Assembly: GCA_029907355.1 (NCBI GenBank)
Contig: JARYLZ010000002.1
Span: forward strand, 1 to 64,000
Reading direction: 5' to 3'
Source: Bacteroidota bacterium
GTDB lineage: Bacteria; Bacteroidota; Ignavibacteria; SZUA-365
DNA length: 64,000 bases
Made by a program: the position numbers and the translations under genes
Notes under the pieces: model-generated
Told to the model about the DNA's origin: nothing
The model's input: only the letters and a program-made list of their open reading frames with translations
Database searches by the model: none
Part shown: piece by piece, positions 1 to 64,000 of the stretch
Position numbering within the stretch: position 1 is the first letter of the stretch
Layout of the letters: each line of letters opens with the position of its first letter

Positions 1-1320
1 ACCCGTATCCCTGACGCTGGGGATCCATGCGATCACCCCGCTCATCGAGTCGACGGTCATACCCGCCGGGGCGATGACGAGTGCGTACACGGGGGCGGGG
101 TAACCGTCGGCGACCGCGCGTATCGAAAAAAGATTCCCCACGCTTGTGGTTTGGTCGGCGATGGGTTCCAGCCTCGGTTCGCTGACGACGGTAAGGACGA
201 AACGTTGTGTGTCCGAACCGACCGCGTTTCGTGCTACGATTTCCACGTCATGCTCACCGGACTCTGCGCGTGAAGGCTGCCAGGTCAGAATACCGCGGCC
301 CGCTTCGAGAATCATCCCCTTCGGCCCGCGCGTCAACTCAAACGTGGGAGTGGGTGTACCGGCGGCGGCAAGCGTGTATACGTAAATTTCCCCTGCATGG
401 ACTTCTGTTACCGGTGACGAGGTTATTTTCGGTGCCATCGTACCACCTCGCACCTGTACCTGGAATTCCTGCCGGTCACTGCCGTGCACATTAACCGCTA
501 GGATGGAGACATCATGGAGGCCTTCCTGTCCCTCTGCCGGAACCCACGAGATGACCCCGCTCGCGGAATCGATCATCATGCCCGATGGCGACCGCTCCAG
601 CACGAAAACGGGATTCGGTTCGCCGCGGGCGTCCACATCGTATGTATAAAGCTCCCCAACCGTCGCAATCGTTCTCGGAAGAGTGGTGATCACCGGCGCT
701 TTGTTCGACAGGCAGCGGAGAGGATCACCGGAATCGGCATACACGAGGCAAGTCAGTGTGTCATCGGCGGCCGTGTACATGAACAGCCAATATTCGCCGA
801 TAGGGAGATTCGGCGTGGGAGCGGGGTTGCGAAGGAGGACAGCGAGTGCCATCCGTGCATCGGGGTGTCGTTGAATGAAGGAAGCACCACCACCGGATTT
901 CGAGCCATCGAGAGCCTCGGGCGAATCCACCCACGGTTCAATGAGAGGCGTTGTGCCGACATTGAACGGGAGTGACCTAGAGATGGTGTCGGTGCCGAGG
1001 GGGAGAATGAACGGGCCACCGACCAAGGGTTTGACGGCGAGAAGAAGCTCCGCGGAATCGATAGACGGGGCGTACCATCGGTACACCCACCCGGTCGCCT
1101 TCCCGCTCGAGAGGTCCATGCGGATTCCGATTCCCTGATAATCGACGGCGGCAAAAAGGACATTGGTCGGGAACGCATCGTTCCCGAGATCGTTTTTCGC
1201 CTTCGCCTCCACCTGCGGAAGAAGTTCACGCGCCGTGATATTCTGGAGGAGTTGTGCAGAAATCGGATGCACGAGGCACGCAAGCGCACTCAGAAACAGA
1301 GGGGAAAAACAGCGTTTCAT
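1..1320 (-). CDS. Secreted protein with repeated putative-Ig (He_PIG-like) domains, 3' end outside window
   Basis: An uninterrupted minus-strand frame runs from an ATG at 1320 to the left edge, so 440 residues are visible and the C-terminus is missing. The N-terminus is a signal peptide (MKRCFSPLFLSALACLV, cleavage near ISA-Q at residue 22). Residues about 25-205 are an unrecognised extracellular region. From about 210 there are at least two complete and one partial Ig-like repeat of 85-90 residues, each with the pattern PxI(T)xxP...VGELYxYxVxAxGxPxPxFxLxxxPxGMxIDxxxGxIxWxP, typical of putative-Ig domains. An AAGG lies 7 bases upstream of the ATG. By analogy with the neighbouring cargo proteins the missing end could carry a T9SS tail; that is a guess. 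The gene diverges from the next one. Confidence 0.8.
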   Translation of the reverse strand, partial: MKRCFSPLFLSALACLVHPISAQLLQNITARELLPQVEAKAKNDLGNDAFPTNVLFAAVDYQGIGIRMDLSSGKATGWVYRWYAPSIDSAELLLAVKPLVGGPFILPLGTDTISRSLPFNVGTTPLIEPWVDSPEALDGSKSGGGASFIQRHPDARMALAVLLRNPAPTPNLPIGEYWLFMYTAADDTLTCLVYADSGDPLRCLSNKAPVITTLPRTIATVGELYTYDVDARGEPNPVFVLERSPSGMMIDSASGVISWVPAEGQEGLHDVSILAVNVHGSDRQEFQVQVRGGTMAPKITSSPVTEVHAGEIYVYTLAAAGTPTPTFELTRGPKGMILEAGRGILTWQPSRAESGEHDVEIVARNAVGSDTQRFVLTVVSEPRLEPIADQTTSVGNLFSIRAVADGYPAPVYALVIAPAGMTVDSMSGVIAWIPSVRDTG

Positions 1321-1685
1321 GAGGTGACCTTATGGTAATGTATAGGAAAGAAGCGGATAACAACCGCCATCCCGCGCCGCCGGAACCGCACTGGGCGAGC
1401 TTTCCCCTGCACGTGGAATCGCTCGACTCTTCGGAAAACATGATGTCGGTCCTCCCGAATAAGATAGGTTTTCCAACCGAAACAAGCACTTGGGTCAACC
1501 CGTCCAATTCTTCTGGATAGCCTTTTTTCAAGTGCTTCCCCCGCCAAGGACACCATTATGAGAGAAAGGCGCAGCGGAACAGATCGATCCCTGATCCTCC
1601 TCTCTGCCTTTCTATACATTCCATTGACCGAAACCAAGACGATCGCGAAGTTTGTGTGTTGACCTCCCTTGTAAGCGAACAGATT
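1321..1685. other. Intergenic region between divergent secreted-protein genes
   Basis: 365 bases separate two divergently transcribed genes, so promoters for both should lie here. I see no convincing -35/-10 pair, hairpin or coding frame. A GTG at 1656 is in frame with the downstream gene but adds ten residues in front of a normal signal peptide. Confidence 0.5.
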
Positions 1686-3962
1686 ATGAGACAATTCGCA
1701 TTCCCGTTCGTCACTGCTGCCGTCATCTTCATCCGTGCGCATGCGACGGCACAGGATTTCCATCCCCGCGTATTCGACCTCGCACAACTCCATGGAATGA
1801 CCGTTCCGAACATGATCCGCCCAACTTCGGCGGTCTTCGATCCATGGCGGAACCTTCTCTACCTCCACTCTTCCGCATTCGATCACATCACCATCGTCGA
1901 AATCCATTCCGGACGGTTGCGTCCTCCCATACCCCTGCCTGATTCGCTCCGAGGGCGCTTGACGCTTCTGCATGTACACCCTGTGACGGGTCTCGTGCTC
2001 ACGTTCCTCTCCGAGAGCGGAACAGCGAAGGGGGGCATTTCCGTTCTCGATCCTGTCCGCGGGGAGATGACCCCCGGTTTCGACCCTTCCCCAGTAAGTC
2101 ATCCTCGATGTGTCTCCGATGCGTTACACGACATCGTTTACATGAGCACGGGCAGAAACATCGTTCTCCTCCTCGACGGTCGCACCTTTCTTCCCTTCGA
2201 TTCCATCGATGCAGGGTTCCCCGTCTCGGCTATCGCGCTCGACACCATCCATGCCGAATTGTACGCTGCACAGCACACGCCATCGGGGGGCATCGTGCAC
2301 GTTCGGATCTTTTCCACTGCGACACAACAGATGACGCGTTCCTATATCTACGAGAGCGACGAGGGAATAGAACACATCAGCGTCGACGCGATCTCGCAGA
2401 GTTTCGCTCTGTTCACGGATGGGGCTCTCCGAATCCATGACGCCCTCGGATTCCGGCTCCGGGATGTCCCCATCCCGGGGGGGGCCTCGTGCACAGCTTC
2501 GAGCGACGGTTCTCGACGCGTATTCTTCCTCGCGAGGAGAGGTTTCGAACAAGGAGGGGGTGCCGGCCGATTCGGGAAGTTGTACCGGCTCGCCTTCCCG
2601 ACATCGGAGGTGGACTCGGCGTCGGTGGGTATAGACCCTCTGGCGCTTTTTACGGCACGATCGGCAAACGAACTCATCGTCGTGAATGCGGGGACCGCGG
2701 ACGTCGAAATGTTCACCATTCCGGACCTCCGTCCTTCGCGCTCCGTCGCCGTCGGCTACTCTGTCGAGGATGCAATCATCACGAGAGACGGTCGCACGCT
2801 GGTCATCGCTTCGCCCAGAGGCGCTGGAGGTTCCATCCATACTGTCAATATCGCTTCACAGCGAGTGTCCACTGCCCGCGCAGGCGGGAGACCGGTACAT
2901 CTGGCAGAGGACGACGGGCGCGGCCATGTTGCCGCACTCGACCAGTTTTCCGGAACCCTGTATTTCCTCGATGACACACTGAACGTCATTGGAGACTCCC
3001 TGCGCGCAGAGCCTGTCAGGGCATGTAGGACGGATGCGGACGCCGCGCTCACAATTCGGGGCGGGACGGCGGCGATCGCACTTCCGGAACATGCAACCGT
3101 GGCACTTTTTCCTCTCGACGGCAGCACCGTGCCGCACACGGAGCGAGTAGACAGCCAAACCCAAAGCGGGGACAGCGGGCCGGGTTTCCTGCAGGCTGTG
3201 TTCACATCCGACGGATCTCGCCTCGCTGTGCTTTCTTTCAGGCGGCGGTTCTTGCATGTTTTCCCAACACTTCATCCAGGTCAGAAACTAAATGTCGATC
3301 TCGGCACTCTGGATTGGCAAAGAATCGAACCGTTCTGGCGGTCCTGTCTCTCGACGGGGATCCATGAATGGGATGTCTTTGTCGGACCGTACCATATCGA
3401 CTGCCGAACGGGGAATATCGATTCCATTGCGGTCCCCGGAGCCATCCGCGTTCTCGGTACTGACATGGCAGGGTATTACCTCGCTGTCAAAATGGAAGCG
3501 GACTCCCTCGCCCTCCTGCGATCCACAACGGACTATTTCAGCGGCGCGACTGTGCATCCACTGAACGGTTCACTCCGTGATCCTGACGTGATCCACTTCG
3601 ATCCCCGTCACTCGACGCTTCTCCTCGGATACTCGCGCACGGCATGCGTTCTGCTCTATACGACGGACGGCACACTTCCGTCGACTCCACCTTCGAGCCT
3701 CCTGAGAGCGGGGACTCTATACCCGAATCCTGCTCTGCACGGTCTCTGTTTCGTCCATGCGATTCTCGAAAACGCGACTCCCGGCGAGACCGCCGAAGTG
3801 ATCTTGAGCGACATGCTCGGACGAATTGTGTGGAACACTACCGCACAACCCAATGACGGGAGGATCGACATCCCCATTTCACGTCTCGGTCCCGGAGTGT
3901 ACCGCGCCTTGATCCGGACAAGGTGGCACCTCCTCAACCGGTATGTCGTTGTTCTTCGCTGA
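1686..3962 (+). CDS. Secreted beta-propeller-like protein with T9SS type A sorting tail
   Basis: A 758-residue protein from the ATG at 1686, chosen over the in-frame GTG at 1656 because it places the signal peptide (MRQFAFPFVTAAVIF, cleavage near TAQ) at the very N-terminus. The body shows irregular blades of about 40-45 residues, each with a hydrophobic strand followed by a D-G or D-P turn (for example VVEIHSGRLRPP, ISVLDPVRGEM, VNIASQRVSTAR), suggesting a WD40/YVTN-like beta-propeller; this is inference. The last 80 residues have the T9SS type A pattern: LYPNPA, a beta strand with LSDMLGRIVW, then LGPGVYRALIRT and a basic end. It is therefore probably exported by the Por system and anchored or released at the cell surface. 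No function can be assigned. Confidence 0.85.
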   Translation: MRQFAFPFVTAAVIFIRAHATAQDFHPRVFDLAQLHGMTVPNMIRPTSAVFDPWRNLLYLHSSAFDHITIVEIHSGRLRPPIPLPDSLRGRLTLLHVHPVTGLVLTFLSESGTAKGGISVLDPVRGEMTPGFDPSPVSHPRCVSDALHDIVYMSTGRNIVLLLDGRTFLPFDSIDAGFPVSAIALDTIHAELYAAQHTPSGGIVHVRIFSTATQQMTRSYIYESDEGIEHISVDAISQSFALFTDGALRIHDALGFRLRDVPIPGGASCTASSDGSRRVFFLARRGFEQGGGAGRFGKLYRLAFPTSEVDSASVGIDPLALFTARSANELIVVNAGTADVEMFTIPDLRPSRSVAVGYSVEDAIITRDGRTLVIASPRGAGGSIHTVNIASQRVSTARAGGRPVHLAEDDGRGHVAALDQFSGTLYFLDDTLNVIGDSLRAEPVRACRTDADAALTIRGGTAAIALPEHATVALFPLDGSTVPHTERVDSQTQSGDSGPGFLQAVFTSDGSRLAVLSFRRRFLHVFPTLHPGQKLNVDLGTLDWQRIEPFWRSCLSTGIHEWDVFVGPYHIDCRTGNIDSIAVPGAIRVLGTDMAGYYLAVKMEADSLALLRSTTDYFSGATVHPLNGSLRDPDVIHFDPRHSTLLLGYSRTACVLLYTTDGTLPSTPPSSLLRAGTLYPNPALHGLCFVHAILENATPGETAEVILSDMLGRIVWNTTAQPNDGRIDIPISRLGPGVYRALIRTRWHLLNRYVVVLR

Positions 3963-4439
3963 CGGAACACATCGATTCTCCCCTTCTCTCTGCCTGCGAA
4001 TCCTCCCGCCACGGCGCAACGACCGGCAATGAGTGAGCCGGTGTGCTTTCTCGGGACGGGGAAAGACGCATTTCACTCGAGGAATGAGACGATGTTGATC
4101 TTTCGCAAGAAAGTGATACGAGGAGGAAACGGAGAGCGATGAAAGCATATAAAAACTTGTTTCTTCGTTTCGAGGATGCAACCCGCTCGGTCAATTGCAA
4201 CATCTATAGGACTCCATCCTGAGCGAAGCCATCCATTCCGCGGACCGATTTTTCTACGAAAACCGATTGAAATACTTGTGGGAAATTGACAGTTTGTCAT
4301 CGTCTTCCCACCCCATTCAGCCGGAATCGGTATCGCGATCGACTTTCTCTAAACGGCGTATACCGGGGGCGCACTGCCTGTATACACAGCGCCCGAAGAT
4401 AGTACTCGATCATTCCCATCACAGCTCAGGAACTTCAAC
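3963..4439. other. Intergenic region, no supported gene
   Basis: 477 bases without a recognisable gene. A 27-codon frame at 4139-4222 (MKAYKNLFLRFEDATRS...) follows an AGGAGG about 12-17 bases upstream and could be a small peptide gene, but nothing else supports it. A TTGACA at 4286-4291 has no matching -10 element at the usual distance. Confidence 0.4.
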
Positions 4440-6269
4440 ATGAAGCGCACGCGGTGTCTTTTCGTCCTCCTTCTCGCCGGGAGTGCGGCATTCGCACAGG
4501 GCATTCCATCCACGATGAACTACCAGGGTTATCTGACCGACCTCGCGGGTGCCCCCTACAACGGCGTTGAAACCATCACGTTCTCGTTCTACACAGTACA
4601 GGCAGGAGGTACGCCGATATGGACGGAGGTGCAGGACGTTCCGGTCATCAAAGGGCTGTTCACGGTTGTTCTCGGGGCCATCAATCCCCTCACCCTGCCT
4701 TTCGACCAGCAGTATTATCTCGGGATCAGGGTCGGTGCGGACCTTGAACTCGCACCGCGCGTACGGTTGACGTCATCAGCGTACAGCATGCGCGCGCGAA
4801 TGGCTGAGGATATTATCGACGGAGCTATCACAGCGCCAAAGATCGCAGATAATGCCGTCACCGGACCGAAAATCGCCGATGGGGCTGTCGGAACTCCCCA
4901 GATCGTGAACGGGGCAGTGATCGCTTCCAAGATCGCCGACAACGTCATCACCGCCAATCACATTGTTCCAGCGATCGTTTCCAGCATCAACAACGTCACG
5001 AACGACGGGGGAAACATCAACCTGGTCGCAGGGGCAAATGTATCCATCACGGCGGACGACGCAGCCAACACGATTACCATCGCCGCGACACCCGGAGGCG
5101 GCGGCCTGACCCTACCGTACAGCAACACGACCGCGAGCACGGCTACCGCCTTCAGCATCGAGAACACGGGCACCGGCAGCGCAGGCGAATTCACCATCAC
5201 CAACACATCGTCCGTCAAACCAGCGCTGAGCGTGAAGAGCAACAGCACAGCCCCAAACGGAGACGGGATCGCCGTGGAAGCCGTGGCAGGGAACGCCGTG
5301 CAAGCGATCAACAACAGTGCAGACATGGCGGCGATCGCTGCGATGAACACGGGAGAAGGCATGACCGCTTCATTCGTGAAAATGGGTCCCTCTGCGGGTG
5401 ATTTATTACGCATGTCGAGCGCGGGTGGTACCGGGAAGGGTATCAATCTCACGTATTCCGGCACCACCCAAGGCATCTTTACTGCCGTCCCATCTACCGC
5501 ATCAGCAACCGGTATGGAAGTCGATATGAACGGGACAGGCGCGGCGGCATACTTCCACGTCGACCACACCTCATCGGACAAGAGCTGCCTCAGAGCCGTA
5601 TCGAATAGCACGGATAACAATAGCGACGCTCTGGAAACGGTCGCGGTGAACGGAAATGCCGTGGATGCTCGGAACAATTCTGCGGCGTCCCCGACGATTT
5701 TCGCATTGAACAGTTCCACCGCATCCAATTCCTCGGCAGGGTATTTCGAATCGGCCGGAATGAGCGGAACCATCCGGTCGATGAATACAAGCGCTAATCC
5801 GAACTCTCATATCTTCGAGGGGTATGCCGGGACGACGCAGGTCTTCCGCATGTACAACAGTGGGAATTTCTATTCCGCTGGCGGGTTGTATTCCGATCAT
5901 GCAGTACTCCGGCAGGATCTGGGGAGCTCGGACACACCGATGAGCGGGGGATACTACCGCGACAATGTCGTCTATGCATGGGCGAACGTCTCGTCGGCCG
6001 GTCAGCTCGCCGGCGGTACGGCGGGTTTCGGCTGCACGGTGACCAAGACCGCGACAGGGACATACGATATCAGTTACAAGAAAACCATGAGCGGCTACGC
6101 CTATGCACCCATGGCGATAGCGTTCGAGGGGACTTCCCCTCAATTCGCCGTCATTTCCTCAGCAAGCAGCACCGGTTGTACCGTGAAGATCTGGAAATAC
6201 AGCACAACGACGAACACGTTCTCCCTGACGGACAGCCAGTTCTTCTTCATCTTGTGCGGGCGTCCGTGA
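4440..6269 (+). CDS. Secreted fibre-like protein with phage-tail-type C-terminal domain
   Basis: 609 residues with a signal peptide (MKRTRCLFVLLLAGSAAFAQ). The mature N-terminus (IPSTMNYQGYLTDLAG...) is typical of large secreted proteins in Bacteroidota relatives. Residues about 120-165 contain decapeptide-like repeats of the type IxxxKIADNAV, known from trimeric fibres. Residues about 225-460 contain two or three loosely repeated segments of the form NST..GNAV.A.NNS followed by an alternating beta pattern, compatible with a fibrous beta-helix. The last 100 residues (VYAWANVSSAGQLAGG..., ending FFFILCGRP) resemble the C-terminal domain of phage tail fibres, which ends in FxFVVFG. There is no T9SS tail, so its export route is unclear. 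It lies 29 bases before another secreted protein gene. Confidence 0.8.
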   Translation: MKRTRCLFVLLLAGSAAFAQGIPSTMNYQGYLTDLAGAPYNGVETITFSFYTVQAGGTPIWTEVQDVPVIKGLFTVVLGAINPLTLPFDQQYYLGIRVGADLELAPRVRLTSSAYSMRARMAEDIIDGAITAPKIADNAVTGPKIADGAVGTPQIVNGAVIASKIADNVITANHIVPAIVSSINNVTNDGGNINLVAGANVSITADDAANTITIAATPGGGGLTLPYSNTTASTATAFSIENTGTGSAGEFTITNTSSVKPALSVKSNSTAPNGDGIAVEAVAGNAVQAINNSADMAAIAAMNTGEGMTASFVKMGPSAGDLLRMSSAGGTGKGINLTYSGTTQGIFTAVPSTASATGMEVDMNGTGAAAYFHVDHTSSDKSCLRAVSNSTDNNSDALETVAVNGNAVDARNNSAASPTIFALNSSTASNSSAGYFESAGMSGTIRSMNTSANPNSHIFEGYAGTTQVFRMYNSGNFYSAGGLYSDHAVLRQDLGSSDTPMSGGYYRDNVVYAWANVSSAGQLAGGTAGFGCTVTKTATGTYDISYKKTMSGYAYAPMAIAFEGTSPQFAVISSASSTGCTVKIWKYSTTTNTFSLTDSQFFFILCGRP

Positions 6270-6298
6270 ACGAGCAGTCTCAAAACAGGAGACAGGCT

Positions 6299-8120
6299 AT
6301 GAGATATATAACAACACTGATCAAAGTGCTCGCGGCGGTATCTTTTCTCTTCCCGTCGACGGTGCACGGCCAAAGCCGCATCGACTGGCAGGCGCATGAT
6401 GCTTGTGGGGCAGGACCTGCATCGAGTGCGAGCCAGATCTTGTACACCTCGGCAGGCCAGCCGATCGGAGGATTCTCAGGCGGCTCGGCGACGCTCCTGT
6501 CGGGCTACCTCTCCGTACTCATGGTACCTTCAGGAGCACCGACCATCGTTGCACAATCGTCTCTCGATTTCGGAACCGTCATCGTAGGTCAGGATGCAAC
6601 ACGACAGATGACGGTCTCGAACAGCGGGTCACTCCCACTCGATATCACGGGGACATCAATCTCTCCTTCTGTTTTCACCCTCGTTTCCGGGGGGGGGCGC
6701 ACAGAGAATCAACCCTGGCGGATCCATCGTGATGACCCTGCGCTTCGCCCCTGCAGCTGCAGGGTCAATCTCAGGGGCTCTCGTCATCACGAGTAACGCG
6801 TCCAATGCCCCAATACACACGGTCACGCTCACCGGCAACGGCATGATTTCCGTACCCGCGATATCTCTCAGCGCTACGATGCTCGATTTCGGCTCGGTGG
6901 AGCTCGGTTCGTCAGCCATACGGAGTCTCACGATATCGAACTTAGGCAATGCCCCCCTGAACCTGACCGGCCAGTCCCTCACCGGGGCACACGCCTCGGA
7001 CTACACGATTGTCCGTATGAGCGGGACACCCATTGCACCGGCCGGAAGCGACTACATCGAAATCCGTTTCGCACCGTCTGCAACGGGTGTGCGGACGGCT
7101 TCTCTCCTCATTTCCAGCAACGACCCGAACACCCCTGTGTCAACCGTCTCGTTGGCCGGTTCGGGGACCTCCACCGCCCAGCCCCACATTTCCGTCAGCC
7201 AGAACACGATCGATTTCGGTACGACGAACCCGGGTACGCCCGTGGACCGCGACCTTGTGATCAGCAACACCGGAACCGCCGCGCTCGTCCTTGTCGGCCA
7301 GAACGTCTCGGGGACATCGTTTCTTCTCCTCACGCCCGCCGTGGGTACCATCGCGCCTGGCGGGAATTCTATTGCTCGTATCAGGTTCGACCCCCCGTCC
7401 ATGGGATCCTTCGCGGGCACTTTCCTGGTCTCGAGCAACGACCCTGTGTCCCCCACGGTAGCCGTCTCCCTCCACGGTGTGGGCGGCGGTTCCACCGGCC
7501 CGCGGCTGGCGCTCGGCGCGACGGTGCTCGACTTCGGCGCAGTGCCTATCCTACAGGCGAAGGAATTGGACCTGGAGATCCGCAATATCGGGACCTCGGA
7601 TCTCGTCATCAGCTCGCAGTTGATCGCCGGTACGGACGCTCTCCATTTCTCGATCGTCCAGGCAGCAGGCTCGCCAGTCATTCCCGGTGGGAGAACCGCG
7701 GTACGGGTGAGGCACCTTCCTACCTCGGCAGGTCCGAAAGTCGCTCTGCTCCGTCTTACGACGAACGATCCCGGCCTACCGACTGCAGAAGTCGCGCTCA
7801 TTTCCACCGCCGTAGGCAGTGATGAACCTCCCTCGCCGCCGCCTGCCACGCGCATCCTCGGAGCATACCCAAACCCCTTCTCCTCGATCACCACGCTCAC
7901 GTATTCCCTGGAAACATCCGCCGAAGTGGAGCTTTTTGTGTACGACATCCACGGGCGGGTTTCATCATCGAACTATCAAGGGACACGGGATGCGGGATGC
8001 TATATCGTGACGTTCGACGGTTCCCGCCTTCCCCGTGGGGCTTATGCGGTGGTACTCAAGGCATTTACAAAGGATGGTCGTCGCATGACCCATGTAACGA
8101 CCATCCACTGCGTGCACTGA
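6299..8120 (+). CDS. Choice-of-anchor D (HYDIN-like) repeat protein with T9SS tail, interrupted by a frameshift
   Basis: The frame starting at ATG 6299 begins with a signal peptide (MRYITTLIKVLAAVSFLFP, cleavage near HGQ) and runs into a run of nine G at 6689-6697. It continues there out of frame to 6796, while the true continuation (AQRINPGGSIVMTLRFAP) lies in the next frame and runs to 8120. With eight G the reading is continuous and gives about 606 residues. The body is four tandem 105-residue beta-sandwich modules with the signature LDFG...G....R.LTISN.G..PL.......IAPGGS....RFAP...G......I.SND, as in choice-of-anchor D proteins. The C-terminus has a T9SS tail (AYPNPFSS...LFVYDIHGRV...LPRGAYAVVLKA). 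Phase variation, recoding or an assembly error in the homopolymer are all possible. An automated annotation may show two genes, 6299-6796 and 6729-8120. Confidence 0.8.
6689..6697 (+). repeat. G9 homopolymer at the frameshift
   Basis: Nine consecutive G inside the first repeat module of the choice-of-anchor-D gene. Removing one G joins the two frames exactly at a conserved Gly-rich turn. Long G tracts are classic slipped-strand phase-variation sites in surface genes, and also classic sequencing-error sites. Confidence 0.85.
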
Positions 8121-8308
8121 TCCACAAGCGGACGGGCCGGCTGATATTCGAAGATTCAAGCAGGAATTTTTGGAGAGAATATTCTGCCACCATGCGGAAA
8201 TCGTGGAACGGCGGGGTTCCTCTGTAGAGTTGAACATGCTCGGAATCTCAAGGAGGGCCCATCCATCTTCTTGAATCAACCTCCCTTTACCATCGAGCAA
8301 CATCCTCC

Positions 8309-9257
8309 ATGAAAAAGGCGCCGCTCGCTTCCTATCTGTTCATCCTCGTCATTCTCTGCACCCTTTTCACGGCAGGAGCGAAAATGCTCGACCAACAAGG
8401 AATGTATCTCGCTCAGGCATACATGTTCACCCCTGCTGCAGCGGCATTCTTGACACGGGTGTTCTTCTATGAGCCGAAGTTCAGGGATGCGGACCTTCGT
8501 TTCCGGAAAGCACGAGAATACCTCGCGTTCTGGCTCGCCTCGCTCGGTATCACTGCGTTTTCATGCATCCTGTTCGCCGTACAGGAGCAGTGACATGGGA
8601 TTGGTCCGGTCAATCGTTCCTTCAAAGACTTGCAGGGCAGTTCTCTGCAGAAGGCAAAGACATTCATGACGGCCTCCCCCCGGTTTCACGCCGGAAACGA
8701 TGCTCATCGTCTTCTTCATCGGTGGGCTGACGGTGTTTCACATCCTGCCCGGTTTGCTCAACGGCTTCGGAGAGGAGTTCGGTCACCGTGGGTTCGTCTT
8801 CCCGCTCCTCTACTGGGAAAAACCCTGGGCAGTGTTCGTCGTCGGGGGGCTGATCTGGTACGCGTGACATCTGCCGCTCGCCTTCCTCATCCCTCAGAAT
8901 GTCTCCTCTACTCTGCAGCAAACCGTTCTCAACCAGATCACCTTGATCATCGGTTCCGTTCGCGCGTTCACCTACCCCGCCTTCGTCTACGTGAAGAGCA
9001 GGAGAGTCTGGGACGCCTCGCCGGCACACATCGCCATGAACAACTCCGCACAGTCGTTTTCGTACTTCACCGTTCTCGACGACCACCTCCTCGCCAATCT
9101 CGGTCTGGTCTCGACGATGATCATCATGGTGAGTCTTCTTTACATTTACGGAGGCTTCAAGATATTCACGAAATATTTCGCAAGTGATGGTACAGGAAAC
9201 GTTCCCCTGATAGAGACGAAAAACGGTATGCCCATGACATCTTTGCCGACACGGTGA
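8309..9257 (+). pseudogene. CPBP family intramembrane metalloprotease (CAAX protease-like), decayed
   Basis: Three collinear pieces in different frames make one CPBP protein. The first (8309-8593, MKKAPLASYLFILVILC...) contains the N-terminal membrane helices. The second reads in another frame from about 8593 (WDWSGQSFLQRLAGQFSAEG) and ends at a C6 run at 8676-8681; a seventh C would rejoin it to the third. The third (about 8682-9257) holds the catalytic core: GEEFGHRGFVFPLL (EExxxR motif), a second motif LIWYA-stop-HLPL, and HIAMNN. The stop is a TGA at 8865-8867 where the family normally has Trp (TGG). Two frameshifts plus an in-frame stop in the active-site motif point to a pseudogene. CPBP proteins cleave or process membrane substrates and occur in bacteriocin immunity and prenyl-protein processing. 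Confidence 0.75.
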
Positions 9258-9467
9258 AAGTCGTGGGAAACATCGGTCTCGAAAGAGATGCCCTCGTCGG
9301 GGGAGAGGCGTTCTTGTAAAGGCCGTATGCATCCTCACGAGCAGCGAAAAAGCGCGCTGTGAAAAAACAGCAGCCGCTCTTTCTATTTACCTTTCGCCAG
9401 GAAAACGAAACGTGTATCTTTCAAATACGTTCCTCGAGTCCTATTTCTCCATGAAGAGGAGAACGGC

Positions 9468-12400
9468 ATGGCAGTGTTGTACGTGTTATCCGCGATCATC
9501 GCCGCTCTGCTCGGTTCCCAGGCGCTGAACGCCCAGCCCGTTCTCACCTTCAAACGGATTGAAGTTCGCTACCCCGAAATCACGCTTGCGTACAAAGTGA
9601 CCTGCGCTGGTACGTTCCGGCGAGATCTGGGTTCGCAGCATTTCGAAGTCCGCGAGAACGGCATCCGCGTCAAGGATGTGGTGGTTTGGTGCCCGCCCGA
9701 CGATTCCTGTTGCATATCGGCATGCCTCGTTCTGGACAGAACGGGGAGTATGCAGGGTCAGAAAATCGCAAGCGTCAAAGCGGCCGCGACGAAGTTCGTT
9801 ACGCTGATGGACCCTTGCGACGAAGCGGAACTCATCAGTTTCAACACCGTCGTCACCCTGAACTTGCCGATGACGAACGACAAGCCCCGGCTCATCTCGG
9901 CGATCGAGAGTCTGACGGCCGTTGGGAACACCGCGCTGTGGGACGCCGCTTACGAAGGGATCTCCGAACTCGCGGCAAACGGACGCAATGCCTGCAGGGC
10001 GGTCATCCTCCTGACCGACGGGGGCGAGAACAGCAGTAAATACCATTCCTTCGCAGACGTTGTCCGCCTCATATCCGACACGCGCGTCCGCGTGTTCACC
10101 ATCGGGTACGGGATCGATCCGGGAAGCAGGCAGGAGGGACCTCTCCGCCAGCTGGCCGAGATCAGCGGCGGACAATATTACCACGCACCTCTCCCCGAGG
10201 ACCTCGAAGCGATATTCACGGCGATTCGACAGGATATCAAGAACGCATACCAGGAATGCTACCTGAAGTATACAACCAACTGCCCGGACGGAAGTCTTCG
10301 CGTCGTGAACCTGACCCTCGTGAACTACTGCGGCGGCTCGGAGACCGCGACCCGCACGTACCAAGCCCCGCTCGACCGCTCGAAATTCCAGGAGGTACGC
10401 GTACGGCTCGGCACGGCGTCGGTCATGGGGACGCAGGAAGCCCTCATCCCACTCATCCTCGAAACCCCCGTCAATGCCGTCTTCAGCAAAGGCAATCTCA
10501 CCGTGATATACGACCGGAGCCTCGCTGTACTGACGGGGGTGTCGACGAACGGCACTCTCCTGGAAGGAGTCGGTACCACCGTCTCCGACATCGGCTCCGG
10601 CCACACGATATGGCTGAGAGATCATAAGGAAATCTCAGGGAGCGGCGTGCTGATGTACCTGCGGTTCCGCACCGCGGATGTCGCCTTCACGGCTCAGTCC
10701 TTCCTCCATATCAGCAACTGGAGCATGGACGCCTACTGCCTGATCCCCCGCCCGGAAGACGGCTCTCTGTCCATCCGCCCGCGCGAGCCCCTCCTCGAAT
10801 GTGAGGTCGTCCTGCCCGAGCGCCTCGCGTGGGACGACGACCTCAAAGATTACACCCCGAACCCCTTCACGGCAACGGTACTCGTCCGGAACACCGGGAC
10901 GCGAGAAGCATATCGGGGACGAGCGCGCATCTCCGTCACATCGAAGAAACTCTCCCTGTCTTCACCCGTCGTCACCGAGCAATCGCTGACTCCCGCGACC
11001 GTCATGCCCGGCAAAGAATCCGTGGCATCATGGGACATTCGCACAGCGGCGCTCGACAACGCCGACTCGATGACCATCTGTTTCACGGTCACCTCAGACA
11101 ACCACCCGCCAATCGAGTGCTGTCGAACCCTCTATGTCAACCCCGCCCAGACGTCCGCTCTGGTCTGCGCGCTGGAAACGCCGGACACGATCTCCTTCCG
11201 TGAGCAGTATTACGAACCGGAGGAATTCGATATCCGTATTATAGCCATCAACACCGGCACGGGGAGGACGAAAAACGTCATCGGGCAGATGCTGCAGGAC
11301 AGCCGGTTCACGATCCTCTCTCCCGCAGCGCTGACCCTCGCCGATGTGCTCTACCCGGGGGACACGGCATCCGGAATCATCCGCGTACGCATGCACCCAC
11401 GTGTGGAGGACGGTTTCGATACGGTGCGTGTCCACCTTCAAGGCAACGATACAGACCCGGTCTGGTGCGAGCGCGCGATCTGGGTCGAACGTATCCGTGC
11501 GCCACGTTTCGAGCTTTCCTGCTCGACACCCGACGACAAGCTCGTTTTCTCGGACGAGATCCTCGACTATGTCCCCAATCCATTCCCCGTCACGACGACG
11601 GCCGTGAACGTCGGCGAAACGTATGCGGAGGAATGCCGCCTCGTCTTCGTCGGTCCGCCTCGTTTCACCCCGATAGACGGGAACCTGCGTCCCGCCGGCA
11701 CCATCCCCGTCAACGGGAAGCACACGGAGCGATGGACGCTGCGTGCCCTCCCTCGCTCCGAAGCGGGCTGGGACACTCTGATCTTCCAAGTGCAAGGCCG
11801 CGGCGGATTGGGCCGGACCATCGTCCTCGCCGATTGCCGCTTGCCCGTTTTCGTTCCGGCAATCCGTCGCCCCGAATACAAGCTCACCTGCACTGCGCCG
11901 GATTCTCTCATATACATGAGCAACGGGTATGTTCCCGATCCCTTCCCCTTCACGGTACGACTTGCCAACACCGGTACGGCATCGGGGCGACGCATACGCC
12001 TCACCCCCGCAATTCCGCCCGGTGTCCTGCTCGCGGCGGGGGAGCCGACGGAACGTACCGTAGATGTTCTCGCCCCCGGAGACACAGCGACTTTCCGTTG
12101 GATGTTGCGGCCCGTCGAACGCACGACGAGCTCGACGCTCCAGATCTGTCTCAGCGCGATCGACTCCATTGGCGCATCGGACGAGTGCTGCAGCGAGGTG
12201 TTCATCCCGCAGGAAGCCTCGCCTCGGCTCGACCTGACATGTCTCACGGTCGACACGCTATTCATCGACACTGGCACGGGTCTCTACGCTGGGAACCCGT
12301 TCCCCGTCTACGCGACAATCGCGAACACGGGCCGTGGGAAAGCGGAGAATGTTCACGCGACTCTTTATGTGCTCGGCCCGGCGGTCCGCATCATCGGGAC

Positions 12401-13655
12401 AGCCGAACAATCCGTCGGCGATATCGAACCCGGCGGTCATGCGCTCCTGACGTGGACCGTCGACGCACAGACCAGAAATACCGAAACCCTCCTACCCTTG
12501 CGCATCACCGCCGAAGCGGGCAACCACCAGCAGCTGAATTGCACACGCATGGTGTACCTGCCGGCCCTCCGGTTCCCCCGACTTACAGCCGAATGTCGGT
12601 CCGATCCGGAAGATTCTCTCCTTTTCGATTGGGAGAGCGGTTCCTATGCACCGGCATTCGTCACGGTCACCCTCCGCGTGAAGAACACGGGCGACTTCTC
12701 CGCCAACGACGTGTCGGCGATAATCGCCATTCCCCCGGGAATCATGCTGGCGCCGGGCGAATCGATGTTGAAATCTCTCCAGCCTTCCACGCTGGAACCT
12801 GCCACATCGGGCATCGTCTCCTGGAAGGTCATCCCCGAGCGGCGCACCGAGGACGCGGTGCGAACATTCCTTTTCACCGCCCGAGCTGCGAACGCAGAAG
12901 ACGCCATGTGTTCCGACCCGCTCTTCATCCAGGGTGCCCCGAAAAAACTTACGCTCTCTCTGCCGCGGGGTGTTCTCCTGAGGTACGGGGATAAGCGCAC
13001 CATAGCTGTCTGTGTGAGCCGGACCGTTGCAGCCGAGTTGAGTATGTACCGCTTCGATGTCTCGTTCGACCCCGGCATCCTTTCCATCCTCCAGGCGAAC
13101 AGCACAGGTACACTCACCGAGCGGGGGTGGGTGGGTCCCGTTCTCGTCTCTCCCACGCCCGGACATGTACGGGTGTCGGACTACACGACGACGACGCCGA
13201 TTCACGCCGAGGAGGGCGTTCTCGTGTCCCTGCTGGTCGAAGGGACATACAACGGCCCCGGGATGTCGTACGCACATACCGAGCTGAAATTCGTTCCGGG
13301 ATCCGTCGATCTCGACCGCGGGGAAATCCTCGCCGAAACGTCGGACGGCGACGCATATGTCACGAACGACTGTCTGGAACCGCTCGCTGCTTCCGACCGT
13401 TTCACGCTCGCTCAAAACATTCCCAACCCATGTAGCGGAGAAACGGTCATCGTGTTCTCCGTCTCGGAACCTACACATGCGCGGCTCGTGATCTTCGACC
13501 GGATGGGAAGAGTAATCGCCGTTCCGCACGCAGGGGAAACGGCGAAAGGAACGCACGCTGTGCGTTTCGATGCCTCCATTCTCGAACCCGGGCTGTATTT
13601 TTACCGACTCGAGACACCGGAGCACATCGCCGTGCGTAAGCTGTCCCGCCGCTGA
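9468..13655 (+). CDS. Giant secreted VWA protein with Cys-bracketed repeat modules, cohesin-like domains and T9SS tail
   Basis: 1395 residues; an AGGAG lies 7 bases before the ATG, and a signal peptide follows (cleavage near LNAQ at 22-23). A von Willebrand A domain spans about 80-255 with a modified MIDAS (DRTGS at 90-94 instead of DxSGS) and the later LLTDGGEN. Residues about 305-435 look cohesin-like. About 440-1150 carries six tandem modules of roughly 110-120 residues, most starting with a Cys, then Y-x-P-[N/D]-P-F, a beta strand ending NTG, a P(G)xxL turn, PGDTA...W, and a closing Cys. A second cohesin-like domain (FDVSFDPGILSIL) covers about 1150-1300. The last 80 residues are a T9SS tail (IPNPCSGETVI...IFDRMGRVI...EPGLYFYRLET). 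Probably a surface adhesin or structural protein. The downstream gene is a shorter relative and the two are likely cotranscribed. Confidence 0.85.
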   Translation: MAVLYVLSAIIAALLGSQALNAQPVLTFKRIEVRYPEITLAYKVTCAGTFRRDLGSQHFEVRENGIRVKDVVVWCPPDDSCCISACLVLDRTGSMQGQKIASVKAAATKFVTLMDPCDEAELISFNTVVTLNLPMTNDKPRLISAIESLTAVGNTALWDAAYEGISELAANGRNACRAVILLTDGGENSSKYHSFADVVRLISDTRVRVFTIGYGIDPGSRQEGPLRQLAEISGGQYYHAPLPEDLEAIFTAIRQDIKNAYQECYLKYTTNCPDGSLRVVNLTLVNYCGGSETATRTYQAPLDRSKFQEVRVRLGTASVMGTQEALIPLILETPVNAVFSKGNLTVIYDRSLAVLTGVSTNGTLLEGVGTTVSDIGSGHTIWLRDHKEISGSGVLMYLRFRTADVAFTAQSFLHISNWSMDAYCLIPRPEDGSLSIRPREPLLECEVVLPERLAWDDDLKDYTPNPFTATVLVRNTGTREAYRGRARISVTSKKLSLSSPVVTEQSLTPATVMPGKESVASWDIRTAALDNADSMTICFTVTSDNHPPIECCRTLYVNPAQTSALVCALETPDTISFREQYYEPEEFDIRIIAINTGTGRTKNVIGQMLQDSRFTILSPAALTLADVLYPGDTASGIIRVRMHPRVEDGFDTVRVHLQGNDTDPVWCERAIWVERIRAPRFELSCSTPDDKLVFSDEILDYVPNPFPVTTTAVNVGETYAEECRLVFVGPPRFTPIDGNLRPAGTIPVNGKHTERWTLRALPRSEAGWDTLIFQVQGRGGLGRTIVLADCRLPVFVPAIRRPEYKLTCTAPDSLIYMSNGYVPDPFPFTVRLANTGTASGRRIRLTPAIPPGVLLAAGEPTERTVDVLAPGDTATFRWMLRPVERTTSSTLQICLSAIDSIGASDECCSEVFIPQEASPRLDLTCLTVDTLFIDTGTGLYAGNPFPVYATIANTGRGKAENVHATLYVLGPAVRIIGTAEQSVGDIEPGGHALLTWTVDAQTRNTETLLPLRITAEAGNHQQLNCTRMVYLPALRFPRLTAECRSDPEDSLLFDWESGSYAPAFVTVTLRVKNTGDFSANDVSAIIAIPPGIMLAPGESMLKSLQPSTLEPATSGIVSWKVIPERRTEDAVRTFLFTARAANAEDAMCSDPLFIQGAPKKLTLSLPRGVLLRYGDKRTIAVCVSRTVAAELSMYRFDVSFDPGILSILQANSTGTLTERGWVGPVLVSPTPGHVRVSDYTTTTPIHAEEGVLVSLLVEGTYNGPGMSYAHTELKFVPGSVDLDRGEILAETSDGDAYVTNDCLEPLAASDRFTLAQNIPNPCSGETVIVFSVSEPTHARLVIFDRMGRVIAVPHAGETAKGTHAVRFDASILEPGLYFYRLETPEHIAVRKLSRR

Positions 13656-13678
13656 AATACGTGAGAGAGGGTGCAGGA

Positions 13679-16363
13679 ATGGGTAAAAGAAGGTGGAGAC
13701 ACCCTCGCGACGGAGATGTATCTCCAACCGCCGTCGGCACCATACACGAGGAGACCGGCAGCCGGGTCTCGTCCGGTCCAAGTCTCCTCCCCCTGGTGGT
13801 TACAGCGGTCTTGACCGCTTTCACCACACCTCCGTTGCTCCATGCCCAGCCCATGTGCTTCGCGTCGGGACCCGACTCGATTTTTTTCGACAAAACAGCT
13901 TACAACACGTATCTCCCCCCGGCTTTTCCTATCGATGTGACAATCGTGAACAGTGGAACGAAACGCATCGACTCGGTGGTCGTTTTCGCCCGTGCAAGCA
14001 CACAATTCACGATTCTCACCTCCCCTGTGGTCTTCGCGGCGGATTCCATGAGGACGGGGGATACGTGTCGTGCCGAGTTCCGACTGCTCGTCCAACCGCG
14101 GGCAGTGAACGGGATCGACACGGTCTTCATCACCGTCACGGGCAAAGGGGGCATGCGGACCGAGTGCATGCATGCCCTTTGGGTGGAAAAGGAATACCGG
14201 CCGAGAAATGTGCTCATCTGCCCGCCCGATAGCGCTTTGTCCCTCCGCTTTGTCGACACGTTGAACACCTATGTCCCCGATCCTCTCGTCCTTCCGCTCC
14301 GAATACGGAACGAGGGCGACGCGCCCTCGAGAGAGACACGCATTTTCTACATCGCGACACCGGCCGTGACGGTGGCGGACGACCAGGATCCCATCCTCGA
14401 GATCGGGACTCTCGCACCGGGGGCCTACGAGGATAGAGTATTTCGGATTCGTGCCGTCCCCCGGAACAGCGATACGACAGTCACCTTATATTTCAAGGCA
14501 CAAGGGAAAGGCGGTCTCGGCGACCGGATCGTGGACACGATCTGCGCGGCGGACTTGAGGATTCCCCCCCGCCGTGAAGCCAAACTCCACCTCGATTGTG
14601 CGAACGGCATCCGCATCGCGTACCGCAACGGAGCATACGAACCGAATCCGTTCACGTGGGGAGTTCGTGTCTCCAACACCAGCGAAGGGTATTCCCGTGA
14701 CGCGCGAGCGACGATTTCCCTCCCTCCCCATTTCAGGCTCGATACGGCGGAGTCGGAGACGAAACGCGTGGGTGACATTCCACGCGGTGCTTCCGTGGAA
14801 ACGTGGTGGAAGGTGACCGCCCTTCCCGTCTCGGAACCCGACACCGGCATCATCTGTGTGCGCATCCTCGATGCGTTCAACAACACGGCGCTTTGCTGTG
14901 ACACGGTTGCCCTGCCGGCTTTCCTCTCGCCGGATCTCCGGGCTGCTTGCCTTCTCGTACCGGACACCATCGGAGTCGACGTTTCGACAGGACTATACGT
15001 TCCTTCCTCGAGCACCGCAAGGCTCGATATTTTCAACATAGGGACCGAGGGCATCGACTCCGTGCGGGCAGGCATCATCGTCGACGATCCCGATATCGAT
15101 ATCTCCCCAACATCTGACTCGATCCGTTTCGTCACGGCATATCTGCCAGCGTTCGGATCGGCATCGATGGAATGGTCCTTGCTGCCGCGGCCTGCACAAT
15201 ATGAACGGAGCGTCTCGGTGACCTTTCGGGTGTTCGGTGCGAAAGGACAAGAGAAGACGGCCATCTGTAGACTACGCATAGCGGCAGCTCTCCAGCCGGA
15301 GATCTCCTGTACGCTGGGGACATCACCCGAAGACACGCTCCACTACGCGATCGCTACCATGCTGTACGACAGCCTCCGAGCTGAGGCGGTCATCCAGAAC
15401 ACGGGGAACGGCAGAGCCGAGGATGTGAGAGCGGCGCTTCTTCTGCCCGCGGGCATCGCATTCGCCGAAGGGGAAGAAGCGGTGAAATCGCCCGACCCGC
15501 CGACGCTCGAACCTGGCTCCGCGTGGAGGGTAAGCTGGCGCCTTTCGCCTGCGGCACAACGCGTGGGTCGACTCGACACCCTCCGCCTGGAAGCCCGCGC
15601 GGGGAAAACCGTGTCGTCCTGCAGAGACTGGGTTTTCATTATCGGTATCCCGCCGCTGACGGTCCTGAGCATCCCTCTCGGCAATGTCGCCCAGCACGGT
15701 CGCGAGCTCCGCATCCCCATCGAAATCGACAATACGAACGGAAAATCCATTGACCGCCTCGACGTAGCGGTTACGTACGACACGGCGAAACTTTCCTTCC
15801 TCGGATTCGAGCGCGAAGGGGACATGCTCGCGGGATGGAAATTCACGGAGAATACATCCATTGGGCGGGCGTATTTCACCGCGTGGTGCGATAGCGCCTA
15901 CCTCGAGGGTGAAGGGATCCTGGCGCACATGCGATACCGGGTCCTGTTCGGGTTAGGGAACGACATTCTTCGAGCGGAATACACACCTCTCGTCTTCGAC
16001 ACCCTCGTCAGTTCGGTAAATAGGGGCAGTGTGCGCGCCCATTGGCTCGACGGCGCTGTGGTGGTCAGCGGGGATTGCCTTCCGCCGCTCTCCGCCACGG
16101 ATCGATACGTCTTCCTCTCGGCGGTTCCGGACCCTCAGAGCGGATCGGTCTCGATACGTTGCGACGTGCGGAAACCGGCCACGCTCTCTCTCCGCCTGTA
16201 CGATATCCTCGGGTGCGAGCGCATGACTCTATACGAGGGCCCGGTATGGGAGGGATCCTTTCGTTTCGTCCTTCAAGCCGGCACACTGCCCCGGGGGTTC
16301 TACCTCTGCCGGGCTCAAACAGGGGGTCACAGCGTGTTGCAAGGAGTCCCTGTCATCCGCTGA
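13679..16363 (+). CDS. Secreted repeat protein, paralogue of the preceding VWA protein without VWA, T9SS tail
   Basis: 894 residues from the ATG at 13679; a GTG at 13661 would add six residues. An unusually long polar N-region (about 36 residues) precedes the hydrophobic signal segment LLPLVVTAVLTAF, with cleavage near LHAQ. Five tandem modules follow, of the same Cys-bracketed type as the upstream protein (Y-x-P-x-x-F/L, then NxGxxxx), then a cohesin-like domain (VAVTYDTAKLSFLGF) and a T9SS tail (VPDPQSGSVSI...LYDILGCERM...LPRGFYLCRAQ). It lies 23 bases after the larger relative, so duplication followed by loss or gain of the VWA domain is likely. No enzymatic motif is visible. Confidence 0.82.
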   Translation: MGKRRWRHPRDGDVSPTAVGTIHEETGSRVSSGPSLLPLVVTAVLTAFTTPPLLHAQPMCFASGPDSIFFDKTAYNTYLPPAFPIDVTIVNSGTKRIDSVVVFARASTQFTILTSPVVFAADSMRTGDTCRAEFRLLVQPRAVNGIDTVFITVTGKGGMRTECMHALWVEKEYRPRNVLICPPDSALSLRFVDTLNTYVPDPLVLPLRIRNEGDAPSRETRIFYIATPAVTVADDQDPILEIGTLAPGAYEDRVFRIRAVPRNSDTTVTLYFKAQGKGGLGDRIVDTICAADLRIPPRREAKLHLDCANGIRIAYRNGAYEPNPFTWGVRVSNTSEGYSRDARATISLPPHFRLDTAESETKRVGDIPRGASVETWWKVTALPVSEPDTGIICVRILDAFNNTALCCDTVALPAFLSPDLRAACLLVPDTIGVDVSTGLYVPSSSTARLDIFNIGTEGIDSVRAGIIVDDPDIDISPTSDSIRFVTAYLPAFGSASMEWSLLPRPAQYERSVSVTFRVFGAKGQEKTAICRLRIAAALQPEISCTLGTSPEDTLHYAIATMLYDSLRAEAVIQNTGNGRAEDVRAALLLPAGIAFAEGEEAVKSPDPPTLEPGSAWRVSWRLSPAAQRVGRLDTLRLEARAGKTVSSCRDWVFIIGIPPLTVLSIPLGNVAQHGRELRIPIEIDNTNGKSIDRLDVAVTYDTAKLSFLGFEREGDMLAGWKFTENTSIGRAYFTAWCDSAYLEGEGILAHMRYRVLFGLGNDILRAEYTPLVFDTLVSSVNRGSVRAHWLDGAVVVSGDCLPPLSATDRYVFLSAVPDPQSGSVSIRCDVRKPATLSLRLYDILGCERMTLYEGPVWEGSFRFVLQAGTLPRGFYLCRAQTGGHSVLQGVPVIR

Positions 16364-16370
16364 AAACCGC

Positions 16371-16388
16371 AGAATGCCCGGGCATTCT
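16371..16388. repeat. Perfect 18-bp palindrome
   Basis: AGAATGCCCGGGCATTCT begins 8 bases after the stop codon at 16363. It could be a hairpin ending the two-gene operon, although no T run follows. It also overlaps an alternative stem, CCGCAG at 16367-16372 with CTGCGG at 16398-16403, so two mutually exclusive structures are possible. An operator is the other reading. Confidence 0.6.
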
Positions 16389-16412
16389 CGCATCACGCTG
16401 CGGCATATTCTG

Positions 16413-16441
16413 TTGACAAAAGGGTGCAGCGGTCATAGATT
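16413..16441 (+). promoter_or_regulatory. Sigma70-like promoter
   Basis: TTGACA at 16413-16418 and TAGATT at 16436-16441 are separated by exactly 17 bases. This is a perfect -35 with a 4/6 -10. It points to the small secreted protein gene starting at 16747 or to a non-coding transcript in the 300 bases between. Confidence 0.5.
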
Positions 16442-16746
16442 CGAGTAAAGCCGCTCGACCAATCACGGACCAAGAAACCCGCCGGTGGAATATCACCTTC
16501 AAAGGACGGGCGGGGAGTGTTTTCCGCCACTTTCTTTCCTTGCATGGTGCAACAATCTCTCAGGGAGATGGAAGAGTTACGCCATAGAATAAAGTACGAT
16601 TTCGAGTGAGACACCGGGTTGAACGTCCCCGCCGGCCCATTCACACCGATGGAGAGAAAAACGATGCCGAATACCCATCTTGAGCAGGGAACATTCCGGC
16701 GTCTTGCCGGATACCCGTCAATATTTCCCCAAGGAGGCAACAACAC

Positions 16747-17265
16747 ATGAAACGATTTCCATTCATCGCAATCTTGGTCCTGCTGGCCACTGTTCGCACA
16801 GCATCGGCACAGGTCGGTGACTCGCCGAAAACCGACCCGCGGCTTATCAAAGCATTGAAGGAAGCAAACCTCGAATACACGGAACTCCCCAACGGCGATT
16901 GCAAGTTGCTCGTTACAACCTCCGACGAGGAGGGAGATGGAGAAGAATCCCGGACTCAGATCGTGTTTATCCGATCGAGCACATACAAATTGGGAAATAT
17001 CGAGATCCGTGAAATTTCCTCAGTCGGCTGGGATGGGGCGGAGGAACCATCCGCACTCGTGGCGAACACCCTCCTCCAAGGAAACGCGCAGAGCAAAATC
17101 GGTGCATGGGAAGTGAGCCAAATGAGGGACAGCTCTTATATCGCCGTCTTCACGGTGAAGACCTCGCCCGATATCGCTGCCGAAACCCTGGAAACCATCG
17201 TATTTGCAGTGGCTTATACTGCAGATAGAATGGAAAAGAAGCTCAAGAACAAGGACGAGTGGTGA
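16747..17265 (+). CDS. Small secreted protein of unknown function
   Basis: 172 residues with a clear signal peptide (MKRFPFIAILVLLATVRTASAQ) and a strong ribosome binding site (AAGGAGG) 9 bases before the ATG. The mature part is about 150 residues, acidic and mixed alpha/beta in appearance, with a central segment SSTYKLGNIEIREISSVGW and a predicted helix near the C-terminus ending in KKLKNKDEW. I do not recognise the family. It could be a periplasmic protein of the type III secretion chaperone/YbjN-like sensory fold, but that rests only on overall shape. It stands alone between two non-coding stretches. Confidence 0.75.
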   Translation: MKRFPFIAILVLLATVRTASAQVGDSPKTDPRLIKALKEANLEYTELPNGDCKLLVTTSDEEGDGEESRTQIVFIRSSTYKLGNIEIREISSVGWDGAEEPSALVANTLLQGNAQSKIGAWEVSQMRDSSYIAVFTVKTSPDIAAETLETIVFAVAYTADRMEKKLKNKDEW

Positions 17266-17651
17266 CGCCCTTTCATCAAGAAACCCCTCCAAGCTCTTTT
17301 CCTTTTTGCGGGAAGTGGGTACGACGCAGTATGAATGGGTGGGGAATCCAAAAACCATGGGTTATCCGACTGTGCTTTTTCCTGGGCTCGCTTATCTTTC
17401 CGGGGGATTGTGTGAGTTTTCGGAGATCCTCGCAAAGGACCTATCAGGGTAGCGAAAGTTCATTCTTCTACCGATATGCAGGGAAAACCGCATTCCCATT
17501 CGGTGGTTTTTCGGGGCTCTGCAATCGCCTTGTTCTGTATGAGCACACTTGCTTCAGCGGGAATTGCCTTGTTTTTCAATGCTCTCGCCGATATGTTCAT
17601 ATATTTGGTAATGATAAGAATACTTCGGAATCGAACCGCCGCTCGTAACGA
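17266..17651. other. Intergenic region upstream of the BatA-type gene
   Basis: 386 bases; short open frames overlap in several phases but none has a ribosome binding site or a recognisable product. A TATATTTG at 17600-17607 matches the Bacteroidota -7 element (TAnnTTTG) about 45 bases before the next start codon, but no TTG sits at the usual -33 distance. Confidence 0.4.
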
Positions 17652-19781
17652 ATGACATTTCTCAACCCGCTGTACCTGATCGCTCTTGCCGCGGCGGCAA
17701 TTCCGATCATCATCCATCTGCTCAATCTCCGAAAAGCGCGTGTCATCGAGTTCAGCACGCTCGCTTTCCTGAAGGAGCTCCAGAAAAGCCGGATCCGTAG
17801 GCTGAAAATCAAGCAGTGGATTCTCCTCGCCCTCCGTATCCTCGTCATCGTCTTCGTCGTTCTCGCATTCACGCGACCTGCTCTTCGAAGCTCCTTCGGT
17901 TTCCTCCCCGGTGTGCGGGCGCGGACGTCGGTCGTTATCCTTTTCGACGATTCCTTCAGCATGCTCGCAGCGGACGAGGGAGGGCGCCTTTTCAAGCAAG
18001 CGCGGGAAAAAGCTCTCGAGATTGTCGGCATACTCGAACCGGGCGATGAAGCGGCTCTCATCCGGTTTTCCGATGCTGGGAAGACATTCCCTGCATTCAC
18101 GACGGCGACAAGCGTACTTCGGCGGGAAATCGCTTCGGCAGAGCCTTCGTACATTCATGGCGATGCCTCGGAGGTTCTCGCGGCAGCGGGTGCTCTTCTC
18201 CACCAGTCGACCAATTTCAACAAGGAACTCTACATCATCACGGATGAACAGCGCTCCCACTTCTTCCGGCCGGGCGCTCCTTCCCTGCAACGGACGCTCG
18301 ATCCGTCGGTCCGGACGTTCATCATACCCGTGGGAGCGCACCGCGTCGACAATACCTCGATTGAGAACATAGTCGTAGAAAACTCCCTTTTCGAGAAGGA
18401 AAAACCGGTAGATCTCACGGTAACAGTGCGCAACGACGGTTCTTCCCCCCTTGCGAATGCCGTCGTCAGCGTCTTTTTAGAGGGAGAACGCGTTCAGCAA
18501 AAGACCACCGATATTCCCGCGGGGGGCCGTGCCCAGGTGAAATTCGCCGTGATCCCGAAACGGAGCGGGTTCTTGACCGGTTTCGCTGAGCTCGAGGACG
18601 ACGAGATCCCGGAAGACAACCGCCGCTATTTTTCCTTCTTCGTGCCGGAACGGATTTCCATTCTCATCGGTCCTTCGGGAACGCGCGAGTCGACCATTCT
18701 TGGTCTCGCGCTCGAACCGGAACCGGGGGCCACGCCATTCTCGATTACTATGGCGGACCGAGGGGCATTGCTATCCAGCGCTCTCGAGAAATTTGACGTT
18801 GTCGCACTCCTGGGTGCGGACTTCGCGACACCGGGGTTCATCAGAAGACTCGGCGCGTACGTCCGAGCAGGCGGCGGTCTCATGCTCTTCCCGGACGGAA
18901 CCGGGGGGAATGAAACGTTCTCGAGCATTCTGCTCCCGACAGTCGGTATCCGCACGCCGCGGGGCGTTAGCGGAGTAGCGGGAAGCGGTGAGTCCTTCAC
19001 GACTTTCCGAAATGTGGACTTCGACCACCCCCTTTTCCAATCGGTTTTCACGCCACGAGGCGAGAACGATAAACACGAAATCGAATCGCCGAGAATCAAC
19101 GCCTACGTCCGTCTCCAGGGGGATGATTCCACGCTCGAGGTCATCACCACCACAGGCGGCAATGCTTTTCTCCTCGACCGCCGTTACGGTGCCGGTCGCG
19201 TGCTCGCATTCGCAGTCCCGCCGAATCTCTCGTGGTCCGATTTCCCCCTCAAAGGCATTTTCGTCCCACTCCTCAACCGTTCCATCTTCTATCTTTCACG
19301 CCGCGAGGAAAACGTGCGGGAAGTCACAGTCGGTGCGACCTGCGATCTCACGGTGCCCGGGGCATCGGCGGCGGTCCAGTACGAACTCGCAGCACCTTCG
19401 GGAGAAAAAGTAAAACTCATCCCGAAATCCCTCAGCGGAAGTCTGGTATTCAGATTCGAGGGACTCTCTCTCCCGGGGGTCTACGCACTGGAAAGCGAGG
19501 GGAAAACGCTCCGCACGATCGTTGCGAACATCGACCCTCTCGAGTCCGCTATGGAAAAAGCTCGGCGGGAAGAAATCGTGACGTTTTTCCATACTGCAGG
19601 TGCTGCATCGGTCGCCCGAATGGACAGGAAGGCTGATGTGAAGCGGGTGGTCGTGGAAGCGCGCTTCGGCGTTGAGCTCTGGAAATACATGCTCGGTCTC
19701 GCACTCCTTTGTGCGATAGCGGAAATGCTGATCGCCCGGGAGGTTCGCCGTTCCCAAGAAACTGTTCCACCCACCCCATGA
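17652..19781 (+). CDS. BatA-domain and VWA-domain membrane protein
   Basis: 709 residues. The N-terminal 77 residues are the BatA double-transmembrane domain (MTFLNPLYLIALAAAAIPII, then LNLRKARVIEFSTLAFL, then a second helix ILLALRILVIVFVVLAF). A VWA domain follows from about 90, with an intact MIDAS start DDSFS, and continues to about 230. About 235-330 is a beta-sandwich segment, about 335-560 resembles a glutamine-amidotransferase-like domain found in these proteins, and a C-terminal helix (MLGLALLCAIAEMLIA) anchors the end. Proteins of this type in Bacteroidota belong to the aerotolerance (Bat)/MoxR-associated group, though no MoxR ATPase or DUF58 gene is nearby. The stop overlaps the hflX start as ATGA, suggesting translational coupling. 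Confidence 0.88.
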   Translation: MTFLNPLYLIALAAAAIPIIIHLLNLRKARVIEFSTLAFLKELQKSRIRRLKIKQWILLALRILVIVFVVLAFTRPALRSSFGFLPGVRARTSVVILFDDSFSMLAADEGGRLFKQAREKALEIVGILEPGDEAALIRFSDAGKTFPAFTTATSVLRREIASAEPSYIHGDASEVLAAAGALLHQSTNFNKELYIITDEQRSHFFRPGAPSLQRTLDPSVRTFIIPVGAHRVDNTSIENIVVENSLFEKEKPVDLTVTVRNDGSSPLANAVVSVFLEGERVQQKTTDIPAGGRAQVKFAVIPKRSGFLTGFAELEDDEIPEDNRRYFSFFVPERISILIGPSGTRESTILGLALEPEPGATPFSITMADRGALLSSALEKFDVVALLGADFATPGFIRRLGAYVRAGGGLMLFPDGTGGNETFSSILLPTVGIRTPRGVSGVAGSGESFTTFRNVDFDHPLFQSVFTPRGENDKHEIESPRINAYVRLQGDDSTLEVITTTGGNAFLLDRRYGAGRVLAFAVPPNLSWSDFPLKGIFVPLLNRSIFYLSRREENVREVTVGATCDLTVPGASAAVQYELAAPSGEKVKLIPKSLSGSLVFRFEGLSLPGVYALESEGKTLRTIVANIDPLESAMEKARREEIVTFFHTAGAASVARMDRKADVKRVVVEARFGVELWKYMLGLALLCAIAEMLIAREVRRSQETVPPTP

Positions 19782-21202
19782 CTCCGATAAACGACGGCTC
19801 CATCGACCCGATGGAAATCCGCCAGGCACGGGAAATGATAGTCCATAGCGAACGGTCACCCATGCGGGAATCCTCCACCCAGGATTCACCGGCAAGAACG
19901 CTCACCCCATTTCGCTCCGCAGAACGGGAGGAAACCGTCATTCTCGTCGGTGTACCCCGGCCGCCAGCCCAACGTTTGGCGGAAACCGAGGAGCACCTCG
20001 AAGAACTCGAACAGTTGACCCGTACGGCGGGGGGGGTTGTCGTGGAGAAAATCTTTCAGACGCGTATAAAAATCGACCCTGCCACGTTCATCGGGAAAGG
20101 GAAAGCCGAAGATCTCGCCCGGCGTTGCGAGGAGCACGACATCGATACCGTGATTTTCGACGACGACCTCTCTCCGGTCCAACAACGCAACCTCGAACGT
20201 ATGCTTGGGAGAAAAGTCATCGACCGGACGGGATTGATCCTCGACATCTTCGCGCGCCATGCCCGGACGGATACAGCCAAGACCCAGGTGGAGCTTGCTC
20301 AGCTCGAGTATCTTCTCCCACGTCTGACGCGCCTCTGGGCCCACCTCTCGAAGCAGTACGGCGGCATCCGTACGAAAGGGCCCGGCGAAACGCAGATCGA
20401 AACGGACCGCCGAATGGTGCGCGACCGAATCAGCCGCCTCAAGAGAAAGCTCGAACGCATCGAGCAGAGGCGTAGGACGCAACGCAAATCGCGCAGAGAC
20501 ATTGTGCGCATCGCCCTTGTGGGGTACACAAATGCAGGCAAATCCACGCTGTTGAATATTCTCACGGGGTCGGACGTCCTCGTCGAAGACAAACTGTTCG
20601 CAACGCTCGACGCCACGGTTCGAGCTATGGAGATCGGCAAGCGAAAAGTCCTCGTCGCCGACACTATCGGTTTCATCCGCAAGCTCCCGCCCCGGCTCGT
20701 GGTTTCCTTTCACAGCACGCTCGAAGAAGTCCTGGAAGCCGATTTTCTCCTCCATGTGGTCGACATTTCTCACCCCCATATGCAGGAGCAGATCGAGGTG
20801 GTCCGGCGGACGCTCAAGGAAATCGGGGCAGACCGGAAACCTGTCATCACCGTGTTCAACAAGATCGACTTGCTCCCACGGCCTGAGATGATCACGGCAC
20901 TGTCCGGCGCAGAAGCCGGGTCCGTGTTCATCTCCGCTGCGAGGGGGATAAACATCCGGGAACTTCTCGACCTCATCCGCCGCAACCTGGACGAACGACA
21001 TGTCGAACGCTGTTTCCGGATCAGCCCGCCGGACTACCGGCTCCTTTCGGAGTTCCACCGGTTGTGCGACATTCATGACGAGCGATTCGACGAAAACGGA
21101 ATCGTGCTCCACTGCGATATCGAACCCGCCGTGGCGGGGAGAATGTTGAAGGAGTGGCCGGACCGACTCACCGAGATCGATGGAGAACCCCGAACGACCT
21201 GA
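19778..21202 (+). CDS. hflX: Ribosome-associated GTPase HflX
   Basis: 474 residues from the ATG overlapping the previous stop; later in-frame ATGs (19811, 19835, 19862) are alternatives because the first 45 residues are not conserved-looking. The HflX N-terminal domain is clear (GKGKAEDLARRCEEHDID, IFDDDLSPVQQRNLE, VIDRTGLILDIFARHARTD), followed by the coiled linker with GGIRTKGPGETQIETDRR. The G domain has G1 GYTNAGKST, G3 DTIGFI and G4 NKID. HflX splits stalled or hibernating 70S ribosomes using GTP. It is overlapped by 23 bases by rsmI, another ribosome-related gene. Confidence 0.95.
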   Translation: MTPINDGSIDPMEIRQAREMIVHSERSPMRESSTQDSPARTLTPFRSAEREETVILVGVPRPPAQRLAETEEHLEELEQLTRTAGGVVVEKIFQTRIKIDPATFIGKGKAEDLARRCEEHDIDTVIFDDDLSPVQQRNLERMLGRKVIDRTGLILDIFARHARTDTAKTQVELAQLEYLLPRLTRLWAHLSKQYGGIRTKGPGETQIETDRRMVRDRISRLKRKLERIEQRRRTQRKSRRDIVRIALVGYTNAGKSTLLNILTGSDVLVEDKLFATLDATVRAMEIGKRKVLVADTIGFIRKLPPRLVVSFHSTLEEVLEADFLLHVVDISHPHMQEQIEVVRRTLKEIGADRKPVITVFNKIDLLPRPEMITALSGAEAGSVFISAARGINIRELLDLIRRNLDERHVERCFRISPPDYRLLSEFHRLCDIHDERFDENGIVLHCDIEPAVAGRMLKEWPDRLTEIDGEPRTT

Positions 21203-21908
21203 ACCCGCGGGGGGAACACTCTATGTTGTTTCCACACCGATCGGGAATTTACGGGACATCACGCTCCGAGCGCTGGACATCCTTCGCAGCGTGGACATCA
21301 TCGCGGCGGAAGACACCCGCACCACCCGCGTCCTCCTCGATGCGTACAACATCGACACCGAATGCATGAGCTGTCACAGCCGGAATGAAAACCGGCGCAC
21401 CCACACCATCCTCCGCATGCTCGAGGAAGGGAAATCCGTGGCCGTCGTTTCCGACGCAGGAACACCTGCACTTTCCGACCCTGCCGGTCGTCTCATCGCG
21501 GCGGCCATCGATGCCGGTTTCCCCGTCATCCCCATTCCGGGACCATCCGCCGCACTTGCCGCACTCGTTGCGAGCGGTTTTCGCATGGACCGGTTCCGCT
21601 TCGAGGGTTTCCTTCCCCTGAAACGTAAGCGTCGTGCACGTCTCGCCGAACTGGCTACGGAAACCCGGACGGTGATCCTGTACGAGTCCGTTCACCGTCT
21701 CCGCAAAACCCTCGTTGAACTGAGGCAATACCTCGGGCCGCGTCGTGTCTCGGTGAGCAGGGAACTCACGAAGAGGCACGAAGAAACCGTCCGCGGAAGC
21801 ATGGACGAGGTGATCGAGTACTTCGAGCGGAACGAACCGCGGGGGGAGTTCGTCATCGTCATCGCCCCACCTGCAGAGAAGGACACCGCCCCCCCTGATC
21901 AAGAATGA
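21180..21908 (+). CDS. rsmI: 16S rRNA (cytidine-2'-O)-methyltransferase RsmI
   Basis: 242 residues. The tetrapyrrole-methylase-fold signature is complete: GTLYVVSTPIGNLRDITLRA near residue 12, AAEDTRTTRVLL, the SAM loop VVSDAGTPALSDPAGRL, PIPGPSAALAAL, and the substrate segment RFEGFLP. RsmI methylates the ribose of C1402 in 16S rRNA with SAM. It starts inside the last 23 bases of hflX, so the two are cotranscribed. The final 25 residues are charged and proline-rich and probably disordered. Confidence 0.96.
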   Translation: MENPERPEPAGGTLYVVSTPIGNLRDITLRALDILRSVDIIAAEDTRTTRVLLDAYNIDTECMSCHSRNENRRTHTILRMLEEGKSVAVVSDAGTPALSDPAGRLIAAAIDAGFPVIPIPGPSAALAALVASGFRMDRFRFEGFLPLKRKRRARLAELATETRTVILYESVHRLRKTLVELRQYLGPRRVSVSRELTKRHEETVRGSMDEVIEYFERNEPRGEFVIVIAPPAEKDTAPPDQE

Positions 21909-22020
21909 TACAACAGGGAAACGGGATTCCCTCTCTGCAAACTCGATTTTTTCGCCGTTCCGCGGTATCTTCCTTTTCAGCGAAGATCGCTTCCCTTCCA
22001 ACAGAAACAGGAGGCAACCC

Positions 22021-23130
22021 ATGCGAATACCTCTCCTTTCAATGGGTACTGTGTCCAGGCATGCTGCGGGGGTGGTGCTCACGACTATAATCCTTTCCAT
22101 GAGCGCGCCCGGACAAGCCGGAAAATCCCTCATCATCAACCATTTCGTTTCCGACCCTACGACCATCGAGGGTCATCTTGTCGTGGCCGATGTCGAAGGC
22201 ACCGGGGGAACCGTGAAAATTTCTTTCTACGACGAGAACGGGAACCTGGAAGGATATGCCACCGAAACGATCCCTCCCCATGGGAAGATCAACCTCAATC
22301 CCGAGAAGTACGTCAAGGGGAAGAAGATGATCGGCACCATCCGCATCAGCGCGACGAAAGCGGTGGCAGGCCAATACTGGCAGTTCTACCACGACAAGGA
22401 GCTCGGGTGGAAGAACATCGCCGTTCCTGCAGCAGTCGGGCCGGGGACGACGAAGTTGATCTGCCAGCATTTCGTCTCGGACCCGAACATAGAGAGCTAC
22501 ATCGTCGTGGCCAATTCGGATGACCAGTCCACGACCGTCCACGTCGAGCTTTACAGTGACGATGGCGTACTCGCAGGGCAGACGAAACTCATCGTCCCCG
22601 GGAACGGGAAGCTCCGCATCATACCGTACGGTATCGTCGGCGGACGAAAAATGACCGGGGTCGCAACCGTGCAAAGTGAAGGCGCGTTTCTCACCGGCGA
22701 GTATTGGCAGGTTTCGGAAAACGAGAAATACCAGATTGCCCATGCGATGCTGGATATCGCTCCGGACGCGGAGGCCCTTGCGGAGATGAAACTCATGCGC
22801 GTAATGATCAATTTCGATTTCGACAGCGACCGGATCCAGAGCCGTTCGTTCGCCGATCTCGCTGAGGTGGCTAAAGCGATGAATCTCCCGAAGAACAAGA
22901 ACGTGAAGTACGAGATCGCCGGGTTCACCGATGACCAGGGCTCGCGGGATTACAACATCAAACTCTCCGAGCGCAGGGCGAAATCGGTCAGGGATTACCT
23001 CGTGAAAAATGGGAAAGTCAGTCCGAAACGCCTGATCGTCAAAGGCTACGGCCCCGACAATCCCATCGTTCCCAACTCGACGGAACTCAATCGAGCGCGC
23101 AATAGGCGCGTCGAGTTCCGGAAGCTCTGA
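22021..23130 (+). CDS. Secreted protein with two HFVSD modules and a C-terminal OmpA domain
   Basis: 369 residues; AGGAGG lies 6 bases before the ATG and a signal peptide follows (cleavage near GQA). Two tandem modules of about 105 residues span roughly 38-250. Each opens with (IIN)HFVSDP and contains a VxxDxxG..V.I..Y...G loop, an IPPxGKxxLxP strand and a closing YWQ...; I do not recognise this family. Residues about 265-369 are an OmpA peptidoglycan-binding domain: FDFDSDRI, GFTDDQGSRDYNIKLSERRA, KGYGPDNPI, NRARNRRVE. The OmpA domain should bind peptidoglycan while the modules face the periplasm or surface. A paralogue without the OmpA domain follows 54 bases later. Confidence 0.85.
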   Translation: MRIPLLSMGTVSRHAAGVVLTTIILSMSAPGQAGKSLIINHFVSDPTTIEGHLVVADVEGTGGTVKISFYDENGNLEGYATETIPPHGKINLNPEKYVKGKKMIGTIRISATKAVAGQYWQFYHDKELGWKNIAVPAAVGPGTTKLICQHFVSDPNIESYIVVANSDDQSTTVHVELYSDDGVLAGQTKLIVPGNGKLRIIPYGIVGGRKMTGVATVQSEGAFLTGEYWQVSENEKYQIAHAMLDIAPDAEALAEMKLMRVMINFDFDSDRIQSRSFADLAEVAKAMNLPKNKNVKYEIAGFTDDQGSRDYNIKLSERRAKSVRDYLVKNGKVSPKRLIVKGYGPDNPIVPNSTELNRARNRRVEFRKL

Positions 23131-23184
23131 AGGTCCCGTGGAACGGACAATGCGACCATGACCAAGAATCTGTAAGGAGTCGAC

Positions 23185-23895
23185 ATGAAACACGCACTGA
23201 TTCCTACCCTCCTCGCCGCCTTCTTCGCATGCACGGTTTCTTCCTCCGCACAGACCGGCCGGCAATACATCATAAACCACTTCGTTTCCGACCCCGGCGT
23301 CATCGAAGCACATCTCGTGATCACCGATGTAGACGGGCTCGGTCCAACCGTCACGATCAAGTGTTACAACAACGACGGGAAACTCATCGGGGAAGGGAAA
23401 GAAACTATTCCGCCATTCGGGAAAGTCAACCTAAACCCAGGCAAATACGTAAACAATTCCGTCGTCAACGGAACCGTCCATATATCCGCGACATCGAACA
23501 TCGTGGCGGAGTACTGGCAGTTCTACAAGAAAACAAACGAGTCGTGGAAAAACACGACTGCAGTCGGTGCTCCCGCGCCGGGGTACGAACGGCTGGTTTG
23601 TCCGCATTTCGTTTCGGATAAAAACGTCGAGGCATACCTCGTCCTCGCGGACAGCGACGGAAAAGGCGCCGTCCTCGATATCGTTTTCTACAATGACGGG
23701 GGTGCAGAAGTCGGCCGTTTGACCCAGACGGTCAAACCGAACGGGAAAGTCATCTTGAAGCCCACCGATCATGTCAAAGCCCCTGCCACTGGCGTTGTCC
23801 ACATCACGGCCGCAGGTGGAAGGGTCACGGGAGAATACTGGCAGGCCGAAGACCAGAAACGATACCAGACCGTCGTCCCGATGGGCGGCATCTGA
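23185..23895 (+). CDS. Secreted two-module HFVSD protein, paralogue lacking the OmpA domain
   Basis: 236 residues with a signal peptide (MKHALIPTLLAAFFACTVSSSAQ) and a strong TAAGGAG site before the ATG. The mature protein is two copies of the module seen in the preceding gene, opening with INHFVSDPGVIEAHLV and CPHFVSDKNVEAYLV and each closing with YWQ. Identity to the upstream gene is high in the strand motifs but the C-terminal peptidoglycan-binding domain is absent and the protein simply ends after the second module (TVVPMGGI). Tandem duplication is the simplest origin. Function unknown; the two products may form a pair, one anchored and one free. Confidence 0.83.
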   Translation: MKHALIPTLLAAFFACTVSSSAQTGRQYIINHFVSDPGVIEAHLVITDVDGLGPTVTIKCYNNDGKLIGEGKETIPPFGKVNLNPGKYVNNSVVNGTVHISATSNIVAEYWQFYKKTNESWKNTTAVGAPAPGYERLVCPHFVSDKNVEAYLVLADSDGKGAVLDIVFYNDGGAEVGRLTQTVKPNGKVILKPTDHVKAPATGVVHITAAGGRVTGEYWQAEDQKRYQTVVPMGGI

Positions 23896-24016
23896 GCGGC
23901 GGGTCCACCGAAAAGGGTCATCCCGCCTTCAGATCCATCGCTCGAGGGCACTTGCATATGCCCTTTCGTGAGCTCTCCCCTTGCGGGAAAGGGGAAATGG
24001 AAGATAGAGGTAGGGC

Positions 24017-25531
24017 GTGTCCCGCTTGAGCGGCGAAGAATTCTTGACCTCTGTGGCAGCCGTCGCCGCTATTGCGACGCTCCTTCTCCTCGCTGAAACC
24101 AGCCGTCGCATCCTGAAAGCACGAAGCGATCTCCCGCGGATTATCGTCCACGCGGGGACGGGACTGCTGATTGCTTTCAGCCCTCTCTTTTTCCAGAGGG
24201 CTTTCCCGCTCATCCTTATCGGGGGAGTATTCGTCATTTTGAATGCGTTGGCTCTCGGGACGGACATTCCCATTTTGGGACGCCACGGTTGCCATCCGTC
24301 CTTCGGCACGGTATTCTACCCCGCAGCATTTCTCACTCTCACCGCTTTCCTCTGGCACCGTTCACCGCCGATTGTCACATCGGCGATGCTCGTCATGGCT
24401 TTCGGCGACATGGCAGCCGCCCTCATAGGGGGATCACGTTCGCACCCAAGACGGTACGCGATCACATCGGACGGAAAATCTCTCGAGGGCTCGGCCGCGA
24501 TGTTCATCGCCTCGTTCTCCGCCCTCCTCGGAGCAGCGTTCCTCCTACCCACCGCATCGCGCCTAGATATAACCGGTCTTGAGACGATTCCAGCTATCGT
24601 TCTGTTTTTCAGCACGGCACTCTATGCGACGGTATGGGAAGCTGCATCATCGCGCGGATCGGACAATCTCTCTATACCACTCAGCACGGCTTTTCTGCTC
24701 TTCCTCTGCCTGCCTGACCAGCGTGGTGTCCCCTCGGACCGTCTCGCCGTCGCAACGGTGCTGGCCATCTCAGCCGCTTTCGCGGCATGGGCCATGCGCC
24801 TCTTGACGGTTTCCGGCGCAGTAGGGGCTTTTCTGCTGGCGGTCCTTGTTTTCACCGCAGGCGGATGGTCATGGGCAGTCCCTATCCTCACCTTTTTCAT
24901 CCTTTCCAGTGTCGTCTCCAGAATAGGAAAAGAACGGAAAAACTCACTCCAAACGATGACGGAAAAGACATCAACAAGAGACTTCTGGCAGGTCGCAGCG
25001 AATGGCGGTGTCGCAGGATGTATCGTTGTCCTGTCCGTCGTCATCCCCGACGAGCGTTGGTACTTTGCCTATCTTGGCACTCTTGCCGCTGTTGCCTCCG
25101 ATACGTTTTCCACCGAGATCGGGGTGCTCTCACGGGGCAACCCGCGGCATATCCTCAATTTCCGTCCCGTGCCAGCCGGATCGTCCGGTGGCGTGTCTCT
25201 CACAGGGGTTGCGGGGGGGATAGTCGGCGCCGCTTTGACCGCATTGAGCGGTGCCTTATTCGATAGAGAACACCTTTTCCGACCGCTACCCATCCTCGGC
25301 CTTATGGTGGTCGGCTTCCTCTCTTCACTCGTCGATAGCCTCGCGGGCGCGACACTGCAGGCGCAGTACCGCTGTGAAATCTGCGGGGCGACCACAGAGC
25401 GCCGCTCGCACTGCGGGTTCCCCTCCGCGCTCCGCAGCGGCAGGAAGAGCGTCACGAATGACACCGTTAACGTTGCTTGTGCTGTGTCGGGAGCGTTTCT
25501 CGGCTGGATTATCGGCTGTCTCCCCCGCTGA
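24017..25531 (+). CDS. Fusion of dolichol/phytol-kinase-like domain with DUF92 membrane domain
   Basis: 504 residues from a GTG at 24017, with a GAGG upstream. The N-terminal half (about 1-250) is a polytopic domain like dolichol kinase, VTE5 phytol kinase or CDP-diglyceride synthetase, with FGTVFYPAAF, the conserved acidic FGDMAAALIGGS and KSLEGSAAMF. The C-terminal half (about 255-504) is DUF92/TMEM19: SGAVGAFLLAV, a large loop with VASDTFSTEIGVLS, RPVPAGSSGGVSL, VGFLSSLVDSLAGATLQAQY, a CEICGATTERRSHCG cysteine/histidine segment and KSVTNDTVN. DUF92 proteins include plant phytyl-phosphate kinase (VTE6), so one polypeptide may perform both successive phosphorylations of a prenol. That coupling is inference. 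Confidence 0.82.
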   Translation: MSRLSGEEFLTSVAAVAAIATLLLLAETSRRILKARSDLPRIIVHAGTGLLIAFSPLFFQRAFPLILIGGVFVILNALALGTDIPILGRHGCHPSFGTVFYPAAFLTLTAFLWHRSPPIVTSAMLVMAFGDMAAALIGGSRSHPRRYAITSDGKSLEGSAAMFIASFSALLGAAFLLPTASRLDITGLETIPAIVLFFSTALYATVWEAASSRGSDNLSIPLSTAFLLFLCLPDQRGVPSDRLAVATVLAISAAFAAWAMRLLTVSGAVGAFLLAVLVFTAGGWSWAVPILTFFILSSVVSRIGKERKNSLQTMTEKTSTRDFWQVAANGGVAGCIVVLSVVIPDERWYFAYLGTLAAVASDTFSTEIGVLSRGNPRHILNFRPVPAGSSGGVSLTGVAGGIVGAALTALSGALFDREHLFRPLPILGLMVVGFLSSLVDSLAGATLQAQYRCEICGATTERRSHCGFPSALRSGRKSVTNDTVNVACAVSGAFLGWIIGCLPR

Positions 25532-25593
25532 AAGCTTCCCTTTCCTTGCAAGACACTCGTCCGTAGATTCCAGTAGATTCCATTAAAGGAGCA

Positions 25594-26619
25594 ATGAATC
25601 TGCGCCTGATAATGCGTATCCCATTCATACACGGCGTACGCCCCCGATCTCTCGGACAAATGGCGGTCCTCATGTCGCTCGTGTTGTCCTCCTGTGAGCG
25701 ATTGGAACTCCCTTCCTCGGTTCCCGACGAGATCCCCCCACTCCCGCCGGCGGGTCTCATCGTCGAAAGTTCCCATGACGGGTACGTTTTCATTGGATGG
25801 TTGAAAAACACGGAGCGCGATCTCCGGGGGTATATTGTGTACCGCTCAGAGGGGATACCTCCCACACCCCCTTACCTCGTCGTCGATACTGTGACGAGGA
25901 ATTTCTACATCGACGGGGGATTGAGTTACGACACGCTCTATTCTTATTTCGTGGTCGCGCTGGATGCAAGCGGGAACGTGAGCATGCCCTCGGACACCGT
26001 GACGGTACGTTCGCCCAACGAGGAGGACCCGGAGACGCCTCTGTCTTTCCAGGTTCACGGGAAAAACCAGGAGGGACAGGTTTTCATGCGCCTCGAGTGG
26101 ATACCGACGAACGATTTCGATCTCGCCGGGTATGTCGTCTACCGCGGAGATGGGCCGGAAGTGCTTCCCTCCCAGCGATTTTCCATCGCCTTCACGGAAA
26201 GAGCGATGTACGACGACACGGCCGTCTCGGCGGACGGGAGGCGTTGGTATTACACCGTCACGGCGGTGGACCGAGGTGGCCGTTACGGTCAAGCGAGCCC
26301 TGTCCGGTCCGATCTCGTGACCCTACCTCCGGAAATACTCGAACCCGCTGACGGAGCCCAGGTGACGGGATATCCTCTCTTCGTCTGGAAAGGCGTGCGA
26401 GGAGCCTTGTCGTACGAAGTCACAGTTTCCCGAGAGCCCTCCAGCGGCGTCATCTGGACAGGCTCGGTGACAGATTCCGGCGAACAGGTAGTCCATCTCC
26501 AGTATACTGGTCCTGTCCTCAACCGCGGTCGTGCATATTATTGGCGTATTTCCACTTTTACACAACAGGATAGAATCGCGAACGCCGTCACGAGGGCTTT
26601 CATCTTTCAAATCATGTAA
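25594..26619 (+). CDS. Lipoprotein with fibronectin type III-like domains
   Basis: 341 residues; AAAGGAG sits 5 bases before the ATG. The N-terminus has a hydrophobic stretch ending in a lipobox (MSLVLSSC, Cys near residue 35), so it is probably an outer-membrane or periplasmic lipoprotein, although the n-region is longer than usual and a later ATG (25612 or 25660) may be used. Two FN3-like domains follow (PPLPPAGLIVESSHDGYVFIGW with LRGYIVYRS, and a second with DLAGYVVYRG...WYYTVTAVDRGG), then a third beta domain (ILEPADGAQVTGYPLFVWK) of the Ig/FN3 kind ending YYWRISTF. The downstream ABC ATPase begins 11 bases after the stop. Confidence 0.8.
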   Translation: MNLRLIMRIPFIHGVRPRSLGQMAVLMSLVLSSCERLELPSSVPDEIPPLPPAGLIVESSHDGYVFIGWLKNTERDLRGYIVYRSEGIPPTPPYLVVDTVTRNFYIDGGLSYDTLYSYFVVALDASGNVSMPSDTVTVRSPNEEDPETPLSFQVHGKNQEGQVFMRLEWIPTNDFDLAGYVVYRGDGPEVLPSQRFSIAFTERAMYDDTAVSADGRRWYYTVTAVDRGGRYGQASPVRSDLVTLPPEILEPADGAQVTGYPLFVWKGVRGALSYEVTVSREPSSGVIWTGSVTDSGEQVVHLQYTGPVLNRGRAYYWRISTFTQQDRIANAVTRAFIFQIM

Positions 26620-26629
26620 CTCTCTACCC

Positions 26630-27391
26630 GTGATCAGCCTCAGAAACCTCACGAAAAATTTTAATGGGAAGACCGCGCTGAAAGGGATCAGTTTCGAGAT
26701 CCGGCAAGGGGAAATCTGCGGGTACATCGGTCCGAATGGTGCAGGGAAATCCACAACCGTCAAGATCATGACCGGTATCATGCCCCCTACATCGGGCGAA
26801 GTGACGGTCGCAGGCTTCGATGTCGTGCGAAACCCGGAAAAAGTAAAACCTTTCATCGGGTATGTCCCGGAAACCGGCGCCGTCTTCGAGGTCCTTACGC
26901 CGGCGGAATACCTCCTATTCGCGGGTCGCATGCAGGGGATGGAGGATGAGCTCATCCGGGCGAGAAGCGTTCTGCTCCTAGATTACTTCGGCTTATCCCC
27001 TGTCGCCGACACATTGATGACAGCCTTCTCGAAGGGCATGAAACAAAAGGTCATCATCTGCACGGCATTGTTGCACAATCCTCTCGTGTATTTCTTCGAC
27101 GAACCGCTGGATGGTCTCGATGCGCATGCGACGGTCCTGTTCAAGGAACTCGTCCGACATCTCGCCTTACGAGGAAAGACGATCTTCTACTGCTCGCATC
27201 TCCTCGATATTGTCGAACGGATCTGTCACCGCATTATCATCTTAAAAGCGGGTACCGTTATCGCCTCTGGGAATATAGAAGAGCTTCGTGAACTGACACG
27301 GCAGGAAACGCTCGAAGACGCTTTCGGGGTTCTGACCGAGTCCGAGGAAGCGGAGGAGAAAACCGTCCGACTCCTCGATGGGATCATCTGA
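26630..27391 (+). CDS. ABC transporter ATP-binding protein (ABC-2/NatA-like), no permease nearby
   Basis: 253 residues from a GTG at 26630 (ISLRNLTKNF follows); an in-frame GTG/ATG further upstream would lie inside the previous gene. Walker A is GPNGAGKST, the Q-loop region is GYVPETGAVFEVLTPAEY, the signature is the variant AFSKGMKQKV instead of LSGGQ, Walker B is VYFFDEPLDGLD, and the switch His is in FYCSHLL. This form is typical of NatA/CcmA-like ATPases that work with ABC-2 permeases, but the flanking genes encode a lipoprotein and an outer-membrane barrel, so the permease must be elsewhere. Confidence 0.9.
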   Translation: MISLRNLTKNFNGKTALKGISFEIRQGEICGYIGPNGAGKSTTVKIMTGIMPPTSGEVTVAGFDVVRNPEKVKPFIGYVPETGAVFEVLTPAEYLLFAGRMQGMEDELIRARSVLLLDYFGLSPVADTLMTAFSKGMKQKVIICTALLHNPLVYFFDEPLDGLDAHATVLFKELVRHLALRGKTIFYCSHLLDIVERICHRIIILKAGTVIASGNIEELRELTRQETLEDAFGVLTESEEAEEKTVRLLDGII

Positions 27392-27402
27392 GCCCCGACC
27401 TG

Positions 27403-29301
27403 ATGCTCGGTTTGTTGCGCCATCGACTTGCGGTTTTCGTCATGCCGCTTATTCTCTATGGCTTTGCTCCATGTTCCGGACAAATGGTGTCATCAAACGC
27501 CCCAGAGGGGAAGAGCACGGAACATTCCGCTCGAATTGGTTTTGAACGTATTATCAACACGTTCAGGTGGGATCTATCGGGCCGAACCCGCATGGAACGG
27601 CGGCAATGGCGTCTCACAGCAGACGAGCGTTTTATCCGCTCCCTGATCCGAGCGGGAACCGATCAATTGCGGGATGAGCAGTCTCTCTCTTTGGTATTTG
27701 AGACCCCGTTGTCCCGACCCCTCTCCGTGGTCTCGATGGTATCCTCGTATATCTTCTCCGACAACCGCGCTCTTGCACTGAACAAGCAGTCGAGCAACAA
27801 GTTTCTCGCAGGCGTCCGCTGGAACATCGCCGACATGTTTACAATCCAGCCACTGGCGGGCTATGCCTTCGACAGCCAACAGGATCACTTCGACGAGGGG
27901 TTCATGTATGCGGTCGACGCGCTCCTTTCCCCGATCAATGTCGGTGTGACGCGCTTCACGGCAGACGGTTCGGCCTCCTCTCTCTTCATCTCACCACGTC
28001 TACAAGAAGAATACCGCCTTAATAGCGGCTGGTCGTCGAAATTCGGCACTGCGGCGTCCAGCCGGGGCGGCGTCCAGTTTCGGCGTTCCCGAAGAGAATA
28101 CTACACGGGGACGGGAACCGTGCCGAACGACGAGAGGGAAGCGCGAACGGAAACCTCTCTCTCGTTTATCGATGCGTTGGAGTATAACCTCATGGAAAAC
28201 ATGAGCCTCGATGCCAGTATAGATATCTCTCAACGCTGGATTGAGCGCAGGAATACCGGCACCCGTGCGACGGCGGGATTTTCCACATTCTCCGGAACGG
28301 TCGAGGAATTTCGTCTCAGGGGTGGCGGCGGCTTGAGCTACCAAAACTCCTCCGGAACAAGAGGCTCGCTCCGAATGGAGTTCAACGAACGAGACGAGTC
28401 GCATTCCATCGAAAAGGATCCATCTCTCCCCGATATCGAGTATGCTCGCCGTCAGCGAATCGAAGAACAAAAGAATAACTCGATTCTCCAAACACACCTC
28501 ATCGGGAAATTCCTCCAGCCCCTGGGGGGACGGGACACGGTCGCCCTCGCAGTCTCCACCGTCAAGACGGAATACAACACACCGAGTTCGCAGAATACAG
28601 ACGACCGCGACGAGCTGTTCATAGCGGTGGGCGCACGCTGGAATCGGGCTTTCAACAGCTGCTTCAAAGCCGCCTTGTCGGCAGATATCCAGATGAGACA
28701 TATTGTCAATATCTTCGGGGAACGGAGCGCCAACAATTGCTGGAACCGCGTCATCCGGTTATCCCCATTTGTGGAATACCGCCTCGGTACCATGTTGGTC
28801 TCACGTTTCCAATCGGAGGTCGTCGCGAATTATACCGTCTATGATTTCGCGGTACCTACGGCCGGTTTTTCGGATTTTTCACTTCGTCAACTCGCGCTGA
28901 CGGACACGACAACGTGGGCTCTCAGCGCGGTGACTGCCCTGACCCTCCAGGCCGGCACTCGTTACTCCGAGCAAGGTGAACTCCGATGGTCGAGTTTCTC
29001 CCTTCGACCATTGGCGTTTATCACGGAACGTTGGTTCACTCTTGCCTTCCGGTATGCCCCTGCGCGAATCATTCTCATGACAGGGGTCCGCACGTTCTTT
29101 CAGGATCGCTCCCGCTACGAGGGGCTGAGACAATACGAGGAGACAGCTGTCGCGAATTTCGGCCCTCTCTGCAGGTTGGAATTCCACTTCCTGGATAAGG
29201 GGACCCTGTTTGTCGACGGTTGGTTCCAGATCACGGAACAAAAATCCTCCCCCCGCCGCTCCACGCCGAACCTCTCCCTTCAGGTTCTCTGGAATCTGTG
29301 A
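27403..29301 (+). CDS. Probable outer-membrane beta-barrel protein of unknown function
   Basis: 632 residues with a signal peptide-like start (MLGLLRHRLAVFVMPLILYG, cleavage near CSGQ). The rest alternates short amphipathic strands with charged turns rich in R, E and aromatic residues (for example SLRMEFNERDESHS, FRLRGGGGLSYQNSSG), and ends in an aromatic-hydrophobic strand LSLQVLWNL, which is the usual C-terminal barrel strand. No plug, TonB box or SusC signature is seen. It starts 11 bases after the ABC ATPase stop and is likely cotranscribed with it. The function is not recognisable. Confidence 0.75.
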   Translation: MLGLLRHRLAVFVMPLILYGFAPCSGQMVSSNAPEGKSTEHSARIGFERIINTFRWDLSGRTRMERRQWRLTADERFIRSLIRAGTDQLRDEQSLSLVFETPLSRPLSVVSMVSSYIFSDNRALALNKQSSNKFLAGVRWNIADMFTIQPLAGYAFDSQQDHFDEGFMYAVDALLSPINVGVTRFTADGSASSLFISPRLQEEYRLNSGWSSKFGTAASSRGGVQFRRSRREYYTGTGTVPNDEREARTETSLSFIDALEYNLMENMSLDASIDISQRWIERRNTGTRATAGFSTFSGTVEEFRLRGGGGLSYQNSSGTRGSLRMEFNERDESHSIEKDPSLPDIEYARRQRIEEQKNNSILQTHLIGKFLQPLGGRDTVALAVSTVKTEYNTPSSQNTDDRDELFIAVGARWNRAFNSCFKAALSADIQMRHIVNIFGERSANNCWNRVIRLSPFVEYRLGTMLVSRFQSEVVANYTVYDFAVPTAGFSDFSLRQLALTDTTTWALSAVTALTLQAGTRYSEQGELRWSSFSLRPLAFITERWFTLAFRYAPARIILMTGVRTFFQDRSRYEGLRQYEETAVANFGPLCRLEFHFLDKGTLFVDGWFQITEQKSSPRRSTPNLSLQVLWNL

Positions 29302-29383
29302 CCTCGATTTGATACCTTGCCTTCCGGAGAGTGTGGGGGAAGACTTTCCTCCCTCCTCATTAACTCATGCTCTCATCCATGCG

Positions 29384-29851
29384 ATGAAACCCTGTCTGAA
29401 CGATAAAGAACAGAACGACGAACAGAAACCCCTCGTGACGAGATCCCTCTCCATTAAAAGCGAGCGCACGAATATCCGGAAAGTGGAAGCGTTTCTCCTC
29501 GACTTGCAGAAAACCGTCCACCTCGAGCCAGCGGTTTTAGATCGCATTCTCATTTCGGTGACCGAGGCTGTCAATAACGGCATCATTCACGGAAACAAGG
29601 CGGATCCCTCGAAATATGTGCATATTACGTGCACCTGTTTCCCCGACCATGCACGTTTCGAGATCCGTGACGAAGGGCAGGGCTTTTCCCCTGAAACGGT
29701 TCCCGACCCGCGTACCGACCAGAACTTGCTCAAGGAGGGAGGGCGAGGAATCTTCATAATCCGTTCGCTCATGGACACCGTGGTATTCGAAAAAGAGAAA
29801 GACGGGATGAAGATCGTCATGACGATATCATGGGAAGGTACGACCCCATGA
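29384..29851 (+). CDS. Anti-sigma-factor-type serine kinase (HATPase, RsbW/SpoIIAB-like)
   Basis: 155 residues. The GHKL ATPase motifs are present: N-box SVTEAVNNGIIHGNK (E and N essential), G1 box FEIRDEGQGFSPE and G2 box KEGGRGIFIIRSLMD. Proteins of this size and motif spacing regulate sigma factors or other partners by serine phosphorylation of a STAS anti-anti-sigma protein. No STAS or sigma gene lies in the window. The 3' end overlaps the next start as ATGA, so expression is coupled to an outer-membrane protein gene. Start chosen at ATG 29384; an in-frame upstream extension exists but is not conserved-looking. Confidence 0.85.
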   Translation: MKPCLNDKEQNDEQKPLVTRSLSIKSERTNIRKVEAFLLDLQKTVHLEPAVLDRILISVTEAVNNGIIHGNKADPSKYVHITCTCFPDHARFEIRDEGQGFSPETVPDPRTDQNLLKEGGRGIFIIRSLMDTVVFEKEKDGMKIVMTISWEGTTP

Positions 29852-30636
29852 AGAGTGGGCCGTTAACCCGGAGATGCATCGTTCCGGTTTTACTGTTGCT
29901 CGCCTTTCTTCCCTCGTTCCACGTCAAATCCCAGCGGGCGGCAGGCGAAACCTGCGACATCGACCCGTTGTTTCTCATCGACACGCCGATCGCAGGGATA
30001 CTCCCGACAACGTCGGGGTCGGTCGAAGCAGCCTTCCAACCGGATGACGGTCTACTCGTGAGCGTAGTGTACGGTTTGCGGAAAAACTTGAATGTCGGGA
30101 TGTCTTTCGGGGCAAGGCGTCTTCTCGGCTCCGGGAAGATCATTTGGAACAGCCTCCCCGGTGTGATGATCCGATACAGGGTTTTCGAAGAAAGTACCGT
30201 ATCTCCCGCTTTCGTGATCGGTTTCGACACGCAAGGGAAAGATGGGTACATCCCGGAGGACAGGCAGTATGCCGTGAAAGGACCCGGCATCTTCACGGCA
30301 CTTAGTAAGAACTATACTCTCCTCGGCTCGATATGCTTCCACGGGGGGATCAATTATTCGATTGAACGGGAAGACGGGGATTGGCACCCGAATATCTTCG
30401 CGGGTCTGGAAAAAACAGTAGGACCTATCACCTCGATCCTGCTCGAGTACAATTTCGCCTTCGACAATGATAAAAAAGCAAGGGGATTCTGGAACGGGAA
30501 TCTCGGAATCGGCTGTCGTGTCGCGACAAAAATAGGGTTCAATATCGATTTTCTGCTGAAGAACATCCTGGAAAGCAACCCATACTTCCACGGAACGGTT
30601 CGCCAAATAAAAATTCAATACGTTCGTTATATCTGA
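29848..30636 (+). CDS. Outer-membrane barrel protein, unknown function
   Basis: 262 residues from the ATG that overlaps the kinase stop; AAGG precedes it. The signal peptide is LTRRCIVPVLLLLAFLPSF with cleavage near VKSQ. The mature protein consists of paired strands (EAAFQPDDGLLVSVVYGLRK, LNVGMSFGARRLLG, VMIRYRVF) and ends with IKIQYVRYI, a barrel-like closing strand. The pattern resembles small barrels that report on cell-envelope lipid or polysaccharide export (YjbH-like part), but I cannot assign a family. Confidence 0.7.
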   Translation: MKSGPLTRRCIVPVLLLLAFLPSFHVKSQRAAGETCDIDPLFLIDTPIAGILPTTSGSVEAAFQPDDGLLVSVVYGLRKNLNVGMSFGARRLLGSGKIIWNSLPGVMIRYRVFEESTVSPAFVIGFDTQGKDGYIPEDRQYAVKGPGIFTALSKNYTLLGSICFHGGINYSIEREDGDWHPNIFAGLEKTVGPITSILLEYNFAFDNDKKARGFWNGNLGIGCRVATKIGFNIDFLLKNILESNPYFHGTVRQIKIQYVRYI

Positions 30637-30758
30637 AACAGTGTGCATTTTACCGGAAAAATTGTCCAGTACCGAGGTCACCGAAGGAGAAGAATCACCC
30701 CTCATTTTTCTCTTGGAAAGCGAACATGACTTGAATTTCGCTGAGATGGAGCTTTAAC

Positions 30759-30786
30759 TTGTGCGCATAGAGAAACGGTATACTTT
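30759..30786 (+). promoter_or_regulatory. Possible Bacteroidota-type promoter
   Basis: TTG at 30759-30761 and TATACTTT at 30779-30786 are 17 bases apart. The downstream element matches TAnnTTT(G) with one more T, and lies about 50 bases before the lipoprotein start at 30836. Confidence 0.35.
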
Positions 30787-30835
30787 TTGCAGTCTGATTT
30801 TGGAGAAATGAGTAATGAGCAGAAGAGGTATCCCA

Positions 30836-31786
30836 ATGAAACGGCTCTTGCAATCGGCTTTCCTCATGGCGGGTCTTGCCGTCCTCCTCTTCGCGACCTC
30901 GGGTTGTTACACGCGAATCGCCGTCCGTGAAACCTATGAAAGCGGCGACGATCGGTATAATTACCCCGAGTACTCGGAAACATACCGCGACTCGGGAGGA
31001 ACGGTTATCAACAATTACTACGGCATGTACCCACGCTCCTCCCTGTATTTTCACTACTACTATCCGACCCGTTGGAGTTACATGTGGCACGTCTATTACG
31101 ACCCGTGGTATTGGGATCCATGGTGGGGGTTTTACGACCCATGGTACGGGGGTTATTGGGGTCCTGTCGTATCCGGCTGGTGCTGCTATCCTCTCTACTA
31201 TCCGTATGTCCATTACCCCTATCATAGATACTGGGACCGTTATTACTCGCTTCCGGCGACACGGTTACGAACATTTGGGGTCACGCGGACACGGGATGGC
31301 TTTGGAACGGCTCCCGGTACGATTCCAACTCTCATCCCGGCTTCGCGAGAGACCGGTGTGACGAGATCCAGGACCGGCTCGGTGTACGACCGCATTTCCA
31401 CAAGGAACCGCGATCGCGACAACACGGGCGGTTCGACAATGGACGCAACGCGAACGCGGGAAAGAGTCGAGACCAATGTCCCCTCGGGGACTCTCCAACC
31501 CGGCGGTTCGACTGCACCCTCAGGGACATCCACCCGTGACCGGATAACGACACCGCCTGCAGGCTCCAGTTCGCGCGAAAGGTCTTACACCCCCCCGAGC
31601 AATCAAAGATCCCGTGACCGATCTTCCCCGCCTCCGTCGGATACACGGTCAAGAGATCGATCTTCATATTCACCACCGCCTCAGTCTTCCCCTCCACCAA
31701 GCGGTGGAGGATCGCATGGCGGTTCATCCGGCAGCTCATCCAGGGAATCTTCGAGCGGGTCTTCCGGTAGAAGCCGGACACGGTAG
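30836..31786 (+). CDS. Lipoprotein with aromatic-rich middle and RDRSS/Pro-Ser tail
   Basis: 316 residues from the ATG at 30836, which has an AGAGG site; a frame-compatible ATG at 30815 would add seven residues. A lipobox (LLFATSGC) gives a Cys near residue 23. Residues about 55-150 are extraordinarily rich in Tyr, Trp, Pro, Asp and His (for example YYDPWYWDPWWGFYDPWYGG). The remainder is low-complexity: Arg/Thr/Ser/Gly with repeated SRDRSS-like and PPPS motifs, and the last 40 residues are Ser/Gly. It resembles sequence-degenerate envelope lipoproteins seen in FCB bacteria. No enzymatic function is suggested. Confidence 0.78.
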   Translation: MKRLLQSAFLMAGLAVLLFATSGCYTRIAVRETYESGDDRYNYPEYSETYRDSGGTVINNYYGMYPRSSLYFHYYYPTRWSYMWHVYYDPWYWDPWWGFYDPWYGGYWGPVVSGWCCYPLYYPYVHYPYHRYWDRYYSLPATRLRTFGVTRTRDGFGTAPGTIPTLIPASRETGVTRSRTGSVYDRISTRNRDRDNTGGSTMDATRTRERVETNVPSGTLQPGGSTAPSGTSTRDRITTPPAGSSSRERSYTPPSNQRSRDRSSPPPSDTRSRDRSSYSPPPQSSPPPSGGGSHGGSSGSSSRESSSGSSGRSRTR

Positions 31787-31887
31787 TGGACGTCTTGATC
31801 TTTGCCTTACCCGCTTGACGGTCTCACGGTACCCGCATTCTCGAGTTCATGCGGCAGGCATAACGAAACCCATAATGGTATGAAACG

Positions 31888-33387
31888 ATGAAATCGATAG
31901 CACCCCTTGCTCGTGTCATCCTTCTGATGGTTGCAGCGTGGGCGACCTCCTATGCTCAAAGCATAGAAGACGCCCTGCGGATCGCCCTCCCTCCTCAAAC
32001 CATCAATGCCCGATCCTCAGGCATGGGGAACGCATTCATCGGCGTTGCGGACGATTTCTCCGCCCTTTTCTGGAACCCTGCAGGACTGGGTCTCCTCAGG
32101 GAGTCGGAATTCTCCGTCGGCTTGACGAATCTCTCGGTCACGAACGATGCATCCTTCCTTGGATCGAAGACGTCGTTCGACGATGGGACAACGCATATCA
32201 ACCACATTGGGCTTGCTCTCCCGTTCCCTGTTTCACGGGGCAGTTTCGTCCTTGCAGCAGGGTATAATAGGTTGACGAATTTCCTCGGTGTTCTCCGAAC
32301 CGAAGGTTTCAATCCATACAGTTCGATCCAGCGTTCCCTTTATAACATGAACGAGGATTACGATCTCGCCTGGAAACTCGGCCTCGAGGACACGCTTGTC
32401 CTGACGCTCCAGGAGACGGGCCAGCCGGGGTGGCTTGCCATCCCCATCAACCGAAACGTCTACCAGGTTCAGGAAGTCTTCGAGAGTGGGAATCTCGGCC
32501 AGTGGTCATTCGGTGGAAGCATCGAGTTCGCGCCGAATTTCCTGGCCGGTCTGGCACTGAACATCCTCACGGGTTCGTACCGCTATGACCGCACATTCAT
32601 CGAAACGGACCCCAACGGGTTCCACCAGAACACAATCGTGGGGGACGGCGGCGCCCCTGGGCGAGTGGCGGAACGAACGGATTTCAAGAGTCTCGAACTT
32701 CGGCAAACGGTCGCACAGGATATTTCCGGCTACAGCCTGAAATTCGGCATGATGTATTCCCTCGGGTCTTATGCACGGCTCGGGCTCTCTATCCAGTCGC
32801 CGAATAGCGTCACCATCAGCGAAGATTACTCGAACTCCGGCGAGAGCCGTTTCGCTAACTCCATATCGTCCTACTCAGCTCCAACCGTCAAATCGGAGTA
32901 CGATGTCACAACGGGGTGGGTCTTCGGTTTCGGTGTATCCGCATCCCCGCTCGCTTGGCTCAGGTTCAGCGGGGACTTGGAACTCGCAGATCCCTCCCGG
33001 ATCGAGATTTCGAACACGAATGTCATCGGACTCACGAACCTGAACTCCGATATCAAGAGAAAACTCCGCTCGACGAATAATTTCCGTGTAGGCGCCGAGG
33101 TAAGAGTCCCGACCACCGATCTCTTCCTCCGCGGTGGGTACGGGATTTCTTTCTCGCCCTGGAAGGAAGACCCCTCGTCGTTCGACGCGAAGACCATTTC
33201 CGCGGGGGCGGGGTACCTCTTTGACGAACGCGTGATGCTCAATGCTGCATTCTGTTTGACTTCTTATTCATCGTTCCGCCTCATCTACCCCGATCCCGAT
33301 ACGGAAAACGTCCCTGACTCTCTCCTCCGTATCGACGAGAAAATCCATCGGACAGCAGTTGTGGTCTCACTCGGGTATCGTTTCTGA
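31888..33387 (+). CDS. FadL/PorV-like outer-membrane protein
   Basis: 499 residues with a signal peptide (MKSIAPLARVILLMVAAWATSYAQ). The mature N-terminus has the OmpP1/FadL and PorV-type pattern NARSSGMGNAFIGVADDFSALFWNPAGLG. The rest is alternating beta strands of a 14-stranded-type barrel and the C-terminus ends VVVSLGYRF with the terminal Phe that the outer-membrane assembly machinery recognises. FadL proteins take up hydrophobic substrates; PorV is a T9SS shuttle, relevant because the window has T9SS cargo. The length is that of either, and I cannot separate them by eye. A strong terminator follows. Confidence 0.8.
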   Translation: MKSIAPLARVILLMVAAWATSYAQSIEDALRIALPPQTINARSSGMGNAFIGVADDFSALFWNPAGLGLLRESEFSVGLTNLSVTNDASFLGSKTSFDDGTTHINHIGLALPFPVSRGSFVLAAGYNRLTNFLGVLRTEGFNPYSSIQRSLYNMNEDYDLAWKLGLEDTLVLTLQETGQPGWLAIPINRNVYQVQEVFESGNLGQWSFGGSIEFAPNFLAGLALNILTGSYRYDRTFIETDPNGFHQNTIVGDGGAPGRVAERTDFKSLELRQTVAQDISGYSLKFGMMYSLGSYARLGLSIQSPNSVTISEDYSNSGESRFANSISSYSAPTVKSEYDVTTGWVFGFGVSASPLAWLRFSGDLELADPSRIEISNTNVIGLTNLNSDIKRKLRSTNNFRVGAEVRVPTTDLFLRGGYGISFSPWKEDPSSFDAKTISAGAGYLFDERVMLNAAFCLTSYSSFRLIYPDPDTENVPDSLLRIDEKIHRTAVVVSLGYRF

Positions 33388-33404
33388 CCCATTTTCAAAT
33401 GGAG

Positions 33405-33436
33405 AAAAAACGCCGGCTTTCCGCCGGCGTTTTTTT
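33405..33436 (+). terminator. Rho-independent terminator
   Basis: A stem of CGCCGG (33411-33416) with CCGGCG (33424-33429), extended by six A before and seven T after, and a 7-base loop. It begins 18 bases after the FadL-like stop. The A/T flanks make it active in both directions. Confidence 0.9.
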
Positions 33437-33554
33437 CGAAACCGAGAGAATATTGTATCGATACCGTATCCTGTATGGACGTTTATCCGGCCGTTTCTTA
33501 TTCGGGTGATTGATGAATGGAGGGAAGATGAAGGATGAGAACAAGAAGGAATTT

Positions 33555-33583
33555 TTGAACATCAAATATTTCCAATATATTTC
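33555..33583 (+). promoter_or_regulatory. Bacteroidota-type promoter upstream of ppiD
   Basis: TTG at 33555-33557 and TATATTTC at 33576-33583 are separated by 18 bases. This fits the TTG / TAnnTTTG pattern of Bacteroidota with one mismatch, about 55 bases before the start at 33637. Confidence 0.45.
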
Positions 33584-33636
33584 CCGCTTATGATGGACAT
33601 TTTCAGAATTGAAAGATATTACGGAGTAAGAATCCT

Positions 33637-35739
33637 ATGGGTATGATGACGAAAATGCGCGACAACGCGCACGTGTTCATCATCGCTTTCGCCGTTGTTT
33701 TCATCGCATTCTGGGTTGTGAGCGATATTGATGTCCGGTCCGTTTTTCAAAGTTCCGCCGCAGAAATCGGGAAGATCGACGGGCGTTCGATTTCCTACCA
33801 AGAGTTCCAGCAAGTAGTCGACAATGTCGCGGAAGAGCGCCGAAAGGAGAACCAAGGGCGTGATCTCGACGAGAATGCCATTGCAGGTATACGCGAACAG
33901 GTGTGGAACGATTTCGTCACCCAGGCGGTTATCATGAAAGCGGCGAAACAATTCGGTATCGATGTCAGCGACGCGGAAGTACTCGCATGGGTGACGAGCG
34001 AGGCCCCGCCGGAAATTCTCGCACGTCATTTCCGCGATTCGACAGGCCAGTTCAACCGCGATCAATACGAACAGTTCCTTCGGAATCCCGGTGCCGAAAA
34101 CATCCCCGCACTCGTCCAGATCGAGAAACAGCTCAAGGACGAAATGATCCGCCAGAAGCTTACCAGTATCCTGACATCATCGATCATCGTGAGCGAAGAG
34201 GAGCTCCGGTCGAAGTTCATGGATCAAAGTGTACAGCTGGCGGCGAAATACATTCTTTTCGAGCCGCGTATTTTCGCTGCTTCGGATACCTCCGCCCCGA
34301 CGGAAGAGGAGTACGCCTCATACTACAAAAAGAACAAGAAGCAATTTAAAACGAAGGAAATGCGGAAGCTGAAGTTCGTTCTCTTCCGAGAAGTACCTTC
34401 CGCGGAGGATTCTGCGGCCTTGCGGAATGAACTCGTCGCTCTTGCAGAAGAGGCACGAGCCGGGAAGGATTTCCTCGAGCTCGTGAAAAAGAACTCGGAA
34501 CAGCAGTACCAAGACACGTGGCTGAACCGCCAGATGATGACCCCCGACCTCGTCAAGCAGATATTCGGTCAACCGGTCGGAAGCATTATCGGACCAGTGA
34601 AAAACGAAATCGGGTATTCCCTCTACAAGATCATGGACCAACGCCAGGGAGCGGAAACCCTCATCGAAGCTTCGCATATTCTCTTCCGCACCGATGAAGG
34701 GCAAAACGACGCCGAACAGAAAAGGAAAGCGCTGGCTGCTCTGGCTCAGGCTCGGGCAGGGTCGGATTTCGGCGAGCTGGCCGCCCGCCTCTCGGAGGAA
34801 CCCGGTTCCGCCGAGCGAAAGGGATACCTCGGTTGGTTCGGGAAAGGTCGCATGGTGAAGGAATTCGAGGAAGCCGCGATGAACGCCAAGGTCGGTGAAA
34901 TCGTCGGACCCGTAAAAACAAATTTCGGATACCACATCATCAAAGTCACCGGCAAATCCGCCCTCGAACTGAAACTCGCGGAGATTCGGATGACATTGAA
35001 AGCCAGTTCGAAAACACTCAACGCAATCCGTGAAGATGCAGAGTCTTTCCGTTATTTCGCCGGGGAAACCAGTTTCGAACAGGAAGCAGCGAAGAGGAAA
35101 CTCGAGATTCAGGAAACCCCGGAGTTCTCTATCCAGTACGGGTCTTCATACATCCCCAATATCGGAACGAACCCGGCGTTGTTGAAATTCACGTTCGAAA
35201 ATTCCGTCGGGACAATGAGCGATGTCTACCGCGGGGTGAATGGGTACGTGGTCGCTGTCGTGTCGGAGATCATTCCAGAGGGCTATAAACCGCTCGAATC
35301 CGTTAAGGAACAGATCAAACCACAGGTTGTGTACGAGAGACAGATGCAGAAAACGCTCACTATTGCCAGGAGAGCGGCCAAACCCGGCGCGACCCTAGAG
35401 CAGATCGCTGCGAGCAACCCGGCACTCCGCGTGGAATTCACCGATATGTTCACCCCCCAAGCGGGCGCCAAAAACATCGGGCGCGACGACGCATTCATCG
35501 GGAAAATTCTCGCACTCCCCCAGGGGAAACGCTCGGAACCGTTCCGAGGTCTGCGCGGCGTTTACGTCATCGAGGTCGTCAACAAGTCCCCTTTCGACGA
35601 GACGGCTTACAAGGTGAAGAAGGACCAGCTTCGCCAGGAAATCATCCAGCAGCTCCAGAACGAGTTCATCCAGACCTGGCTCGAGGAAATGCGCGAACGA
35701 ATCGATGTCGTGGATAACCGCGATCGCTGGTTCCGCTGA
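33637..35739 (+). CDS. Membrane-anchored peptidyl-prolyl isomerase (PpiD/SurA-like)
   Basis: 700 residues. A single N-terminal helix (VFIIAFAVVFIAFWVV) anchors it in the inner membrane with the bulk periplasmic, as in PpiD. A SurA_N-like region follows (IGKIDGRSISYQEFQQVVDNVAEE), then a helical chaperone segment, and a parvulin domain at about 345-440 (ASHILFRTDEG, LSEEPGSAERKGYLGWFGKGRMV, EIVGPVKTNFGYHIIKV). A preceding region about 225-340 is a second, degenerate parvulin-like domain ending VGSIIGPVKNEIGYSLYKI. A third, more diverged module may lie near the C-terminus. It assists folding of outer-membrane and secreted proteins, consistent with the many such genes here. Confidence 0.9.
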   Translation: MGMMTKMRDNAHVFIIAFAVVFIAFWVVSDIDVRSVFQSSAAEIGKIDGRSISYQEFQQVVDNVAEERRKENQGRDLDENAIAGIREQVWNDFVTQAVIMKAAKQFGIDVSDAEVLAWVTSEAPPEILARHFRDSTGQFNRDQYEQFLRNPGAENIPALVQIEKQLKDEMIRQKLTSILTSSIIVSEEELRSKFMDQSVQLAAKYILFEPRIFAASDTSAPTEEEYASYYKKNKKQFKTKEMRKLKFVLFREVPSAEDSAALRNELVALAEEARAGKDFLELVKKNSEQQYQDTWLNRQMMTPDLVKQIFGQPVGSIIGPVKNEIGYSLYKIMDQRQGAETLIEASHILFRTDEGQNDAEQKRKALAALAQARAGSDFGELAARLSEEPGSAERKGYLGWFGKGRMVKEFEEAAMNAKVGEIVGPVKTNFGYHIIKVTGKSALELKLAEIRMTLKASSKTLNAIREDAESFRYFAGETSFEQEAAKRKLEIQETPEFSIQYGSSYIPNIGTNPALLKFTFENSVGTMSDVYRGVNGYVVAVVSEIIPEGYKPLESVKEQIKPQVVYERQMQKTLTIARRAAKPGATLEQIAASNPALRVEFTDMFTPQAGAKNIGRDDAFIGKILALPQGKRSEPFRGLRGVYVIEVVNKSPFDETAYKVKKDQLRQEIIQQLQNEFIQTWLEEMRERIDVVDNRDRWFR

Positions 35740-35779
35740 ACCATACCCCCGGTCGTTTCATGCCTTCTACACAACCGGC

Positions 35780-36481
35780 ATGAGACGGGCCATTCGGTAT
35801 GTCCATTCTCTCATCCTGCTTTTCGCCGTTCTCTTTCCTATCCGTCTCGACGCACAAGAGCCGCCGTTCTCTATCAAGCCGTTCATCAGCATCGTCTCCT
35901 CGGCGAAGATTTACACATCCCCCTTTTCGCTCGACATCGAGGAGAGGAATACGACAATCGATCTCGATGCGTTCGCAACGTACGGGGCGGCGCTCTCGTG
36001 GGCTTTCTCCGGCGAAAGCAGGTTGGAGATCAGCGCAGAATACCTCGAGACCGCGATGTCACGCTATGACAACAACAAGACGGAAATTCGCGATGGATTT
36101 CGAGCTGCGGCCCTCGAGATTTGCCCACAGTTCATTCTCCCATTCTCAAGCCGCCGGTTTCGCTTGTGCATCGGCGGCGGTGCAGGCATATATATCGCGG
36201 TTCGCCGTTCTTCCATCGCGGGGATCCAAGCAAAAGCGGATCGGTCCCACCCGTCTATGGGGATACTCGTCTCCTTCGGTGCGGAGTACGTCCTATCCCG
36301 GCATCTGGCCGTTAACGGGGAGGTACGCTACCGTGACCCTCAGATCGACACGAGGAACGCCTTCCCTCAATCGAACGTTCTCTCGAACGGCATCCTCTAC
36401 CCCTTGGAACAGAGGCCCTTCGACGCACGGGTCAATATCGATGGGACAGTATACCGGCTGGCTATCGCGTATCGATTCTGA
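35780..36481 (+). CDS. Outer-membrane beta-barrel protein
   Basis: 233 residues from the ATG at 35780, which gives the signal peptide MRRAIRYVHSLILLFAVLF with cleavage near LDAQ; the in-frame GTG/ATG upstream overlaps ppiD. The mature protein has eight or so amphipathic strands in an OmpW/OmpX-like layout (RLEISAEYLETAM, GAGIYIAVRRSS, GVEYVLSRHLAVNGEVRYR) and ends YRLAIAYRF, a standard barrel terminus. The stop is only two bases from the argS stop on the other strand. Confidence 0.78.
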   Translation: MRRAIRYVHSLILLFAVLFPIRLDAQEPPFSIKPFISIVSSAKIYTSPFSLDIEERNTTIDLDAFATYGAALSWAFSGESRLEISAEYLETAMSRYDNNKTEIRDGFRAAALEICPQFILPFSSRRFRLCIGGGAGIYIAVRRSSIAGIQAKADRSHPSMGILVSFGAEYVLSRHLAVNGEVRYRDPQIDTRNAFPQSNVLSNGILYPLEQRPFDARVNIDGTVYRLAIAYRF

Positions 36482-36483
36482 CC

Positions 36484-38115
36484 TTACATCCTCTCGGGGG
36501 CGTTGATCCCCAACAACCGGAGACCGTTGGCGAGGACCTGTTTCGTCGCCAGGCAAAGCGCCAGCCGCGCGTGCGAAAGTCTTTTGTCATCCGTGACGAC
36601 GCGACATTCGTGATAGAACTTATGGAACTGCGCCGCGAGTGCCTGGAGGTAGGTGCACAGGTGGTGGACCTCGTACGAGTCGGCACAGAAGAGAACCGTC
36701 TCCGGAAACTCCAAGATCGTCTTCATAAGCGCGATCTCTTCCGGGCGCCGGAGCAGTGAAACATCGGGTGCGGCCTCGAGAGACATGCCCTCCGACTGGG
36801 CGAAACGCAGGATGCTCGCAATACGGGCGTGGGCATACTGCAGGTAGTAGACGGGGTTGTTCTCGCTCTGTTCACGAGCAAGCCTGATATCGAACTCGAG
36901 GTGCGAGTTCGCACTCCGCATGATGAAAAAATACCGTACGGCGTCTGCGCCGACGTCCCGGATCAGATCGTCAAGGTAGTAGACGTTCCCTGCACGCTTG
37001 CTCATTCTAACGGCTTCCCCGCCGTCGACGAAACTTACCATCTGATGAATGATCACATCGATACGATCGGCGGGGAGACCGAGGGCAGAAACGCCCGCAA
37101 TCACATCGGGGAATGTTGCGATATGATCCGCTCCGAAAATATCGATGATCTTGTCGTACCCGCGGAGGATCTTCTTGCGATGGTAGGCGATGTCGGGAAG
37201 TCGATACGTCGGTTCGCCTGTCGCCTTCACCAAGACACGGTCCTTGTCCGCCCCGAATGCCGTCGCGCGAAACCATACGGCGCCGTCCTTGTCGTACGCA
37301 AGACCGCGTTCACGGAATTCACGGATGACCTCCTCGATGCTTCCATCCTTGTAAAGACTATCTTCGTTGAAGAACACGTCATGATGGACGCCGAGCGCAT
37401 CGAGGGTCCGCTTGATGGACGCGAAACACCACTGTTCGCCCCGAAGACGGAAGAAATCGATGGCCGCGTCTTTCTTCGCGTTGCCGAACTCCTTGAAGAT
37501 TTCTTCCGCGATCTCGCCGATGTATCCCCCGACATACTGAATTTCAGACTCTTCGATCCGAAAGCCAATCTTCTCCAGATATCGCGCACGGACGGAGAGC
37601 CCGAGAGCGGTCATTTGGTTGCCGGCATTATTGAAGTAGTACTCCCGCGTCACATCCCAGCCGGTCCACTCAAGCATGGCGCTAAGCGTTGCACCGAGGC
37701 AGACCTGTCTCCCGTGACCTGCGTGAAGAGGACCGGTCGGGTTGGCGCTGACCCACTCTACATTTACCCGTTTTCCCTTATGAACATCGGTTCTCCCGAA
37801 GTGCTCCCCTTCATCCAGCACGGCGAGAAGCGTGCGACCGAGATACGCATGGGAATACCGGAAATTGATGAAACCCGGACCGGCCACTTCGTACCCGGCA
37901 ATGTAATCTTCCCCAACTTCGAGCGCGGCAACGATCGCTTCCGCAATCTTTCGCGGCGCCATCCTTGCCCTCCGAGAGAGAAGAAGGGCGATCGTCGTTG
38001 AGAGATCCCCATGTTCTGGAGATCTCGGTTTTTCGAAAGGCACGGGACCGTCGGCAGGGGGTAAACCGGCTTTCGCGATGGCCGCGGATATTCTTTCGGA
38101 AAGGTAATTTTTCAT
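36484..38115 (-). CDS. argS: Arginyl-tRNA synthetase
   Basis: 543 residues; the ATG at 38115 is preferred over an upstream in-frame start because it overlaps the rsfS stop as ATGA and gives the usual MKNYLSERI beginning. Class I motifs are visible: the HIGH region WVSANPTGPLHAGHGR and a KMSKS-like VRMSKRAGN. The N-terminal Arg-S domain (about 1-110) and the C-terminal anticodon-binding helical domain with the terminal LGINAPERM are complete. It charges tRNA-Arg. It is the last gene of a minus-strand operon with rsfS and a LytR_C gene. Confidence 0.97.
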   Translation of the reverse strand: MKNYLSERISAAIAKAGLPPADGPVPFEKPRSPEHGDLSTTIALLLSRRARMAPRKIAEAIVAALEVGEDYIAGYEVAGPGFINFRYSHAYLGRTLLAVLDEGEHFGRTDVHKGKRVNVEWVSANPTGPLHAGHGRQVCLGATLSAMLEWTGWDVTREYYFNNAGNQMTALGLSVRARYLEKIGFRIEESEIQYVGGYIGEIAEEIFKEFGNAKKDAAIDFFRLRGEQWCFASIKRTLDALGVHHDVFFNEDSLYKDGSIEEVIREFRERGLAYDKDGAVWFRATAFGADKDRVLVKATGEPTYRLPDIAYHRKKILRGYDKIIDIFGADHIATFPDVIAGVSALGLPADRIDVIIHQMVSFVDGGEAVRMSKRAGNVYYLDDLIRDVGADAVRYFFIMRSANSHLEFDIRLAREQSENNPVYYLQYAHARIASILRFAQSEGMSLEAAPDVSLLRRPEEIALMKTILEFPETVLFCADSYEVHHLCTYLQALAAQFHKFYHECRVVTDDKRLSHARLALCLATKQVLANGLRLLGINAPERM

Positions 38116-38492
38116 GTGGGTGAGCCCTTGTCCGCCGTAGGGGGTGGACTTTCCTCTATATATTCGACAGGGGCATCTCCCCATAGTTTCTCGAGGTTAT
38201 AATAGCTCCGGACGCGTGGCTGAAAAACATGGCACACTACATCGACGAAATCCAACAGAACCCATTGTAGACCTCCGTACCCTTCCGTTTTCCACACATG
38301 TACACCCCGCTCCCGCATTCCTTCATCGATGGCATCTGCGATCGCCTTTACCTGCACGTCCGTTTCCCCCGTGCAGATCACGAAATAGTCCGTCACGTCG
38401 GACAAGTTCCGTAAATCGAGAATGATAACTTCCCCTGCCCTTTTCACGAGAGCGCATTCCGCAATCGCTCGAGCTGTTTCTCGTGATGTCAA
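38112..38492 (-). CDS. rsfS: Ribosome silencing factor RsfS (Iojap)
   Basis: 126 residues. The Iojap core is intact: ILDLRNLSDVTDYFVICTGETDVQVKAIADAI, then GVHVWKTEGYGGLQWVLLDFVDVVCHVFQPRVRSYYNLEKLWGDA (only partly quoted motifs are diagnostic: LRxLSDVTDYFVIC and LLDFVDVVxHVF). RsfS binds uL14 on the large subunit and blocks joining in stationary phase. It shares a four-base overlap with argS. Confidence 0.95.
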   Translation of the reverse strand: MTSRETARAIAECALVKRAGEVIILDLRNLSDVTDYFVICTGETDVQVKAIADAIDEGMRERGVHVWKTEGYGGLQWVLLDFVDVVCHVFQPRVRSYYNLEKLWGDAPVEYIEESPPPTADKGSPT

Positions 38493-38509
38493 ATCCGTTC
38501 TTCCCCTCT

Positions 38510-38980
38510 TTATTGGTACGGTTTCAGTTGCTGGTAATCTCGGCCGATCACAACCGAGACGTGAAGGTAATAATCAGGATTTATTTGAGACACGATGTTT
38601 TTCTCGTCTATTCCAAGCGCCCGTGCGACCTTCAACGCCGCGGAACGGTCTCCCACCCGATCGATGACGAGGGATTCTACGACATCGAAGGAGGTGTAGT
38701 TCCCTGCTTGAACCACATCAAACCTACGGCGTCGGAGAAATTCGGTAAAAACCTGTGCAACTCCGCTAACACCGCATCCGTTCAACACCTCAAGCTGAAT
38801 TACCGTGCCGAGCGGCGTGTCAGCCTTCCTTTCCGTCGTGTACTCGACAGGACGCTCGACTATAGTCGTATTCACGAAGGAGTAAAGGAGGAAAATGACA
38901 ACCGCCGCCAACACGACGATCATTACGTTTAAAAGCAACGTGGCAGGGTGAAGCTTCTTCTCCCTCGTATTCCCCGTCAT
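38510..38980 (-). CDS. LytR C-terminal (LytR_C) domain membrane protein
   Basis: 156 residues. One N-terminal helix (LLLNVMIVVLAAVVIFLLYS) crosses the inner membrane and the rest faces the periplasm. The LytR_C domain starts at about 58 (VIQLEVLNGCGVSGVAQ) and contains the FLRRRRFDVVQAGNY and VIDRVGDRSAALKVARALGI motifs. Free-standing LytR_C proteins beside rsfS are common in FCB bacteria. The domain is linked to cell-wall polymer attachment in other phyla; no catalytic LytR domain is present here. The gene is 17 bases upstream of rsfS. Confidence 0.85.
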   Translation of the reverse strand: MTGNTREKKLHPATLLLNVMIVVLAAVVIFLLYSFVNTTIVERPVEYTTERKADTPLGTVIQLEVLNGCGVSGVAQVFTEFLRRRRFDVVQAGNYTSFDVVESLVIDRVGDRSAALKVARALGIDEKNIVSQINPDYYLHVSVVIGRDYQQLKPYQ

Positions 38981-39056
38981 GACCCCGGCTCTCTCCCCGA
39001 TATGGAACCGTCAGATTGTCCTATCGTCTCGTTCCGAGGACAAGAAGGGCGCAATT

Positions 39057-39560
39057 TCATGGGTCAACCCATTCATCTCCCCACAGACCGCCAGAAAGCC
39101 CCCCATATCGTCCTATTCCCCAACCGGGATACTTTCGAAATTGGATGGAAATGCCGAATTGCTTTGACGGTCGATACTCGAGCTCGGCGCGCCGGATAAA
39201 AAGACCTCCTATGTCGCGGTTTAACAACGACGCAAAGGTCCCAAAAGGCGAGTAGAGAAGAGAGATGTCCGTCCTCAGGGTGAGAGGCTCGGAAAGCTTG
39301 TACCGGATGCTATTGGTATACATCGAAAGACCGATACTCGACGTGCCGAAATGACCGTACGAGAGAGAAAGACTATGGGACATTTCGAAACGCGAGGGGT
39401 CAAATAAAGTCTCAAGAAGTCCTTTACTATCTGAGGGAGGCAATACCGGCGTAAATCGATCTCTACCGGTGATTCGGAATTGAGCCAAGAGTGTTCCGCT
39501 CAGAAACAGAATCGCGGCACAGAATGGTAAGACTATTTGGGGTATGAAACACTTTTTCAT
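39057..39560 (-). CDS. Small secreted protein, unknown function
   Basis: 167 residues with a signal peptide (MKKCFIPQIVLPFCAAILFL, cleavage near LAQ). The mature part has beta-strand character with aromatic and glycine-rich turns (SLSYGHFGTSSIGLSMYTNS, GLFIRRAELEYRPSKQF) and a Gly/Trp-rich end. It may be a small periplasmic or barrel-like protein. It is the first gene of the minus-strand operon and its start lies at the AT-rich boundary of the dnaA upstream region. Confidence 0.7.
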   Translation of the reverse strand: MKKCFIPQIVLPFCAAILFLSGTLLAQFRITGRDRFTPVLPPSDSKGLLETLFDPSRFEMSHSLSLSYGHFGTSSIGLSMYTNSIRYKLSEPLTLRTDISLLYSPFGTFASLLNRDIGGLFIRRAELEYRPSKQFGISIQFRKYPGWGIGRYGGLSGGLWGDEWVDP

Positions 39561-39985
39561 AAAATTAATAGCTAAGATAAAAGCTTAGGTAATTACTTTG
39601 GAAAAAACAAGATCACCTCAAGAAAGACCCCTTAAAAAGACTCAAAAAACAAAAGAAAAAATGTTTTATTCATAAACCATTAAAGCCACAATACTTCGAA
39701 AAAGTCAAGCGTTCTCTCTTACCTTCGTACCGTTGAAATTAACCTTTCGGGACTCTATACTGCAACCGGTCTTTCCGACCCCGGGCATGTGAATAAATTG
39801 TTGATAACACCGGCTCCTTGGTGAGCCTGATTCACCGGGGCAATAAAAAATGCAAGGGAAAGCTATCCCATCTGTGTCAGAAGGGAGTTATGGTTTTGTT
39901 TTTGTTTGGTTTACAAAAACACGAGTTGTTTGAAACGAGGAAAGTCTTTCATATCGTTTACTCATTCTCATAAACTTGTCCTTTC
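39561..39985. other. AT-rich region upstream of dnaA, candidate oriC or dnaA regulatory region
   Basis: 425 bases between the divergent minus-strand operon and dnaA, visibly richer in A/T than its flanks (A-rich runs at 39600-39670 and T-rich runs near 39895). Two DnaA-box-like sequences lie in the same orientation at 39788-39796 and 39799-39807, 11 bases apart. No gene is seen. Either the origin or the dnaA promoter/autoregulation region would look like this. Confidence 0.55.
39788..39807 (-). promoter_or_regulatory. Tandem DnaA boxes
   Basis: The minus strand reads TTATTCACA (39788-39796) and TTATCAACA (39799-39807), each one mismatch from the consensus TTATCCACA. The 11-base step places them on the same face of the helix. 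Confidence 0.55.
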
Positions 39986-41401
39986 ATGCCTGTGGATATC
40001 TTACAAACAAAAGAAAAAATGGATATTGCGGAATGTGTTCGGACGCCGGAGGCTGTCTGGAAGAACTGTTTGGAGATTATTCGCCCGAAAATCAAACCCC
40101 TTTCCTTCCGCACGTGGTTCGAGCCGCTCCTACCGAAGGCACTTGATGGTCCGCTCCTCACACTCGAAGTCCCCAGCACATACTTTTACGAATGGTTGGA
40201 GGAACACTATTTCGAACTACTCCAATCTACCATCCGGTCGGTACTTGGCGATCAAGCAAAGCTTCAATATGCCGTCAAGGTACCGGTCGATGTACCTAAG
40301 GATGAGGATATCCTCGTGAGGGAACGCGGGAATCCGGTGAATCTCAGCGGGAAGCAGAAACCTTCTTTCGAGCATAACCTCAATCCCAAGTTTACATTTG
40401 AAAATTTCATTCGGGGTGATGGGAACCAATTTGCCCGTGCTGCCGCACTGAACGTAGCCCGTAACCCTGGTGGAACCGCTTTCAATCCTCTGGTGCTGTA
40501 CGGTGGCGTCGGTCTGGGGAAGACTCATCTCATTCAAGCCATAGGAAATGCCATTCTCTCCACGAATGGGTCGAAACGCGTTTGTTATGTCTCTAGCGAG
40601 AAGTTCACAACAGATTTCGTCGAGTCTATCGAGAAGAATAAAACAACGGATTTTGCGAACTACTATCGCAGTATGGATGTCCTAATTGTAGATGACATCC
40701 AGTTCTTTTCCGGAAAAGAACGCACGCAGGATACATTCTTCCACACTTTCAACACGCTCTATCAGTTGAAGAAACAGATCGTTCTCTCCTCCGACAGAGC
40801 TCCCAAGGAACTCGTGGGTCTTGATGAAAGACTTATTTCTCGATTTCAATCCGGCTTGACTGTTGACATTCAGCCACCCGATCTTGAGACACGTATTGCG
40901 ATTCTTCTGAAGAAAGCGGAAGACGATAATATTCTTCTCCCTCAAGATGTCGTCGAGTTCATAGCGAGCAATGTGAAATCCAACATTCGTGAACTCGAAG
41001 GGTGTTACATAGGGCTCATCGCCAGACACACACTCGAGCAAAAACCAATCGATATTCAGCTTGCGGAAACGGTTCTCAGGACCATCGTCTCGTCCGACCG
41101 AAAAGAGATTACCGTTGCACAAATCCAGAAAATCGTTTCCGAACATTTCAAGATTCCAGAAAACTCTCTCCGCGCGAAGACACGCAAACAGGAAATCGTT
41201 CTGCCCAGGCAGATCGCCATGTATCTCTCGAAATCGTTCACGCATGCGTCACTAAAAACAATCGGTCTCCATTTCGGAGGCCGTGATCATAGTACCATCA
41301 TTCATGCATGCAAAACGATCGACGAGCTGATTCAAGAAGATGAAACCATCCGTTCACATGTGGAGAGCCTCTCGAGAAAAATATCTTACTTATCCACATG
41401 A
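39986..41401 (+). CDS. dnaA: Chromosomal replication initiator protein DnaA
   Basis: 471 residues with all four domains. Domain I (about 20-100) contains SFRTWFEPL; domain III starts near FTFENFIRGDGNQFA and has Walker A GGVGLGKTH, Walker B DVLIVDDIQF and sensor GLDERLISRFQSGL; domain IV has the signature LKTIGLHFGGRDHSTIIHA, which binds DnaA boxes. DnaA-ATP melts oriC. The start at 39986 is the first ATG; it encodes MPVDILQ, whose codons include a near-consensus DnaA box (TGTGGATAT at 39991-39999). The 3' end overlaps a perfect box. dnaN does not follow; murI does. Confidence 0.97.
   Translation: MPVDILQTKEKMDIAECVRTPEAVWKNCLEIIRPKIKPLSFRTWFEPLLPKALDGPLLTLEVPSTYFYEWLEEHYFELLQSTIRSVLGDQAKLQYAVKVPVDVPKDEDILVRERGNPVNLSGKQKPSFEHNLNPKFTFENFIRGDGNQFARAAALNVARNPGGTAFNPLVLYGGVGLGKTHLIQAIGNAILSTNGSKRVCYVSSEKFTTDFVESIEKNKTTDFANYYRSMDVLIVDDIQFFSGKERTQDTFFHTFNTLYQLKKQIVLSSDRAPKELVGLDERLISRFQSGLTVDIQPPDLETRIAILLKKAEDDNILLPQDVVEFIASNVKSNIRELEGCYIGLIARHTLEQKPIDIQLAETVLRTIVSSDRKEITVAQIQKIVSEHFKIPENSLRAKTRKQEIVLPRQIAMYLSKSFTHASLKTIGLHFGGRDHSTIIHACKTIDELIQEDETIRSHVESLSRKISYLST
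41390..41398 (+). promoter_or_regulatory. Perfect DnaA box overlapping the dnaA 3' end
   Basis: TTATCCACA matches the DnaA-box consensus at all nine positions and covers the last codons of dnaA, ending one to three bases before the stop. Confidence 0.65.
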
Positions 41402-41742
41402 GAGCGTGAATTCCTTGTGAATATTACTGGTGGTCTATCCGGTGGGGAAAGAGAACGTCGCCGGTGACGAGGTATTTTTCTTCCGGTCATCGAATTCCCT
41501 TTCCTTCGCGTACACACTTCATCATCCTCACAATTTACTCACATCAAGAAAAATGTGAAGTCTTCTCCCCATTCTCATCCGCAATAGAACATTCTAAGTC
41601 TCGAAAAGACTTTTTTCACAAATCAACACACCTAATTTTTACGATTATCTTTCTTTGCTTAGAAAGAAAAAACTGCGAATAGAAACATAACTGTTGAAAA
41701 CTTGTCTGTACCATAGTCCTTCCATATCGAGAGCGAAGCCGC
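41402..41742. other. Intergenic region downstream of dnaA, candidate oriC
   Basis: 341 AT-rich bases between dnaA and murI with no gene. Beyond the perfect box at 41390, weaker DnaA-box-like sites occur: TGTGAATAT at 41416, TTACTCACA at 41535, TTTTTCACA at 41622 and TGTTGAAAA at 41692 (each two mismatches). A/T-rich stretches at 41625-41670 could be an unwinding element. The flanking genes are both plus strand. Confidence 0.5.
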
Positions 41743-42561
41743 ATGGTGGAAGAGAGAAGTAGAAAAAGTATAGGGGTGTTCGATTCAGGTATCGGTGGGT
41801 TGACTGTCGTGCGTGCTCTCATGAAACGTCTTCCCCATGAGAGTATCATTTATTTCGGTGACACAGCGCGTGTCCCGTATGGGAGTAAGTCTGCAGAGGT
41901 CGTGAAGAAATATGCCCTCGAAGATGCAGAATTCCTTGTCAGGAACAAGGTTAAGCTGATCGTCGTGGCTTGCAACACGGCGTCATCTGTCGCGATGGAT
42001 GTCCTCCGGGAGCGTTTCGACATCCCCCTTATCGGGATGATTGAACCGGGTTCGCGAAAGGCCCTTCAATTGAGCAAGGTTGGGCGTATCGGTGTGATCG
42101 GGACCCTCGCCACGATAGCGAGTGGTTCGTATAGGAAGGAGATTCATTCACAGAACCCTTCTGTGACCGTCATTGATCGGGCATGTCCCTTATTCGTACC
42201 GCTTGCCGAGGAAGGATGGATTGGACACCGTGTCTCCCGTCTTGTTGCAGAGGAGTATCTTTCTATCTTTCGTGATTCAGGGATCGATACCCTGATCCTC
42301 GGCTGTACACATTATCCGATTTTGCGATCCGTTATTCAGGATACTGTCGGCGAGTCGGTAAAACTTGTCGACTCAGGGGATGCTGCCGCGGAGGAAATTG
42401 AGAAGATGCTTGCCGATCGAGGGGAGATAAACCCATCCGAAGATGAACCGAACCATGTGTTCTATGTTTCGGACGTTCCGCAACGTTTCAAAGAACTCGG
42501 GAGAATATTTCTTGGAACGAACCAGATGCATGTCAAGAAGGTTTCCATCCCTGAAGAATAA
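41743..42561 (+). CDS. murI: Glutamate racemase
   Basis: 272 residues. Both catalytic cysteines are in their usual motifs, VVACNTAS and LGCTHYP, and the N-terminus reads IGVFDSGIGGLTVV. The enzyme makes D-glutamate for peptidoglycan and cannot be supplied by any other gene in the window. The length is normal. It stands 21 bases before the methylmalonyl-CoA mutase small subunit and shares its strand. Confidence 0.97.
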   Translation: MVEERSRKSIGVFDSGIGGLTVVRALMKRLPHESIIYFGDTARVPYGSKSAEVVKKYALEDAEFLVRNKVKLIVVACNTASSVAMDVLRERFDIPLIGMIEPGSRKALQLSKVGRIGVIGTLATIASGSYRKEIHSQNPSVTVIDRACPLFVPLAEEGWIGHRVSRLVAEEYLSIFRDSGIDTLILGCTHYPILRSVIQDTVGESVKLVDSGDAAAEEIEKMLADRGEINPSEDEPNHVFYVSDVPQRFKELGRIFLGTNQMHVKKVSIPEE

Positions 42562-42582
42562 TTCTTCGACATCTTTTTCGCC

Positions 42583-44598
42583 ATGAACGATCAGCGTATT
42601 GAAAAATTATTCTCCGCGTTTGGAATCCCTTCGCTCGAAGAGTGGAAGGAAGTAGCCCGTCAAGAACTCGATGGTGAAGATCCGGATACGTGCCTGATCG
42701 TACCAGTTGATGATGACGGTTTTGTGCCATCTCTTGTGAGAATCGAGGAAACACTCTCTTCCGGGAGCACAGATGTTCTTCGAAGCGTATTGTTGTCCCT
42801 TTACGGTAAGCCGAAGCCTCGTTGGGAACCGGGACGTTGGTGTATTCGTTTTCCTGTAACGCGTACGGAATGCCTTAGGGAGGAGAGTTACCTCGATATG
42901 CTGAAAGAGTGTCCCGGTTCAGTCGCCGAAATATTAGCGGGTATTTCGACGGAGCCGTTTTTCGAAACAATTGACGAGGCGGAGAGACTCATCCTGCGGG
43001 TTCAAGAATCGGGAATAGACGTGTCCATCGATGCAGGAGATAACCCTTTGCCTGTCATGGGTTTCATCCGCTCCTTGAAACGCATTGCAAATATAGAGGT
43101 GTTTATCGACCCATTTCGGCCTTTTGTGTTATCGGTTTCCGAAACCGATCGTGAAACGGTATTCATTGAATTGGAAGAGATACGGAGTGCCTGCACGGGC
43201 GACCCGTTAATCAAACCCATTGTTTCGATAGATGGTTCAATGTACCACCGTGCCGGTGCATCAATCGTCCAGGAATTGGGTTTTACCATCGCGGCAGGTA
43301 TTGATTATATCCGCAGCACAAGAGAGATGGGCTTTTCGTCTATCGGATTCGGAAACCCTATACGGTTTACCTATGCGGTTGGGACGAAATTCCTGTTTGA
43401 GATAGCCAAATTGAGGGCGGCACGGCTCCTTTGGGCAGCTGTCCAAAGCGTGTACGGTGTCCAACCAAGCAACGGGCCTTGCTTCGAAATCCATGCCGTG
43501 ACATCACCTTGGAACATGACACTCTATGACAGGTATACGAACATACTTCGTGCGACCGTCGAGGCGCTTGCAGCTGTAATCGGGGGGGCATCCGCATTAT
43601 CCGTTTTCCCGTTTGACGGAATTGATGGTATTGATGGTGCTCTCTCACACCGCCTGGCACGAAATACGAGTCTGATTCTGGACCACGAGAGCGGTCTCTC
43701 GCGAATCTTGGACCCTGCAGGCGGGTCATATGCCATCGAACTTTTGACAGACCGTCTTGCCCGAAGCGCATGGAGTATCGTTCGTGAGCTGGAGATGAAC
43801 GGAGGGTTTATCGAAACATGCCGGGCTGGTATCGTAACTCGGATGCTTCGGGAAAGCTCCGAACGAAGGCAAGAGGATATCGCTTGTCGCCGCCAAGTTT
43901 TCGTCGGTACGAGCAAGTATCCGGATAAAACGGAACGTATTGTAGTAAGACGGGAAAAAAGAGAGGTACCACCTGAAGCTCGAGGGAGCGAGTCCCCGGC
44001 CACTACTGTCATCGATGAAATCCATCAAGCTGTCCGGGATAGGAAAAATATTCTCGTTTCGTTGGAGAAGGCATTTGCTGATGGTGCGACTCTGTCGGAC
44101 GTGATGATCTCTTACAGACGAGGTCTCCATGCGGTTGAGAAAGCGAAACCGTTTCCGAATAAAAGGGGGCCCGAACCGTTTGAACGTATTCGCCTCGCTG
44201 TGGACAGGCTGGCAGAAAAACCCGTTGCAATGATTCTCCATTTCGGTTCACCATCGGTGAGTCACAGGCATGCGGAATTCGTCTCAGAGATTCTCTCCAT
44301 TGCAGGACTCGATGTCCGAGTAGCGAAGGAAGAGAACCTCGAATCGATTGGTCAGGATTCGCCGGTCCAGATACTCGTTGTTTGCTCGGACGACGATACA
44401 CTACTCAGTGCGGTTTCCCGTCTCCAGGAGCGCTTCGCTTCTCATTCTCTTACGCCGGTCCTTCTTGCCGTCTCACCGTCCGGTGATCGGATCGAGACAT
44501 TGCGGAAGGCAGGAGTCCGGCTTTGCTTCTACCCCGGCATGAATGTGTTGAACGCCTTGTTTTATCTGCTCAAGGAACTTTCCATCCCGATCGAATGA
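42583..44598 (+). CDS. mutA: Methylmalonyl-CoA mutase small (beta) subunit
   Basis: 671 residues, similar in length to MutA. The TIM-barrel part is recognisable ([32 protein letters not shown], with further [17 protein letters not shown] and [11 protein letters not shown] motifs, each only partly quoted). The C-terminal 130 residues have the flavodoxin-like fold of the B12-binding domain but lack the DxHxxG cobalamin motif (a stretch reading [13 protein letters not shown] occurs instead), as expected for the non-catalytic beta subunit. Ten bases separate it from mutB. Confidence 0.93.
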
Positions 44599-44608
44599 GG
44601 CTGCGATC

Positions 44609-46828
44609 ATGAAACGTCGTTTCAGGGACGTATCCTACGAGGACCTCCTCTGCGAGCTGAAGGGATGCGAGCAGGATCAATCCTTCTTCCCGCAACGAGA
44701 TCTTGATGCTCCGACAGAGGCCCTCTCGGGCGAGGATCGTATGTTTTCTACTCCCGAGGGAATACCCCTTCTCCCCATCTATACCTCGGAGGATCTCCGG
44801 GATGTGGAACATCTCGGTTTTCTTTCCGGGCTCCCCCCGTTCCTTGGGGGGCCTTACGCAACGATGTACACTGTCAAGCCGTGGACGATACGGCAGTACG
44901 CGGGGTTTTCCACCGCAGAGGAATCGAACGCTTTTTACCGAAGAAACCTTGCGGCCGGCCAGAGGGGACTTTCGATTGCATTCGATCTTGCAACCCACCG
45001 TGGGTATGACTCCGACAACCCGCGCGTGGAGGGCGATGTGGGGAAAGCGGGTGTGGCTGTCGATTCGATTTTGGATATGCGTATCCTATTCAATGAAATC
45101 CCCCTTGATCGGATGTCCGTCTCGATGACTATGAACGGCGCAGTTCTGCCGATAATGGCCCTGTTCATTGCGGCGGCGGAGGAGCAGGGTGTGCCGATGG
45201 AAAAGCTGAGCGGCACGATCCAGAACGATATTCTCAAGGAGTTCATGGTACGGAACACGTACATCTATCCGCCGGAGCCGTCGATGCGCATCGTGTCGGA
45301 CATCATTGCGTTCACGGCAGAGCGTATGCCGAAGTTCAACTCGATCTCTATTTCCGGTTACCATATGCAGGAAGCAGGTGCAAGCGCCGATCTCGAGATG
45401 GCCTATACCCTGGCGGATGGCATGGAGTATATACGTGCCGGTCTACGGGCCGGCTTGACTATTGATCGTTTCGCTCCCCGTCTTTCTTTTTTTTGGGGGG
45501 TCGGCATGAATTTCTTCATGGAGATCGCCAAACTCCGTGCGGCACGCATTCTCTGGGCGAGAATCGTCAAAGATTTCGGAGCGAAGAACCCGAAATCAAT
45601 GGCCCTGCGTGCGCATTGTCAGACATCAGGGTGGAGTCTCACGGAACAAGACCCGTACAATAACGTTGTCAGAACGTGTATCGAGGCCCTCGCCGCGGTT
45701 TTCGGGGGGACACAGTCCCTCCACACGAATGCATTGGACGAGGCGGTTTCCCTTCCCACAGAATTTTCTGCCCGCATTGCACGGAACACACAGCTGCTCC
45801 TGCAGGAAGAAACGGGGATTTGCGGTTTCATAGATCCTTGGGCAGGTTCATACTACGTCGAGAATCTTACCGCCCAGCTGGCCCGGAAAGCATGGTCTCT
45901 CATCCGAGAAATTGAGGATCTCGGGGGTATGACGCATGCTCTCGAAACCGGTCTCCCGAAACTGCGCATCGAAGAATCGGCCGCGCGCAAACAAGCAAGA
46001 ATCGATGCCGGGAAAGATATCATCATCGGCGTCAACGCATACCGTGTCCATGACGAGGAAGCGCTTCCCGTTCTCGAGGTGGACAATACCGCGGTCCGCG
46101 AGGCGCAAATTGCACGGTTGAAAACGTTGCGTTCCGAGCGCAACGAAGGCGAAGTCAGAACGGCACTCGACGCGGTAACCGCTACGGCGGCGGGAAGCGG
46201 TAACCTGCTGGAAGCCTGCCTCGAGGCGGCACGGGCGAAAGCGACGGTGGGGGAAATGTCCGGAGCCATGGAACGCGTTTTCGGTCGTCACGCCGCGGAG
46301 ATAAGAACCATCTCGGGCGTATATTCGCGTGAAGCGGGCGACGAGGAGGAGTTCCTGGCTGCTCGAAAAGCGGCGGATGAATTCGCCGCGAACGAAGGTC
46401 GGCGGCCGCGCATTCTCGTGGTGAAACTCGGACAGGATGGTCACGACCGTGGAGCGAAAGTCGTTGCAACGGCTTTTGCGGACCTCGGTTTCGACGTCGA
46501 CATCGGTCCTCTTTTCCAAATGCCGGAAGAAGCAGCCCGTCAAGCAGTCGAAAACGACGTTCATATCGTCGGTGTTTCCACTCTCGCTGCGGGGCATAAA
46601 ACCCTCGTACCCGCGCTCATTCACGAGCTGAAAGCCCTCGGGAGACCCGACATCCTCGTCGTCGTCGGAGGCATCATCCCGCCCCAGGATTACGCTTTCC
46701 TCTATGATGTAGGAGTATCGGCGATATTCGGTCCCGGAACGATCATCGCCCGCGCAGCAAGAAAGCTTCTGAGCATCTTACTGAGCGAGGACGAAGAGAC
46801 CGCCATTCACGAGGACATCAACGAATAG
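44609..46828 (+). CDS. mutB: Methylmalonyl-CoA mutase large (alpha) subunit
   Basis: 739 residues. The catalytic TIM barrel contains [31 protein letters not shown]-type substrate-channel residues (short core [15 protein letters not shown]) and [15 protein letters not shown]. The C-terminal cobalamin domain has [13 protein letters not shown], with the DxHxxG that supplies the lower axial His ligand, and [12 protein letters not shown]. With MutA it interconverts succinyl-CoA and (R)-methylmalonyl-CoA. No MeaB/ArgK chaperone or epimerase is adjacent. Confidence 0.97.
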
Positions 46829-46856
46829 AAATTTCGGGAAGGAAAGGGGTAAGAAT

Positions 46857-47846
46857 ATGCCGGAATTTCGCCAGAATTTTGCGACGAAAGAATGGGTGAT
46901 CATTGCACCGGAGCGGAAGAAACGACCACAGCATTTTCCGCATTGTGAAGAACCACCGTGCGAATCCGTGTCCTATCGCCCCGATTGCCCGTTTTGTCCC
47001 GGCAAGGAAACGGAAACAGGAAGGGAAACTCTCCGTTACGAAGAGGATGGGGCATGGACTTTGCGAGTAGTCCAGAACAAGTACTCCGCCCTGGACCCGA
47101 CGCGTTCCGTCGTAAGACGGAAGAAAGGGATTTTTCTCTGTTCGGACAATTACGGCGATGCGGAAGTCGTCATCGAGAGTCCTCTCCACAACGAGACGAT
47201 ACCGACTCTTGACCACGCCCGAGTGGTAGACATCTTTCGCGCGTACCGGCAGAGAAGCATCGTGATCGGCATGATGCCGCACATTTCGATCATCATGATC
47301 TTCCGGAATTTCGGTCCCACGGCAGGGACCTCCATCGAGCACCCGCATTCGCAGATCATTGCGTCGCCCATCATCCCGCCGCACATCCGAGACCCTTTCC
47401 AGAAAGCGGCGCTCCACTACGATTCCCATGGGACGTGCGTGTACTGCGATCTCCTCGAGGAGGAACGCGGGCAGAACGAGCGGATCGTTTACGAGAATGA
47501 ACATTTCGTCGTGTTTTGCCCGTTCGCTTCCCGCTCGCCTTACGAAATCCGCATCTACCCGAAGCGGCATACGGCAAGTTACTCCCTGATACTCGACGAC
47601 GAGATCGATGCATTCGCCGAGGCTGTCCGGTTGGTGCTTCGAAAAGTCCGCGATCTCCTCGGGGATCCGTCTTACAATTATATCATCCGTTCGTCCCCCA
47701 TCGGCGACGAGGATGTACGGTACCTGCACTGGTACTTCGTGCTGATCCCGAAAATCACAACGCCGGCGGGTTTCGAGATCGGGAGCGGAATTTATATCAA
47801 TCCTTCTTCGCCCGAAGAATGTGCGGCGCAGCTCCGCGAAGCGTGA
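46857..47846 (+). CDS. galT: Galactose-1-phosphate uridylyltransferase-type enzyme
   Basis: 329 residues. The N-terminal zinc knuckle CPFCPGKE and the active-site nucleophile motif IEHPHSQ (HPHxQ) mark the GalT/HIT superfamily, and a second CVYCDLL follows near residue 195, as in full GalT. The C-terminus has YLHWYFVLIPK. UDP-glucose:hexose-1-phosphate uridylyltransferase uses a uridylylated His. A related ADP-glucose phosphorylase or other family member cannot be excluded. No galK/galE is nearby; it follows mutB by 28 bases. Confidence 0.88.
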   Translation: MPEFRQNFATKEWVIIAPERKKRPQHFPHCEEPPCESVSYRPDCPFCPGKETETGRETLRYEEDGAWTLRVVQNKYSALDPTRSVVRRKKGIFLCSDNYGDAEVVIESPLHNETIPTLDHARVVDIFRAYRQRSIVIGMMPHISIIMIFRNFGPTAGTSIEHPHSQIIASPIIPPHIRDPFQKAALHYDSHGTCVYCDLLEEERGQNERIVYENEHFVVFCPFASRSPYEIRIYPKRHTASYSLILDDEIDAFAEAVRLVLRKVRDLLGDPSYNYIIRSSPIGDEDVRYLHWYFVLIPKITTPAGFEIGSGIYINPSSPEECAAQLREA

Positions 47847-47856
47847 CGGGGACCGC

Positions 47857-48648
47857 TCATTCGAGTTTCCATGACTGCATCGCGCGAAAGAGCGTTTCGT
47901 CCGTCAGGCAGTAATGGAGAGGGGTTACCGAGACCATCCCCTTGCGGAGGGCTGCATCGTCGCAGAGGGGGTCCGTGTCCCATACATACTTACCGAAGAG
48001 CCAGTAATAGGTCCGTCCGTTCGGATCGGTTCGGGCCTCGAACCCGTCGTCCCACCAGGATTTCCCCTGCCGTGTAATGGCGATGCCCTTGATCCGTTCC
48101 CGCGGAACAGCAGGGACGTTCACATTGAGGAGCGTTCCCGCAGGGAGACCATGGGCGAGAATGAATGCGGCGATTTTCCTCGCATAGTACATCGCAGCGC
48201 GGAGATCGGCATCGAGGGCGTGGGTGGCGATAGAGACCGCCATGGAAGGGATCCCGAGTGTTGCACCTTCCGTCGCGGCCGATACCGTGCCGGAGTAGAT
48301 GATATTGATCGATGTGTTCATGCCGTGATTGATGCCAGATACGACGAGGTCAGGCCGGCGCGGGAGCAGCGTCGTTGCTCCCAATTTCACGCTATCGGCC
48401 GGTGTCCCTTCCACCACCCACCCGCTGAAATATTTTCCTCGGCGTATCTCGCGTGCGCGAAGCGGGAACTGGACGGTTATTGCATGGCCTACGGCACTTT
48501 GCTGCGTAGCGGGAGCGGAAACGAAGACGTCGCCCAGGCGACGCAGTGCGATAACGAGTGCATAAATGCCCGGCGAATCGTAGCCGTCATCATTCGAAAC
48601 GAGGATCAGAGGGCGTGTGCCGAGTTCGGTTCGGATGTTTTTCTTCAT
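47857..48648 (-). CDS. surE: 5'/3'-nucleotidase SurE
   Basis: 263 residues. The SurE metal site is complete: SNDDGYDSPG at the N-terminus, SAPATQQSAVGHAIT, and VVSGINHGMN. The family hydrolyses nucleoside 5'- or 3'-monophosphates and is linked to stationary-phase survival. It is convergent with galT (10-base gap) and divergent from the radical SAM gene. Confidence 0.95.
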   Translation of the reverse strand: MKKNIRTELGTRPLILVSNDDGYDSPGIYALVIALRRLGDVFVSAPATQQSAVGHAITVQFPLRAREIRRGKYFSGWVVEGTPADSVKLGATTLLPRRPDLVVSGINHGMNTSINIIYSGTVSAATEGATLGIPSMAVSIATHALDADLRAAMYYARKIAAFILAHGLPAGTLLNVNVPAVPRERIKGIAITRQGKSWWDDGFEARTDPNGRTYYWLFGKYVWDTDPLCDDAALRKGMVSVTPLHYCLTDETLFRAMQSWKLE

Positions 48649-48776
48649 ACCACAAATCTACGACGACCGCGTGCGGATGAACAAAATTTTGCTCTCGCCG
48701 CCATACCCTTCCGGGGTTTCGTCCATCGATATCGGTCCATTTCACCTTCCAATTCAAGGGATGTATCTTTCAGTCC

Positions 48777-49709
48777 ATGTATCGCCATCTTTTCGGTCCC
48801 ATTCGCAGCCGTCGGCTTGGCGTTTCACTCGGTATCGATTTGACGCCCGGGAAGACGTGCAGTTTCAATTGCGTATACTGCGAGTGCGGCAGGACCCTCG
48901 TTCTCACGGACGAACGAAGGGAGTATGTCCCGACCGAAGAGGTTATTGCGGAATTGAAATCCTATCTCTCAACGCACCCACGACTCGATTCCATCACATT
49001 TTCCGGTTCAGGGGAACCGACTCTTCACAACGGCATCGGGAACATCATCGCCTTTCTAAAAGATGAATTCCCTTCGTATCGCGTTACCGTTCTCACGAAC
49101 AGCAGTCTTCTTCACCGGGAGGAGGTCCGCGCCGACCTCGCCCGCGCCGACCTCGTAATCCCTTCCCTCGATGCGGTTTCGGAGGAGGCGTTCCTTCGGT
49201 TGAATCGACCGTTCCATGGGCTGACAGCCGCCCTCATGATCGAGGGGATACGAACATTCTGCGAGAATTTCTCGGGCGCAGTCTGGCTCGAGGTCTTCAT
49301 CGTGCCGGGCGTAAACGACACCCCTTCAGAAATCACCACGTTACGGGAAACGATACGAACGTTACGCGTGGACAAGGTTCAGCTCAATACGCTCGACCGG
49401 CCCGGTGCCGTTTCGTGGGTCGAACCCGTCTCTCCGGAAAGACTGCGTGAGCTTGCCTCCATGCTCGGCCCGAACGTCGAGATCATTTCCTCCGGTCGAG
49501 GGGCGACACCGGTTTATACAGGCTTGAAGGAGGCTCGTGAGCGTCTGATATCGGAGTTGCGGAATCATTCCCGAAGCGTGGCAGAACTCGAGCACACGCT
49601 GAAGTTGCCCCGAGACGAGATCGTTTCAATCCTTCAACAGCTCATGGATGAAGACCGCGTGCGGGTATTCCGCGATGAGCGCGGCATACTCTACCAAGCG
49701 TGGGATTGA
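48777..49709 (+). CDS. Radical SAM protein with C-terminal winged helix
   Basis: 310 residues. The CxxxCxxC cluster is CSFNCVYC near residue 29, preceded by IRSRRLGVSLGIDLTPGK, and the SAM motif SITFSGSGEPTLHNGIG lies near 75. About 235-310 looks like a small winged-helix domain (VAELEHTLKLPRDEIVSILQQLMDEDRVRVFRDE, quoted only in part: LKLPRDEIVSILQQL). The family is a general Fe-S radical SAM group without an assigned substrate. A TATCTTTC at 48764-48771 ends six bases before the ATG, so the transcript may be leaderless. Confidence 0.9.
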   Translation: MYRHLFGPIRSRRLGVSLGIDLTPGKTCSFNCVYCECGRTLVLTDERREYVPTEEVIAELKSYLSTHPRLDSITFSGSGEPTLHNGIGNIIAFLKDEFPSYRVTVLTNSSLLHREEVRADLARADLVIPSLDAVSEEAFLRLNRPFHGLTAALMIEGIRTFCENFSGAVWLEVFIVPGVNDTPSEITTLRETIRTLRVDKVQLNTLDRPGAVSWVEPVSPERLRELASMLGPNVEIISSGRGATPVYTGLKEARERLISELRNHSRSVAELEHTLKLPRDEIVSILQQLMDEDRVRVFRDERGILYQAWD

Positions 49710-49878
49710 GGATCGACCTGTTTGAACCGCGTCAGGGAGATCCATTCCTTGCAATCCTTTGTACAAACAGTCGTGCATCGCTTTTCAACTCATCACACCA
49801 TCGACGGATTCACTCCCCCGTGTATCTCGCGCGGCGGGGGAATAGGCGTCACCGGCGCGGGGAAAAGGAGATCGGTAT

Positions 49879-50451
49879 ATGAATCTTACGGGAACACAGA
49901 CCGAGAAAAACCTTCTCATTGCATTCGCGGGTGAATCCCAAGCGAGGAACCGCTACACCTATTTCGCATCCGTCGCTCGTAAGGAGGGGTACGAGCAGAT
50001 CGCCGCCATCTTCGAGGAGACAGCGAACCATGAGAAGGAACACGCAAAACGGTTCTTTTCCTATCTCAAGGGAGGACTTCTCGAAATCACGGCTTCGTAC
50101 CCCGCAGGCGTCATCGGAACGACGGAACAGAATCTCCGGGCGGCTGCTGCAGGCGAGAAGGAGGAGTACAGCGTTCTCTATCCCGCCTTTGCGGAGACGG
50201 CTCGGAAGGAAGGATTCCCGGGCATCGCAAACCTCTTTGACATGGTATCCGTAGCCGAGAGGCAACACGGCAAGAGATATGAAGAGCTTGCGGAGAATGT
50301 GGCGAAAGGACAAGTATTCAAGAAAACGAAAAAAGTCGTCTGGTGCTGCCTGAACTGCGGGTATCTCCACGAGGGGGAGGAGGCGCCGAAAGCTTGTCCC
50401 GCATGCGCCCACCCGCAGGCCTACTTCGAGATCCTCGCCGAAAACTGGTAA
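49879..50451 (+). CDS. Rubrerythrin
   Basis: 190 residues with an AAGGAG site before the ATG. The diiron four-helix bundle has the motifs FAGESQARNRYTYFA, ANHEKEHAKRF, EKEEYSVLYPAFAETARKEGF and AERQHGKRY. A C-terminal rubredoxin-like knuckle has CLNCGYLHEG and CPACAHP, so all four Fe ligands are present. Rubrerythrin reduces hydrogen peroxide in anaerobes and microaerophiles. It stands alone with a hairpin downstream. Confidence 0.96.
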   Translation: MNLTGTQTEKNLLIAFAGESQARNRYTYFASVARKEGYEQIAAIFEETANHEKEHAKRFFSYLKGGLLEITASYPAGVIGTTEQNLRAAAAGEKEEYSVLYPAFAETARKEGFPGIANLFDMVSVAERQHGKRYEELAENVAKGQVFKKTKKVVWCCLNCGYLHEGEEAPKACPACAHPQAYFEILAENW

Positions 50452-50478
50452 CCTTCCCCGTTTCCCGACGGTGATGGG

Positions 50479-50509
50479 GGGGACACCGCGAGATCACGCC
50501 GGTGTCCCC
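50479..50509 (+). terminator. Hairpin between convergent genes
   Basis: GGGGACACCG (50479-50488) pairs perfectly with CGGTGTCCCC (50500-50509) across an 11-base loop. It lies between the rubrerythrin and FKBP stop codons. No strong T run follows, so it could be a weak bidirectional terminator. Confidence 0.5.
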
Positions 50510-50534
50510 TGCATCCGTTTTCCCATCTCGCCGA

Positions 50535-51218
50535 TTACTTCTCGATACTGAGCAGCTCAACCTCGAACACGAGGGTGACGTTCGGGCCGATGACTCCACC
50601 CGAACCCTCCTTGCCGTACGCGAGTTCCGGCGGGATGTAGAGCATCCATTTCGAACCGAGAGGCATCATTTGGAGAGCTTCGGTCCAGCCTTTGATGACG
50701 CCCCCGACAGGGAAAACGACCGGTTCACCCCGCTTCACGGAGCTGTCGAATACCGTTCCATCGATAAACATGCCTGTGTAGTGGGTTTTGACTTTATCCG
50801 CAGCCGTGGGTTTCGGTCCGGTCCCTTCTACGAGGACCTTGTATTGCAATCCGCTCGGTGTCGTGACGACGCCGGGTTTCTTTTTGTTCTCCGCGAGGAA
50901 TGCATCGCCTTCGGACTTGTTCTTCTCGCTTTCTTTCGCCAGGGCGATTTCCTGCTTCGCGAGGAGTTCCTGTTGATACGACATAACGATCTCTTCCGCC
51001 TTGGATTCCGTCAGTCGCGGCATTTCCGCGAGCATGTCCTTCATTCCTGCAGCGAGCAAGTCCATGTCGATATCGATGTTCTGCATCTTGAAATTGCGAC
51101 CGATGTTCAAGCCGATCGCATAACTGATGCTGTCTTTTCTCGTACGAAGTTCGAGAGTGGTTTGGCCGTACGCCTGAACTGCGAGGAGAATTGCGGCCGG
51201 GAGAATGATGAAACGCAT
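50535..51218 (-). CDS. FKBP-type peptidyl-prolyl isomerase (Mip/FklB-like)
   Basis: 227 residues with a signal peptide (MRFIILPAAILLAVQAYG). An N-terminal helical dimerisation domain (SYAIGLNIGRNFKMQNIDIDMDLL, KQEIALAKESEKNKSEG) precedes the FKBP domain (VLVEGTGPKPTAADKVKTHYTG, GTVFDSSVKRGEPVVFPVGGVIKGWTEALQMM, GSKWMLYIPPELAYG, ending VTLVFEVELLSI; each only partly quoted). The enzyme isomerises prolyl bonds in the periplasm, suited to a proteome rich in secreted proteins. The domain order matches Mip/FkpA. Convergent with rubrerythrin. Confidence 0.93.
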   Translation of the reverse strand: MRFIILPAAILLAVQAYGQTTLELRTRKDSISYAIGLNIGRNFKMQNIDIDMDLLAAGMKDMLAEMPRLTESKAEEIVMSYQQELLAKQEIALAKESEKNKSEGDAFLAENKKKPGVVTTPSGLQYKVLVEGTGPKPTAADKVKTHYTGMFIDGTVFDSSVKRGEPVVFPVGGVIKGWTEALQMMPLGSKWMLYIPPELAYGKEGSGGVIGPNVTLVFEVELLSIEK

Positions 51219-51971
51219 ACAGTACTCTCTCTTTGAAACGTGATGGAAAACCCGGCCAGCCCGTTTTGCGGAAGAGGCGTGAATACCGGGGGTGATTTCT
51301 CGTCGTGCAGGAGGATAAGGCGGCGGGGGTAACGAACTGTTCCTCGGGCCGTTTGAATCGAGACAAATCTCCCTGAATACTTCTGATTACGATGGGAGGT
51401 CTTGGCGGTCATACCCTACATGGTACAGGTGCATGCCGCACGTGCCGATGCGAGGAAAGCGGACATGCGAAGGGAACATGCGCCAGGTGGCTGTTGCGTA
51501 GTGATGCATGGGAGAATCTTCGTTTTTCGATACACGGTCGGGTACAACGTCGGGTTGACGGTTGTTTTCCAGTCGGGCATAGGCAGGGTTGTTGTCGTCT
51601 CGCATTTGTTTCGAATACGCAAACCGGTGACACGCCGATAGAATCGATTTATCGAGTCAAACCGCCGGTTGGAGATGAAAAGATCGGTGGCATGTGAATC
51701 CCCGGATTTCTTGTGGGCGAATGAGGCGCAGGGCGATTCGAGTAGCGAGCACTGCTCTGGAAACGGGACCGGCGGGTTTCACATGTTCCCCCTGTCAGCG
51801 ATTGGGAGAGAGGGGGACGGGATAGGGGTATACAGGCGGCACGATCGGAAAAACCTATGTCGCTGTTCTGGCGGTTGTGAAAATGAAACGGGGATGTCGT
51901 TCTCACCGACTGACGGTGTGGGCTCAATTGAGAGCAAGATGAAGTCGCCCGGAGGGTTATGAGATGGAGGG
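51219..51971. other. 753-base region without a supported gene
   Basis: Short frames on both strands overlap throughout 51390-52035, but none has a ribosome binding site, a recognisable product or coding-like residue use. The stretch 51660-51960 is comparatively G-rich on the plus strand. It may be a degraded gene, a leader or a small RNA region. I see no repeat, hairpin or tRNA. Confidence 0.4.
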
Positions 51972-53153
51972 TCAAACAACCCACACCCGCGTTTGGGGTT
52001 TGGAGAGGAAGACGGTGCGTTGTTCCGTTACCCATACGATTTCTTCTATCGTAGCGACACCGTATCCTTCGATCGGCAGGCGTGGTTCAACCGTGAAAAC
52101 CTGTCCTGCTTCGACACGGCCGAATGGGAGGCGTCCATATCGATCCCAGCGCGGCATGAGACCGATCCCGCCGTCGTGGGCCGCTTTTCCGATTTGGTGC
52201 CCAAGTGCATGGGGGTACTCCGGGTATCCGTTGCTCGTGATATGTGAGCGTGCAACGTCATCCACCTTCCAAGAGATGGAGCCTGGGCGGAGTGCTTCCA
52301 CCGCGGCCTTGATGGCGTCGCGGATGACCATCATGCCGCGGGTAACCTCGAGAGGCGGGCGTCGTTCACCTTTTCGTCGGATATACCACGTGCGTTGGAG
52401 ATCGGAACAGTACCCGTCCACTTTCACACCGAAGTCGATGTTTAAAACATGCCCCCCTTCGATTTTTCGATTCGTGGGTCCGAAATGTGCACCGGCATGC
52501 TCGGGACCTGTGAAGACGGCGGGGCAATGTTCCGATTCCCATGCCGGCTCGAGGCCCATAGCACGAACGTGTTTCATGATGAAATCCGCAACGTCCTTTT
52601 CCGTTTTCCCCGGACCGAGAAAACCTGTGACGCGATCGAAGATGTCGAGGGTGACGGCGATCGCCTTGCGGATGCGCGAGATCTCCGCGTGTGTTTTTCT
52701 CCCTCGGAGTGCTGACACGATTCCTTCGGACGACACGATACGGTGCTCGTATTTCGTCCCTTTGAGATGGTCCATCAGGACGAGGTACAACCCATGGGTC
52801 AAGCCGTCCGCCGTGACGGAGTCTTTCGAGAAGTTGACCGCGATCGTTCGTGGCCGAATCCTGTCGAGGATGCGGAGGAGTTCCGGCCGAATTCCTTGGA
52901 CATAGGGGATGACCTCCCTGTAATGAGATTTCGATTTGATCGCTTCCACGTCCAGACTGCCTGCGATGGCGATCGTGTCCCCGCTGCGCGTGATGATCCA
53001 TGCCGTTTCCCATGTGGTGTGGTGGCCGGCGATCATCGCGAGAGCCGGATCGGGCATGGTGGCGCTTTCGCGGACGAAGGTAAGCCAGACGTCGATCTTC
53101 TTTTCTCGGAGAATGGAAACCGCTTGGGCGATTTTTTCACGAAGGATATCCAT
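51972..53153 (-). CDS. M24 family metallopeptidase (aminopeptidase P-like)
   Basis: 393 residues from the ATG at 53153 (MDILREKIAQAVSIL); an upstream in-frame extension is rich in Arg and not conserved. The N-terminal domain (about 1-160) is creatinase-like. The catalytic M24 domain shows the metal ligands: NIDFGVKVDGYCSDLQRTWY-type Asp pair (core IDFGVKVDGYCSD), HALGHQIG, FTVEPRL and TIEEIVWVTE. The family includes Xaa-Pro aminopeptidases. It is transcribed toward FKBP after a long gap and follows hypB by 35 bases. Confidence 0.9.
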   Translation of the reverse strand: MDILREKIAQAVSILREKKIDVWLTFVRESATMPDPALAMIAGHHTTWETAWIITRSGDTIAIAGSLDVEAIKSKSHYREVIPYVQGIRPELLRILDRIRPRTIAVNFSKDSVTADGLTHGLYLVLMDHLKGTKYEHRIVSSEGIVSALRGRKTHAEISRIRKAIAVTLDIFDRVTGFLGPGKTEKDVADFIMKHVRAMGLEPAWESEHCPAVFTGPEHAGAHFGPTNRKIEGGHVLNIDFGVKVDGYCSDLQRTWYIRRKGERRPPLEVTRGMMVIRDAIKAAVEALRPGSISWKVDDVARSHITSNGYPEYPHALGHQIGKAAHDGGIGLMPRWDRYGRLPFGRVEAGQVFTVEPRLPIEGYGVATIEEIVWVTEQRTVFLSKPQTRVWVV

Positions 53154-53188
53154 GACGGTACGGGGGGATGGAAGGGATGGAATCCGTG

Positions 53189-53848
53189 TCAGCTGCTTCG
53201 CTGGTTTTCGACGTTGGCGAGAAGCCATCTGCACCACTCGTCTATTCCATCGCCGGTGGTGCATGACGTGCGGAAAACGAGGAGTTCCGGGTTTACGCGC
53301 AAAGCATACTCGTGGCAGCGTTCGATGTCGAAAGGGATATAGGGGAGGAGATCCGTCTTGTTTATGATGAGAACCCTCGATTTCCGGAACACGGCAGGGT
53401 ACTTGAGGGGTTTGTCCTCGCCTTCAGTCGTGCTCAGCACCGTAACCTTGACATGTTCGCCGAGATCGTACCCTGCCGGGCAGACAAGGTTCCCGACGTT
53501 TTCGATGATGCAAAGGTCGAGCGGTGTCGGAAGTTCTGGGAGAGCGCGCTGAACCAGGCCCGCTTCGAGATGACAGAGGCCATTGGTCACGATCTGTGCG
53601 ACGGGCACATCGTATGCAGCGATGCGCCTTGCGTCGTTATCCGTTTGGACATCCCCCTCGATGACGGCAACGCGGATCTTGTTTTTCAATGCTTCGAGCG
53701 TCCGCTCAAGGATACTCGTTTTCCCGCAACCGGCGGACCCGAGGAGGTTTATGGCAAACGCAGACTGTTCTGAGAAGAAGCCCCTATTCTCGGCCGCTAT
53801 ATCGTCGTTTTTCTTGAGAACGGCTCTTTCAACGGTGATGATTGCCAA
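53189..53848 (-). CDS. hypB: Hydrogenase/urease nickel-incorporation GTPase HypB
   Basis: 219 residues from a TTG start at 53848, chosen because GGAGG lies 7 bases upstream and no ATG fits. The G domain has G1 GSAGCGKTS, EGDVQTDNDA and NKTDLLPY; the metal-site residues are present in TNGLCHLEA (Cys, His) and GNLVCPAGYD (Cys). The His-rich nickel-storing N-terminus of some HypB proteins is absent, so it is the compact form. HypB, with HypA, delivers Ni to NiFe hydrogenase. No hypA, other hyp genes or hydrogenase genes are in the window, so its partner enzyme is elsewhere. Confidence 0.93.
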   Translation of the reverse strand: MAIITVERAVLKKNDDIAAENRGFFSEQSAFAINLLGSAGCGKTSILERTLEALKNKIRVAVIEGDVQTDNDARRIAAYDVPVAQIVTNGLCHLEAGLVQRALPELPTPLDLCIIENVGNLVCPAGYDLGEHVKVTVLSTTEGEDKPLKYPAVFRKSRVLIINKTDLLPYIPFDIERCHEYALRVNPELLVFRTSCTTGDGIDEWCRWLLANVENQRSS

Positions 53849-54077
53849 TGGAATCCTCCAATGATTTTCTTTTCATTCAAGATAACGAGATAGACATGGA
53901 TTTGAAATCGGTTCCATGAGGACCATGCTCCAACGAACCGTCCTGCGCGCTTCCCTGCACCGGTTGTATCACGAGGCGTGTATCACGAACGGAGATCGAC
54001 AGACTCGCTGTCGTTCTGCGTTATGAAAACGGTTTTCAGGATTTCAAGCCGAGAAAAGAACGACGTGTCGTGGTATC

Positions 54078-55244
54078 TCAGCGGGAGGACTCGACCGAAG
54101 ATTCGAGATCCTCTTGCGTGTCCCTTTCTTCGAAGAGGAGGATGACCCCGTCGTCTGCAAAAGAACCCCGGTCGGGGTTATCGGAATCACGATTTGCCGG
54201 ATCTGCCGGTTCGATTCGAAGCTGCGTTTCGCGGACACCCTTTGCCGCGAGGTAATGTTTCACCACCGTCGCTCTTTGCCAACCCAGCGTTTTTTCACTC
54301 TCCTCATTGTCCTGGACGTTTGAAATGCTGGTGATCGTACAGAGAAACCCGTCGACCTCTCTCCATGCATCGGCGAGCGAGTCCAGAAAAGCGCATGCTT
54401 CCGGTGCGAGATCTGCTGTTTCCCCGATGAATTTCACCTGTCCGAGGACGAGAGTGGTATCCGGTGGTTGTCTCTTCGATGGGGGTAGAGGATCCATGTC
54501 GATGACTTTACTTCGCGTCGCGATTACCGATGCAATGCTTTCGCCGATATGCATCGAGACCCCGAGAGAGAGCATCTCAAAGTTGTCGTTTTTCCAATCG
54601 AGTGTGCGTGAGACGATCCCGTCAAGACGGTCCGAAAGCGTGACGGAACGCTCCAGTGTGACAACGATGTCAAACCGTCTGTCCGGCGTGCAGCGTAAAC
54701 CCACCCTCAAAGGAAACCAGAGGCACAGATTCGCCTCGGATCCGGTGATGGTCCCGAGTGGACGAACATCCTCCGTCGATCGACCTGCCCGGCTCCCGTA
54801 GAAGATGAGACCTCCACCGAGGGAGAGAAAAGGTCGAAACAGAGGGGTAGGATACAATTCCCCGATAATGGAAAAACTGAGAGGGAATGCAGATGTTTTA
54901 AAAGAATATGTTGAGAGATCCGCTTCGAGTGCACGATAGCCTGCGGTCATTTCCGTTTGAACCAACACGAAGGGGAATCGTGCACCTTCGACATGAATCG
55001 TCGTCGTGAGAAACACATCGCCGCCACCGGAATACTGAAGGGGTGAGTTCTTCAACTTCAAGCCGTGACCGATGTCCCCCTCGAACCCTACGATCCCGAC
55101 GCGGTACCCGAGACTTTTCAATCCGCGAACCTCCCCCCTCTCACCGGAAGAAGGGAAAGCACCGCCCCGTGATTGGGGGAACGCCGTCGATATTGCAATC
55201 AATAGGATAACAAGGGAAGCCGAAAGTTCTTTACGGAAGTCCAT
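54078..55244 (-). CDS. OmpA-like outer-membrane protein with degenerate C-terminal domain
   Basis: 388 residues from the ATG at 55244, which puts the signal peptide (LSASLVILLIAISTAF, cleavage near PQS) near the start; a start at 55286 has a GGGGAGG just upstream but too close, so this is uncertain. A barrel domain of about 220 residues (RPFLSLGGGLIFYGSR, LERSVTLSDRLDGIVSRTLDW) is followed by a C-terminal segment that looks like a decayed OmpA domain (LGQVKFIGETADLAP...GWQRATVVKHYLAAKG). It is a clear paralogue of the OmpA/TSP3 gene at 56248, which keeps a full OmpA domain. Confidence 0.78.
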   Translation of the reverse strand: MDFRKELSASLVILLIAISTAFPQSRGGAFPSSGERGEVRGLKSLGYRVGIVGFEGDIGHGLKLKNSPLQYSGGGDVFLTTTIHVEGARFPFVLVQTEMTAGYRALEADLSTYSFKTSAFPLSFSIIGELYPTPLFRPFLSLGGGLIFYGSRAGRSTEDVRPLGTITGSEANLCLWFPLRVGLRCTPDRRFDIVVTLERSVTLSDRLDGIVSRTLDWKNDNFEMLSLGVSMHIGESIASVIATRSKVIDMDPLPPSKRQPPDTTLVLGQVKFIGETADLAPEACAFLDSLADAWREVDGFLCTITSISNVQDNEESEKTLGWQRATVVKHYLAAKGVRETQLRIEPADPANRDSDNPDRGSFADDGVILLFEERDTQEDLESSVESSR

Positions 55245-55434
55245 AGTACAGGAAAAATTGTTTTGTCCGATGAGCTCAAAAACCATACCTCCCCTTTAGG
55301 AATTTCATAAAAACAGCTTTCTTAATCCTTTATTTTGGAGCGGGAGCAAGATGGGTTGAAATATATTCATGCCCCGTGCTTGTCGAGAGAAATATTTTCA
55401 TCGACGAACAAATGAAACCAAAGGAAAAGCAAAG

Positions 55435-55463
55435 AAAAACCCGCCTGTCGAGGGCGGGTTTTT
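55435..55463 (-). terminator. Rho-independent terminator
   Basis: CCCGCC (55440-55445) pairs with GGCGGG (55453-55458); five A precede it and five T follow, with a 7-base loop. It lies 23 bases past the stop of the 55486 gene. Confidence 0.85.
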
Positions 55464-55485
55464 ATCGAAAGCTGGAGATACGGAT

Positions 55486-55989
55486 TCAAGGACGGAAAAG
55501 TGCGTAGGAATCTTTTAGATTTCCCATAAAAATGAACGCACCTTTGATAAACCTTCCAGTTATTTTGATCCATCCGTCACTGTCATTACGAACGCCTTTG
55601 ACTAAGACCTCCCCTTTCGTGACGTTTTGGATACAGACGAGCTTACTTCGAGGTGGCACGTTGAAGGAATACGAGGCGTCCCTGGTGGGATGTAAAGGAA
55701 GGGGACGAATACGGACCGGATCCGTGAAGATGATATAGATTCTGAAGGTGTTGCCGCTGCGAAGAAAATCCCCTTCCTGAATGAAGGCCTGTTTTTCCGC
55801 TTCCGTAAGGAGGTCGGGCTCTCCGACTACCATTATGCTTGGGCTCTCTATCATCGTGTAACCGATTTCATCGGAATGAATGAGCTCAAGGTCCTTCGAT
55901 TCCGTCCTTTGGGCTTTTGCCCAATGGGCGCCTATCGAAAGGATGAAAAAGAAAAGAAAACTGAAACTTCGTGTCATTCTGGTATCCAT
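55486..55989 (-). CDS. Small secreted protein, unknown function
   Basis: 167 residues with a signal peptide (MTRSFSFLFFFILSIGAHW, cleavage near AKAQ); the start at 55989 or 55977 cannot be separated, and AAGG lies 9 bases before the first. The mature protein contains a stretch with beta pattern RIYIIFTDPVRIRPLPLHP and SYSFNVPPRSKLVCIQNVTKGEVLVKGV. No family recognised. It sits between two related OmpA-like genes and has its own terminator. Confidence 0.68.
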   Translation of the reverse strand: MDTRMTRSFSFLFFFILSIGAHWAKAQRTESKDLELIHSDEIGYTMIESPSIMVVGEPDLLTEAEKQAFIQEGDFLRSGNTFRIYIIFTDPVRIRPLPLHPTRDASYSFNVPPRSKLVCIQNVTKGEVLVKGVRNDSDGWIKITGRFIKGAFIFMGNLKDSYALFRP

Positions 55990-56247
55990 TTCTCACAACC
56001 TTTTCGCATCTCGAGCACTAGCCTGAGCACAAATACAATGCCATATATTGACCCTGATGGAATTTGAGGAATCAGAGCTTCTCCCCGAAAATCGCATTGT
56101 ACAAGTCCGATACAAAATCAACCTACATCTTTTTTCTGAACAATCAAACAGAGACGACTCGGGAAGATGTTCCGAGAGATCAGATGAAGAAGATCTTTTT
56201 CGAAAGAGAAGACCGGAACATGGGGAAGAAACGGTGATGGGCCGCCA

Positions 56248-57753
56248 TCACTCCCCGATTTCTGTTATCCGGATTTCTATTCTCCTATTTCTCTGCCTTC
56301 CCTCAGGTGTCCCGTTAGGCGCAATAGGTTGCGTGGGACCGAATCCTTTCGTGGATATCCTGGCGGGTTCGATACCCTTGGAGACAAGGTGGCTCTTGAC
56401 CGCTTCGGCGCGTTCGAGGGAAAGTTGAATGTTCCTCTCATAAGATCCCGTGCTGTCGGTGTGGCCGCGGATCTCGATATGCACTTTGGGGTTCGATCGA
56501 AGACTCTGAGAGACCTTGTCCAGAATCGGATATGATTTCGGTAAGAGAACGGCTTTCCCCATCTCGAACTCGATATTCTCTATGACGAGAATTTCACCGA
56601 GACGGTGGAAGATGAGTTCCCCTCGCTCGGTTTCGTCCGGGCACCCGTCCTCGTCTTTGAAGTTGTTGAAAGTCTCCGCTTCCTTGGGGCAGTCGTCCAT
56701 CCCGTCGCTGATCCCGTCCTTGTCCGTATCTCGGTCTACCGGGTTTGTGCCGATAGCGATCTCCCGCCCGTCTGTCAGCCCATCTCCGTCCGTATCCGCA
56801 AGGAGCGGGTTGGTCCTTTGCCGGAAGACCTCTTCGCCGTCCTCAAGCCCGTCGCCGTCGGTGTCCCTCCTGGATGGGTCGGTGTGGTAGAGGGCGATTT
56901 CCTCATCATCAGAAATCCCGTCCCTATCTGTATCCTCCGTCCTGTTCTTCTCATCGAGCATTTCCAGAGGGGTCGCGATGACGTCTCCGTAGGGGTCCTT
57001 CGCTTTTTTCCCAAGGAAGTATACGGTGAGACCGATCATGAGGGTCTCAAAGTTGTCGTTCATCCAATCGAGATCTTTCGTGACGATGCCGTCGATGCGG
57101 TCGGAAAGGGTAATAGACCGTTCGAGGGATATGTGAAAATCCACGGAAGGAGAGGACGCGAAACGCAAACCGATCCGCAGGGGAAGCCAGAACGCCGCAT
57201 TCCGCTCAGCAGGGACGGCCTGGTCGACCCGGGTGCCAACGAGCCTGGAGCGCAGGATGTTCGACTCGTATGGCAGAGCTCCCATACCGCCGGACACGAA
57301 AGGCCGAATCGACGAGGCAGAATAGAACTCGATCGTCAAGGAAACGCTCACGGGGAATGCGCGTGTGCGGAACTCGTACGAGGGGTGCGAGGCCTTCAAC
57401 ACACGATAACCGGCCGAGGCTTCCAACCCGAAACGCATGGCGTTGTCGCCCTGGACCGCTTGCCAGAGACGTGCATGAAAAAGGAGGTCGCCTCCTGCAT
57501 GGAACGGTGTGCGTGTCCCGCTGAAATCCAATTCGTTCTTGACGTCTCCGCTGAAATGGACGACCCCGCCACGAACCCCGATGCCGGTTCTGCCGCGCGA
57601 AGCGTAACGCTCTTCCCCTGTCGATGATGTGTCCTGCTGGGCATGCAAGACCGCGCAGTGGATCGAAAGGCACGCAAAGATCGCGCCGAGGATGCCGAAC
57701 AGGCGAAGCCATGGTTGTGTCAACATATTGCGCACGACGGGATTGTCCTTCAC
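56248..57753 (-). CDS. OmpA family protein with thrombospondin type 3 (TSP3) calcium repeats
   Basis: 501 residues. After a signal-like start ([15 protein letters not shown]) comes a barrel domain of about 220 residues, including [21 protein letters not shown] shared with the 54078 paralogue. Then five to six TSP3-type repeats ([47 protein letters not shown]) that bind Ca, and a C-terminal OmpA domain ([51 protein letters not shown]) that binds peptidoglycan. This layout is typical of FCB envelope anchors. Confidence 0.9.
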
Positions 57754-57847
57754 ACCCGCATGTATCTTCCCCGTTTCATATCTCGACGTTCAGGGCGGAT
57801 AGGCAGCGGAAGTTAGGCAGACACGGGGAGAAAAGCACGGGGGCGGG

Positions 57848-58486
57848 TCAACCACCCAAAGCACCGATGACGGCAGTCACGTCGTTCGGTAGGCAGATGA
57901 GACGCTGGCCGGCTGCACCGATGGCGGGATGAGCGGTACAGATCCGGTGGGGGCAACGCGATTCCACGATGGAGAAACGCCTCGAACGCACGGCGAGGCG
58001 CATCACCCCCCTGTCTCCTTCGATATCGAACGTGCCGTCGTCGGTCAAGGGAAGGGATAGGAGAACACGGTCTCGGTGCGAGACGAGAACGCAGGCAGCG
58101 GAGGGGGGTAATGAGTTCGCGAAGCGGAGAACAAGCGGGTCCCGCTGCGGTGCGCCCAGATCGAGCCTTCTTTCGATTTCGTTCAATACCCTATCGAAAC
58201 GCGAGATACCCCGCTTGTGGTCACGACGCACGTTGTTCTCGTACAGGACGAGTCCTCCCGGGAAATACCCTTCAAGCATGCTGGATTTCAAGCGAATTAT
58301 CCCGTTCCCGAAGAAAGGACCCAGCAAGTCGTGGACGAGCGCTTCTGCGGCGGAAGGTTGTCCTGTGATGATTGTCAGGTCTAATACGGTGGACCGCACT
58401 GCGGAGGGTACAACGGCTTGTGCGGATTTTATCACCGCATCGCGGAGACCGGAGAGAGATGTGATGAAAAAACGGCGCCGATCCAC
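57848..58486 (-). CDS. Tat-like-signal protein ending in a NusG domain II-like fold
   Basis: 212 residues. The N-terminus MDRRRFFITSLSG resembles a twin-arginine start, but the following helix is weakly hydrophobic. Residues about 35-150 are unrecognised. The last 50 residues have the NusG_II pattern: RFSIVESRCPHRICTAHPAIGAAGQRLICLPNDVTAVI (diagnostic pieces RCPHRIC and GQRLICLPN), with the two characteristic Cys-Pro-x-x-x-Cys and C-L-P-N elements. Stand-alone NusG_II proteins are usually small and membrane-linked, so this long N-terminus is unusual. Function unknown. Confidence 0.7.
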   Translation of the reverse strand: MDRRRFFITSLSGLRDAVIKSAQAVVPSAVRSTVLDLTIITGQPSAAEALVHDLLGPFFGNGIIRLKSSMLEGYFPGGLVLYENNVRRDHKRGISRFDRVLNEIERRLDLGAPQRDPLVLRFANSLPPSAACVLVSHRDRVLLSLPLTDDGTFDIEGDRGVMRLAVRSRRFSIVESRCPHRICTAHPAIGAAGQRLICLPNDVTAVIGALGG

Positions 58487-58901
58487 ACGGGAAATCTAGC
58501 TTTTCGCCGGAACACTATAAACAAGCGACACGACGAGTCGCTCGTGAACGTGGAAGGGGAAAGGTGCGAAGGACTTTGAACATCGTTTCCTCCCGAATGG
58601 GGAAAGTATCGTCCGGCGGTGATGTTCAGGGAAGAGGGAAATTCCCTGAGTGAACCTGCGGAATGCTTGACTTGAATAGGGATGGTCAGTACCTTTCACC
58701 CCCGGTTTCAAAGAAATAAAAGCATCCGAAAGGGGTCTGTCACGAAACACTTCGAGACGCGACGCAATGATGTATTTCGGCAGCGTGACCTGCCGCGTGC
58801 CCCCGTGAAAAGATCGACCGAGTGAGTCGAAACACATAGCCGTATGTCCTACGAGAACGGCGAAACGCATCAATCCCAACCACAACAAAAAGGAGTGACC
58901 C
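58487..58901. other. 415-base intergenic region
   Basis: Divergent interval between the NusG_II-like gene and the DUF4282 gene. No gene, hairpin or repeat seen. An AAAGGAG directly precedes the DUF4282 start. Confidence 0.45.
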
Positions 58902-59165
58902 ATGAACGAGTTTTGGTCTTTCGAGAAGATGATCACCCCGACCATCATCAAGATCCTGTTCTGGATCGGCATCGTTCTCTGCGTCATTATCGGAATCTTG
59001 GTGATGACCAAGGGTGATATCCTAATCCTGGGGGGTCTTCTCATCATCATTCTGGGACCGATCGTGTGGAGAGTGTACTGCGAGCTCCTCATGGTCATCT
59101 TCAGTATTAATGACCACCTGCGTCAGATCAAGCATAACACGGCACCGCCCAGCCAAGGGATGTGA
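58902..59165 (+). CDS. DUF4282 membrane protein
   Basis: 87 residues. The family start is visible (FWSFEKMITPTIIKILFWIG) and there are two membrane helices (about 12-35 and 42-65) with a short basic tail. DUF4282 proteins are small inner-membrane proteins of unknown function. A strong AAAGGAG site precedes the ATG. It is followed by two more small membrane genes of the same cluster. Confidence 0.85.
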   Translation: MNEFWSFEKMITPTIIKILFWIGIVLCVIIGILVMTKGDILILGGLLIIILGPIVWRVYCELLMVIFSINDHLRQIKHNTAPPSQGM

Positions 59166-59273
59166 GCCTTGGCCGTGTCCGCGGAGCGAGCCCTGTGAAA
59201 GCCGGCATCGCTTCCGCGCCCACGCGTTGTTGAAGTGGTGAGGGAAGAGGGCGGTGGAAGGCCCTCGAAGAGA

Positions 59274-59735
59274 ATGGCACAACAACATCAAGGGGGGGTG
59301 AGTGCCTCGGTAAAGAGTGTTTCGAGCAACCTCTTCTTCTCGCGGTATTACGCCCTAGCTGTTCTCGTCCTCGCACTCGTCGGGTTAGGGTGGGTGTACC
59401 TCTTCGATCCGGCACGGGATCATGTGTTCATCCCGTGCCTTTTCCATCTCTGCACGGGTTTCTCGTGCCCGGGTTGCGGGATGCAGAGAGCGGCACATTC
59501 CCTTCTCCACGGGGAGCTGAGGACGGCTTTCATGGAGAATCCTCTGATCTTCGTTGTGTTTCCCTTGTCCGGTTACCTGTTCACATCGTGGTTCGTCCGG
59601 AACATGAGCGGCCGCAGAATACCGGATATACACGTTCCCCGCGTTCTCCTCGTCCTCGCCGTCATTCTTGTTCTCGTATATTGGGTTGTTCGGAACTTTC
59701 CCCAAATCGCAGGCTTCATCCGAATCTTTTCTTAA
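59274..59735 (+). CDS. DUF2752 membrane protein
   Basis: 153 residues from the ATG at 59274; a GTG at 59235 would add 13 residues. The DUF2752 signature is present: CLFHLCTGFSCPGCGMQRA, LLHGELRTAFMENPLI, with three membrane helices. The conserved Cys-Pro-x-Cys-Gly motif may bind metal or be redox-active. The family is widespread in Bacteroidota and often sits beside TM2 genes, as here. Confidence 0.88.
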   Translation: MAQQHQGGVSASVKSVSSNLFFSRYYALAVLVLALVGLGWVYLFDPARDHVFIPCLFHLCTGFSCPGCGMQRAAHSLLHGELRTAFMENPLIFVVFPLSGYLFTSWFVRNMSGRRIPDIHVPRVLLVLAVILVLVYWVVRNFPQIAGFIRIFS

Positions 59736-59807
59736 AAGACCGAAGTCGGCGGCCGAATGCACTTCAAGCGAGGCCGAGACCATCACCCTTTCCAGAGAGG
59801 AGGATTC

Positions 59808-60164
59808 ATGTACAATATCTACCAACTTCTCCCGATGCTCGAAGACGATGAGGCGGCATACATCTCGGGTCTGGTGCGAGACATGACGGATGAGCAGGCG
59901 CGGATGTTCGCGCAGGTTTATGCCAGCAGGAGGAGGGATCCGCAAACCATTCTCCTTACAGCGCTCATCGGTTTCATTCTCGTGGCGGGTGTTCACCGTT
60001 TCCTGATGAACCAGGTGGGGATGGGGCTTCTCTACCTTTTTACGGGCGGGTTGTGCGCCATCGGCACCATAGTTGACCTGGTCCGCCACAAAACGCTCGC
60101 TTTCGAGTACAACATCAAGCTCGCTTCGCAGATCGCCATGATGGTCCGCGGGGCGGCACGTTGA
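59808..60164 (+). CDS. TM2 domain membrane protein
   Basis: 118 residues from the ATG at 59808, which has a GAGGAGG site. A helical N-terminal region (MLEDDEAAYISGLVRDMTDEQARMFAQVY) precedes the TM2 domain with two helices (TILLTALIGFILVAGVHRFLM and GMGLLYLFTGGLCAIGTIVDL) and the characteristic G-x-H-R-F linker. TM2 proteins are small membrane proteins of uncertain role. Together with the two preceding genes it forms a compact plus-strand cluster. Confidence 0.88.
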   Translation: MYNIYQLLPMLEDDEAAYISGLVRDMTDEQARMFAQVYASRRRDPQTILLTALIGFILVAGVHRFLMNQVGMGLLYLFTGGLCAIGTIVDLVRHKTLAFEYNIKLASQIAMMVRGAAR

Positions 60165-60273
60165 CAATCCGGGCGCGGTCCCTTCAAGCCGGTAAATCAT
60201 CTTTGGTTTTCGCTCCCATTGCCGCTAGATTGATAGTTCAATACTGTCGATACGGCGGTCTTGGCGGGAGCGG

Positions 60274-63171
60274 ATGAAGCGAAGGGTTCGCGAACAGAAA
60301 AACGGTGCAGCAGACACCCCGCGCGTCGCAGGGAATTACGTGGGGGGTGGCGCTATCGTTATCCGCGGTGCACGGGTCAACAATCTCAAGAACATTTCAC
60401 TCGAGCTGCCGCGAAACAGGTTGATCGTCATCACCGGCGTGAGCGGTTCGGGGAAGTCGAGCCTGGCATTCGATACGATTTACGCCGAGGGTCAGAGGCG
60501 ATATGTCGAGAGTCTCTCGGCCTATGCGCGGCAATTCCTCGAGCGGGTGAACAAACCCGACGTCGATTTCATCGACGGGATCGCGCCTGCCGTCGCCATC
60601 GAACAGAAAACCTCCGCACGGAACCCACGCTCCACGGTCGGCACGACAACGGAGATTTACGATTACCTGCGCTTGTTGTACGCGCGAATCGGGCGGACAT
60701 ATTGTCTCCATGATGGTTCGCTTGTCCAACACGATTCCGTGCGCACGGTCATGGAAAGGCTGGAAAGCCTGACCGACGACACGCGGTTGCTGGTTCTTTT
60801 CCCCATGCACGCGCACGAGGGCCGAACGCTTTCGGAGGAATTCGATCATCTCCGCAAGCAGGGTTACATCCGCGTCATGGTCCACGGAGAGCTTTTCAAT
60901 CTCGAAAGCGATCGCCTCCCCGAAGCGGAAAAAGCGGACGTGTTCGTGGTCGTGGACCGGTTGACCTGGAAGAAAGATGGAGACACCGCCCGTGCCAGTG
61001 ATTCGATCGAAACGGCATTCCGCGAGGGCGACGGGTACATGCGCATCCGTTTTACGGACAGCGGGGAGGAATGGAAATTCAGCACGGCTTACGAGTGCTC
61101 CGTTTGTCACCGACGGTATGCGGAACCCGACCCCAGGCTCTTTTCCTTCAATAACCCGGCAGGTGCCTGCCCGAATTGCCAGGGTTTCGGGCGCACGGCG
61201 GGCATCGACCCGTCTCTCGTCGTCCCGAACCCGGCTAAGACCCTCGCCGAGGGGGCCATACAGCCTTGGACGACACCGAAACACAGCAAGCATTACCGGG
61301 ACTTGGAGCGGATCGCCTCATCTCTGAGCATTCCCCTGCATATCCCGTACAAGGACCTCACGGATGAGCAGAAGGAGATCATCTGGAACGGAACACGTGG
61401 GTTCAAAGGGGTGCGCGGCTTTTTCCGAATGATCGAGGAAAAGAGTTACAAAATGCATTACCGGATCCTTGCGGCTCGGTATCGCGGGTACACGACCTGC
61501 GAGGCATGCGGCGGGTCCCGTCTCCAGCCGGACGCACTCGCGGTCCGCGTCCAAGGGAAGACGCTTGCAGAGCTGGTCCGGATGACGATCGAGGATCTCT
61601 GCGCGTTTTTCTCCCGTGTCGAGTTCACGGAGGGCGAAAGAGCGGTCGCGCAGCGTATCATCGACGAAATCCGCACGCGATTGAAGATCCTGAACGATAT
61701 CGGTCTCGGGTATCTGACGCTCGATCGGCTTTCGCACACGCTTTCGGGGGGAGAGTCCCAGCGTATCAATATCGCCGCCGCCCTCGGTTCCTCTCTCGTG
61801 GGGACCTTGTACGTCCTGGACGAGCCGACCATCGGTCTTCACCCGCGGGACAACAAGAAACTCATCAAGATTCTCCGCTCGCTCCGAGACGCGGGGAACA
61901 CCGTGCTCGTGGTGGAACATGACCGGGAAATGATGGAAGTGGCGGATTTCATCGTAGACATGGGGCCGCGTGCAGGTGAGGAAGGTGGGGAAATCGTCGT
62001 ACTAGGGACCCTGCAGGACGTGGCGCAGAGCAGGGGTTCGCTGACAGGCAAGTACCTGTCGGGACGGGCATCCATTCCCCTGCCGGCGAAGCGTCGCACG
62101 CCGAAAGCAGAACTCGTCGTGCTGGGACCGACGCAGAACAACCTCAAAGGGATGGACGTCCATATCCCTTTGGGTGTCCTCACCTGCGTGACGGGAGTCA
62201 GCGGTTCGGGTAAGAGTACGCTGGTTCATGACGTCCTCTACACGGTGTTGAGGCGCGAACTCGAAGGCGGTGTCGGCGACGAGGAGAGCTGCGGGGCATG
62301 CTTGGGATTGAAGGGTGCGGAAATCATCCGGTATGTAGAGATGGTCGACCAATCGCCCATCGGGCGCACACCGCGCTCCAATCCCGTGACGTACATCAAG
62401 GCATTCGACGTGATACGCGAGTTGTTCGCGGAGACGACAGTCGCACGGATGCGCGGCTTCAACGCCGGGACGTTCTCTTTCAACGTGCGGGGAGGGAGGT
62501 GCGACACGTGCGAGGGGGAAGGGTTCATCAAGGTCGAGATGCAATTCATGGCCGACCTCTATCTCGTGTGCGAGTCGTGCAAGGGGACGCGGTACAAGGC
62601 GGAAGTCGTCGATGTGCAATACCACGGGAAAAGCATCGTGGACGTTCTGAACATGAGCGTGACCGAAGCCTTGGAATTTTTCCGGCACGTCCCGAGGCTT
62701 GTCAACCGCCTTCGTGTCCTCGACGAGGTGGGGTTGGGCTACCTGAAACTCGGACAGCCCGCAACGACGCTTTCCGGCGGCGAAGCGCAGCGTTTAAAAC
62801 TCGCCTCGCACTTGGCAAACCGGCCGGATGAGCACACGCTGTTCATTTTCGACGAACCGACGACGGGCTTGCATTTCGACGATACGCGTAAATTGCTCGC
62901 GTGCTTCGACGCACTCATCGCCATGGGGCATAGCGTCCTGATCATCGAACACAACCTCGATGTCATCAAGTGCGCGGATTGGGTCATCGATCTCGGCCCG
63001 GAAGGCGGGGAGCGCGGTGGAATGATCGTCGCACAAGGGACGCCGGAAGATGTGGCTGCGACGGAGGGTAGCTACACGGGTATGTACCTTCACGCCGTGC
63101 TAATGAACGGTCGAAGCGGCGCTGATGGGGGGAACATGCAAACCCCTCGCCGCCGTGCGACGAGAGCTTAG
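60274..63171 (+). CDS. uvrA: Excinuclease ABC subunit A
   Basis: 965 residues. The two ABC ATPase halves are complete: Walker [10 protein letters not shown] near residue 55 and GVSGSGKST near 650, signatures [11 protein letters not shown] and [11 protein letters not shown], and Walker [12 protein letters not shown] and [11 protein letters not shown]. Zinc modules CSVCHRRY...CPNCQGFG (about 275-305), CEACGG (about 410) and CDTCEGEGF...CESCKG (about 745) are intact. UvrA loads UvrB onto bulky lesions for nucleotide excision repair. A GGGAG site lies before the ATG. The stop overlaps the convergent radA stop by four bases. Confidence 0.98.
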
Positions 63172-64000
63172 AAAAGAAACCGCATCCCCTCTTCGATCGT
63201 GGATGCTTCCGCAAGCGCGATGCTCACGTGTTTCTTCCCGCGGAGATTCCCTTTTGGGATGACGGCGCGTTCGAAACCCAGTTTGACGGCTTCGGCGATG
63301 CGTTTCTCGATTTGACCGACCGAACGCACCTCCCCACCGAGGCCTACTTCACCGACGACGACGGTCGCATGGTCGATCACCTTGTCCCTTACGCTGGAAA
63401 CGACTGCCGCGATCACGGCGAGATCCACTGCCGGTTCCTCCACGCGCACCCCGCCGGCAATGTTGACGAACACGTCGAACTGACCGGTGCGCAAACCGTA
63501 GCGTTTTTCCAGGACGGCGAGGAGGAGCGAGACTCTCCGGGCATCGACGCCCGAGACGGTGCGTTGGGGTATCCCGAAATTGCTGGGCGAGACGAGAGCC
63601 TGTGTCTCGACGAGCAGGGCCCTGCTCCCCTCGAGCGTAGCGCAGACGCATGACCCCGACACGTTCCCGCGCCGCTCCGAAAGGAACACGTCGCTCGGGT
63701 TCTTGACTTCGTGCAGGCCGGATTCGCGCATCTCGAAAATCCCGATCTCGTTCGTCGAACCGAAGCGGTTCTTGATACCACGTACGATGCGATACGCATG
63801 GTGGAGATCCCCCTCGAACTGGAGGACCGTATCAACCATGTGCTCGAGAACGCGCGGTCCGGCGATCGCCCCGTCCTTCGTGACATGGCCGACGAGGAAG
63901 ACAGGGACATGGGCTTCCTTTGCGTGCCTCAGCAATAGGGCCGTACATTCGCGGACCTGTGCGATGCTCCCCGGCGCACTCTCGAGTTCCGGACGGTACA
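63168..64000 (-). CDS. radA: DNA repair protein RadA (Sms), 5' part outside window
   Basis: The minus-strand frame is open through the right edge; 277 residues of the C-terminal part are visible. The frame at the edge reads [18 protein letters not shown], the RadA region after Walker A, followed by [27 protein letters not shown]-type (core [17 protein letters not shown]) and [15 protein letters not shown], the KNRFG motif. The C-terminal Lon-like domain ([21 protein letters not shown]) and [19 protein letters not shown] follow. RadA is a RecA-like branch-migration helicase. The zinc finger and Walker A are beyond the window. Confidence 0.95.

Follow-up and report, generated by a model that had tools for sequence, protein, structure and literature searches.

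A nine-G tract that breaks a choice-of-anchor-D gene in a Bacteroidota genome: a possible one-off slip in a chance run of glycine codons

In the 64,000-nucleotide stretch of Bacteroidota DNA that we have analysed, hereafter called the window, a tract of nine G at positions 6689-6697 of the plus strand breaks the reading frame of a gene that encodes a choice-of-anchor-D protein. The frame break, the intact orthologs of the gene, their gap-free alignment to the reading with eight G and the lack of conservation of the tract are all direct observations; the explanation that we prefer, and in which we place a middling confidence, is that the extra G is a recent, one-off replication slip in a tract of glycine codons that arose by chance. 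The normal form of the gene would be an intact, 606-residue secreted protein, in which three adjacent glycine codons (GGG GGG GGC) happen to create a run of eight G; an ordinary, recent and single replication slip would have added one G in the sequenced genome, shifting the frame of everything beyond residue 130-132 and leaving a 165-residue product that lacks the sorting tail. Rather than being one position of a switch under selection, the nine-G allele would then represent either a gene that has recently lost its function or a variant carried by a minority.

The interrupted gene and its product

The tract is flanked by TTTCC immediately on its 5' side and by CGCACAG immediately on its 3' side; when it is read with eight G, the site becomes TCC GGG GGG GGC GCA CAG, i.e. 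Ser-Gly-Gly-Gly-Ala-Gln. As printed, the upstream frame (6299-6796, plus strand) starts at the ATG at 6299 and encodes 165 residues: an N-terminus that, as read from the sequence, looks like a signal peptide, the first half of the first choice-of-anchor-D domain and an out-of-frame tail of 33-35 residues. The downstream frame (6696-8120, plus strand) is open up to the stop at 8120, and contains the remainder of the first domain, more choice-of-anchor-D/Hydin-ASH domains and a T9SS type A-like tail (about 7866-8063, plus strand).

The product has been computed for each tract length: 164 residues for six G, 143 for seven, 606 for eight, 165 for nine, 144 for ten and 607 for eleven. The long protein (606 or 607 residues) is obtained only with eight or eleven G, while tracts of 6, 7, 9, 10 and 12 G give 143-166 residues; the length of the repeat tract sets the reading frame, as it does in simple-sequence-repeat phase-variable genes. 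This computation bears out the preliminary description of the window, according to which the removal of one G joins both frames into a 606-residue product at a glycine turn.

The frame break inside one gene is real in the sequence as printed, because the openness of the downstream frame is improbable by chance (about 1.5e-8, computed, for 474 downstream codons that lack a stop) and because the same domain family is matched on both sides of the tract. On the 5' side of the tract, residues 82-130 are matched by the choice-of-anchor-D profile NF012200, which also matches four segments on the 3' side; the upstream part scores 34 bits and the downstream part 192.3 bits, the latter being over the cut-off of 45 that identifies a choice-of-anchor-D protein; Hydin/ASH-type Ig domains (Pfam; PF22544) are also matched. 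The splitting of the gene by the G9 tract, first pointed out in the preliminary description, has been confirmed by these matches in the sequence. A gene boundary, or two separate genes, is ruled out: one domain crosses the tract and the orthologs are single genes.

The product had also been described as a cargo protein of the T9SS, and its architecture agrees with this: like T9SS type A cargo proteins with choice-of-anchor-D (HYDIN/ASH Ig-like) repeats, the joined product has a probable signal peptide, Ig-like repeats (NF012200, PF22544) and a C-terminal YPNPF tail. It differs from such proteins in that its frame is broken in the assembly and in that its tail scores just below both profiles that we have applied (TIGR04183, 22.3 bits against a curated cut-off of 23; PF18962, 25.6 against 27). 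The cargo assignment draws further on the ortholog in one relative (G001), the tail of which is above the TIGR04183 cut-off with 45.2 bits, and on SprA, which identifies a T9SS translocon in the genome (TIGR04189, 1046.8 bits). The profile search with TIGR04183 gave no match in the ortholog of a second relative (G006); in the genome, the tail region is matched at numerous other places.

Orthologs, the age of the lesion and a broken neighbour

Our ortholog comparison covers 11 relatives from the family, the genus being represented by one genome and near-identical records lying outside the collections. The orthologs of G006 and G001 are syntenic and intact, the former with 621 residues and 46% identity to the downstream part, the latter with 397 residues and fewer repeats. 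At the site of the tract, the codons are GCG AAC GGC GGC GCG CAG in G006 and TCG GGA GGA GGG CCG CAA in G001; since both orthologs align to the eight-G reading without a gap, eight G is the ancestral-like length. No long G run occurs at this site in either of the two syntenic relatives, which encode the turn as AAC GGC GGC and GGA GGA GGG, and thus the run is private to the sequenced genome; the comparison of the tract with related genomes, which the preliminary description had proposed, has found it not kept. These intact, gap-free orthologs and the private run argue for a one-off slip, as does the codon usage: GGG accounts for 31% of the glycine codons and two successive GGG are expected at about 10% of the sites with three glycines, so that a chance run of eight G at such a site requires no selection.

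A fibre-like gene is located directly 5' of the choice-of-anchor-D ortholog in both G006 and G001; its likeness to the gene upstream of the interrupted one in the window (4440-6269, plus strand; 609 residues, beginning MKRTRCLF...MNYQGYLTDLAGAP) has been judged by N-terminus and position. Three genera of the family have retained the fibre-like gene (window 4440-6269; L081:10166-12286; L082:7434-9149) as a pair with the choice-of-anchor-D gene, and the fibre-like gene gives a weak match to a model of an adhesive trimer fibre.

Over the 1,422 bases of the downstream frame up to 8120, a search for further pseudogene decay has found no second stop or frame change, and the identity to G006 is alike before the tract (47%, 50/106) and just after it (51%, 52/101); therefore, the extra G is either recent or not real, and the gene, if taken as a pseudogene, can only have become one very recently. 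The bound on its age is loose, since the survival probability of an unconstrained frame, estimated by stop density, is 0.26-0.40 at 5% neutral divergence and 0.07-0.16 at 10%. We infer that the additional G is a genuine change of recent origin, with the reservation that the lack of further decay suits an error or a switch equally well.

Real damage does occur in this region, since the gene directly downstream, encoding a CPBP/Rce1-like intramembrane protease (PF02517; 8309-9257, plus strand), is broken. Its first frame ends at 8593, the frame changes at about 8590 and again at a run of six C (8676-8681), and an in-frame TGA occurs at 8866, past which the PF02517 profile continues (23.4 bits up to the stop, 39 bits across it). 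We have joined the first two pieces, neither of which matches PF02517, by reading the sequence; the C-terminal piece has no homologs in 297 genomes of the phylum nor, when searched alone, in plasmids, and it weakly matches CPBP proteins when it is read across the TGA. The gene looks genuinely broken, by lesions that are not all homopolymer indels, and the nonsense codon among them is in keeping with a one-off slip next to it, although the decay of the CPBP gene says nothing direct on the G9 tract. On the plus strand, a coding-potential scan of the 64 kb has found no further convincing break; on the minus strand, it flagged two candidate switches, near 38150 and 57780.

Long G runs in the genome and the accuracy of the assembly

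A second explanation, which we regard as possible yet rather doubtful, is that the organism has eight G and that the metagenome assembly has inserted one. It is favoured by the nature of the change, i.e. a single base in a homopolymer of an otherwise perfect gene in a 173-contig assembly; some consensus sequences are known to contain frameshifts that stem from homopolymer indels (PMC9262707), and one lesion of the CPBP gene, at the run of six C, likewise occurs at a homopolymer. The other CPBP lesions, a nonsense codon and an indel outside homopolymers, are not of this type, and the behaviour of the assembly at other long runs also counts against an error. Genome-wide, 115 runs of G or C reach a length of at least 8, and 17 of them a length of at least 9, with 13 of the 17 being coding and four located outside coding sequence or in unclear places. 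Twelve of the 13 coding runs (length 9-13) are in frame, and the G9 of the window is the sole gene-breaking one; the assembly is thus usually correct at long G runs, a point in favour of a slip. Among the 43 runs of 8 or more that were scored by coding potential, 34 are within unbroken frames and the others are at gene boundaries or outside genes, which rules out a genome-wide homopolymer failure of the assembly; here too, the window's G9 alone breaks a gene. A same-strand frame switch at another tract (L072) has been rejected as a break, since an RlpA-like gene ends normally there and the next gene follows. The preliminary description had aptly named both a homopolymer error and a pseudogene as alternatives.

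The G9 tract itself is no more than the chance expectation: 0.70 runs of at least nine G or C are expected in the window from a first-order (dinucleotide) model, and one is observed. With the window's dinucleotide expectation scaled up to the genome, about 36 such runs are expected and the 17 observed are about half of this number; long G runs are depleted, with no excess, unlike in C. jejuni, where an excess of long G runs has been reported (PMC6321876). In-frame long runs occur in genes that we have named, by reading their sequences, as M16 peptidase-like, flippase-like, MenD/MenH-like, ABC ATPase-like and RlpA-like, and long G runs are not acting as switches in this genome.

Two other runs are mentioned here for their positions. 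A G9 tract (L101:935-943; G000:C172:934-943, minus strand) is located a few bases 5' of the position at which a sodium/solute symporter-like gene probably starts; translation could depend on the tract length there. A run of 13 G at the start of a contig (L004:22-34, contig G000:C107) is located within an open frame, 22 bases from the contig end; further length-variable sites may be concealed where contigs end at runs of this kind.

Phase variation, recoding and mismatch repair

In a third explanation, phase variation as suggested in the preliminary description, the tract would slip reversibly between eight G (full cargo) and nine or ten G (short product), and would have been selected as a surface-protein switch; we consider this improbable. 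The gene does resemble the poly-G phase-variable genes of Campylobacter (PMC6321876), with a G9 in a coding frame, a length within the switching range of that genus, a likely surface protein and a one-base on/off control of the full product. It encodes a secreted repeat protein, the tract occurs early in the gene with the remainder intact, and two more choice-of-anchor-D genes carry runs of 9-10. Unlike in Campylobacter, there is no excess of G runs (17 against about 36), the tract is not conserved in the orthologs, and runs of 9-10 are in frame within housekeeping-type genes. A phase-variable T9SS cargo gene is unsupported by these comparisons: two syntenic relatives lack the tract, all but one of the 13 coding runs are in frame and the break is a singleton. 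In the GeneTack survey, singleton frameshifts are read as recent indels or sequencing errors (PMC3711429); our gene shares with such singletons, and with recent pseudogenes, the single frame transition, the intact homologs as validation and the absence of the shift from relatives, with no difference beyond the homopolymer position.

The main reason why phase variation has been placed no lower is that mutL is undetected: the best match is 19.9 bits, with none over the cut-off in the assembly, while MutL is over the cut-off in 14 of 15 relatives of the order, G008 also being without it. The assembly is 98.9% complete and consists of 173 contigs, and therefore the absence of MutL may be an assembly gap; it may also be a real loss, which would raise slippage. 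MutS1 is intact in the genome, and this counts against phase variation.

Three of the 13 coding runs of at least nine are located in choice-of-anchor-D proteins (the window's gene, L099 and L100), at unrelated positions, the run of L099 being C on the coding strand; the two genes outside the window (C44 and C112) keep the run in frame, while that of the window does not. That a lineage without MutL exploits the slippage of chance G runs in its Ig-repeat secreted proteins, as a recently arisen phase variation of T9SS cargo, seems to us a long shot. Least probable by far is recoding, where slippage on the G run during translation or transcription would yield some full-length protein from the nine-G gene: slippery homopolymers are capable of this in principle, but a net skip of one base is required, the third frame reaches a stop within about 12 codons, there is no conserved frameshift site and the orthologs are plainly in frame.

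In our full-text search of a paper collection, none of the papers in it mentioned phase variation and homopolymeric tracts together with type IX secretion. A long G run in a broken surface gene is no evidence of a switch before its orthologs, and the base rate of such runs in the genome, have been checked; if phase variation were true here, the gene would be a T9SS-cargo switch in a free-living, uncultured lineage of Bacteroidota.
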